Shown here piece after piece: positions 1-37,174 of a stretch of 37,174 bases of DNA; the stretch's first letter is position 1; the number at the start of each line of letters is the position of its first letter. A model generated the notes under the pieces. The model searched no databases, had not been told where the DNA came from, and saw only the letters and a list, made by a program, of their open reading frames with translations. The translations under genes and the position numbers were made by a program. Source of the DNA: Hyphomicrobiales bacterium (lineage in GTDB: Bacteria > Pseudomonadota > Alphaproteobacteria > Rhizobiales > Kaistiaceae); the NCBI GenBank assembly GCA_024222895.1, contig JAAEOR010000295.1:1-37174 (forward strand), given 5' to 3'.

Positions 1-95
1 CCATGGCCGCGGAACTGAACCATCCGCGCCCTGCCCTGCCGGTTGCTTCCGACGGGGCAGTTCACGCCGCTCGCATGCTGGCCGATCTGATCTGA
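1..95 (+). CDS. C-terminal end of an unrecognised protein (partial)
   Basis: An open frame enters from the left edge and stops with TGA at 93-95. The last residues read DGAVHAARMLADLI, which looks like a natural amphipathic C-terminal helix. Only about 30 residues are visible, so no family can be named. It converges with the GMC oxidoreductase, which ends at 184 on the other strand. The gap of about 88 bases has no convincing terminator. Confidence 0.4.
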   Translation, partial: MAAELNHPRPALPVASDGAVHAARMLADLI

Positions 96-183
96 GGCGC
101 AAGTCCCGGCACCGCGGCAGCTTGGAAACACGCGCCAGGCTGCAAACGGGGGGGTCTGTTCCCCTGCCACTTCATTCACAGCC

Positions 184-1797
184 TCACGGCGTGCCGAGCA
201 TAAGGGAGATGGCGCGGTCGGCGATGGCCATTGTCGGCGCATTGGTGTTGGCGGTCACCAGCTTCGGCATGACCGAGGCATCGATCACCCGCAGGCCGTC
301 GACACCACGCACTCGGAGGCGGACATCAACAACCGCCGCGGGATCTTCGTTGCGACCGATGCGGCAGGTTCCCACCGGGTGGAAGTCCGTTCTGACGGTG
401 CGACGAAGGTGAGTGTCAAGCGAGGCGTCATCGGTTGCGTCCGCGCCGGGAAAGAGCTCTTCGCGGACGATATCGCGGAGCGGGCGGGCGGCGAGAATCT
501 GCCGCGCCGCCCGAAGACCTTCCCTGAGATGGGCGATGTCGTCCGGATGACCGAGATAGTTCGGATGAATCAGCGGCAAATCGCCGGGATCGCTTGAGCG
601 CAGGCGCAGCCATCCGTTGGAGCGTGGCCGCATGAGCACCGCGTGAAGGGTGACGCCGTCGATATCGGGCACGTTGCGCACGTCCCCGTCGACGTAGCTC
701 GTCTTGGGCACACACCAGATCTGGACGACCGGATCCCCGGTGCCGTCTTCAGGGACGTGGAATGAACAGGCTTCGACGCCATTGGTAGCGATGCGCCCAC
801 GGCCAAACAGAAGATACTCCAGGCCGTTGGCGATCATGCGGATACCCTGATCTTGCCGGTGGTAGCCGTAGGAGCCGAGAGCGGAGGCGGTAAGCGGCGC
901 CCCGACGTGGTCTTGGAGGTTCTCACCGACGCCCGGAAGATCCGCGACAACCGGCACGCCGACGTTTTTCAGTTGGTCCGCAGGACCGATCCCCGACAGC
1001 ATCAGGAGTTGCGGTGAGGCAAGAGCTCCAGCGGCGAGAAGAACCTCGCCATCGGTTCGCGCAACCTCGGCCTGTCCGTTCAGGAGGTATTCGACTCCGA
1101 CGGCCCGCGTGTTTTCGAGCACGATCCGTTGGACATTTGCGCCGGTGACCACTTCAAGATTCTCATTTCTTCCATGGTCGGGGAGGAATGCATCGACCGC
1201 GCTGCATCGCCGACCACCCCCGGCCGTGACTTGGAGATAACCGACGCCGGAGGGGCTTCCCTGGTTGAAATCCGGTGTGTAAGGCAAGCCCATCGCCTGA
1301 ACGGTCCGCACATAGATGTGGCTCATTTCGCAGACGAAACCCGGATCCGAAACCTTGAGCGGTCCGTCGCTCCCATGGAAACGATTGTTGAATCTCTGGT
1401 TGGACTCGAGCCGCGTGAAGTGCGGCAGGATTTTCTCCCACGACCACAAGTCCGTTTTGGCGAACGCACCCCAGGCGTCGTAGTCGGCCACGCGACCGCG
1501 CATGTAGGCCTGCGCGTTGACGCTGCTGCCGCCGCCAAGCACCTTGCCCTGCGGGATCGCCAGTTCGCGACCGCCCAGTTGCTCCTGCGGAACCGTCCTG
1601 TGCCGGGTGAAATATCGAGTGTCCCCCAGGACCCTGCTGAATCCCGCGGGAACCTTGAGAATCCAGTCTTTGTAGTCGCCCCCGGCTTCGAGCAGGAGAA
1701 CACGCGCACCGGTGCCGGCAAGGCGCCAGGCAGCGACGCAACCGGCGCTGCCGCCACCGACGATGATATGGTCGAAAGCCCTCGTCGGCATGATCAC
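184..1797 (-). CDS. GMC family FAD-dependent oxidoreductase (choline/alcohol dehydrogenase-like)
   Basis: This cytoplasmic flavoprotein is predicted to oxidise an alcohol to an aldehyde or ketone using FAD. The N-terminus has the Rossmann motif IIVGGGSAGCVAAWRL at about residues 11-26. The first GMC signature follows around GKVLGGGSSVNAQAYMRG at about 84-101, and the second around GALASPQLLMLSGIGP at about 257-272. The C-terminus carries the catalytic His in HPVGTCRIG and the Asn-containing NTNAPTMAIADRA segment. The 537-residue length is normal for the family. The substrate cannot be inferred. The start is either GTG at 1797 or ATG at 1791. The GTG overlaps the stop of the upstream M81 remnant by 4 bases (GTGA), which implies the two were once translationally coupled. 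In relatives, M81 and GMC genes can be neighbours in uptake/catabolic clusters, but the rest of such a cluster is not here. Confidence 0.93.
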   Translation of the reverse strand: MIMPTRAFDHIIVGGGSAGCVAAWRLAGTGARVLLLEAGGDYKDWILKVPAGFSRVLGDTRYFTRHRTVPQEQLGGRELAIPQGKVLGGGSSVNAQAYMRGRVADYDAWGAFAKTDLWSWEKILPHFTRLESNQRFNNRFHGSDGPLKVSDPGFVCEMSHIYVRTVQAMGLPYTPDFNQGSPSGVGYLQVTAGGGRRCSAVDAFLPDHGRNENLEVVTGANVQRIVLENTRAVGVEYLLNGQAEVARTDGEVLLAAGALASPQLLMLSGIGPADQLKNVGVPVVADLPGVGENLQDHVGAPLTASALGSYGYHRQDQGIRMIANGLEYLLFGRGRIATNGVEACSFHVPEDGTGDPVVQIWCVPKTSYVDGDVRNVPDIDGVTLHAVLMRPRSNGWLRLRSSDPGDLPLIHPNYLGHPDDIAHLREGLRAARQILAARPLRDIVREELFPGADATDDASLDTHLRRTVRTDFHPVGTCRIGRNEDPAAVVDVRLRVRGVDGLRVIDASVMPKLVTANTNAPTMAIADRAISLMLGTP

Positions 1798-2280
1798 GTC
1801 ACCGTTGTGAACGCCCGTTCCAGACCGCGGAGATAACCGACCGCAAAGACATGTTCGCGGGCGCGAAGGTCGAGGCTGACGCCGATTGACATGGAGTCCG
1901 GAACGATTTTGCGCATCCGCTCGATAATCTCGCCGTCACCGTCCGGCTGATCCTCGACCACCAGCGCGCAAGGCAATGCAAGGAGGACGCCGTCGACCGG
2001 AACCGCCACGGTGAACCGTTCCTCGATTTCGCTGAGCAGCGCATCGAAATCCGATCGGGTGACCAGTGCGCCGGCCACGGCGTAGGCGGCAAGAAGCGGC
2101 GGCGGCGTAGCCCCGGCTCAGGGCCGAACACCGAGAAACCCGGGGACCTCGGTCTTCGTCTTGCCATGACCTTCGACGATCTCGTTGCCGTGCGGCACAT
2201 GGTAACGCGCGGTCGTCGGCAGCGGCGTGAGGCTTTTTGCGTTCCTGCGTCAACGAGGCGACGGCAATCGTGGCTGGCAT
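1794..2280 (-). pseudogene. Frameshifted and truncated M81 family metallopeptidase (MlrC-like) remnant
   Basis: Three frames together rebuild the N-terminal third of an MlrC/M81 protein. From ATG at 2280 the first frame gives MPATIAVASLTQE. A second frame then gives NAKSLTPLPTTARYHV and KTKTEVPGFLGV before a stop. The third frame gives PPLLAAYAVAGALVTRSDF, then PVDGVLLALPCALVVED and DGDGEIIERMRK, and ends after SIGVSLDL. The order and spacing match the family, so at least two frameshifts have occurred. The usual LHGA and SLDLHAN segments are altered (LPCA, SLDLRAR). The remainder of a protein of nearly 500 residues is missing, replaced by a short tail GYLRGLERAFTTVT whose stop overlaps the GMC start. 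No function is expected. A 94-residue open frame at 1794-2078 is the longest intact piece and may be annotated elsewhere as a hypothetical protein. Confidence 0.8.
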
Positions 2281-2795
2281 CTGTGCTTCCCAACAACGAC
2301 AAAGCAGGCTTCCCGGACGACAACTAGATAGCGGCCATGCTGACGTCACAGCGCCGCAACGCGAACTGACAGGCGTGACCACGTCACATCCCTGCCGGCG
2401 TTTCCAGTCTGCACGCCCTCCCCCGTCCATCTGACTGTCACTCGCCGCGAGCCGCGCCCGGCGGTTCACCGTGACGGACCATATCAGAATTCCTTGCGAT
2501 GCGCCCCTGGCGAGAGGGCGCCCTTTTCGTTCCGCGGCCAACTCGCTCGTAGCGACCATCGGGACCGCTAACCCCGGCCCTTACCGAAGACCTCGACGGC
2601 ATCAGAATAGATCGGTCCTTCGCGCGGCAATGCCAACCGCCTCGCGACACCGTTTACATTCAACCTGACAATAACAAAACAGCCTCCCGATGGGCATCAT
2701 CGCGATCTGCCGATGCACGCCTGCATCCGCCCATTGGCTTCGAGGCGATTGTCTGCGATCAAGGTCCCATCGCATTGCAAGAACGGAGCAGGACC
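2281..2795. other. Intergenic stretch without a recognisable gene
   Basis: Open frames here are short and resemble no known family. Two short palindrome-bearing sites lie close together: TGACGTCA at 2341-2348, and GTGAC-cac-GTCAC at about 2375-2387. They could be old operators of the decayed M81 gene, but nothing proves it. Confidence 0.4.
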
Positions 2796-3167
2796 ATGGA
2801 CCTTGGAAACTTCTCGGTGAGCCTCGCGGTCAAAAACCTTTCGGTCTCCCGGACCTTTTATGAAAAACTCGGCTTTGCTGCTATCGGCGGCGATCCAGGA
2901 CAGGGCTGGCTCATCATGAAGAACCCATCCTGCGTCATCGGCTTGTTCCAGGGCATGTTCGAGAAGAACACATTGACCTTCAATCCGGGCTGGGATGACG
3001 CTGGCCAGACTCTTGAGGCGTTCATCGATGTGCGCGACATCCAGAAGCGGCTCAGGGCCGACGGGATCGAACTGGTCAAGGAAGCCGATGAGTCCACTTC
3101 CGGACCGGCGAGCTGCGTCGTGGTCGACCCGGACGGTAATCCGATCCTCATCGATCAGCATGTCTGA
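2796..3167 (+). CDS. VOC superfamily protein (glyoxalase/bleomycin resistance-like)
   Basis: A 123-residue single-module VOC protein. The sequence opens with the beta strand SVSLAVKNLSVSRTFYEKLGF, typical of the first beta-alpha-beta-beta-beta unit. It closes with CVVVDPDGNPILIDQHV, the usual DPDGNxI strand ending. Family members are metal-dependent lyases, dioxygenases or drug-binding proteins; the substrate here is unknown. The start at ATG 2796 is preferred over an upstream in-frame codon at 2775 because a GGAGCAGGA ribosome-binding stretch sits directly before it. A GNAT acetyltransferase follows 35 bases downstream on the same strand, and the two may be co-transcribed. Confidence 0.85.
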   Translation: MDLGNFSVSLAVKNLSVSRTFYEKLGFAAIGGDPGQGWLIMKNPSCVIGLFQGMFEKNTLTFNPGWDDAGQTLEAFIDVRDIQKRLRADGIELVKEADESTSGPASCVVVDPDGNPILIDQHV

Positions 3168-3202
3168 CGCCGGGTCTGGCTGAAGAGCAGACGGGCTGAG
3201 CC

Positions 3203-3706
3203 ATGAATCAGCGCCAGACCCGGGCCGGCGTCCAGCCGCAGGCGCCGGACACAGTGCGGACCAAACTAACGGTCCGGCCGGCACGAGCCGACGATCGCGG
3301 CGCCCTGCACACTTTGCTCGTGCAGTCCTGGATGACCACCTGGGCGCCGCATTGTCCCCCGGATGCCGTGGAACGTTTCAAGCAATTGGATCCGGCGTCG
3401 CAAATCCTGGCAGACACACTCGGCGAAATCGAAATCGTCTGCCTTGGACAGGAAATCGTCGGCGCCCTGCACAGAATTGCACACACACTGAAGGACATTC
3501 ACGTGGCGCCGAAATTCCAACGGCGCGGTATCGGGACTGCCATGATGGACTATGCAGAAGCGCGCGGCGTTACGCGTCTGGAAGTGCGGGCGTTCAATCG
3601 TGGTGCCATCGCGTTCTATGAAGAACGCGGCTGGGTGCGCGTCGACAGCTTCGACGCGACTGAAATGGGTGCGCCCGCCGTCACCTACGAGTACCGGCGG
3701 CAATAG
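3203..3706 (+). CDS. GNAT family N-acetyltransferase
   Basis: A 167-residue protein with a GNAT fold. LTVRPARADDRGALHTLL begins the domain at about residue 21. The acetyl-CoA pyrophosphate-binding loop is seen in QRRGIGTAMMDYAEARG at about 109-125. AFNRGAIAFYEERGW then follows, the usual N-x-A-x-x-F-Y-x-x-x-G-W helix near the C-terminus. It should transfer an acetyl group from acetyl-CoA to an unidentified amine in the cytoplasm. It follows the VOC gene closely. The first 20 residues are Gln/Pro-rich and may not be part of the fold. Confidence 0.88.
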   Translation: MNQRQTRAGVQPQAPDTVRTKLTVRPARADDRGALHTLLVQSWMTTWAPHCPPDAVERFKQLDPASQILADTLGEIEIVCLGQEIVGALHRIAHTLKDIHVAPKFQRRGIGTAMMDYAEARGVTRLEVRAFNRGAIAFYEERGWVRVDSFDATEMGAPAVTYEYRRQ

Positions 3707-3903
3707 ACGCACCCCATCCATCGACCTTATGCCCGTCTCCCGCCGAAGCTTTCTGAACAAACTCCGCGACCGCGAATCGATATGTCCACGGCGCTCGTCT
3801 CAGCGCAAGCGGAAACCCTGGCGCTTACCGCGGCGTTGCAGCGGCCTGGCACCCGGCTCGATCATCGGATAGAGTCGGGCGCCCGCCAACTGAAACGCCC
3901 TGA

Positions 3904-4821
3904 ATGGCCGCCGACCGCCCCACGAGAAGCCGCATCTACCAGAACCACCATTTGGACAACACCCGGTGGGACGCGATCGCCTATCGCGGCGACGACGTCG
4001 TTGTTGCCACCCCCTACAAATGCGGAACGACCTGGACCCAGTCCATAGTCCTGCACCTGATCTTCCAGGACCTCCAGCCGCGACCCATCTTCGCTGTGTC
4101 ACCGTGGATCGAATTCCGCGCCACCGACCTGAACGAAATCCGCACCCGGCTGCGCGGCCAGGCCCATCGCAGGTGCGTCAAGTCCCATGTTCCGATCGAC
4201 GGCATCCCGTTCGATGGCGCGGTCCGCTACATTGTCGTCGGTCGAGACCCTCGCGACGTGTTCATGTCGCTTTGGAACCACTACAGCCACTACAACGCCG
4301 CGGCTTACGCCGAGTTCAATGATACCCCGGGCCGCGTCGGCGACCCCTGCCCGCCATGCCCGGATGACGTGCGCACATTCTGGTCGTGGTGGATCAAGCG
4401 CGGATGGTTCGATGAGGACACCGAAGGCTATCCCTTCTGGTCCAACTTCCGCCACATCCAAAGCTGGTGGGACTTCCGGCACCTGCCCAACATCCTGTTT
4501 GTCCACTACAATGATCTGCTCGCTCGTCCGAAGACCGAGATCTCCAGGATTGCCGATTTCCTCGATATCGGTTGCTCCGATTCCGTACGCGATACCATTG
4601 CCGATGCGGTGAGTTTCCGATCGATGAAGGCGGCCGCCGATGAGATTGCCGTCGCCGCCGCCGACATTTTCGACGGAGGGACTGCAACCTTCATCAACAA
4701 AGGCACCAACGGACGCTGGCGGAGCATTCTGACTCCTGGCGACCTCCGCGACTACCAAGAAACCGCGGCGCGCGAACTGTCATCGGACTGCCGACAATGG
4801 CTGGAAGGCGCCGCGACCTGA
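3904..4821 (+). CDS. Sulfotransferase domain protein (PAPS-dependent)
   Basis: A 305-residue cytosolic-type sulfotransferase, expected to transfer sulfate from PAPS to a hydroxyl or amine acceptor. The 5'-phosphosulfate loop is YKCGTTWTQSIV at about residues 38-49. The 3'-phosphate-binding region is YIVVGRDPRDVFMSLWNHY at about 110-128, preceded by KSHVP. The C-terminal P-loop-like element appears as NKGTNGRWRSIL at about 263-274, corresponding to the family KGxxGxW motif. A catalytic His may be present in KSHVP, as in related enzymes. No signal peptide is visible. The acceptor is unknown. The start lacks a strong ribosome-binding site. A strong hairpin 53 bases downstream probably ends the transcript before the DUF3604 gene. 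Confidence 0.9.
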   Translation: MAADRPTRSRIYQNHHLDNTRWDAIAYRGDDVVVATPYKCGTTWTQSIVLHLIFQDLQPRPIFAVSPWIEFRATDLNEIRTRLRGQAHRRCVKSHVPIDGIPFDGAVRYIVVGRDPRDVFMSLWNHYSHYNAAAYAEFNDTPGRVGDPCPPCPDDVRTFWSWWIKRGWFDEDTEGYPFWSNFRHIQSWWDFRHLPNILFVHYNDLLARPKTEISRIADFLDIGCSDSVRDTIADAVSFRSMKAAADEIAVAAADIFDGGTATFINKGTNGRWRSILTPGDLRDYQETAARELSSDCRQWLEGAAT

Positions 4822-4874
4822 CGCTTCTCGTCGTGGGCTTCGTGCCAGCGTTGCAAAGCCCTTGCCCGATTGGG

Positions 4875-4896
4875 AGCGCTGCACGGTCGCAGCGCT
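4875..4896 (+). terminator. Hairpin downstream of the sulfotransferase gene
   Basis: A perfect 8-base inverted repeat (AGCGCTGC, 4875-4882, with GCAGCGCT, 4889-4896) encloses a 6-base loop. It lies 53 bases after the sulfotransferase stop. No strong U-run follows, so it may be a weak intrinsic terminator or an RNA-stabilising hairpin. Confidence 0.55.
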
Positions 4897-4940
4897 GCCA
4901 TAGTTTATGCCTCGCCAAGCAAAATCTTGCCGAGTATGGT

Positions 4941-4967
4941 TTGGTCAAACATGCAAGTTGCTATGTT
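4941..4967 (+). promoter_or_regulatory. Candidate promoter for the DUF3604 gene
   Basis: A TTGGTC element (4941-4946) and an extended -10 TG-c-TATGTT (4959-4967) lie just upstream of the DUF3604 start. The spacing of 15 is short, but the extended -10 could compensate. This is by eye only. Confidence 0.35.
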
Positions 4968-4988
4968 CCGACACGATGAGAGGTGTTC

Positions 4989-6914
4989 ATGTTGAATAGA
5001 AAGACAAGTCGAGGTTGCTTTGTCGCGATGGCAGCTTCGATCACAATCGCATCCTGGGCGCCGGTCCATGCTCAGGTTCAGGACATGCTGCCGTCCAAGG
5101 AAGCGGTCAGCGCCCGCATCGATCCTAGCCAGTTCTCCCCTTACGTCGGTCGGGTGTTCCCGACGCAGGTCTATTGGGGCGACACCCACACGCACACCAT
5201 GGTTTCAGTCGATGCGGGGACGATGACCCGCTTGACCCAGGAGGACGCGTTCCGGTTCGCCCGCGGCGAGGAGGTCACCGCGACCAACGGCATGAAGGCG
5301 AAGCTATCGCGGCCGTTGGATTTTCTCGTGATCGCTGACCACGCCGAAATGTACGGCCTCATGCCTCAGCTTCTGCAAGGCGACCCCGAAGTGCTTGCGA
5401 CCGAAGCGGGCAGGAGATGGTACGACGCGCTGACACAGGGCGACGACGATCTCACCTTCCAGACAGCGATGGAAATCGTCAGCAGTTTGTCCGGAGATGA
5501 GCCGCCGATCAAGAGTGACAAAGCGGTCCGAAATGCGTGGCGGGACTACACCGCACTCGCCGATGAGTATAACGACCCGGGCAACTTCACCGCGTTGATC
5601 GGTTATGAATGGACATCGGCCGGCGGTGACAACATTCACCGCAACGTCATCTTCCGTGGGGCAGCGGACGAAGCAAACCGAACGGTACCGTTTTCGCAAT
5701 ACGACAGCAAGAATCCCGAGGACCTGTGGGCCCACCTCGCCGACTTCGAGGAGACGACCGGCGCCGATGTCTTGGCGATTCCGCATAACGGCAATCTTTC
5801 CAATGGGCGCATGTACTCGGTGCTTACCTTCGACGGCGCCCCCTTGCCCAAGGAACTCGCCGATCTGCGCGCGCGGTTCGAACCGCTCATTGAGGTGACC
5901 CAGATCAAAGGCGACGGCGAGGCCCACCCCCTGCTGTCTCCGGAGGATGAATTCGCTGACTTCGACACCTGGGACAAGTCGAATCTGAACGGAACCGAGG
6001 CGAAGACACCGGAGATGCTGCCGGCCGAATACGCCCGAGAGGCACTGAAGACCGGGCTCAAGCTGGAGGCCGACCTCGGCACCAATCCGTTCAAGTTCGG
6101 CATGGTCGGCAGCACCGACGCGCACACGGGACTGACGGCCGTCGAGGAGGAGAATTTCTTCGGCAAGCACTCCGGTGTCGAACCGGGGCCGCACCGTTGG
6201 GAACATGTGGTTATCGAAGCGCCCGATCCGGAATTCACGATCTATGGCTGGAAGCAGGCAGCCGGTGGTTATGCCGGCGTCTGGGCGACCGAGAATACCC
6301 GCGAAGCGATCTTCGACGCCATGGAGCGCAAGGAAGTCTACGGCACGACCGGGTCGCGGATGCTCGTGCGCTTCTTCGGCGGCTATGATTTCTCGGAGGA
6401 TGATACCAAATCGCGACTGCCGGCCGATGTCGGCTACGCCAAGGGGGTACCGATGGGTGGCGACCTGCCGCCGGCCGGAGACGGCCAGGCCCCCAACTTC
6501 ATCGTTGCGGCGATGAAGGATCCCTATAGCGGCAACCTCGATCGAATCCAGATCGTCAAGGGCTGGCTCGATGGTGACGGCGTAACACAGGAAAGGGTCT
6601 ATGACGTGGTGTGGAGCGACGGTCGTGTCGCTGGCGCCGACGGCAAATTGCCTTCAGTCGGCAATACGGTTGACGTCGCCAACGCAACCTGGACCAACAG
6701 TATCGGGGCCCCCGAATTGATCGGCTTCTGGTCCGACCCGGATTTCGATCCGGATCAGCGCGCTGTCTATTATGCCCGCGTGATCGAGATACCGACCCCG
6801 CGATGGACAGCCTACGAAGCCAAGCGGTTTGGCGCCGAGATGACCCCGGATGTTCCGATGACGACGACGGAGCGCGCCTACACCTCACCGATCTGGTACA
6901 CGCCGGCGGGGTGA
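4989..6914 (+). CDS. Secreted DUF3604 family protein (PHP-like metal-dependent fold)
   Basis: A 641-residue exported protein. After a basic N-terminus, a hydrophobic signal segment leads to a cleavage-like site at PVHAQ, about residue 29. The mature domain contains WGDTHTHTMVSVDAG and, further on, VIADHAEMYGLM. These His/Asp clusters are typical of DUF3604 and suggest a PHP-type metal site. Later conserved stretches are IPHNGNLSNG, GSTDAHTGL, and a C-terminal ARVIEIPTPRWTAY segment followed by SPIWYTP. Family function is not established. The ATG at 4989 follows GAGAGG with good spacing and is preferred over the in-frame GTG at 4983. In many proteobacteria this gene is followed by a PpiC-type isomerase and a HupE/UreJ-like gene. 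Here only a stump of the isomerase remains just downstream. Confidence 0.9.
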   Translation: MLNRKTSRGCFVAMAASITIASWAPVHAQVQDMLPSKEAVSARIDPSQFSPYVGRVFPTQVYWGDTHTHTMVSVDAGTMTRLTQEDAFRFARGEEVTATNGMKAKLSRPLDFLVIADHAEMYGLMPQLLQGDPEVLATEAGRRWYDALTQGDDDLTFQTAMEIVSSLSGDEPPIKSDKAVRNAWRDYTALADEYNDPGNFTALIGYEWTSAGGDNIHRNVIFRGAADEANRTVPFSQYDSKNPEDLWAHLADFEETTGADVLAIPHNGNLSNGRMYSVLTFDGAPLPKELADLRARFEPLIEVTQIKGDGEAHPLLSPEDEFADFDTWDKSNLNGTEAKTPEMLPAEYAREALKTGLKLEADLGTNPFKFGMVGSTDAHTGLTAVEEENFFGKHSGVEPGPHRWEHVVIEAPDPEFTIYGWKQAAGGYAGVWATENTREAIFDAMERKEVYGTTGSRMLVRFFGGYDFSEDDTKSRLPADVGYAKGVPMGGDLPPAGDGQAPNFIVAAMKDPYSGNLDRIQIVKGWLDGDGVTQERVYDVVWSDGRVAGADGKLPSVGNTVDVANATWTNSIGAPELIGFWSDPDFDPDQRAVYYARVIEIPTPRWTAYEAKRFGAEMTPDVPMTTTERAYTSPIWYTPAG

Positions 6915-7004
6915 GGCCGACACGACTGAGTACCCGGCGCATCGCAGATGCGCCGGGCGCTTCTGGCGCCAACTGCCGGGTCGATCGGGAATAGCCGGCT
7001 AAGC

Positions 7005-7130
7005 AGCGCCAGGCCGGAAAACGACCCCTTGTATGCGTTGCGACGGCTCATCGCCGAACCCCTGTTCCAGTTCCTGGTCATCGGCGCCCTGTTGTTTGTC
7101 GGCTATTCGATGATCGAGGAGGACGATCCT
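7005..7130 (+). pseudogene. N-terminal stump of a membrane-anchored PpiC-type peptidyl-prolyl isomerase
   Basis: A frame in this interval reads LRRLIAEPLFQFLVIGALLF followed by VGYSMIEED. This is the characteristic N-terminal membrane anchor of the parvulin-like isomerases that commonly follow DUF3604 genes. After the acidic EEDDPA segment the frame continues for about 45 residues of unrelated sequence and stops at 7269-7271. The entire periplasmic isomerase domain is absent. No ATG precedes the anchor; an in-frame TTG lies at 7029. I read it as a truncated gene, with the deletion point near 7125-7135. Confidence 0.6.
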
Positions 7131-7134
7131 GCTC

Positions 7135-7441
7135 GCTGCCAAGCTCTTGCTCAAATGTCGAGTTCAGAAAGCTACGCTAGGATCAAATGGTTGCTGGTGG
7201 TCCTGATGACACCGACGCTTGCTCGGGCGAACGCTGTCCGAGTCGGACCACAAAGCCAATGTGCCCGCTGAAGCCCCGCTGAAGCCCTTGCCATCGCCGC
7301 GCGCCGCCCTATCGTGATAGGATCAGATATCCCCCGTGTCGACGAAGCATCACGGCTGACCTATGTTCTCGGGTCAAGTCGCTGCCATGGCAAGGGCAAA
7401 GAACCGCAAGTCCCCGTGATGCGATGACTGGAAGCCCGTTG
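7135..7441. other. Intergenic stretch between isomerase stump and dacB-like gene
   Basis: No gene-like frame could be recognised after the isomerase stump. The stretch contains a near duplication (GCCCGCTGAAG / GCCCCGCTGAAG at about 7262-7284), probably from local slippage, and leads into the next gene. Confidence 0.35.
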
Positions 7442-8875
7442 ATGAAACACATCGCTGCAGTGCTGCTCGTGAGTCTGGCCGTCCTTGTCAGTCCCGTTGC
7501 GGCCGACGACCCGCCGAAGAATGACGCTGAGCTGATCGAAGGTGCGGGATTTGCCCTGGACGATGTCGGCTACCTGGTGGTCGAGCTGGAAAGTGGGCAA
7601 GTGCTGGGGGAACACAATGCCGACAGGTCATTCATCCCCGCGTCGGTGGCCAAGATACCGGCGATGGCCGCCGCATTGGCAATCCTCGGCGGCGACCATC
7701 GCTTCGCGACGACAATTCACGCCGACGGCGAGATCAGCGACGGCGTCCTCACCGGCTCGCTGATCCTTCGCGGCGGCGGCGACCCGTTTCTCACCGGTGA
7801 CGACCTTCAGGTCATGGCCAAGGCGCTGGCGACCGAGGGCATTACGAAGGTCGACGGCAGCTTTCTCTACGACGCCAGCGCGCTGATCGAGGTACCGCAT
7901 ATCAACCCCATGCAGCCGGAGGCGGTGGGCTACAACACCGGCATCAGTTCGCTTTCCGTCAACTTCAACCGGATCCGCCTCAACTGGCGCAACGGTGGCG
8001 ACGGGACATCCGCGACCGCGGCGGCTGTAAGTGAAGGTGTCTCTCTGCCGCTCGATATGATCGGACTGGCGTTCGCGGATGAGCCACCACCCGGCCCGGT
8101 CATACGCGCCGACACGCCCTTCGAGGATCGCTGGTTGCTGTCGCCGAAGATCGAGGCCCGTGGCGAGGATTGGCTGCCGGTTGGCAACCCGTCGTTGATT
8201 ACCGCCGAGGTGTTCCGGGCGCTGGCCGCCGCCGAAGGGGTAGAGCTGCCGGAGGCCGCGGCGGGCGCGACGCCGGACGGCGCGCCGGAGATGGTACGCC
8301 ACGAAAGCCCTCCGCTCTCCGAAATCGCCCGCGGGGTGCTACGCTATTCCAACAATATGTCGGCGGAACTGGTCGGCCTTGCCGCGAGCCGGGCTCTGAC
8401 CGGTCGCAGGTTTCCCCTCGACAAGTCCGCCGCAGTGCTGGCCGGGTGGTGGCAACTGCGTCAACCGGATGCCGACTGGACGGGCATCCTGCTCGAAAAC
8501 CACTCCGGCCTGTCGTCGCGTTCACGTACGACACCACGCCAGATCGTCACGATGCTGGTCGATGCCGCGGAATCGATTGGTGGTGCCGACTTCCACGATC
8601 TGCTTCGCGAGATCGGCTGGAAGAACGTCAAGGGCACCGCGCGCATCAAGACCGGCACGATGTCCTATGCCCGCGGCCTTGCCGGCTACATCGATACGGC
8701 GTCCGGCAACCGATTGGCCTTCGCCGTCTTCTTCAACGACATTGAAGAACGCGACGCTCTCGACGCAGCGTTCGACTCCCGGGTCAAGGCGATCGATCCC
8801 AACTCCCGGCCATGGCGCCGACGTGCTCTCAACCTCGAACAGAGGCTCACGACGGACTGGGCCAAGGCGTTTTAG
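7442..8875 (+). CDS. dacB: D-alanyl-D-alanine carboxypeptidase/endopeptidase, PBP4 (DacB) family
   Basis: A periplasmic class C penicillin-binding protein that trims or cleaves peptidoglycan peptide cross-links. All three serine-peptidase motifs are visible. SxxK is in PASVAKIPAMAAAL at about residues 61-74, SxN in YSNNMSAELV at about 301-310, and KTG in IKTGTMSYARGLAGY at about 402-416. The usual large PBP4 insertion lies between the SxxK and SxN motifs, including LILRGGGDPFLT and NFNRIRLNW. A signal peptide begins MKHIAAVLLVSL and ends near VAADD. The start at ATG 7442 places that signal peptide at the true N-terminus and has GGAAG upstream; an in-frame ATG at 7424 is less likely. About 477 residues is normal for the family. 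It is a single-gene unit, with the M15 peptidase gene converging from the right. Confidence 0.92.
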   Translation: MKHIAAVLLVSLAVLVSPVAADDPPKNDAELIEGAGFALDDVGYLVVELESGQVLGEHNADRSFIPASVAKIPAMAAALAILGGDHRFATTIHADGEISDGVLTGSLILRGGGDPFLTGDDLQVMAKALATEGITKVDGSFLYDASALIEVPHINPMQPEAVGYNTGISSLSVNFNRIRLNWRNGGDGTSATAAAVSEGVSLPLDMIGLAFADEPPPGPVIRADTPFEDRWLLSPKIEARGEDWLPVGNPSLITAEVFRALAAAEGVELPEAAAGATPDGAPEMVRHESPPLSEIARGVLRYSNNMSAELVGLAASRALTGRRFPLDKSAAVLAGWWQLRQPDADWTGILLENHSGLSSRSRTTPRQIVTMLVDAAESIGGADFHDLLREIGWKNVKGTARIKTGTMSYARGLAGYIDTASGNRLAFAVFFNDIEERDALDAAFDSRVKAIDPNSRPWRRRALNLEQRLTTDWAKAF

Positions 8876-8917
8876 GGAACTCTTTGCCGACCGGATCATT
8901 GGACACGAAGCGCAAAT

Positions 8918-9211
8918 TCAATTGATGATGAAGGGTATCCCGTCACTGCACGTTGTGTGCTCAACCGTCCAGCGAATGGTGCCCGGCCCGCCGTGCTTTC
9001 GATCTCGCAGTGCCGTTCGAGCGATAAGATTTCTCGATGCAGTTCCCATGCCCAGGCCCTTTTTCGAATAGGGGCGGAACCTCTCAATGATGTCGCCTGA
9101 CGGTCGACGGGGATGGGGATACTTAAGCTCGACGATAACGCGGCAAAGGTGGCTTCTGCCCTCCGTCACGATGAAGGCAAGCGGTCTTGAAAAGGTGAAA
9201 AAGAACTGCAT
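8918..9211 (-). CDS. Possible small hypothetical protein
   Basis: A 97-codon frame begins MQFFFTFSRPLAFIVTEG at ATG 9211. It has a good ribosome-binding site (AAGAGGG) just upstream, and the frame stays open to 8918. The composition is richer in Arg, Lys, Phe and Ile than the neighbours. No family is recognised. It would be transcribed downstream of the M15 peptidase on the same strand, with about 118 bases between them. It may simply be non-coding sequence. Confidence 0.3.
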   Translation of the reverse strand: MQFFFTFSRPLAFIVTEGRSHLCRVIVELKYPHPRRPSGDIIERFRPYSKKGLGMGTASRNLIARTALRDRKHGGPGTIRWTVEHTTCSDGIPFIIN

Positions 9212-9329
9212 GATGCCCTCTTTGAATCGCCAGGGGATTTCAGCTTTTCCTTTTTCCGGCGGATTCGCCACGTCGCCCAGCGCGAGATCGCGACTATGCT
9301 CAAGGACGCCACGATATTGGCCGACGATA

Positions 9330-10190
9330 CTACAGCTTCGTCAATTCGAAGTGCATGCCGTCCTTCCGGCTTGAATAATGCCCGCCCCAGTAGAAGCCGG
9401 CGGCATTGGCGGATTCGACCAGTTCACGAACCGATCCTTTCTGCCCGCACTGGGCCGGCGTGTCTCCCAGCCAGTTCCATGTCGTGCTGATGTCGAAGGC
9501 TGAGCCGAAAGAGTGGTTGCTCAGCGTTGAAACGTCCTTGCTCTTCTTGCGCCTGTGCCCCCGGAGCCGGTGTGGTGCCTTGCCGCGCATGTAGCGCGGC
9601 ACAAAACATCCGGCGTAATTGATCGCAAGATGCAATAGGCTTTCCTGCTCCCAGACATCCAGCAGAGATTGGATCTTTGGCGCGGCCTTGCGGTGGCACC
9701 GAATGTAGCCGGGATAGCCGACCGCAAACTGAAGCCGGTCGTCTCGCAAATTGACGATAAAGGCATCCTCCCAGTCGGCGACACTGTCGTCGCAACTGCC
9801 TTTGATGACGATCGACTCCTCATCTGGGCGCTGCCCCCGGCGCTTCTGCAGAAACTCAAAACAGACAAAAAGCCGGTTCCTCCAAGCGTTGGACGGCGAG
9901 CGGAGGTTTGTCGACTCGTTCGGCCAGGAGAGCGATGATCGGTCCGCGTAGTAGTTCGAATTGAGAATACGGAACTCCAACGCCGATGCGGCATCGAGGG
10001 TGGCTTCGTCGACCCGTCCATGCGCATTCAGGCCCGACTGAATCTGGAATATCTTTGTCCCCACTTCCGTATTGCCACCGAATTGGGAATCCACCGGCCC
10101 GACCTGCGAAATGCCCTGCGTGCGAAGAAAGTACTGCCACCGCTGAACTTCAGCAGGCACATTGGATCCGGATCTCGACAGTTTGAACAT
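9330..10190 (-). CDS. PG-binding domain plus M15 family D,D-/L,D-carboxypeptidase-like protein
   Basis: A 286-residue protein likely to act on peptidoglycan. The N-terminal 70-80 residues form a peptidoglycan-binding-like domain (VQRWQYFLRTQGI, VDSQFGGNTEVGTKIFQIQ, HGRVDEATLDAA). The C-terminal half is an M15 (VanY-like) zinc peptidase: SNHSFGSAFDIST supplies a His and an Asp ligand, and KDGMHFELTKL at the extreme C-terminus supplies the last His. The start at ATG 10190 has GGGAGG eight bases upstream, and places the PG-binding domain at the N-terminus; longer starts add an unrelated tail. No signal peptide is evident. Together with the PG-binding/M15 layout this resembles phage endolysins and their relatives. 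The DacB-type gene converges from the left, but no phage genes are nearby. Confidence 0.82.
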   Translation of the reverse strand: MFKLSRSGSNVPAEVQRWQYFLRTQGISQVGPVDSQFGGNTEVGTKIFQIQSGLNAHGRVDEATLDAASALEFRILNSNYYADRSSLSWPNESTNLRSPSNAWRNRLFVCFEFLQKRRGQRPDEESIVIKGSCDDSVADWEDAFIVNLRDDRLQFAVGYPGYIRCHRKAAPKIQSLLDVWEQESLLHLAINYAGCFVPRYMRGKAPHRLRGHRRKKSKDVSTLSNHSFGSAFDISTTWNWLGDTPAQCGQKGSVRELVESANAAGFYWGGHYSSRKDGMHFELTKL

Positions 10191-10403
10191 GCCATTGGCC
10201 TCCCTGTGGTTTTCGCGGCAACGCGGCAGATGACGCGCAAGGGCAGAGGCTCGCGGTTTCGTCCACCAGCCGCCCGACACAGAAACCGAAGATAGCATGA
10301 TGCTGACGCTTGAGAACGCTGAGAGAAAGGACAGACAACGATTGACTCAAGCCTGAGACAATTGTCAGGGGGCAGCAACGACGCCACCCAACTCCAGGCG
10401 CTG

Positions 10404-13400
10404 CTAGGCCGGTTGCGACGCACCCTCGCCTGATGGCTGACGGGTGGCTTCTTCCGGTCGGCCGAAAAGTTGATAGAGCGACGGCATCACCAGGAGCGTG
10501 ACCAGAGTTGAGGTGACCAGGCCACCAAGGATCACCATCGCCATCGGGAACTCGATCTCGTGGCCGGGGATGTCGCCGACGATCACCAGGGGCAGCAATG
10601 CCATGCCGGTGGTAATCGCGGTCATCAGCACCGGCGCCAGCCGCTCCAGCGCGCCGCGCATCACCAGCTCGGGCCCGAACGGCATGCTTTCTTCGCGCTG
10701 CAGATGCTGGTAATGGCTGAGCAGCAGGATGCCATTGCGCGCTGCGATACCGAGCACCGTGATGAAGCCGACCAGCGACCCCAGCGTCAGGACGCCGCCG
10801 CTGGTGAAGGTGGCAAACACGCCGCCGACAAAGGCGATCGGCAGGATCGCAAAGGCCATCGTGGCCAAGCGCCACGATCCGAAGGCCGCCTGCAGCAGGA
10901 AGAAGATCCCGATCAAGGCGGCGATCTCGACCAGGAACAGACGCTCGCTGGCGGCGCGCAGCTCCTTGTACTCACCAAGCAGTTCAGGCCGGTAGCCGAG
11001 CGGGAAATCAATGGTGCGCACGGCGGCCAGCACGTCTTCCGCCACCGCGGCGAGGTCGCGGCCGCGGACATTGGCCTCGATGTTGATATAGCGCGAGGCA
11101 TGCTCGCGCTGAATGACGTTAGGCGTCGGGGCGACCCGCACGCTGGCGACATCGCGCAGCGGCACGGCGCCACCGCCAGGCGTGTCGAGCAACAGATACT
11201 CGATGTCTGTGACGCTCCGCCGGTTCTCCGGTGGCGTCCAGACATAGACATCATAGGTCTCGCCACGCTTGTAGATATCGCCGACCTCCTGGCCGGCGAC
11301 CAGGAAGCTGACGGCCCGCCGCACGTCGCCGGGTTTCAGCCCGTATTGACTGGCGCGAGCGAGGTCCACTTCGACTTCGATCTGGGGGATCTCGCGCTGG
11401 AGCGAAACGTGGACGTCGATCGCGCCGTCGATCGGCTCCATCTTGGCGCGGACCTCCTGGGCCTTGTCGCGCAGCACCTGCAACTCCGGTCCATAGACAC
11501 GAATGACGATGGCCTCACCGGCCCCGCTTAACACCTCGCGGATGCGCTCCTTGAGATAGGTGAGCACGTCGCGATAGAGACCGGGATAGCCGTCGACGAC
11601 TTCCTGGATCTTGGCGATCGTCTCGTCATACGGCGCACTCGGATCGACGCTGACCCAGTTCTCGCCGAAATGCATGCCAACCACCTCGTCCATCAGGTAG
11701 GCTTGGCCGATATGAGCGCCGAAATTGCGCACGCCGGGAATGGCGCGCAGCTCTTTGCTGGCGGCGATGGTGATCCGGTTCATTTCCTCATGCGAGGTGC
11801 CCGGCGTTGTAACCCAGTGCATCAGGAAGTCGCGTTCCTTAAAGGACGGCAGCAGCTGCTGGCCGAGGAACGGATAGAGACCGATGCCGACGACGCCAAG
11901 TACACCGGCAGTGGCAAAGGCGATCAACGGCTTGCGGACGATCGGCATCAGAACCCGCCGATAGCCGCGCTTCAGAACCCGCACCAGCGGCGACTCCCGC
12001 CGATGCAGCGGCGCCCGAGCCAGCAGGATCAGGCAGAGCGCCGGGGTCACCGTCATGGCAACCACCAGCGAGGCCAGCAGCGACAGGCAATAGGCCATCG
12101 CCAGCGGCGTGAAGAAAGAGCCCGACAGACCGCCGAGGAAGAACACCGGTACCACCGCGAGCACGATGATCAGCGTGGCGTAAACAATGGCCGAACGGAT
12201 CTCGACCGAGGCGTCGAGAATGACCCGGCCGACCGATCGGGGCTCGAGTGCGACCCGGTTCTGGCGCAACCGCCGGACAATGTTCTCAACGTCAATGATC
12301 GCATCGTCGACCACCGCCCCCAGCGCGATCACCATGCCGGCGAGGATCATGGTGTTCATGGTGACGCCCATGGCGTAGAGCACCAGCCCGGCCGCAACCA
12401 GCGACAGCGGAATGGCGACGACACTGATCAGGGCGACCCGCCACTCGAACAGGAAGGCGCCGAGGACGACCACGACCAGCACCGCGCCGAACAGGAGCGC
12501 GTTGCCAAGGTTGTCGATCGACATCTCGATAAAGGTTGCCGGGCGGAAGATCTCCGCGTCGATCTCCATATCCGGCAGCCCCGGCGCAAGCGCCTCCAGC
12601 GCTTCCTCGACGCCGCGGGTGACATCGAGCGTGTTGGCCCACGGGAATTTCTCGACGATCAGCAACAAGCCGATGTCGTCGTTGACGATTCCGTCGCCGA
12701 CCATCGGCTGATGATCCTCGACAACATTGGCAATGTCGGAAAGACGCACCGGCGTGCCATCGGCGTCGATCTTGACGACCACTTCGGCGAGCTCGTCCGA
12801 TGTCACGATTGGCAGGACGTGTTGGATACCCAGCCGCTGGTTAGCGGTTTCGATGAAGCCGCCTGTTCCGACCACCGCATCCGGCGAATACTGGAGCAGC
12901 CCCACATTGAGGGCGTCGGCGGTCGCCTCCATGACTGTGTCCAGGGTGACACCCGCATCCCATAGTCGCCGGGGCTCGACCTGTACCTGCATCATCCGCA
13001 GCCGCTCACCCCACATGGCGACATTGGCCACGCCGGGGACACGCAGCAGCCGCGCTCTTATCTTCCAATACGCGGTCATCGACAGGTCGATCACCGAATG
13101 GGTGTCGGAGGAGATGCCGATCTTCATCACCCGGCTGGTGGCCGACAGCGGCTGCAGCATGAACGGCGGCGAGGACCAGCTGGGCAGCGACGGACTGACC
13201 AGATCGACCCGCTCCTGAACCAGCTGCCGGGCGTGGAGCATATCGACGCCGCGCTCGAAATAGAGCTTGATCGCCGAGAGCTGGGGCACCGATTTGGAGC
13301 GCATCACATCCAGACCCGGCAGACCGGCCAGGGCATCCTCCAACGGAATGGTGATCAGCTCTTCGGTTTCGCGCGGCGACATACCGACCGCAATGGTCTG

Positions 13401-13547
13401 GATCTCGACGATCGGCGGCGCAAACTCGGGAAAGACATCGACCGGCATGGTCTGCAGGCGGTCATAGCCGATGGCGACCATGGCCACCGACAGCGCCAGC
13501 AGCAGAAAGCGGAATCTGAGGCTGGTTCCAATGATCCAGCGGAACAT
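10404..13547 (-). CDS. RND efflux permease, heavy-metal (CusA/CzcA) type, permease 1
   Basis: A 1047-residue inner-membrane proton antiporter of the RND superfamily. The N-terminus has the first membrane helix followed by DVFPEFAPPIVEIQT, typical of CusA/CzcA proteins. Twelve membrane helices in two sets of six with two large periplasmic loops fit the length. TM4 is intact: IALGAVVDDAIIDVEN has Asp414, Asp415 and the Glu-Asn pair at 421-422. The second half keeps TVLGIAARNGILLLSHYQ and the late GGLVTSTLVTLLVMPSLYQLFG. It should carry ions or hydrophobic compounds across the envelope with an adaptor and an outer-membrane channel; the substrate cannot be read from the sequence. It is the last gene of a minus-strand operon (permease 2, adaptor, permease 1). 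It is clearly paralogous to permease 2: both share VEDHQP, EKFPWA and IFRPA(T/S)FIE. Confidence 0.93.
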   Translation of the reverse strand: MFRWIIGTSLRFRFLLLALSVAMVAIGYDRLQTMPVDVFPEFAPPIVEIQTIAVGMSPRETEELITIPLEDALAGLPGLDVMRSKSVPQLSAIKLYFERGVDMLHARQLVQERVDLVSPSLPSWSSPPFMLQPLSATSRVMKIGISSDTHSVIDLSMTAYWKIRARLLRVPGVANVAMWGERLRMMQVQVEPRRLWDAGVTLDTVMEATADALNVGLLQYSPDAVVGTGGFIETANQRLGIQHVLPIVTSDELAEVVVKIDADGTPVRLSDIANVVEDHQPMVGDGIVNDDIGLLLIVEKFPWANTLDVTRGVEEALEALAPGLPDMEIDAEIFRPATFIEMSIDNLGNALLFGAVLVVVVLGAFLFEWRVALISVVAIPLSLVAAGLVLYAMGVTMNTMILAGMVIALGAVVDDAIIDVENIVRRLRQNRVALEPRSVGRVILDASVEIRSAIVYATLIIVLAVVPVFFLGGLSGSFFTPLAMAYCLSLLASLVVAMTVTPALCLILLARAPLHRRESPLVRVLKRGYRRVLMPIVRKPLIAFATAGVLGVVGIGLYPFLGQQLLPSFKERDFLMHWVTTPGTSHEEMNRITIAASKELRAIPGVRNFGAHIGQAYLMDEVVGMHFGENWVSVDPSAPYDETIAKIQEVVDGYPGLYRDVLTYLKERIREVLSGAGEAIVIRVYGPELQVLRDKAQEVRAKMEPIDGAIDVHVSLQREIPQIEVEVDLARASQYGLKPGDVRRAVSFLVAGQEVGDIYKRGETYDVYVWTPPENRRSVTDIEYLLLDTPGGGAVPLRDVASVRVAPTPNVIQREHASRYINIEANVRGRDLAAVAEDVLAAVRTIDFPLGYRPELLGEYKELRAASERLFLVEIAALIGIFFLLQAAFGSWRLATMAFAILPIAFVGGVFATFTSGGVLTLGSLVGFITVLGIAARNGILLLSHYQHLQREESMPFGPELVMRGALERLAPVLMTAITTGMALLPLVIVGDIPGHEIEFPMAMVILGGLVTSTLVTLLVMPSLYQLFGRPEEATRQPSGEGASQPA

Positions 13548-13653
13548 GGGCTGCGCTTCTCCCCCTCAGCCTGTCGGTTCGGCCAGCCAGCCTGTTCTGG
13601 GCGACCTGTTCGTTCTGAAGTGTGACCGCTGCTCGTCGGCCATTCTTCTTCGC

Positions 13654-13758
13654 TCCTTCCGGGCGGAAAAGTGCAAACCACTTTTCCTGAAAACGCTCCT
13701 AGTCTTCGTTCCTTCTGAGCGGAAACGTGGAACCACTATTCCTGAAAACGCTTCTAGT
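13654..13758. repeat. Tandem pair of palindromic (REP-like) repeat units inside the RND operon
   Basis: Two imperfect direct copies, 13654-13703 and 13710-13758, each about 49 bases. Copy 1 holds a perfect hairpin, GGAAAAGTG (13665-13673) and CACTTTTCC (13679-13687) with loop CAAAC. In copy 2 the same hairpin has decayed (GGAAACGTG / CACTATTCC). Both are followed by TGAAAACGCT and CTAGT. The stop codon of the adaptor gene (TAG, complement of 13754-13756) lies inside the end of copy 2. Hairpins of this form are, to my knowledge, common intergenic palindromes in alphaproteobacteria. Here the pair sits between adaptor and permease 1, where it could stabilise or attenuate the mRNA. Confidence 0.8.
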
Positions 13759-14530
13759 GCCCCACCCGCTGCTCCGTGCCGAGCAGTTCGGCCGCACCAA
13801 CCGTCACGACCATCGCGCCAACCTCCGGTCCCTCCAGCAAAAAAGCCTTATCACCTTCGATGTAGGCGATATCCACCGGTTCGCGCTGATAGACCCCCGG
13901 CTCGGGGCTGACATAGACCCACTCGTCGCCGTTGTGGTCGTAGATAATCGACCCGTACGGCACGACCGTATGGGGTTCACCATTGCCGGCGAAGGGCACT
14001 TCGACCAGCACTCGATGGCCGGCCTCCAGTCCGCCGACGTCACCGACCGTGCGATAGTAGAGCATGCCGCCGCCTTCGGCGGTGACCGTGCGATTCAGCC
14101 CCTCGTCGGGTCGCGCCTCCAGTCCGGCACCGCCGCCACCGTTCAAGGCGCGGATCCGGATCGGCAGGTGCTTGGCATCTTCGATCGCTTCGGTGATCGG
14201 AAAGGAAATCCACAGCCCGGGCGCAGCGGGCGCCGACGCCTCGCCATCGGCCATGGTCTTCGGCGGCTCGGTCAACACGTCGCCGCCGATAATGAAACTG
14301 CGGTTGGCCTCCTCGGCCGTTACTGCCGCGGTTTCGATTCCTAGCCGGCCGACCGCTCGTTCGGTCAGGGTAATCTTCACCCGTTCCCCGTCGTCGAGTT
14401 CCTCAAGCGCGTAGGGGGCGACATAGCCCTCGCCTGGTCCGCCACCACCGCCGGCTGCCTCGGCACCATAGGCTGCTGCAACGGCCAGCAACGCGGCCGA
14501 CGGTATGAGGCGGAACCATTCATGCTGCAT
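13754..14530 (-). CDS. Short RND periplasmic adaptor-like protein
   Basis: A 258-residue exported protein with a signal sequence (LIPSAALLAVAAAYGAEA) and then a Gly-rich linker. KITLTERAVGRLGIETAAV at about residues 48-66 matches the strand that opens many CusB-type adaptors. TVVPYGSIIYDHNGDEWVYV and VVTVGAAELLGTE match their beta-barrel and C-terminal membrane-proximal regions. Normal adaptors have 350-450 residues with a lipoyl domain and a long helical hairpin. Between the two matching parts here there are only about 120 residues and no obvious coiled coil, so the hairpin seems to be missing. The ATG at 14530 has GGAAGGAC before it and overlaps the end of permease 2 by 11 bases, so the two are translationally coupled. 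It probably bridges the two permeases or a shared periplasmic partner. The adaptor assignment is inferred from these strands and the operon. Confidence 0.7.
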   Translation of the reverse strand: MQHEWFRLIPSAALLAVAAAYGAEAAGGGGGPGEGYVAPYALEELDDGERVKITLTERAVGRLGIETAAVTAEEANRSFIIGGDVLTEPPKTMADGEASAPAAPGLWISFPITEAIEDAKHLPIRIRALNGGGGAGLEARPDEGLNRTVTAEGGGMLYYRTVGDVGGLEAGHRVLVEVPFAGNGEPHTVVPYGSIIYDHNGDEWVYVSPEPGVYQREPVDIAYIEGDKAFLLEGPEVGAMVVTVGAAELLGTEQRVGH

Positions 14531-17500
14531 GGGAATGTCCTTCCGACAGGAGGTCCGAAGTCGCAGTGCCGCGCCCGAACAGAAGATAGAGTGCCGGTAC
14601 CGCGCAGAGGTTGACCAGAGTGGTGGTGATGACGCCACCGATCAGCACCATGGCCAGCGGCCCGAGAGTTTCCAGGCCCGGCAATCCGGCAAGGACCGCG
14701 GCCGGCACCACCGCCAGCGCCGTACCGATGCCGGTCGTGATAATCGCGGCCGTCCGCGCCCGGGTGCCGCGAGCAACCAGGTCCGGCCCGAAGGGCTCGC
14801 CTTCCCGCTCCAGGCGCTGAAAGTCGCGGATCAATACCAGTGCGCCACGGCTGGCAATTGCAACAGTGGCGAGCAGGCCTGCGATCGCGCCAAGCGACAA
14901 CACACCGCCGGTGACCGCGACGACAATCGCGCCACCCGATGTGGCTGCCAGCAGCGCCACGAAGGCCGCTGCACCGAGGCGCCAGCCACCGGCCGCCGCC
15001 TGAACGAGCAGGAACACACCGATCAGCGCAGCGGCCATAGCCAACAGAAGCCGGTTATTGTTCGCTTGTGCCTCGGCAAAGTCGGTCAGCAGTTCGGCGT
15101 GGTACTCGAGCGGAAACTGGATCGCAGCGACCTTGCCGGTGATCTCCTCGGCGATGGCGTTGACGTTGCCGCCGTCGACCCGGGCCGTCACATCGATGAA
15201 GCGCGAAACGGCATCACGATGAATGATGTTGGGGAGTGATCCCACCGAAACATCGGCAACGTCACCGAGGCGGACCGGCCCGCCACCCGGTCCATCGATC
15301 ATCAAGTCGCGAACACTGGTGACATTGCCCCGGATTTCCGGCACGCCCCACACCACAACCTCGAAAACCTTCTGGTCTTCATAGAGGCTGCCCACCTCAA
15401 GGCCCGACAGCAATACGGCTGCGGTCCGCCGCACGTCGCCGGGTCTAAGGCCAAAGGCCTTGGCGCGATCGAGATCCGCCTCGATCCGAACCACCGGCTC
15501 CAGCACGCGCTCTTCGATCTCAACGTCGGAAACCCCGTCGACTCCCGAGACCAGGGTCTGCATCTCGGCAGCAAGGTCGCCAAGAATCTCCATGTCGTAG
15601 CCGAAGATCCGCAGGGTCACGGTATCATCGACCGGCCGGGTGTACGCGCGCTTCCTCTCCTCCGAATAGTTCAACACCTCACCGGCCGCGCCGGGATAGC
15701 CGTCGACAATCTCCCGGATGCCGGCGAGCGACGCGTCGTAGTCGGCATCAGCGCCTAGCTTGACCCAAACCTGCGCCGTGTTGACGTTGCCGACCCGGTC
15801 GGAATTGATGGCACGACCGATGTGGGCCCCGACATTGTCGACTCCCGGAAGGCCGCGCAGGTCGCCGGCAACATTGGCGACGAAACGCGCCATCGCCGGG
15901 TGGGACGTGCCGGGCGCCGCGGCCCAGTCGATGACGATGTCGCGTTCCTTGAAGGTCGGCACGACGGCGCGTTCCGCGACGGCCGCAAGCCCGATGGCAA
16001 CTACCGCCAGGACGCACGCCGCGCCGAACATCGGGCCGCGGGCCGACACGGCCAGGCCATGACCACCGCCCGTGGTCGGTGCAGCCCTGGCCGAAGCTGT
16101 CGGCGCCGCGGTGCCGGCAGGCATGACCAGGGCCGCCAACACCGGCACCAGGGTGACTGAAACGATGAAAGAGACGATGACCGCCACGGCGAACGGCAGC
16201 GCCACGGACATCGCCACCGCGCCTGCGACACCGCTCATTGCGAACATTGGCAGAGTCGCCAGAACTGCAATGACCGTTCCATAGGCAAGGGCACTACGGC
16301 TCTGACCCAGAAGGCTGGCCATACGTGAATAAGGGGTCCCAACCCGCCCGACACGACGGTACAGCCCGGCATCGACAGTGGCGTCGGTGACAATCGCCCC
16401 AATCGCCGCCATCAGGCCGGACATCATGATGATGTCGAATCCGACACCAGCGAAGAGCAGGACCGTGAACGCGGTGATCATCGACACAGGGATCGCGACC
16501 GCCGCGACGATGGTGGCGCGCCAGTTGCGCAATCCGATGACCAGGGCAACCAGCAGCAGACCCGCTCCAATCAGCGTCGCCCGCCAGAGGTTCGCCGTTG
16601 CTGTCTCGATGAAGCTCGCGGGCCGGAAGATCGATGTATCGATGTCGACGCCTGGCAGGCTCAGGCTGAGATCGACCAGCGCCGCCTCGATCCCTTCGGT
16701 GACCGCGACGGTATCCGCCCACGGGAACTTCTCGATGACGAGAAGAACACCCGGACCGTCGCCAACCAGCGCATCGCCGATCAGCGGTTGATGGTCCTCG
16801 ACGATCGTCGTCACATCGCCAAGGCGGACCCTGGTTCCCTCGACCGCGACATTAGCAAGATCGTCGGCCGTCGAAATCGGCAGGACATGGCGCACGGTCA
16901 GCCGCTGGTTGGGGGTATCGATGAAACCACCGGATCCGGGCGTGGAGGCGTTGAGAAAGCTTAGCGGCGAGAACCACAGGGAGTTGCCGGCGGTGCTGAC
17001 AATCTGGTCGAGGGAGATGTCCTCGGCCTGCAATCGGCCGGGATCGACCTGGACCTGAAGCTGCCGGTTGCGCATCCCCCAGATCGACACATTGGCAACA
17101 CCGGCCACGCCCATCAAACGGGGCCGCATCACCCAGTGGGCTTCGACCGAGATTTCAATGTTGGAGAGCTCTTCCGATGTCAGCCCGACCTGCATGACCC
17201 GGCTGGTCGACGACAGGGGCTGCAGCATGACGGGCGGGCGCGACACGTTCGGCAGGGCGTGGGCCTGGGTCAGCCGTTCCTGTATCAGCTGTCTGGCTTT
17301 CCAGATATCGGTGTCGTCCTCGAACACCATGACGATCGACGACAGGCCCGGCATGGACCGGGAGCGGATGGTCTTGATCCACGAGATACCGTTAAGCAGG
17401 TCCGCTTCCAGCGGGACGGTGATCAGGGCTTCGACTTCTTCGGCTGATAGACCCAGGGCCTCGGTCTGCACCTCCACCAGCGGTGGCGAGAACTCGGGCA

Positions 17501-17612
17501 AGATATCGAGAGATCGGTCACGGGATTGGAGGAAGCCGGCGGCGACAATGACCGCAAAGACGATGATGACCAGGTAGCGATAGCGGATCAGCACAGTGGC
17601 TGCGGCATTCAT
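14520..17612 (-). CDS. RND efflux permease-like protein, permease 2, with altered proton-relay residues
   Basis: A 1030-residue RND protein, paralogue of permease 1. It opens with one membrane helix and DILPEFSPPLVEVQT. It retains the periplasmic features ITVPLE, QPLSSTSRVMQVGL, GGFIDTPNQRL, VEDHQPLIGD, EKFPWADTVAV and IFRPASFIE. TM4 differs sharply: AIGAIVTDATVDAGLYRR has Thr409 where permease 1 has Asp414, and Ala-Gly-Leu where permease 1 has Val-Glu-Asn. In the second half ATVAIASRGALVLIRDFQ has Gly in place of the conserved Asn. The C-terminus still ends with PALYLLFG. It is therefore likely a poorly proton-coupled partner subunit, possibly in a mixed trimer with permease 1; this is inference. 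It is the first gene of the operon. The ATG at 17612 has a GGGGGGGA ribosome-binding stretch. Confidence 0.9.
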   Translation of the reverse strand: MNAAATVLIRYRYLVIIVFAVIVAAGFLQSRDRSLDILPEFSPPLVEVQTEALGLSAEEVEALITVPLEADLLNGISWIKTIRSRSMPGLSSIVMVFEDDTDIWKARQLIQERLTQAHALPNVSRPPVMLQPLSSTSRVMQVGLTSEELSNIEISVEAHWVMRPRLMGVAGVANVSIWGMRNRQLQVQVDPGRLQAEDISLDQIVSTAGNSLWFSPLSFLNASTPGSGGFIDTPNQRLTVRHVLPISTADDLANVAVEGTRVRLGDVTTIVEDHQPLIGDALVGDGPGVLLVIEKFPWADTVAVTEGIEAALVDLSLSLPGVDIDTSIFRPASFIETATANLWRATLIGAGLLLVALVIGLRNWRATIVAAVAIPVSMITAFTVLLFAGVGFDIIMMSGLMAAIGAIVTDATVDAGLYRRVGRVGTPYSRMASLLGQSRSALAYGTVIAVLATLPMFAMSGVAGAVAMSVALPFAVAVIVSFIVSVTLVPVLAALVMPAGTAAPTASARAAPTTGGGHGLAVSARGPMFGAACVLAVVAIGLAAVAERAVVPTFKERDIVIDWAAAPGTSHPAMARFVANVAGDLRGLPGVDNVGAHIGRAINSDRVGNVNTAQVWVKLGADADYDASLAGIREIVDGYPGAAGEVLNYSEERKRAYTRPVDDTVTLRIFGYDMEILGDLAAEMQTLVSGVDGVSDVEIEERVLEPVVRIEADLDRAKAFGLRPGDVRRTAAVLLSGLEVGSLYEDQKVFEVVVWGVPEIRGNVTSVRDLMIDGPGGGPVRLGDVADVSVGSLPNIIHRDAVSRFIDVTARVDGGNVNAIAEEITGKVAAIQFPLEYHAELLTDFAEAQANNNRLLLAMAAALIGVFLLVQAAAGGWRLGAAAFVALLAATSGGAIVVAVTGGVLSLGAIAGLLATVAIASRGALVLIRDFQRLEREGEPFGPDLVARGTRARTAAIITTGIGTALAVVPAAVLAGLPGLETLGPLAMVLIGGVITTTLVNLCAVPALYLLFGRGTATSDLLSEGHSHAA

Positions 17613-18044
17613 GGTCGTCCCCCCCGTGCCGGCGGGCCGGCATTCTCCGCTTCGGATACGCCACCCGGTCCGGCCTCACACTCAGCCGGGTCGGTTCGCT
17701 CCCGTCCGACCCGCCATCGACAATGGTCGTCATGGCCATGGTTGACACGCCGATGAGGCAGCCCGGAGCGGGTCCGATGGAAACGGCTCGGCCGTGACGC
17801 GCGAGCCGCCACTGCGCTGGTCCTTTGGCGCATCGTGTCATCGCCCCGGATGACGGCCACAAAACCGCGGCCGGCCTTGATGGCCGGTCATGGACTTGCG
17901 ACGCGCGACCTGTTGTCATGCCGGATCACCGCCCCGCAAGTCAGTAGGGACGGCACAGGCCGGCAATTCGATTGGAAGCCCACGGCGCCTGATGCCGGGC
18001 ACCGCGATTAGAGTCCGCGCAGGACCAAAACGGTCCCGGGCGTC
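17613..18044 (-). promoter_or_regulatory. Leader/intergenic region upstream of the RND operon
   Basis: No established gene is seen. A perfect short inverted repeat (GCCGGC-gg-GCCGGC, 17628-17641) lies just upstream of the ribosome-binding stretch of permease 2 and could form a hairpin in the leader. One frame runs to a stop that overlaps the permease start (TGA within ATGA) and encodes a His-rich patch (HGHDDHC). That might be a small metal-related leader peptide or chance. No clear -35/-10 pair was found. Confidence 0.35.
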
Positions 18045-18515
18045 CTAGCTGTCGTCGGTCTCGATGGTGACCTCGGATCCGTCCCAGCTGATTTCAATAT
18101 CGATGGGTGCGCCCGATGCGTCGGTTCCCTCGATTTCGTACACCACCGCCCGATCATCGTCGACCAGACGCTCGACTTCCTCGGCCTTCATATCGGGCGC
18201 GTACTTGTCGAGCGCGGCCTTCACCGGGGCCGGCAGGGCATCGATGGTCGTGTGATGCTCAACCTCGATGACTTCACCTTCCTCGAGCACATCCACGGCA
18301 ACCACTGTGCCGTCGGCGAGGGTACCCTCGAATCCGTATTTGTCCTCGCCTTCATCGTCGCCAAGTTCGACCTTGGTGAACGTGGCCCCTTCCACCGCCG
18401 CTTTGGCAGCGTCCAATACGGTTTCCGGCACGTCCGACATGGAAATTTCCTTGTCGTCAGCATAGGCACCGGCCGTCACCAATGACGCCGCTGCGAAAGC
18501 AAGAAAGTAACGCAT
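18045..18515 (-). CDS. Small secreted PepSY-like protein
   Basis: A 156-residue exported acidic protein. The signal peptide MRYFLAFAAASLVTAGAYA is followed by a DDKE start of the mature chain. Two similar modules follow. The first runs from SDVPETVLDAAKAAVEGATF to VIEVEHHTTI. The second runs from DALPAPVKAALDKYAPDM through VERLVDDDRAVVYEIEG to EVTIETDD. This 'PxxVxxAxxxxxPxxxxxxVExxxxxxxxVYEvE' layout is the PepSY/BLIP-like periplasmic fold (DUF2874-type). Such proteins bind peptides, sensor kinases or cell-wall enzymes; no specific partner is shown. The start has a near-perfect GGAGG seven bases upstream. It stands alone 433 bases upstream of the RND operon on the same strand, so it could be co-regulated, but a shared transcript is unproven. 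Confidence 0.78.
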   Translation of the reverse strand: MRYFLAFAAASLVTAGAYADDKEISMSDVPETVLDAAKAAVEGATFTKVELGDDEGEDKYGFEGTLADGTVVAVDVLEEGEVIEVEHHTTIDALPAPVKAALDKYAPDMKAEEVERLVDDDRAVVYEIEGTDASGAPIDIEISWDGSEVTIETDDS

Positions 18516-18794
18516 ATTTCGCCTCCGGGATTTGTAGATGTTTCAATTGAGCACCGCGAGAATCTGCAATGGGTGCGGCATCCTTTTTTTTCCGGAGGAT
18601 TGTGACTGTTTTGTGGCCAAATCTTGACGCCGCAACCAATTGGCGAGTCGCGGTACGGCTTATATGGCGCCGAAACCAGCCGCACCTCCCGGAGAACTTC
18701 AGAATGCGTGGAACACCGGCAGGCAGCCGCCCGGTAACAAACTGTTAACCGACTATGCAGTCGAGTCGAGGCCGCTCCCAAACTGAGAGAAGCT
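18516..18794. other. Intergenic stretch upstream of the PepSY-like gene
   Basis: No gene is visible. The stretch includes an eight-base T run near 18583-18590, which would be an A run on the strand of the PepSY-like gene. It likely holds that gene's promoter, but no convincing -35/-10 pair was found. Confidence 0.35.
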
Positions 18795-18998
18795 TCAGGC
18801 GGTCTTGCCCCATCGCGCGGTGCAGGTGAGTTCGATCTGGCGAACCGCGTGGGGATCGTCGACATTGTGCTCGATCAACTCGATCACCGCGGCGATGAAA
18901 CGGGAGTGGTCCTGAACCACGGATGTCAGGTCATGACTTTCCCAGGCGGCCATGGCGATCCCGTCCTGGCCAACCACGGCGAGGTCCTCAGCTCATCC
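18795..18998 (-). pseudogene. C-terminal fragment of a LacI-family transcriptional regulator
   Basis: A frame of about 68 codons ends at 18795. It reads EDLAVVGQDGIAMAAWESHD, then LTSVVQDHSRFIAAVIELI, then VRQIELTCTARWG. This matches the last part of LacI/PurR-type effector domains, where the usual forms are VPEDxAVVGFDxIxxAAWxxxxLTTVxQP and a final RxxLPxxLVxRxS. The Phe of GFD is replaced by Gln and the QP turn by QD. No DNA-binding domain is present: the frame is interrupted by a stop just upstream, where a different gene fragment begins. It is a decayed remnant. Confidence 0.6.
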
Positions 18999-19170
18999 AG
19001 GACAGCCGACCCGATGTCTTGCAGCGCGATGAACGGATACCGAATGGTCACTTGAGCGGGCACGCCCTGCGCCGCGGAGGGGTCGAAGGCGTCGCGGAAC
19101 CGTTTCACCAATCCTTCGGATTGGGGAACGAGCACAACGAGTGCCGTTTCAAGGTCTTGCCTTCGACCGT
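18999..19170 (-). pseudogene. N-terminal fragment of a 2'-5' RNA ligase family protein
   Basis: A frame reading ETALVVLVPQSEGLVKRF, then DPSAAQGVPAQVTIRYPFI, then SAVLDELR matches the N-terminus of the 2'-5' RNA ligase/cyclic phosphodiesterase superfamily. GVPAxxTxxYPF is its first HxT-type strand, but the usual His of HxT is Gln here. Recognisable similarity ends at about 19000 and the adjoining frame becomes the LacI fragment. A deletion has evidently joined two unrelated genes. The Gln-for-His change and the lost second motif mean it is not a working enzyme. Confidence 0.55.
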
Positions 19171-19267
19171 ACCGGGTTCGATTTGAGAATACGCCGACGG
19201 TGACGCACCAGCGGCCATAGCCTGCGGCGCGAGGTTCGGCCGCTGCAAGTCCGAGTCGAGCGGGGGG

Positions 19268-20041
19268 TCACCAACAGGTGTAACCGCCGTCGACGTTCAG
19301 CACCGATCCGGTCACCAGGCTGGAGGCATCGGACGCAAGAAACAGCACCGCCGACGCAATCTCCGAGGCCTCACCCATTCGCCCCATCGGCGTACCGCGC
19401 ATCCACTCGTCAAACCACTCGGATCGGTGCTTCGACTCTTCGTTGATCGGCGTATCGATATACGTCGGGGCGACCGCGTTGATCCGGACACCCGCTGGAG
19501 CCCACTCCGCCGCCAGCGACTTTGCGAGGTGGTGCACGCCTGCCTTGGAAGCATTGTAGTGCGGTTGGATCTGGGGTTTGTTCGAGATGATGCCCGACAT
19601 GGACCCGATCGCGACGATAGAACCCTTTGACGCGGCGATCATCGGCTTCGCGAATGCACGGCAGCACCAGAAGACGCCGTTCAGGTTCACGTCCATGATG
19701 CGCAACCACTCTTCATCCTCAATGTCGATCGACGGTGTTCCGGACGTCACGATGCCGGCGTTGGCCACGAGAATGTCGACGCGACCGTGACGGTTCATGA
19801 TCTCCGTGGCCGCCTGGTCGACTTCTGTTGATGAGCTGACATCGAACACTTGAGTGTCAACGTCGTACCCCTTTGTGCTCAAATGCAAACGACCGATCCC
19901 GGCTCGCTCGTCGCTCATGTCGGCGACGACAACGGTGGCGCCGGCTTCAGCAAGTGCCTCGGCACAGGCGACGCCAATTCCCTGGCCGCCGCCGGTGACG
20001 ACGGCAACCCGGCTGCTCAGATCATATTGCTCAAGATACAT
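19268..20041 (-). CDS. SDR family NAD(P)-dependent oxidoreductase
   Basis: A 257-residue classical short-chain dehydrogenase. The nucleotide-binding motif is VVTGGGQGIGVACAEALAEA at about residues 14-33. NAGI lies at about 94-97, the catalytic Ser in IGSMSG at about 146-151, and the Tyr-Lys pair in YNASKAG at about 164-170. The C-terminus GSVLNVDGGYTCW is a standard SDR ending. It should oxidise a secondary alcohol or polyol, or do the reverse; the substrate is unknown. The ATG at 20041 follows AGAGG. A LacI-type fragment lies downstream, which hints that the gene was once part of a sugar/polyol cluster. Confidence 0.92.
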   Translation of the reverse strand: MYLEQYDLSSRVAVVTGGGQGIGVACAEALAEAGATVVVADMSDERAGIGRLHLSTKGYDVDTQVFDVSSSTEVDQAATEIMNRHGRVDILVANAGIVTSGTPSIDIEDEEWLRIMDVNLNGVFWCCRAFAKPMIAASKGSIVAIGSMSGIISNKPQIQPHYNASKAGVHHLAKSLAAEWAPAGVRINAVAPTYIDTPINEESKHRSEWFDEWMRGTPMGRMGEASEIASAVLFLASDASSLVTGSVLNVDGGYTCW

Positions 20042-20157
20042 CGTTAGCCTCTGTTTTCAGCCGTTACGAACGCACTAGCGTCAGGTGCCGCGCGAAACCC
20101 ACCGCCGGCGCCCGAACCACTCCGGCAATCGCCGATCCCGATGAGGGTCGGCCTTGC

Positions 20158-20499
20158 CTATTTCGGCGGAAGCGACTGGGCAAACGACATCGCCAGCGCC
20201 AGCCAGGCGTTGAGGGTTGCGTCATCACATGACGCTTCGTCGACGAAAAAGAACCCACTCATCAGCCGGCCGCCCTGCATCATCCGCTGGCCGCCGGGAA
20301 GCTCGCCGGCGGCGGCATGATTGTCCTTGCCGACTCGGAACATCAGCCGGCGCTGGCCGTCCTTGGTGCGATCGGCGCCACCGACCATGTTGCCGTTCAC
20401 CAGAAAACAGATGCCACCCATCATCTTCTTTTCCGTGATGTCGGGTCGCGGTCCGAGGGCCGCGCGGAACCGCTCCGCTGTATGCTCGTCATAGGCCAT
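20158..20499 (-). CDS. TfoX N-terminal domain protein
   Basis: A 113-residue protein of the TfoX/Sxy N-domain family. TAERFRAALGPRPDITEKKM leads into GGICFLVNGNMVGGA, RLMFRVGKDNH and GGRLMSGFFFVDE, the ordered strands of this domain. Full TfoX (Sxy) activates competence genes in gammaproteobacteria, but stand-alone N-domain proteins of this length in alphaproteobacteria have no firmly known role. It lies on the same strand as the SDR gene, 116 bases upstream of it. Confidence 0.85.
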   Translation of the reverse strand: MAYDEHTAERFRAALGPRPDITEKKMMGGICFLVNGNMVGGADRTKDGQRRLMFRVGKDNHAAAGELPGGQRMMQGGRLMSGFFFVDEASCDDATLNAWLALAMSFAQSLPPK

Positions 20500-20751
20500 C
20501 GGTCTTCACCTCTTTCTGCCGAACCATGAGGACGGCATTATGCGCGCTCCTGACATGCGACCCAACCGGGCGCCTTGCGGGTGCAGAGTGGTGCCTGGGC
20601 CGGCACGCCCTCCGCTGCCGAGGGATCGTGCGCGCCGTGGCGTAACCTGCCGCCGCGACCGGTGGCTCAGGATTCACCCATGCCTCCTGTACACTCCGGC
20701 ACCCGTGCCTCGGGTCGCCTCCTACATTCCCCCTTGCCATAGCGGACCTGT

Positions 20752-20771
20752 GTGTTATCCATGTATGACAC
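20752..20771. promoter_or_regulatory. Candidate operator of the GntR/YtrA-type regulator
   Basis: GTGTTATCCATGTATGACAC is a 20-base imperfect palindrome with 16 of 20 positions symmetric. It lies 14 bases before the start codon of the GntR gene. A further TAACAC at 20773-20778 also pairs with the left GTGTTA. YtrA-subfamily repressors typically autoregulate through GTGTA-type inverted repeats over their own promoters. A TTGCCA at 20734-20739 may be the -35 box. Binding itself is inference. Confidence 0.6.
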
Positions 20772-20785
20772 TAACACGGTAGCCA

Positions 20786-21142
20786 ATGACCCGCTGGAGC
20801 GACGCCCAGCCGATCTTTCTGCAGATCCGGCAACAGCTGATCGAGATGATCCTCAGGGGGACTGTCCCCGAAGGCGAGGCGCTGCCATCGGTCCGGCAGA
20901 TCGCCACGGATCTCTCCGTCAATCCGCTGACGGTCACCCGGGCCTACCAGTCGCTGGTGGATCTGGACGTGGTCACCAAGAGACGAGGAATGGGGATGTA
21001 TGTGGCCAATGCAGGGCGGGCAAAACTGCTTGCCCATGAACGCAAGCGTTTTCTCGCCGAGGACTGGCCGCGCATCAGCGCCCGGATCGAGGCGCTCGAA
21101 CTCGACGTGAAGGACCTGCTTGGCAAGAGGCGCATCCGGTGA
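20786..21142 (+). CDS. GntR family transcriptional regulator, YtrA subfamily
   Basis: A 118-residue regulator. The winged helix-turn-helix occupies about residues 5-75: QPIFLQIRQQLIEMIL, GEALPSVRQIATDLSVNPL and TVTRAYQSLVDLDVV, followed by a wing ending GMGMYVANAG. A short two-helix tail of about 45 residues replaces the large effector domain, which defines the YtrA subgroup. Such proteins dimerise and repress the ABC transporter operon they begin. It overlaps the ATPase gene by 4 bases, and a palindrome lies just upstream of its start, so autoregulation is likely. Confidence 0.92.
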   Translation: MTRWSDAQPIFLQIRQQLIEMILRGTVPEGEALPSVRQIATDLSVNPLTVTRAYQSLVDLDVVTKRRGMGMYVANAGRAKLLAHERKRFLAEDWPRISARIEALELDVKDLLGKRRIR

Positions 21143-22020
21143 CCGACCCGCCTATCATCGCCAGCGCACGCGACCTGACCAAGGCCTACGGCCGCAAACA
21201 GGTGCTGCGCGGCATCGACTTCACCATTCCGGCCGGGCGCATTTACGGCCTGGTTGGCGAGAACGGCGCCGGCAAGACCACCACCCTCAACGCCCTGCTC
21301 GGCCTGACCGATTGTGGCGGCCAGATCGAAGTATTCGGACTCGACCCCTTCCGCCACCGTGCCAGGCTGATGAACACCATTGCCTTCATCTCCGATGTCG
21401 CCAGCCTGCCGCGCTTTCTGAAGGTGCATCAACTCCTCGACCTGGTCGGCGACATCCACCCCGGCTTCGATCGGGCCACGGCCCACACATTTCTGCGGGG
21501 CACCGACCTGACGCCATCACTCAAGATCAAGACCCTGTCGAAGGGAATGATGGCGCAGCTTCACCTCGCCGTGGTCATGGCGATCGACGCCCGGCTCCTC
21601 GTTCTCGACGAACCAACCCTGGGCCTCGACATCATCTACCGCAAACGGTTCTACCGCCGGCTTCTGGACGACTACATGAGTGAAGAGCGGACGCTGCTGA
21701 TCACTACCCATCAGGTGGATGAGATCGAGTCGATCCTCACAGACATTCTCTTTCTGCGCGGCGGCAAAATCATTCTCGACACGCCGATGGAAGACATCGG
21801 CCAGCGTTTCGTCCAATTGACCGTTGGCCGCGACCGAATGACAGAGGCCGAGGCGCTGGGGCCGATCGACATTGAGACCCGTCTCGACCAGGCGGTGATG
21901 GTGTTCGAAGACGTACCGCTGGAGAGACTCGCGCCGCTCGGCCCGGTATCGACGCCGAGCCTGTCCGATCTGTTCGTCGCACTGATGCAACGACAGGACG
22001 CTGTGACCGGAGAGAGCTGA
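21139..22020 (+). CDS. ABC transporter ATP-binding protein
   Basis: A 293-residue nucleotide-binding subunit. The Walker A is GENGAGKTTTLN at about residues 41-52. The signature region is reduced to KTLSKGMMAQLHLAV, where most ABC proteins have LSGGQ; LSKGM is usual for this export-type group. The Walker B is LLVLDEPTLGLD at about 153-164, and the switch His lies in LITTHQVDEIES. About 70 C-terminal residues follow the ATPase domain. The GTG start at 21139 overlaps the regulator stop (GTGA). It powers the permease encoded next. The substrate is unknown; YtrA-linked transporters often respond to cell-envelope stress or antibiotics. Confidence 0.93.
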   Translation: MTDPPIIASARDLTKAYGRKQVLRGIDFTIPAGRIYGLVGENGAGKTTTLNALLGLTDCGGQIEVFGLDPFRHRARLMNTIAFISDVASLPRFLKVHQLLDLVGDIHPGFDRATAHTFLRGTDLTPSLKIKTLSKGMMAQLHLAVVMAIDARLLVLDEPTLGLDIIYRKRFYRRLLDDYMSEERTLLITTHQVDEIESILTDILFLRGGKIILDTPMEDIGQRFVQLTVGRDRMTEAEALGPIDIETRLDQAVMVFEDVPLERLAPLGPVSTPSLSDLFVALMQRQDAVTGES

Positions 22021-22907
22021 TGCGCGCCCTCGTCGCCCTGATCAAACGCGAGTTCCTCGAGCATCGGGGCGCTTTCCTTTATGTGCCGGCGATCTTGCTG
22101 ACACTTCTCGGCGCAACAGTGCTTATCGCGGCCGTAACCGGCCACGCCACCTTCAGCCTCCCCCCGGTTCCGCTCCCTGGCCCTGCCGCCGTCTATCAGG
22201 CCACCATCGGCGGCACGTTCCTGCTGTGGTCGGCCTACCTGCTCGTCGGGCTGTTCTTCTATTACGCCGACAGCTTCTCCGCCGACCGCCGCAACAATGC
22301 ACTGTTGTTCTGGAAATCGATGCCCCAGAGCGACCTCAAGGTCCTGACCAGCAAGGCGGTATCGGGGATCACCATCTTCCTTGCGCTGATCGCCGGTTTC
22401 GCCCTGCTGATGGGAGTTGTCCTCTATTTCGTCTTGCTGATGGTTTCGGGGCAGAACCCCAGCATCGATGCGCCTGGCCCGATCGAGGCGGCGGCGAGCC
22501 TGGTGCAGATGGGTATCGTTGGTGTGATCTATCTGGTGCTCACCGTACTCTGGTACGCCCCGGGCTTCGCCTGGGTGGCGGGGCTCTCGACCCTGTTCCG
22601 CCGCTGGAGCATTCCGCTTGCCCTTCTCATTCCCGGCGCGGTGGTCCTGCTCGAATATCTCAACAGCCTCCGCGGAGCCGACGCCGGGCGGCCGATCGCC
22701 GATTTTCTCGACTGGCGGTTCGGCAGCTTTCCCGACGAAGCGGATGCGATCGCGATCCTGATCACCCAGGTCGGCGGCGGACCCTACGCGCTGATCCGGT
22801 TGATGCTTGCGCGGGTCGACTGGTTGCACATGGGGATCGGCCTGGCCTTCACTGTGGTGATTATCTACCTCGCCAGCGAATACCGTCGGCGCCGCATCGC
22901 GGCGTAG
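22020..22907 (+). CDS. ABC transporter permease (ABC-2-like)
   Basis: A 295-residue membrane protein. Hydrophobic segments lie at about residues 20-42, 60-82, 115-145, 160-190, 195-215 and 270-290, consistent with six membrane helices. The N-terminus reads ALIKREFLEHRGAFLYVP, a typical ABC-2 start. After the second helix a cytoplasmic loop carries FSADRRNNALLFWKSMPQSD, commonly seen in exporters of this class. The ATG overlaps the ATPase stop (TGATG), with GGAGAG upstream, so the operon is tightly coupled. It probably forms the membrane channel with the preceding ATPase. Confidence 0.88.
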   Translation: MRALVALIKREFLEHRGAFLYVPAILLTLLGATVLIAAVTGHATFSLPPVPLPGPAAVYQATIGGTFLLWSAYLLVGLFFYYADSFSADRRNNALLFWKSMPQSDLKVLTSKAVSGITIFLALIAGFALLMGVVLYFVLLMVSGQNPSIDAPGPIEAAASLVQMGIVGVIYLVLTVLWYAPGFAWVAGLSTLFRRWSIPLALLIPGAVVLLEYLNSLRGADAGRPIADFLDWRFGSFPDEADAIAILITQVGGGPYALIRLMLARVDWLHMGIGLAFTVVIIYLASEYRRRRIAA

Positions 22908-22924
22908 GACAGAAATGATGCAAG

Positions 22925-23056
22925 GTGCGAGCTTCGAGGCCCAGCTTACGCCGGGCACCTCAGGATGAAGACCATGGTGTTCGGTAACTAAGCCGCTCTC
23001 ACTGCTCCCAACGACCTCATCCTGAGGTGCCGCCGCAGGCGGCCTCGAAGGACGCA
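22925..23056. repeat. Inverted pair of intergenic palindromic repeats
   Basis: The left arm (22925-22973) and right arm (23013-23056) are inverted copies of one unit. The shared core is TCATCCTGAGGTGCC, then a variable GC-rich turn, then GGCCTCGAAG with GCAC at the outer end. Each arm contains a local hairpin around the GC-rich turn. The pair lies between convergent genes (permease ending 22907, secreted protein ending 23085), the usual place for such elements. It may act as a bidirectional terminator. Units with this core are, as far as I recall, widespread in alphaproteobacterial genomes. Confidence 0.8.
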
Positions 23057-23084
23057 CTGAACCGCCTCGACGCTCGGCACCATA

Positions 23085-23494
23085 TCAATCCAACTCGCCA
23101 ACACCTTCGCACAGCACGTACTCGCCGGGCGGCAGCGGCGCGCCTTGTTCGGCGGCAACCAGATCCATCATGAAGGTGAACTGCAGCACTCCCGCGGATA
23201 GCGGAAGGATCGAGACGATGGCCGGGTGAGTCTCACCCGGAGTATCACACAACGCACCGACGAACCAACCGGGTCGCGGTTCGGTCATGGGTCACGTTGA
23301 TGAAATGACGTGAACTCGTAGGAGCTCAGGCCGCGCGAGGTGATGGTTGCAAACGTCTCGGGTATGCCCCCGGCTTTGAGCTTCTCGCAATCCGCCGACG
23401 ATGGGGTATAGACCTCGCCGTCGAGAAAATCATCGATGGCCAGCGCCGGTGCCGTGGCAGCAATCAGGACCGATGCGACGACAACGAAACCCAT
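23085..23494 (-). pseudogene. Frame-disrupted small secreted protein (or two overlapping small genes)
   Basis: From ATG 23494 a signal peptide (MGFVVVASVLIAATAPALA) leads to a mature chain IDDFLDGEVYTPSSADCEKL, continuing to SSYEFTSFHQRDP and a stop at 23285. A second frame overlaps by 4 bases at 23288. It reads TEPRPGWFVGALCDTPGE and then SIL, ending PPGEYVLCEGVGELD at 23085. The pieces look like the two halves of one secreted cysteine-containing protein. Between them the third frame supplies HFINVT, so two small indels around 23288-23310 would restore one protein of about 135 residues. The ribosome-binding site GGGGAG before 23494 is good. If the overlap is real rather than decay, the second part would be a separate 67-residue protein lacking a signal peptide, which seems less natural. 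Function unknown. Confidence 0.55.
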
Positions 23495-23604
23495 GACGCT
23501 TCTCCCCGAATTTTCAGCCGGGCTTGCCAACCACCAACGACATCCGGAAAAGGATTGCCGCCAAAAGTCGATCCTGCCACCGACCACATGAGAGGCACCT
23601 CACG

Positions 23605-24117
23605 ATGACACGCTACGTGGCGCTGCTCCGCGCCGTCAATGTCGGCGGCACCGGCAAGCTCCCCATGGCCGAGTTGAAAGCGATGGCCGTCGACGCCGGT
23701 TTCACCGATATGCGCACCTATATCGCCAGCGGCAATCTGGTCTTGGCCAGCGCAGACCCGCCGGCGTCGGTGAAGAAGGCGCTGGAAAAGCGACTGCGTG
23801 CACATGCCGGCAAACCGGTCACCGTCATCGTTCGCACTGCCGCTGAGATGCAGGATGTCCTCGCCAACAACCCGTTTTCGGACAAGGAGCCGAAATACAC
23901 GCTTGTGACCTTCCTCGACACGCCCCCGCCCGCTGACGCCCTGGATCATGCGATCGGCCGAGCCGACGAGGAAATCCATCTGGGCGAGCGAGAAATCACC
24001 ATCCATTACGCCAGCGGCGTCGGCCGATCGAAGCTGAGGTTGCCGGCCGCCGAAGCGGGAACCGCTCGTAATATCAATACTGTCACCAAGCTTGTTGAGA
24101 TGGTGACGGAGGATTGA
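23605..24117 (+). CDS. DUF1697 family protein
   Basis: A 170-residue protein beginning MTRYVALLRAVNVGGTGKLP, the diagnostic start of DUF1697. Conserved strands follow in TYIASGNLVLAS and NPFSDKEPKYTLVTFLDTPP. The C-terminus has IHYASGVGRSKLRLPAAE and GTARNINTVTKLVEM, again family hallmarks. The biochemical role is unknown. The ATG at 23605 follows GAGAGG and puts the motif at residue 1; a longer in-frame start at 23524 adds an unrelated tail. It is transcribed alone. Confidence 0.92.
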   Translation: MTRYVALLRAVNVGGTGKLPMAELKAMAVDAGFTDMRTYIASGNLVLASADPPASVKKALEKRLRAHAGKPVTVIVRTAAEMQDVLANNPFSDKEPKYTLVTFLDTPPPADALDHAIGRADEEIHLGEREITIHYASGVGRSKLRLPAAEAGTARNINTVTKLVEMVTED

Positions 24118-24449
24118 TCAAGTCGATCGTCGCCGCACCGGTCGTCCCAATATGCAAAGGGCACAACGGAGGTCGAGCGTCCGGCGCTTCGGGCCAGACT
24201 TTTGCCAAACATGGCCCGACGACACTGCGCTCGCGACAACCGAGACTTGAACCGGATACCGGTGACCCGATCGGGGATCAGGATCCGCATGCGCCACGCT
24301 GGATGTTTTTGCGCGACCCGTAACGATCGCCGAGTTGATCGGCTGCCGCCGCAACCAGCCAGATAGGTAAAATTAGGGGAAGAATCCGGTGACACGATCT
24401 TCAGGATACGGTTGTGCCATGCCCCCCAAGTGTCGGGCCTAAGCAGTGG
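24118..24449. other. Intergenic stretch between DUF1697 and the aco-like operon
   Basis: Convergent genes flank this stretch of about 330 bases. A segment near 24230-24260 superficially resembles a tRNA T-arm but does not fold as one. No other feature was identified. Confidence 0.35.
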
Positions 24450-25568
24450 TCAGATCGAGCCTGCGGTTTCCAAAATGATCCGGTTCACGTCGGCCGCCTT
24501 CTCCATCTGGACAATATGGCCCGCGCCGGCAATCGTCGTCACGCCGGTGGCGGCCGGAAGCCCTTCAGCATGGCTGACGGACAAAACCCGGTCGTCCTGG
24601 CCCCAGACAATCCGTATTGGAACCTTGATCTCGCTCAGGCGTTCGCGCAACGACAGGCGTTGACGAGCGCCGGAAAAATTGGCCGAGGCAATGGCCTGAA
24701 GAGCGGCCAGTGCGCCATCCAGACGTTTGAACTTGAGGACATCCTCAACCATGTCGGCGGTCACCAGGTCCGGGTTACTGACCAGCATCTCCAGATAGGG
24801 GCGAAGTTTTCTGGCGCGGCTCTGGCTGATGAACCCGTCGATGAAGTCGCCGGCGATCTCCGCCCCAAGTGCGGCCGGTGCGACCAGCGTCAGCGCGGCA
24901 ACACGCGATGGCGTGTCGAGGGCGACAAGCGCGGCAATGGCGCCGCCGATCGAATGGCCGACGAGTTGGGCCGAGTCGATGCCCGCCGCGTCCATGTAGG
25001 CCAGAACCGCGGCAGCCAGCGCCTCGATCGATCCATCGGAGATCTCCTTGGTCGAACCTCCGTGACCGGGCAGGTCGATAGCATGGACCGGGCGATCTTC
25101 GGCAAGCGCTGACTGGTTAAACATCCAGGCCGACAGATCGGAGCCGAAACCGTGAATCAGCAGAATTGGTATTCCAGTCTCGGGACCGGCCTTGAGGCGG
25201 CGAATACGGTAGCCGCCAGCCTCGACTACCTCGGCGGCCGGCTCGTCGGAGTCGCTATCCATCTCGGGGTCGAATGAGTCGAGAAATTCACGAACGAAGG
25301 CGTCGACTGCCGCGTCGTCAACTCCCGATTCTGAAACCACCCCCAAAAGTGCGCCAACCGGCACCGTGTCACCCTCGACCGCAACCTGCCGGCGCAGCAC
25401 CCCGGTCACCGGGCTCTCAAGGGCGTTGGCGATCTTGGTTGTTTCGATATCCATGATCTCCTGGCCAAGCTCAATCGTGGCGCCGACATCTACGGACCAT
25501 TTGGTGAGCATGCCTTCTTCCATGGCGAAACCCCATTTTGGCATGGTGATAGGTTGGATCGCAGACAT
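24450..25568 (-). CDS. acoC: Acetoin-dehydrogenase-type E2: lipoyl domain plus alpha/beta hydrolase
   Basis: A 372-residue fusion. Residues 1-78 form a lipoyl (biotinyl-like) domain: MPKWGFAMEEGMLTKW, then DIETTKIANALESPVTG with the lipoylated Lys in ETTKI, then GALLGVV. An acidic linker (about 80-120) leads to an alpha/beta hydrolase from GIPILLIHGFGSDLSAWMF. Its nucleophile is in GHSIGGAIAALVAL, an acidic residue in WGQDDRVLS, and the catalytic His in GAGHIVQMEKA. This architecture is that of AcoC, the acyl-transferring subunit of the acetoin cleavage complex, rather than of pyruvate dehydrogenase E2. It would pass an acetyl group to CoA. It is the last of three genes, 47 bases after acoB. 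No E3 gene is in the window. Confidence 0.9.
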   Translation of the reverse strand: MSAIQPITMPKWGFAMEEGMLTKWSVDVGATIELGQEIMDIETTKIANALESPVTGVLRRQVAVEGDTVPVGALLGVVSESGVDDAAVDAFVREFLDSFDPEMDSDSDEPAAEVVEAGGYRIRRLKAGPETGIPILLIHGFGSDLSAWMFNQSALAEDRPVHAIDLPGHGGSTKEISDGSIEALAAAVLAYMDAAGIDSAQLVGHSIGGAIAALVALDTPSRVAALTLVAPAALGAEIAGDFIDGFISQSRARKLRPYLEMLVSNPDLVTADMVEDVLKFKRLDGALAALQAIASANFSGARQRLSLRERLSEIKVPIRIVWGQDDRVLSVSHAEGLPAATGVTTIAGAGHIVQMEKAADVNRIILETAGSI

Positions 25569-25615
25569 GGGATTCCCTTCAATTCAGATTGGATCGGGCG
25601 CCGCGCGGCGGTTCG

Positions 25616-26644
25616 TTATTCGGCGGCGGCCCGACGGTCGTGTGTCAATACGGCCCGAACCGCGTCCTCGATTTTCGCGGTGCTGGGGATGTAGATGTCC
25701 TCCAGATCGGGCGAGAAAGGAACCGGAGCGTGGGGTGCGGTCACCAGCTTGATCGGCGCCTTGAGCGAGTCAAATCCATTCTCGGCCACCAGGCCGGCAA
25801 TGTCGGCCGCCATGCTGCAGCGCGGATGGGACTCGTCGACCACCACAAGCCGCCCGGTCTCCGCCGCGGTCTCCAGAATGGTTTCTGTGTCGAGAGGAGA
25901 GGTCGTGCGCGGATCGACCACGGTGCAGGAGATGCCGTGCTTGGCCAGATTGTCAGCCGCATCATTGGCAAGATTTACCATCCGGCCGAACGCGACGATG
26001 GTTACATCATCGCCTTCCCGGTGGACGTTGGCTTCGCCAAACGGGATGGCGTAGAGCTCATCGGGCACGTCCATCTCGCTATCGTACATGGCCTTGTGCT
26101 CGAAGAAGACGACCGGATCATCATCCCGGATCGCCTGGACCAGGAGCCCCTTGGCCTCATAGGCGTTGGAAGGAAGCACCACTTTCAAACCCGGAATGTG
26201 GGTGAAGATCGAGTAGAGGCACTGGGAGTGCTGGGAAGCGGCGCGATTCCCGGCGCCGTACATGGTACGGATGACCAGCGGAGTCACCGCCTTACCGCCG
26301 AACATGTAGCGGAACTTGGCCGCCTGATTGAAAATCTGGTCGAAGCAGACGCCCATGAAATCCACGAACATTAATTCGACCACCGGCCGTAAGCCGGTCA
26401 TGGCAGCACCCGCCGCGGCGCCGACGAATGAGATCTCGGCCAAGTGTGTATCCAGAACGCGTTCAGGACCGAATTTCGGCCGCAGTCCCTTGGTGACGCC
26501 CATCGGACCACCCCATGCGTCCTGATCACCCTTGGCGCCGGTCCCTCCTGCAATATCCTCACCCATCAGGATGATGCGCTCGTCGCGCTCCATCTCCTGG
26601 TACAATGCCTCGTTGATGGCCTCGCGATAGCTTTTCTTGGTCAT
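25616..26644 (-). CDS. acoB: Acetoin-dehydrogenase-type E1 beta subunit
   Basis: A 342-residue transketolase-like beta subunit. It contains YREAINEALYQEMERDERI, GEDIAGGTGAKGDQDAWGG, FVGAAAGAAMTGLRPVVELM, FGGKAVTPLVIRTMYGAG and HIPGLKVVLPSN, all typical of AcoB/PdhB. The C-terminal transketolase domain has VVDPRTTSPLDTETILE and VVDESHPRCS. It pairs with the alpha subunit to form the thiamine-diphosphate active site that cleaves acetoin or a 2-oxoacid. It starts 11 bases after the alpha gene's stop. The aco assignment rests mostly on the neighbouring alpha/beta-hydrolase E2. Confidence 0.93.
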   Translation of the reverse strand: MTKKSYREAINEALYQEMERDERIILMGEDIAGGTGAKGDQDAWGGPMGVTKGLRPKFGPERVLDTHLAEISFVGAAAGAAMTGLRPVVELMFVDFMGVCFDQIFNQAAKFRYMFGGKAVTPLVIRTMYGAGNRAASQHSQCLYSIFTHIPGLKVVLPSNAYEAKGLLVQAIRDDDPVVFFEHKAMYDSEMDVPDELYAIPFGEANVHREGDDVTIVAFGRMVNLANDAADNLAKHGISCTVVDPRTTSPLDTETILETAAETGRLVVVDESHPRCSMAADIAGLVAENGFDSLKAPIKLVTAPHAPVPFSPDLEDIYIPSTAKIEDAVRAVLTHDRRAAAE

Positions 26645-26655
26645 GAGGATCTCGT

Positions 26656-27630
26656 TCAGTAGGTGTTGTAAACATCGGTCATAAGATCAGCCTCAACCGG
26701 CATCGGCGCGGCCTTGGCAGCGGCCAAAATCTGTTCGATCTCGTCGTCGATTTCGCTGTCCACGGCATCCAGTTCGGCTGCGCTGAACAACGATGCCTCC
26801 ATAACACGGCCCCGGAACAGGTCGATGGGGTCGCGCTGGCGCGCCTGCGCAACTTCCTCGGGCAGCCGGTAGGTTCCCGCATCACCCTCGAAATGGCCGT
26901 AAAATCGATTCAGCTTGACGTGAAGCAGCGCCGGACCGCCGCCTCCCCGTGCTCGCTCGATGGCCTCGCCGGAGGCTTCGTAAACGGCGAAGAAGTCCGA
27001 ACCGTCAACCTCGCGGGAAGGGATTCCGAAACCCTCGCCGCGCCCGATCTGCGTCCCGCCGACCGACCAGCTCGAGGCGGTCGCTTCGGCATACCCGTTG
27101 TCTTCGGCCACAAAGATAACCGGCAGGTTCCAGATTCGAGCCAGATTGTAACTCTCCAACACAGCGCCCTGATTGGAAGCGCCATCACCGTAGAAACATA
27201 CCGCCACACCGCCGGTCTTAAGTGTCTTGGCCGTCAGCGCCGCGCCGCAAACGAGGGGTGCGCCAGCCCCGACGATACCGTTGGCCCCCAGCATCCCTTT
27301 CGACAGATCGGCAATGTGCATCGATCCGCCCTTGCCACCGCAAATACCATCCCGGCGACCAAAGATTTCATGCATCATCGGCCCCGTTTCGACGCCCTTG
27401 GCGATGCAATGCCCGTGACCCCGGTGAGTAGAGGCAATCGCATCCCGATCTTCCAGGTGCATGCAGACACCGACACCAGACGCTTCCTCGCCGGCATACA
27501 GGTGCACGAAGCCAGGGACTGTATCGGCTGAAAATTCGGTATGGACAACATCCTCGAACACACGGATGGTTCTCATTCGGCGATAGGCTGTACCGAGGTC
27601 TTCGCGCGAGAGCTGCAGTCCGCTCGCCAT
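26656..27630 (-). CDS. acoA: Acetoin-dehydrogenase-type E1 alpha subunit (thiamine diphosphate)
   Basis: A 324-residue thiamine-diphosphate enzyme subunit. The cofactor motif is CFYGDGASNQGAVLESYNLA and then VAEDNGYAEAT (GDG...N). FVHLYAGEEASGVGVCMHLE and STHRGHGHCIAKGV are standard E1 alpha segments. YGHFEGDAGTYR matches the conserved phosphorylation-loop region. The ATG at 27630 (MASGLQLSRE) is chosen because AGAGGAG lies at the right distance, and because the length then matches AcoA. Longer starts run into the upstream spacer. It is the first gene of acoABC. Its promoter region is only about 150 bases long before the end of an IS remnant. Confidence 0.93.
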   Translation of the reverse strand: MASGLQLSREDLGTAYRRMRTIRVFEDVVHTEFSADTVPGFVHLYAGEEASGVGVCMHLEDRDAIASTHRGHGHCIAKGVETGPMMHEIFGRRDGICGGKGGSMHIADLSKGMLGANGIVGAGAPLVCGAALTAKTLKTGGVAVCFYGDGASNQGAVLESYNLARIWNLPVIFVAEDNGYAEATASSWSVGGTQIGRGEGFGIPSREVDGSDFFAVYEASGEAIERARGGGGPALLHVKLNRFYGHFEGDAGTYRLPEEVAQARQRDPIDLFRGRVMEASLFSAAELDAVDSEIDDEIEQILAAAKAAPMPVEADLMTDVYNTY

Positions 27631-27869
27631 GGTCGTCATCTCCTCTAAACCGACATTCTCCATATGAACCGGCAACCAGACCACAGATTGAGCAACCTGA
27701 TATTGCTAAGGCCTTGGCACTTCGGATCACGGTGTTCCAAGCGGAGGGTACCACACTTCTTCAATCTCGCCATTCGGTCAACGCCGGAGCAAAGCTCCAC
27801 CAGTTGGCTGGCGCAAAAGTGCACCACTCAACGGGAAATGGTTTGGAGTCTGGCGGGGCTTGAGGGCGT

Positions 27870-28105
27870 TCAGTCTGGGTGTATTGTGGCGCCGCGGCGG
27901 CCTTGTTTGAGGCGGAAGCTTTCGCCATTCATCTCCAGAATGTGGACATGATCGGTAAGCCGGTCGAGCAAGGCGCCAGTCAGGCGTTCCGAGCCGAAGA
28001 CGCTGGTCCGTTCGTCCAACGGCAGGTTGGAGGTGACGATGGTCGATCCGCGTTCATAGCGCTCGGAGAACACCTCGAAGAGGAGTTCGGCGCCGGTTGG
28101 CGACA
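27870..28105 (-). pseudogene. istB: IstB-like ATP-binding protein fragment (IS21 helper), C-terminal part
   Basis: LSPTGAELLFEVFSERYERG, then STIVTSNLPLDERTSVFGSE, then RLTGALLDRLTDHVHILEMN and GESFRLKQGRRG match the last third of IstB ATPases. The Walker A and B motifs that lie upstream in intact IstB are missing. The frame extends to 28178, but those residues (up to RPLNQIVA) do not resemble IstB and mark a deletion junction. Confidence 0.75.
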
Positions 28106-28201
28106 GCGCGACAATCTGGTTGAGAGGTCGTATTGCCTCATCGTGGAGTGCTCCCGAATGATCCTCCCGTTGCCTCACCAGGATGTCCCCTACGGCGGTG
28201 G

Positions 28202-28360
28202 TCAGTTGGCCATTATTTCGACGCCCTCCCGCGGCGGCGCGCCGAACACCATCGCGTGGGCCTTTTCCTTGCGCCAGATCTTCACTCGCCGCTGCAGCGT
28301 GCGCAGGAGGTGATCGCGGTATTTCCCCGGATGCTCCGCCTGCAAACGCTCGAGACCAAG
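28202..28360 (-). pseudogene. N-terminal fragment of an IS21-type large transposase
   Basis: A frame ending at 28202 reads LERLQAEHPGKYRDHLLRTL, continuing QRRVKIWRKEKAHAMVFGAP. This is the helix-turn-helix region that precedes the DDE domain in a group of IS21-family transposases (LxxLQxxxPGxYxxxxLRTLQRRVxxWR). After VFGAPPREGVEIMAN the frame stops, and the catalytic domain is absent. The frame starts right after the SorC stop codon at 28403. Confidence 0.55.
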
Positions 28361-28402
28361 CCCGGTTCGCCCCCCGGCCTCCCCGCGGTTCCGCCGCGTG
28401 CC

Positions 28403-29341
28403 CTATTCGCCGAGATGCTCGAGGATCTTCATCGCGGTCCGGCTATCGGTGGCAAGCGCATTGATGAGGCCGCTTCTCGCCGCTCCGATGATGCTTACCG
28501 CCTTGGCCGGCGAGACCGCTACACCGATGAGCAGAGGCACCTGTTTCAGCTGGTCGGTGCTGATCGCGAAGATCTTCTCTTCGCCTTTCCACTTCACCAC
28601 GCGGCCGCCCGCATCGAAATAGCGAAGGAGAACGTCACCCACGGCGTGGTCGATGGCTGGATCGTTCGGCGTCAGAGCGGCCCCACCGTTCGTCCGATCG
28701 CCGCCATGCGGACGGCCGATTCCGACGATCGCCACGTCGATCTGTCCCCACAGCTCGACGCCTTCGCGGATGACCGGGTCCTTCGCCAGGGCACGTCGCG
28801 TCTCGTCCGCAAGGCGATAGGGAACGTGGATGAATTTCGGCGTGCCACCGATCTGGGCGGCAGCGAGGCGCACAAACTCGCCGATCTGGAATTGCCGGGC
28901 AGCTTCCGGGATGCCACCGCTGAGCGGGACTGTCGTCGTGCCGTGGCATTGGGGCAGGCCGACCTGCAGCACGTCCCATACCGTCCGGCCCCAACCGAGC
29001 CCGAGAACTGAGCGCGGGCCGAGCCTGGCCTCCTTGAGGAGCCGGCCGACGGGATGGGCAAGCGCCGCCATCGTCCCGGGCTCCGGCGCGCTGGGGGCGA
29101 TCGAGACCCGCCGTAGCTTCAATGCCCCTGCCAGCCGGTCGGCGAGCGTGTCCGGCTCGACATATTCGCTGATCTCGATGCGGACGATGCCCTCCTCCCG
29201 CGCCCGCCGGATGAGCCGCGATACCGTCGCGGTCGATATTTCCATTTGCCGCGCGATATCGCGTTGAGAGAGGTCCTGCTCATAGTGGAGGCGGGCGACC
29301 GTATACAGGAGCGCACGGGAATCCGGCTGAGGAGCGTCCAT
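28403..29341 (-). CDS. SorC/DeoR-type sugar-binding transcriptional regulator
   Basis: A 312-residue SorC-family regulator. The DNA-binding region is at about residues 15-55: VARLHYEQDLSQRDIARQM and STATVSRLIRRAREEGIVRI. The sugar-phosphate-binding domain follows, with VLGLGWGRTVWDVL, PLSGGIPEAARQ, VDVAIVGIGRP-like DVAIVGIGRPHGG, and the C-terminal VSIIGAARSGLINALATDS. SorC proteins sense sugar phosphates and control adjacent transport and catabolism genes. It is transcribed away from the sugar ABC operon across a 135-base gap, so it most likely regulates that operon. The IS remnant lies immediately downstream. Confidence 0.93.
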   Translation of the reverse strand: MDAPQPDSRALLYTVARLHYEQDLSQRDIARQMEISTATVSRLIRRAREEGIVRIEISEYVEPDTLADRLAGALKLRRVSIAPSAPEPGTMAALAHPVGRLLKEARLGPRSVLGLGWGRTVWDVLQVGLPQCHGTTTVPLSGGIPEAARQFQIGEFVRLAAAQIGGTPKFIHVPYRLADETRRALAKDPVIREGVELWGQIDVAIVGIGRPHGGDRTNGGAALTPNDPAIDHAVGDVLLRYFDAGGRVVKWKGEEKIFAISTDQLKQVPLLIGVAVSPAKAVSIIGAARSGLINALATDSRTAMKILEHLGE

Positions 29342-29351
29342 AAGAAATCCG

Positions 29352-29380
29352 TTGCAATTCGCTTCAGAGATTAGTTACAT
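29352..29380 (+). promoter_or_regulatory. Candidate promoter of the sugar ABC operon
   Basis: TTGCAA (29352-29357) and TTACAT (29375-29380) are 17 bases apart, upstream of the binding-protein gene in the SorC/ABC divergent region. The same stretch is a plausible site for SorC control, but no strong palindrome was recognised. The call is by eye. Confidence 0.45.
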
Positions 29381-29476
29381 CGTGATTGTCGGTCGTCCGA
29401 TAGCACGCGTCCGGGTCAAAGGGATACCGGAACTGGATTCGGTGCCGGCTTCAAACCAGTCCACCGGGAGGATCCT

Positions 29477-30469
29477 ATGAACAGAAAGATCACGCTCCTT
29501 GCCTCAACGCTGGCGATTTTCGCTGCCGCCAGTCTTGCCGCTCCACAATTGACGCTGGCCCAAGCCAAGAAGACGATTGCTCTCGTCTATGGCATCAAGG
29601 GCGATGCGTTCTACGTGACGATGGAGAAGGGCGCTCGCGCCAAGGCCGAAGAGCTCGGCGTTGACTTCATCGCGGACGGCCCGTCGCAGTGGAACCCCGC
29701 CCTGCAGACCCCGATCGTCGATGCGATGATAGCCCGCAAGGTCGACGGCCTCGTCGCGGTGCCGAACGACCCGCAGGCCATGATCGCTGTGCTTCAACGC
29801 GCCAACGACGCGGGCATTCCGATTGTAACGACGGATCAGTATATCGGCGATGGCGACTACACAGGCGGCTCGGTCACTTTCCCGCTCAGCTACATCGCCT
29901 CCGACAATTTCGGCGGCGGCCAACTGGCCTGTGAATCCCTGATCGAGGGGATGGGTGGTGAGGGTATGCTCTACGTGCTTGTCTCGACCGCCAATGTCCC
30001 GTCGGACACCGCGCGTCGCGACGGCTGCCTGGCCGCCGTCGAGGCAGCTGGCGACGGCGTGACTCTCGCCGGCGTCGACTACACCCAGAGCAATGCGACG
30101 ATCGCTACCACGCAGACCCAGGCAGCGCTTCAGAAGAATCCCGAAATTGCCGCGATCTTCGGCGGCAACCTGTTCAGCGCTCAGGGCGCCGCCGCGGCGG
30201 TGAAGACCGCGAATCTGGCCGGAACGGTAAAGATCGCGAGCTTCGACGCACCGGAGCAGGCGATCGACGACCTGCGGGCCAATGTCGTCGACATCGTCAT
30301 CGCCCAGCAGCCGGCGCTGATCGGCGCCACCGCAGTGCAGGCGGTTTTCGATGCGTTGAACGACAACGCCGACGCAATCGTTCCCAAGGTAGCGACACCG
30401 TTCGTCGTCATCACGCGCGACAACGTCGACACGCCGGAAGCGCAGGCGGCAATCTACAAGGACAAGTAG
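29477..30469 (+). CDS. Sugar ABC transporter substrate-binding protein (CUT2/RbsB type)
   Basis: A 330-residue periplasmic sugar-binding protein. The signal peptide runs MNRKITLLASTLAIFAAASL and ends near LAQA. The mature chain begins KKTIALVYGIKGDAFYVTME, the usual first strand and helix of the periplasmic-binding-protein-1 fold. VDGLVAVPNDPQAMIAVLQR and AGIPIVTTDQYI follow, as do IASDNFGGGQLA and AAIFGGNLFSAQGAA. GGGAGG precedes the ATG. It is the first gene of the operon and delivers the sugar to the permease. The ligand cannot be read off, though RbsB/FrcB-type proteins bind pentoses or hexoses. Confidence 0.93.
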   Translation: MNRKITLLASTLAIFAAASLAAPQLTLAQAKKTIALVYGIKGDAFYVTMEKGARAKAEELGVDFIADGPSQWNPALQTPIVDAMIARKVDGLVAVPNDPQAMIAVLQRANDAGIPIVTTDQYIGDGDYTGGSVTFPLSYIASDNFGGGQLACESLIEGMGGEGMLYVLVSTANVPSDTARRDGCLAAVEAAGDGVTLAGVDYTQSNATIATTQTQAALQKNPEIAAIFGGNLFSAQGAAAAVKTANLAGTVKIASFDAPEQAIDDLRANVVDIVIAQQPALIGATAVQAVFDALNDNADAIVPKVATPFVVITRDNVDTPEAQAAIYKDK

Positions 30470-30515
30470 GCCGCGGCTGGATTTCGACACAGTATTGTCC
30501 GAACATTCGAGCGGG

Positions 30516-31604
30516 ATGACCACCTCAACGGAAGGCGCCGGCACCGCCGGCGCCCCCAACATTCGCGGGGCGCAAGCCCTCAGGATGCTCGGCCGCGTCT
30601 GGGCCTGGCTGTTCCTGCTGGGGCTCGTCGCCTTCTTCTCGCTGACGACGCCCCATTTCTTCGACCTCTTCAACTTCCAAGCGATGGGCGCGAACACCGC
30701 CGTCGTTCTTGTCCTCGCCCTGGGCCAGACCTTCGTCATCATCACCGGCGGCATCGACCTTTCGGTCGGCTATGTGATGGGTCTCGCCACTATCGTGATC
30801 TCGCTGGTCATGCAGAGCCTGATCGGCTATCCGCTGCCGTTGGCCGTCCTGGCCGGCTTGATCGCCGCCTTGGGCGTCGGGCTGGCGGCCGGACTGCTCA
30901 ATGGGGTCATCATCGCCAAGCTTCAGGTGTCCCCCTTCATTGCAACGCTCGGGACGCTCGGTATCGCGCAGGGCATCGCTTTCGTCCTCTCGGGTGGACC
31001 GCCGGTCAGCATCCCGATGCCTGGCCTTGGAGCGCTGGGCAACGGCTTTGTCGCGTACTGGCATCCCGATATGGGCCTAGCCTTCTTCGGCTTGCCGGAG
31101 GGCGTTGCCGGTCAAGAAGTGCGTAACGTCCGAAGCTTCGTACCCCTCCAATTGCTCTACGCCGGCGCCCTTACGGCCTTCTGCGCCTGGCTGCTTTCCT
31201 CCACCAAATTCGGCCGCCATGTCTATGCGATCGGCGGCAGCGCCAAGGCGGCCCTGCGCGCCGGCATCCCGGTCAGGCGCAACCTCTACAAGGTCTACAT
31301 ACTCTCCTCGTTGATGGCGTCGATGGCCGGTTTGATGTACGTGCTGCGCTTCACCGGCGGCGTGGCGAACTCGGGCGATGCGCTGATGCTTTCCTCGATC
31401 GCGGCCATCGTCATAGGCGGAGCCTCGCTGATGGGCGGCGAGGGCCGCATCATCGGTACGCTGGTCGGCGCAATGATTATTGCGGTCATCCAGAACGGCT
31501 TGGTTCTCCTCGGCATCGATCCATTCTGGCAGTACTCGGCCGTCGGAGCTGTCATCATCCTGGCGGTCCTCGCGGACCAGGCCAAATACAGGATCGCGCG
31601 ATGA
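30516..31604 (+). CDS. Sugar ABC transporter permease (CUT2/RbsC-FrcC type)
   Basis: A 362-residue integral membrane protein with about ten hydrophobic segments. TM regions include FLLGLVAFFSLTTPHFFDLF, the conserved GQTFVIITGGIDLSVGYVMG loop typical of RbsC, and GLLNGVIIAKLQVSPFIATL. The EAA-like cytoplasmic region is seen at YAIGGSAKAALRAGIPVRRN. GGASLMGGEGRIIGTLVGA is also diagnostic. The start is ATG 30516; a TTG at 30495 would add seven residues and cannot be excluded. It overlaps the ATPase gene by 4 bases (ATGA). It forms the membrane channel for the sugar. Confidence 0.93.
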   Translation: MTTSTEGAGTAGAPNIRGAQALRMLGRVWAWLFLLGLVAFFSLTTPHFFDLFNFQAMGANTAVVLVLALGQTFVIITGGIDLSVGYVMGLATIVISLVMQSLIGYPLPLAVLAGLIAALGVGLAAGLLNGVIIAKLQVSPFIATLGTLGIAQGIAFVLSGGPPVSIPMPGLGALGNGFVAYWHPDMGLAFFGLPEGVAGQEVRNVRSFVPLQLLYAGALTAFCAWLLSSTKFGRHVYAIGGSAKAALRAGIPVRRNLYKVYILSSLMASMAGLMYVLRFTGGVANSGDALMLSSIAAIVIGGASLMGGEGRIIGTLVGAMIIAVIQNGLVLLGIDPFWQYSAVGAVIILAVLADQAKYRIAR

Positions 31605-32380
31605 GCCTTGCCGAAGGCAGCGTCGAGGCAGGCACCGGCGATGGAGAGCCTATCCTGCGCTGCCGCGGTATGGTCAAACGCTTCGGCGGCCTTGTGGCCG
31701 TGGACAATGTCGATCTCGATCTCTCCGAGGGAGAGGTGCTGGCACTTGTTGGAGACAATGGTGCCGGCAAGTCGACCCTGATTCAGATGATCTCCGGGGT
31801 CTACCGTTCCGATGCCGGCACGATCGAACTTGACGGGAAACGGCAAGTTTTCAGCTCTCCGGAGGACGCCCGGCGGGTCGGCATCGAGACGATCTATCAG
31901 GACCTTGCGCTCTGCGACAATCTCACTGCGGCCGACAACATCTTCCTCGGCCGTGAGATCACGACAAGGCGATTCGGCTTCATCCCCGGTGTCGACCAGC
32001 GGACGATGCGCGAGCGGGCCAGCTCGGTTCTCGACGACCTCCATATCAAGATTTTCGATCTCGACGCGCCGGTGCGCAGTCTCTCCGGCGGCCAGCGGCA
32101 AGCGGTCGCCATCTCGCGCGCCGTCTACTGGCAAGCGCGCATCATGGTCATGGACGAGCCGACCGCCGCACTTGGCGTGCCTGAGCAGCGCAAGGTGATG
32201 GAGCTCATCCGCATGCTGAAAGCGCGTGGCGTGCCGGTGATCCTCATCAGCCACAACATGGCGGATGTCTTCGAAATCGCCGACCGTATCCTGGTCATGC
32301 GGCGGGGAGCCAAGGTTGCCGACTTCGCGACTGCCGATACCAACTCCAACGAAGTCGTTCGCCTGATGATCGGTGGATGA
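31601..32380 (+). CDS. Sugar ABC transporter ATP-binding protein, single domain (FrcA type)
   Basis: A 259-residue ATPase with one nucleotide-binding domain. Walker A is GDNGAGKSTLIQM at about residues 51-63, the signature is LSGGQRQAVAISRAV at about 162-176, and Walker B is IMVMDEPTAAL at about 182-192. The switch His is in LISHNMADVFEI. RbsA proteins are duplicated (about 500 residues), so this single-domain form resembles the fructose importer subunit FrcA and would work as a homodimer. It overlaps the permease gene by 4 bases upstream. An in-frame start of the next gene at 32373 would overlap its end by 8 bases. Confidence 0.93.
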   Translation: MSLAEGSVEAGTGDGEPILRCRGMVKRFGGLVAVDNVDLDLSEGEVLALVGDNGAGKSTLIQMISGVYRSDAGTIELDGKRQVFSSPEDARRVGIETIYQDLALCDNLTAADNIFLGREITTRRFGFIPGVDQRTMRERASSVLDDLHIKIFDLDAPVRSLSGGQRQAVAISRAVYWQARIMVMDEPTAALGVPEQRKVMELIRMLKARGVPVILISHNMADVFEIADRILVMRRGAKVADFATADTNSNEVVRLMIGG

Positions 32381-32429
32381 GTCGGCCATTGTCTTACCGC
32401 CCGGTACGGTTCAAGCCCGGAACCAGATC

Positions 32430-33356
32430 ATGACGAGACTCACGACCGCCGAGTTGCGGGCATACCGGCAGATCTGCGATGCCGACGGTGCGATGACGGT
32501 GATCGCCTGCGACCAGCGCGGCGGCATGCGCTCCCTCCTCGCATCGGGCGCGGCGGCGCAGGCGGCCATCACCGACGCCTCGCTCGGCAGGGTAAAAGCC
32601 GACGTCGTCCGCTACCTCGCGCGGTACGCTTCGTGCGTGCTCCTCGACCCGGTCTGCGCCGTGCCGGGTGTGGTGGAGGACGGAACCCTTCCGCGCGACG
32701 TCGCGCTTCTGATCGGGCTCGATGCCTCCGGCTACGACACCGACGCCAGGGGCTATCGCCTCTCGCGACTCGCGAAGGACATCGACGCGCGACGCGTACG
32801 CGAGCTCGGCGGCACGGGCGGCAAGATCATGGTCTATCTGCGCCCGGACAGACCGGATGCGAATGACCACAACATTGCGATCCTGCGTCGTTGCATCGAC
32901 GATTTTGCCCGGGAGGACCTGTTCCTGGTCGTCGAGTTCCTCACCTATCCGCTCCAAGGCGAGGATAATTCGGCATACGCAGACGCGCTGCCTTCGTTGG
33001 TCGAGGGCGGGACGCGGATCTCACTCGACTGCGGCGCCAAGATCCTCAAACTGCCGTTTCCCGGCACCGGCGAATCCTGTGCAGCGATCACCCGGATGGC
33101 GAAGGACGTGCCTTGGGCCGTCCTTTCCGCCGGCGTCGACTATCAGACCTTCCTCGGCCAGGTTGAGACGGCGGTGGCGGGCGGTGCTTCGGGCGTAATC
33201 GCGGGGCGCACGCTCTGGAAGGACTGCATCTCGCTGGACGGCGACGTGACGCGCGACAGGCTCACCGCCACAGCCGTACCGCGCCTTAGGGAAATCCAGG
33301 CGCTGGTGAGGCGGGTGCGGTCGGCGCGAGTGGCGTCTCTCGCCGGCGCCCGGTGA
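32430..33356 (+). CDS. LacD/YihT-type aldolase (class I, sugar-phosphate aldolase)
   Basis: A 308-residue aldolase-like protein of the DeoC/LacD superfamily. MTVIACDQRGGMRSLL matches the conserved N-terminal xxxACDQR segment, and SCVLLDPVCAVPG follows. The Schiff-base Lys is probably Lys207 in GAKILKLPFPG. VPWAVLSAGVDYQTFLGQVE and ASGVIAGRTLWKD are the C-terminal phosphate-side loops of tagatose-1,6-bisphosphate and sulfofructose-phosphate aldolases. It should split a ketose phosphate into two C3 pieces; the exact substrate is not determined. The start at ATG 32430 has GGAAC before it. A longer start at 32373 overlapping the ATPase gene is possible. Confidence 0.85.
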   Translation: MTRLTTAELRAYRQICDADGAMTVIACDQRGGMRSLLASGAAAQAAITDASLGRVKADVVRYLARYASCVLLDPVCAVPGVVEDGTLPRDVALLIGLDASGYDTDARGYRLSRLAKDIDARRVRELGGTGGKIMVYLRPDRPDANDHNIAILRRCIDDFAREDLFLVVEFLTYPLQGEDNSAYADALPSLVEGGTRISLDCGAKILKLPFPGTGESCAAITRMAKDVPWAVLSAGVDYQTFLGQVETAVAGGASGVIAGRTLWKDCISLDGDVTRDRLTATAVPRLREIQALVRRVRSARVASLAGAR

Positions 33357-33362
33357 CGCCCA

Positions 33363-34247
33363 ATGGAAGCGCTCGGCGTCGATATCGGCGGCACCAATCT
33401 GCGGGTGGCGCGGGTTGACGCCTCCGGCGTCGTCATCGCGTCGCTATCCGAAAGGACCAGCCGGGACCCCGCTACGGCTCTGGGCCAGATCCTTGCGCTG
33501 GCGCGCCAACTCGACAGCGCCTCCGTCGTCGGTCTGGGCGTCGGCATCCCAGGACGCGTCGACGCGGGCGCCCGTCGCGTCCTCTCCGGCGGCTTCGTTG
33601 ATCTCTCCGGCGTCTCGCTCGCTGAGAACGCCGAAGCCGCACTCGGCAAACATGTCGTGCTCGACACCGACTGCAATATGGCGCTGGTCGCAGAGCTGCA
33701 GCTCGGCGCGGCGCGCGGCTGCCGGAACGTGGTGATGCTCACCATCGGCACGGGGATCGGCGGAGCCGCGGCGCTCGACGGCGCCCTTCTCCGCGGCAGA
33801 TCGAGCGCCGCCCAGTTCGGTCATATCACCGTCGACCCGGGCGGCGATCTGTGTGCATGCGGCCGGCCGGGCTGCGTCGAAACGACGAGCTCCGGTACGG
33901 CGCTCAACCGGCTGATCGCCAAGGCCGCGCTTCCGCCCGGGACGCAGGTCGAGGCGCTGCTGACCAGCGCTGCCGCAGGGGATCCTGTCGCGACGCGGAT
34001 CCTCACTGACTGGGTGCGTCCGCTGCGCGCCGCGATCGACAGTCTCGTCGCCGCGCTCGATCCCGAACGCGTTCTGCTCGGCGGCGGGCTGGGCAACGCC
34101 GCCTGCGAGGCGCTCCGTCTTGCTCCTCCGGTTTCGCCTTGGTACCAATCACCCGTCGTTGCCGCCTCGCTCGGTAACGATGCTGGCGTCATCGGGGCTG
34201 CCTGTTCTGCCATGCGCGATCGTCAAACGGCAGCGCCTGTTCCTTGA
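33363..34247 (+). CDS. ROK family sugar kinase
   Basis: A 294-residue ROK protein. The ATP/sugar motif is ALGVDIGGTNLRVARV at the start, and the second phosphate loop is MLTIGTGIGGAAALDGALLRG. The ROK zinc motif is GHITVDPGGDLCACGRPGCVE at about residues 155-175. The catalytic Asp is in DTDCNMALVAELQLG. It lacks a helix-turn-helix, so it is a kinase rather than a NagC-type repressor. It would phosphorylate the imported sugar in the cytoplasm before aldol cleavage. It begins 6 bases after the aldolase stop. Confidence 0.92.
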   Translation: MEALGVDIGGTNLRVARVDASGVVIASLSERTSRDPATALGQILALARQLDSASVVGLGVGIPGRVDAGARRVLSGGFVDLSGVSLAENAEAALGKHVVLDTDCNMALVAELQLGAARGCRNVVMLTIGTGIGGAAALDGALLRGRSSAAQFGHITVDPGGDLCACGRPGCVETTSSGTALNRLIAKAALPPGTQVEALLTSAAAGDPVATRILTDWVRPLRAAIDSLVAALDPERVLLGGGLGNAACEALRLAPPVSPWYQSPVVAASLGNDAGVIGAACSAMRDRQTAAPVP

Positions 34248-34263
34248 GCGAAAGCACCGGGTT

Positions 34264-34866
34264 GTGAAACAGGCCGTCTTGGTCAACGGAGTACCTGCCA
34301 GCGGAAAGAGTACGGTCTCGCGCGCGATCACGACGCGCCTTGGCTGGCCGTATCTGGCGCTCGACACCATCAAGGAGCCGTTCTTCGAGCAGCTCGGCGG
34401 TGGCGATCGCGCCTTCAACCGCAAGCTCGGACGCGCCAGCTACCGCGCCATCTTCGACCTGATCGCCGGCTTTCCGCCGGACAGCAGCGTCGTAGTCGAT
34501 GCGTGGTTCGGCTTCCAGCCGATCGAGGTACTGACGGCGCATATCGAGCGGAGCGGAATCGGGCGAGTTGCGGAAATCTGGTGTCGTGCACCGCCCGACG
34601 TGGTCGCTGCCCGCTATGTGGCGCGGGTGAGTGAGAGGCCGGCCGGCCATCCGGGCCTGGACTATGCGAGAGAGCTTATCGCTCTCGCCGCCCGCGCTGG
34701 CCCACTCGGCCGCTATCCCTGTCTCGAGATCGACACGACCGTGCCGATCGATGATTCCGCCGTTATCAAATTCCTGGGCGAAGCCGGCCTCCGACTGGAT
34801 CGTGCCGAAGATCACCGAGAACACGAGCGGAGAACTCGCGGCCCCGGATCGAGCAGTAGCCGATAG
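34264..34866 (+). CDS. P-loop kinase-like protein (AAA_33/zeta-toxin-like nucleoside-triphosphate fold)
   Basis: A 200-residue P-loop protein starting at GTG 34264, 16 bases after the ROK gene. The Walker A is VLVNGVPASGKSTVSRAI at about residues 4-21. A LID/acceptor-like region lies around LALDTIKEPFF. SSVVVDAWFGFQP carries an Asp of Walker B type. It resembles small-molecule kinases that phosphorylate sugars, antibiotics or nucleotides. An in-frame ATG at 34120 would add 48 residues that overlap the ROK gene and look non-native, so the GTG is preferred. No specific substrate can be named. It is the last gene of the sugar operon. Confidence 0.75.
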   Translation: MKQAVLVNGVPASGKSTVSRAITTRLGWPYLALDTIKEPFFEQLGGGDRAFNRKLGRASYRAIFDLIAGFPPDSSVVVDAWFGFQPIEVLTAHIERSGIGRVAEIWCRAPPDVVAARYVARVSERPAGHPGLDYARELIALAARAGPLGRYPCLEIDTTVPIDDSAVIKFLGEAGLRLDRAEDHREHERRTRGPGSSSSR

Positions 34867-34981
34867 TCGATTTCGACGACGAGAGCGCCGTGGCTGGGCT
34901 GCCCGGCGGACAAGACGCTGAAATCATCAGCAAATGCCCCCCTGGTCGCGCTCGTCGGGCCGGAGCGGCTGCGTCCGGTGA

Positions 34982-35013
34982 AAGCGACTCTGGCTTCGGC
35001 GACGAAGTCGCTT
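34982..35013 (+). terminator. Hairpin after the sugar operon
   Basis: AAGCGACT (34982-34989) pairs with AGTCGCTT (35006-35013) over a 16-base loop that contains CTTCGG. It lies 116 bases past the last sugar-operon gene. No U-run follows, so termination is only suggested. Confidence 0.4.
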
Positions 35014-35131
35014 ATCCGATTGGCGCCCTGTTTTCGAAGTGCCGGGAAACGGCCATTCGGCGAGAACAACCCGCAACACGCTCAAACTGAAAGTCCCAAA
35101 TCGGGGCGTCTCTTCCATTTGGCCCGCACCG

Positions 35132-35161
35132 TTTCAAACGGCCCTCTTTGTGTTCTATAGT
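35132..35161 (+). promoter_or_regulatory. Candidate promoter of the HbpS-like gene
   Basis: TTCAAA (35132-35137) and TATAGT (35156-35161) are 18 bases apart. The leader to the ATG at 35329 is about 160 bases long and includes a T-rich tract (35177-35190). Confidence 0.4.
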
Positions 35162-35328
35162 TTCCGCGGGGCTTCTGTTTTTTGTTTTGCTCACGATGAC
35201 CGATCGGTTGCTGCCATTACGATGCCCGATCATCGAAGATCGCATTGAAAGAAGCGGCCCCATTCGGCGTTCACGGGTTGGACAACCCGAAGCGCCCGTA
35301 GCACTAAACAAGGACTGGGGAACTGAAC

Positions 35329-36084
35329 ATGCGTATCATCACCTTCGTAGCTTTGACGTCAATCGGCCTTGCCGGTTTGACGGCAACGGCCAATGCCGCC
35401 TGCAGCGACCTCCCGGATCATGCGGCGCTGACCTCCGCCTTGAAGGCGTCGGTCAAGCCCTCCGGCGGACCGAGCAATGGCGGGCTCGACCTGAACATGT
35501 GGGCGACGATTGTCGACCTCGATGGCACGGTCTGCGCCGTCACCTTCAGTGGTGGCGCGTTCACCGACCAGTGGCTCGGCAGTCGGGTCATTTCGGCCCA
35601 GAAGGCCAACACCGCGAATGCCTTCAGCCTCGATGGTCTGGCGCTCTCCACCGCCAACCTGTTTTCGGCGGTACAACCAGGCGCCAGCCTTTTCGGCCTG
35701 CAGGAGAGCAATCCGGTCGATACCGACGTTGCCTATGGCGGCAACAGTGATGATTTCGGCCAGGGCACCGACCCGATGGTCGGGGAGCGGGTCGGCGGCG
35801 TCAACGTGTTCGGCGGTGGCCTGGCGCTTTACGGCGGCGGCAAGAAGGTTGGAGCTGTCGGCGTCTCGGGCGATACCTCCTGTGCCGACCACAACATCGC
35901 CTGGCGGGTTCGGCAGGAACTTGGCCTCGGCACGGTACCGGGGGGCGTCAACCCGAATGGCGACGATGGCATCATCTACGACATCAGCAACGGGATGAGC
36001 GCAGGCGGCTTCGGCCACGCGACCTGTGGCGGCGGCGAGGTCGCGGTTGCAACGGAGATGGGCGCCGGGTCCAGCGCCGAGTAA
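35329..36084 (+). CDS. Secreted heme-binding-like protein (GlcG/HbpS family)
   Basis: A 251-residue exported protein. The signal peptide MRIITFVALTSIGLAGLTAT ends near ANAAC. The GlcG/HbpS fold is visible in MWATIVDLDGTVCAVTFSG, SRVISAQKANTANAFSLDG and GGGLALYGGGKKVGAVGVSG. The ending has DTSCADHNIAWRVRQELGL. HbpS proteins bind heme or participate in oxidative-stress sensing; other family members have unknown ligands. The cysteines (about residues 25, 65, 185 and 231) suggest disulfides. It has its own promoter candidate and a terminator-like hairpin downstream. Confidence 0.88.
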   Translation: MRIITFVALTSIGLAGLTATANAACSDLPDHAALTSALKASVKPSGGPSNGGLDLNMWATIVDLDGTVCAVTFSGGAFTDQWLGSRVISAQKANTANAFSLDGLALSTANLFSAVQPGASLFGLQESNPVDTDVAYGGNSDDFGQGTDPMVGERVGGVNVFGGGLALYGGGKKVGAVGVSGDTSCADHNIAWRVRQELGLGTVPGGVNPNGDDGIIYDISNGMSAGGFGHATCGGGEVAVATEMGAGSSAE

Positions 36085-36104
36085 ATCCGCCCGAAGGCGC
36101 GAAG

Positions 36105-36129
36105 GCCCGCGTCCCGATTTCGCGCGGGC
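36105..36129 (+). terminator. Hairpin terminator after the HbpS-like gene
   Basis: GCCCGCG (36105-36111) pairs with CGCGGGC (36123-36129), followed by TCTTCC. It lies 20 bases past the stop codon. The U-run is short. Confidence 0.6.
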
Positions 36130-36212
36130 TCTTCCACCCACCCCGACAACGTGTCTGCCCGGCTCTACGCGGATGATTAGCGGGAGGTGATATCGGCACC
36201 GTCGGAAATACC

Positions 36213-36236
36213 AGCCCGCCCCTCAGTGAGCGGGCT
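36213..36236. terminator. Second hairpin between the HbpS-like gene and the phosphotransferase
   Basis: AGCCCGC (36213-36219) pairs with GCGGGCT (36230-36236) over a 10-base loop, followed by CCTTCC. It could be a second terminator or a leader hairpin of the next gene, which starts 142 bases later. Confidence 0.45.
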
Positions 36237-36378
36237 CCTTCCTAGCGCCGGTAACTCGACACATCGCTTTTCCTTGTGCGGTTCAGGACACCTGCCTACC
36301 GTCGTGGACCGGTGGTGGCGGGTAGGTTCCCGTTTCAGGCGGTCCCGAGGGTCACGACGCCGGCAAGGGGTTCGCGGT

Positions 36379-37173
36379 ATGAGCGATCTGCAGATGATCG
36401 GCAAGGGCCGCCTTGCCGAGGTATTCACCTGGGACGACAACCGGGTGCTCAAGCTGTTTACCGCCGGGCGCGACCCGGCGACCATCGAGACCGAGGCCCG
36501 TGTCAGCGCGATCGTTCATGACGCCGGCATCGCGACCCCCGGCGTCCACGGCCTGGTTGAACGCGACGGCCGGCACGGCATCGTCTTTGATCGCGTCGAT
36601 GGTACATCGATGCTGCGGCTCCTCAGCACCAGGCCCTGGATGATACCCGCCTATGGACGCCGGTTGGCGGCCCTGCACGCATCGATCCATCGATGCCAAT
36701 CAGGCGCTCTGCCGTCACAGCTTGAACAACTCGAGAACCTGATCGATCGCGCCGACGCGCCGACGGCTGAGCGAGACCAGGCGCGCATACGTCTGCGCGA
36801 GATGCCGGGAGGCACGGCCATCTGTCATGGCGATTTCCATCCGGACAATGTCCTGATCGATGGCGACAAGGCGACGATCATCGATTGGACCACTGCCTGT
36901 GTCGGCAATCCGGTGGCAGACTTCGTCCGGACGTCACTCATCCTCCAACTGGGGGCGCCACCGCCCGGCGCATCTGCCTGGAACCGGGCGATAATCGGGG
37001 TTGGCCGCGCGCTGTTTCACCGATCCTACGGCAGACGCTATCAGAGGCTCCGTCACCTCCACCCGCAAGACATTCAGCCGTGGATCCATCCGCTTGCCGT
37101 GTCGCGTCTTGGCGCCAACATTGCCACTGAGCGTGACCAGTTGCTTGCGCTCATTGATCAGACAGCGAACTAG
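36379..37173 (+). CDS. APH-type phosphotransferase/kinase
   Basis: A 264-residue protein with the aminoglycoside phosphotransferase (choline kinase-like) fold. MIGKGRLAEVFTWDDNRVLK has the Gly-rich loop and the ATP-binding Lys. The catalytic loop is ICHGDFHPDNVLI at about residues 153-165. The DFG-like metal motif is ATIIDWTTACVGNPVADFVR at about 170-189. Family members phosphorylate antibiotics, sugars, choline or amino-acid-like substrates; the target is not identifiable. The start at ATG 36379 puts the Gly loop at the N-terminus; an upstream in-frame start at 36187 adds low-quality sequence. It is complete, ending one base before the window edge. Confidence 0.87.
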   Translation: MSDLQMIGKGRLAEVFTWDDNRVLKLFTAGRDPATIETEARVSAIVHDAGIATPGVHGLVERDGRHGIVFDRVDGTSMLRLLSTRPWMIPAYGRRLAALHASIHRCQSGALPSQLEQLENLIDRADAPTAERDQARIRLREMPGGTAICHGDFHPDNVLIDGDKATIIDWTTACVGNPVADFVRTSLILQLGAPPPGASAWNRAIIGVGRALFHRSYGRRYQRLRHLHPQDIQPWIHPLAVSRLGANIATERDQLLALIDQTAN

Positions 37174-37174
37174 C

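Follow-up and report, generated by a model that had tools for sequence, protein, structure and literature searches.

A putative two-permease RND transporter pairing a complete with a degenerate permease around a truncated adaptor

The window (the whole stretch of 37,174 nucleotides analysed here) encodes two RND permeases, one complete (permease 1) and one degenerate (permease 2), and the gene for a short adaptor sits between them. From what was directly observed, namely the sequences, their pairing, the residue losses in permease 2, the truncation of the adaptor and the constraint on permease 2 in one genus, we infer an obligate two-permease RND transporter in which the partners would form a mixed trimer, divide the labour and release substrate into the periplasm or, in Chloroflexota, to the outside. 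We give this reading a probability of about one half. The features discussed below are the following.

10404..13547, minus strand: permease 1, a complete RND permease of 1047 aa (PF00873, 702.8 bits; 8/8 network residues)
12303..12308, minus strand: Asp414-Asp415 of permease 1 (alignment, codon check)
13754..14530, minus strand: short membrane-fusion adaptor, 258 aa, only barrel and membrane-proximal parts
14520..17612, minus strand: permease 2, a degenerate RND permease of 1030 aa (intact ORF; PF00873, 462.2 bits; RND fold model)
14844..14849, minus strand: Arg922 (Lys940 column, as Arg) and Gly923 (Asn941 column, lost) of permease 2 (alignment, codon check)
15777..15779, minus strand: Thr612 codon of permease 2, CusA Met623 column (alignment, codon check)
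15927..15929, minus strand: Asp562 codon of permease 2, CusA Met573 column (alignment, codon check)
16362..16367, minus strand: Gly416-Leu417 of permease 2, replacing the Glu-Asn pair (alignment, codon check)
16383..16385, minus strand: Asp410 codon of permease 2, AcrB Asp408 column, kept (alignment, codon check)
16386..16388, minus strand: Thr409 codon of permease 2, AcrB Asp407 column (alignment, codon check)
18045..18515, minus strand: PepSY-like protein upstream of permease 2, putative operon member (34.9 bits with NF051432, whose cut-off is 60)

Both permeases match PF00873 over their full length (cut-off 28 bits) and are 42% identical to each other. The best subfamily model for both was CusA/CzcA (TIGR00914), with 587.5 bits for permease 1 and 306.7 bits for permease 2, each below the cut-off of 701.45. 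The MdtB and MdtC models gave 256.3 and 288.9 bits with permease 1 and 110.1 and 153.2 bits with permease 2, under cut-offs of 1584 and 1774. The structural model of permease 2 has the RND fold (pLDDT 81.7, pTM 0.79), with TM-scores of 0.79-0.86 against RND structures within its 50 listed matches, and ZneA and CusA headed the fold search by E-value among the matches listed.

Both permeases were aligned with AcrB, CusA, MdtB and MdtC of E. coli K-12, and eight network columns were read in AcrB numbering (D407, D408, E414, N415, K940, N941, R971 and T978). MdtB and MdtC each have all eight residues. Permease 1 carries D414, D415, E421, N422, R937, N938, R969 and T976, which bears out the standard TM4 motif that a sequence-only reading had ascribed to it. 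Permease 2 has T409, D410, G416, a gap (with Leu417 next), R922, G923, R953 and T960: the Asp407, Glu414, Asn415 and Asn941 columns are lost, and the Asp408-Arg940-Arg971 core is kept as Asp410, Arg922 and Arg953, together with Thr960. The substitutions noticed earlier, Thr409 for the first Asp, Gly-Leu for Glu-Asn and Gly923 for the conserved Asn of the second half, were all correct. V-T-D of permease 2 and V-D-D align gaplessly, which rules out a simple one-position shift of the first Asp. The earlier claim of a lost relay stands for these four columns, but it had omitted D410 and the TM10/TM11 partners, which remain; on this alignment, the relay of the window's permease 2 is eroded, not absent.

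The search yielded 27 permease-2/permease-1 pairs from the phylum of the window and from Chloroflexota, the latter label being taken from one record and extended to genomes from the same phylum and from the orders of two such genomes. Permease 1 was present in 27/27 genomes that hold permease 2, which supports an obligate pairing, and an adaptor ORF lies between the permeases in all 27. The counts are not independent, since 14 of the 27 pairs come from species of one genus. Moreover, one permease 2 (G1278) ends at a contig end, and two others (G1014 and G1223) are split by frame and were represented by their longest open piece.

The eight network residues are all kept in 27/27 permease 1, whereas the membrane network of permease 2 erodes, as the sequence-only reading had proposed from a single locus. 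The 407 column of permease 2 holds Asp in 12/27, His in 14/27 (fixed in all 14 species of the one genus) and Thr only in the window. Asp-to-Thr was therefore rejected as a defining trait of permease 2; the earlier reading had asked whether the substitution is fixed among homologues and had named retention of the canonical Asp as evidence against itself, and this is in part what was found. The 408 column is acidic (Asp or Glu) in 27/27 and the Lys940 column basic in 25/26, with His in the remaining one. Asn941 is retained in 3/26, the R971 column is Gln in 12/26, and the permease 2 of G926 still has the complete set of eight. The minimum number of changes in permease 2 is at least two at D407, at least nine at E414, at least six at N941 and at least four at T978. 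Because the 408 column is always acidic, the suggestion that only one partner is proton-driven was overstated; with the basic 940 column, it indicates that proton coupling may persist in permease 2.

The losses extend beyond the relay. The column of CusA Met623 holds Phe in 27/27 permease 1 and 0/27 permease 2 (Thr612 in the window), and that of Met573 holds His in 27/27 permease 1 and 2/27 permease 2 (Asp562 in the window), missing sequence in G1014, G1223 and G1278 being scored as lost. By these counts, permease 2 has lost its porter-pocket positions with greater consistency than Asp407. Erosion was also compared by region in a reduced set of 16 pairs, three of them from the over-sampled genus. 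Invariance across 16 permease-1, 6 single-permease and 5 outgroup rows defined 91 columns; of these, the permease 2 of the window has lost 18/51 in the membrane versus 5/40 in the periplasm (Fisher p 0.016, uncorrected), which suggests more membrane loss than expected by chance. If invariance is required of permease 1 and single relatives alone, erosion reaches 0.705 in the second periplasmic half and 0.682 and 0.703 in the membrane; on that column set this half is as eroded as the membrane, which counts against our preferred reading.

In a tree of 28 rows (leaving out the G1014 permease 2 and one distant row), permease 2 forms one clade (100/100) and permease 1 another (98/95), and the two together separate from the single-permease relatives (100/100). 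The best reading of this tree is that a single duplication of a CusA/CzcA-like permease gave rise to the pair.

The window's adaptor is homologous to full adaptors (phmmer E 3e-17 to 3e-20), and its model matches CusB, ZneB and BesA. Its match to TIGR01730 covers only profile positions 232-313 of 322, with 25.7 bits against a cut-off of 94.9. None of the 15 aligned adaptors has an alpha-hairpin; the lipoyl part is missing as well, and in 13/15 so is the barrel. No TolC- or CusC-like ORF was found within nine pair loci of 10-37 kb. Such an adaptor is probably unable to reach the outer membrane, and the two-permease system is probably not tripartite. As the adaptor lacks the TolC-reaching parts, release would probably be into the periplasm (outside in Chloroflexota) and not via a tripartite channel.

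In the mechanism that we propose, permease 1, with its whole proton relay and porter-pocket residues, would be the complete protomer and carry out proton-coupled transport. Permease 2 would be a constrained yet degenerate protomer whose pocket was lost in nearly every lineage and whose relay shell was lost to a lineage-dependent depth; it most likely joins permease 1 in a mixed trimer, as a weakly energised or idle protomer with a structural or regulatory role. MdtBC, which according to the available text of PMC4338810 functions as a heterotrimer of B2C composition whose relay roles are unequal, may be counted as a precedent for such a trimer. More tentatively, and at somewhat less than even odds, the pair could represent a second heteromeric RND lineage of independent origin, its mixed trimer containing a pseudo-protomer that lost its pocket first and then various parts of its relay in parallel lineages, while the adaptor shrank to little more than its membrane-proximal domain, giving a single-membrane transporter common to Chloroflexota and members of the window's phylum. 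The need for proton drive in every RND protomer is hard to test in homotrimers, and the pair is a ready test series in which one partner has been stripped to varying degrees and the other frozen. The short adaptor likewise offers a way to find out which adaptor domain is indispensable to an RND permease.

The relay of permease 2 might also have been remodelled and not lost, so that it is still driven by protons through a single-Asp relay on Asp410 together with Arg922 and Arg953, whether it sits in a mixed trimer or forms a homotrimer of its own with another substrate. The conserved acidic 408 and basic 940 columns fit this explanation, as does the altered pocket, which would suit a new substrate; AcrB Asp408 is moreover the residue whose protonation in the course of the cycle is well supported, as presented in the available part of PMC8277102, and CusA likewise has a single TM4 Asp at the 407/408 columns, but at the other position. 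However, the same source reports that any single replacement of D407, D408, K940 or R971 abolishes extrusion by AcrB; the Gln at the R971 column in 12/26 does not fit, and an independent new function leaves unexplained why permease 2 was never found without permease 1. We regard this alternative as possible but less likely than the preferred reading. That permease 2 is instead degrading into a pseudogene is improbable. Its end branches are longer than those of permease 1, and the two split frames have no counterpart seen in permease 1, but the splits may be draft-assembly errors; in the window the 1030-aa ORF is intact, in line with the earlier description of a full-length, undecayed protein, and the His of the 407 column is fixed throughout its genus. 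Across 91 species pairs of that one genus, the median dN/dS is 0.162 for permease 2 versus 0.149 for permease 1, and permease 2 is under purifying selection there.

A pump pair of the ordinary kind, in which the substitutions are neutral and lineage-specific and Thr in itself means nothing, would agree with the single occurrence of Thr, the Asp kept in 12 pairs and the branch of the window's permease 2, which is among the longest in the tree. It is hard to reconcile with repeated hits to the same network across many lineages and never in the 27 partners, and we consider it quite unlikely. Least probable is that the pair belongs, as a divergent branch, to the heterotrimeric MdtBC/MuxBC pumps. 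These share the layout of two homologous permease genes and an adaptor per operon, and the partner identity seen here is not far from the 50% given for MdtB/MdtC in PMC4338810, as far as that text was available. Against this stand the subfamily scores and the whole network kept by MdtB and MdtC; in addition, the adaptor gene here lies between the permeases, yet MdtC-like genes are described in the accessible portion of PMC7015380 as never adjoining an adaptor gene. The best reading is that the pair is distinct from MdtBC.

Like MdtABC/MuxABC (HAE-1), for whose MdtB and MdtC unequal relay roles have been reported, the preferred two-permease transporter has two homologous permeases in one operon that derive from one duplication (available text of PMC4338810 and PMC7015380). 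It differs in sequence family, in gene order (there the adaptor gene precedes two adjacent permeases), in the erosion of one permease, and in the truncated adaptor with no TolC-like gene found nearby. It resembles CusA/CzcA/ZneA in fold but scores below the family cut-off; permease 1 has Asp-Asp in TM4 versus Asp-Ala in CusA, and Met is absent at the three CusA columns checked. The nearest outgroup, single-permease relatives carried by plasmids of Methylomonas, Hymenobacter and Sphingobium, has the same network residues as permease 1; unlike the pair, these loci hold one permease, a full adaptor and a TolC family gene. BesA of Borrelia also lacks the alpha-hairpin but keeps lipoyl, barrel and membrane-proximal domains, as described in the part of PMC3807786 available, whereas the pair adaptors are without the lipoyl part. 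ExsFGH of Bradyrhizobium, in the partial account available, has one permease and a TolC-type gene of its own, and shows no apparent connection to the pair. A literature search on Chloroflexi RND pairs returned nothing evidently related. The available text of a 2024 survey of 6205 RND permeases reports tandem pairs in the MdtBC clade only and leaves out Chloroflexi (PMC10872679); it may have missed pairs split by an adaptor gene.

The gene neighbourhoods of five pair loci held no consistent hint of a substrate, and no relative was found in the viral contigs searched. In four genomes of the window's genus, no permease-2 match was obtained at E 1e-60 (0/4), and around PBP4 only that gene and one weak SDR match were recovered among 18 window genes; the operon is thus not conserved in the genus as sampled. 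The PBP4 gene of the window contig itself has matches at 63-69% identity in 4/4 of these genomes, and 28-nt repeats of the window are found again on many contigs of this assembly, which makes contamination of the contig unlikely.

Permease 2, the degenerate RND permease of the window, and its complete operon partner, permease 1, share 42% identity. For each, the best subfamily model is CusA/CzcA (TIGR00914), with both scoring below its cut-off. The features of the locus are as follows.

18045-18515, upstream of permease 2: PepSY-like protein, model match below cut-off
17612..14520, minus strand: permease 2, full-length PF00873 member
ATG at 14530, stop at 13754, minus strand: short adaptor, ORF between both permeases
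13547..10404, minus strand: permease 1, full-length PF00873 member

The sequence-only reading held that permease 2 has lost the first TM4 Asp, the Glu-Asn pair and the TM10 Asn. Alignment of both permeases with AcrB, CusA, MdtB and MdtC of E. coli K-12 bore this out and showed the overall observation to be correct. At the columns of AcrB D407, D408, E414, N415, K940, N941, R971 and T978 (here the network residues), permease 1 carries D414, D415, E421, N422, R937, N938, R969 and T976, and permease 2 carries T409, D410, G416, a gap followed by Leu417, R922, G923, R953 and T960, retaining the second TM4 Asp (D410) and the TM10/TM11 partners. All eight residues are present in MdtB and in MdtC; in CusA, the two Asp columns read Asp-Ala and the TM10 pair reads Glu-Phe.

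The permease pairing is real. A first search of 101 relatives, at a laxer limit, gave matches in 16 genomes; the window aside, these reached at most 392 bits and were all closer to permease 1 than to permease 2. With permease 2 as the query, 385 genomes of the class yielded two matches each in the window's genome and in one other, G178, plus one weaker match, of the outgroup type by score, in 8 more genomes; among 142 relatives of G178, none was found except in G178 itself. Besides the window, pairs were found in two of 398 genomes of the phylum (G653 and G669), in 5 of 201 sampled from the phylum to which the Chloroflexi MAG with locus L029 belongs, in 14 of 146 of G669's genus, in 2 of 47 of the order of G926 (both already known) and in 7 of 126 of the order of G1013 (6 new). 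These overlapping samples give 27 pairs, including the window's. Every genome with permease 2 also has permease 1; in G1278, the latter lies on a second contig, which also bears the end of permease 2. The one partial match in G688, on a 3-kb contig, groups in the tree with the single-permease relatives, the nearest outgroup of the pair.

The pair probably arose from one duplication. In a 28-row tree, permease 2 (8 rows) and permease 1 (9 rows) each form one clade (100/100 and 98/95), and a 100/100 branch separates the two together from the single-permease relatives. In a quick tree that included 27 permease-2 rows, a branch (100) again sets permease 2 apart, but the six permease-1 rows and the single relatives share an unresolved fork. 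End branches in the 28-row tree (permease 2/permease 1) were 0.97/0.46 for the window, 0.98/0.51 for G178, 0.57/0.21 for G917, 0.53/0.18 for G834, 0.33/0.19 for G1013 and 0.37/0.19 for G926, where the sister rows differ.

Each of the eight network residues is kept in permease 1 in 27/27 pairs. Permease 2 has 12 Asp, 14 His (14/14 in one genus) and 1 Thr at the D407 column, 26 Asp and 1 Glu at D408, 15 Glu, 7 Asp and 5 others at E414, and Asn in 17/27 with one gap at N415. In the second half, it has 24 Arg, 1 Lys and 1 His (1 missing) at K940, Asn in 3/26 and Gln in 19 at N941, 14 Arg and 12 Gln (1 missing) at R971, and 9 Thr, 16 Ser and 1 Ala (1 missing) at T978. With these columns left out of tree building, the minimum numbers of changes were 2 (D407), 9 (E414), 5 (N415), 2 (K940), 6 (N941), 3 (R971) and 4 (T978). 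Because losses recur on the tree and permease 2 of G926 still keeps all eight residues, erosion of the relay followed the duplication and proceeded in parallel. The Asp-to-Thr change proved not to be fixed among permease 2 homologues, since Thr occurs in the window only (1/27), and it is a trait of the window's lineage; across the family, permease 1 is frozen, permease 2 is eroding and the adaptor has shrunk.

Loss of constraint was compared between regions in a reduced set of 16 pairs (3 from the His-variant genus). Over 91 columns invariant in permease 1, the single relatives and the outgroup, mean retention in permease 2 was 0.889 and 0.871 in the periplasmic sets, 0.676 in TM2-6 and 0.76 in TM8-12. 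The contrast was weaker when invariance was required only of permease 1 and the single relatives (202 columns; periplasmic 0.84 and 0.705, membrane 0.682 and 0.703). Row by row over the 91 columns (Fisher, uncorrected p, missing sequence counted as lost), 9/16 permease 2 rows lose more membrane columns at p < 0.05 (0.016 for the window; the count for G1278 is inflated because its end is missing) and 2/16 do so at p 0.05-0.1. Three (G178, G926 and G1064) show no significant difference, and two (G1014 and G1223, both with split frames) go the opposite way. Four permease-1 rows, each left out in turn, lost 0-2 membrane and 0-4 periplasmic columns.

Met573, Met623 and Met672 form the metal site of CusA. 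The first two columns are His and Phe in permease 1 (27/27) and in the single relatives (6/6); permease 2 has His in 2/27 and Phe in 0/27. The third is Glu in permease 1 (27/27) and still Glu in 18/27 permease 2 sequences. None of the 16 permease 2 sequences of the reduced set retains Phe574 or Met576 of permease 1. In G926, permease 2 has a complete relay with the pocket His and Phe already gone, and we infer that in permease 2 the pocket diverged before the relay did. Since permease 1 keeps both the pocket and the relay sets, these residue patterns argue against a division into one substrate-binding and one proton-taking subunit.

All 27 pairs have an adaptor ORF between the two permeases. 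Thirteen of the 15 aligned adaptors consist of a leader, in many cases carrying a lipoprotein-type Cys, and just both halves of the membrane-proximal domain; those of the window and G178 have an additional part aligning with the barrel of full adaptors. The hairpin region, present in three full relatives compared, is absent from all 15. Matches of the window adaptor model (pLDDT 77.4) include CusB, ZneB and BesA, which lacks the hairpin; for these entries, TM-scores to the query are modest (0.33-0.50). Queries that found a TolC- or CusC-like ORF in each of two control loci found none in the window or in eight other pair loci. Most Chloroflexota have no outer membrane, and an adaptor lacking the parts that reach TolC would fit this. 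PMC10872679 lists Chloroflexota with Gram-positives.

Permease 2 is not a pseudogene in the one genus where this was tested (14 species, 91 pairs for each permease): median pairwise dN/dS was 0.162 in permease 2 against 0.149 in permease 1, with sum ratios of 0.178 and 0.141. The window permease 2 model also has a normal RND fold (pLDDT 81.7, pTM 0.79), with ZneA and CusA first by E-value among the matches listed and AcrB entries at equal or higher TM-scores. Against this, 2/27 permease-2 frames are broken into two overlapping pieces, in the draft assemblies of G1014 and G1223 (L070 and L109), through either assembly error or decay.

A mixed, unequally powered trimer of permease 1 and permease 2 is the likeliest mechanism, with odds close to even. 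Its main rival is a remodelled relay with a single Asp in permease 2, consistent with an Asp or Glu at the D408 column in all 27; for AcrB D408, there is good evidence for protonation in the cycle (PMC8277102). Against such a relay, D407, D408, K940 and R971 are each reported as essential in AcrB, where R971 touches E414 and N415 (PMC8277102), and the R971 column of permease 2 is Gln in 12. MdtBC is described as functioning as B2C, with relay mutations in MdtB more harmful than those in MdtC (PMC4338810), and MdtB and MdtC as products of one duplication in Proteobacteria (PMC7015380). PMC10872679 counts 203 tandem permease repeats in 920 Gram-negative proteomes, all within the MdtBC clade. In listings from full-text searches of the literature outside subscription, no paper describing the present pair appeared.

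A PepSY-domain protein is encoded next to the pair both in the window (18045-18515, upstream, weak match) and in G669 (L055:14688-15821, downstream). Upstream of its pair, G669 carries two CobW-type GTPase genes (L055:819-3043), a possible hint at metal homeostasis. HisKA_3-type sensor kinase genes are found upstream in three Chloroflexota loci (L067:159-2305, L068:3767-5525 and L070:11980-12981), with LuxR-type response regulators confirmed in two of the three. Between the adaptor gene and permease 1 of the window, a 28-nt repeat occurs twice, at 13676-13703 and 13731-13758, with a spacing of 55 nt. Its core has 63 matches in the same genome (at most 2 mismatches), often clustered about 57 nt apart, against 0 in the backward control; it is a dispersed repeat family of the window's genome. 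Elsewhere in the window, a DUF3604 protein (4983-6914, near full-length match, 793 bits) adjoins a sulfotransferase gene (3904-4821).
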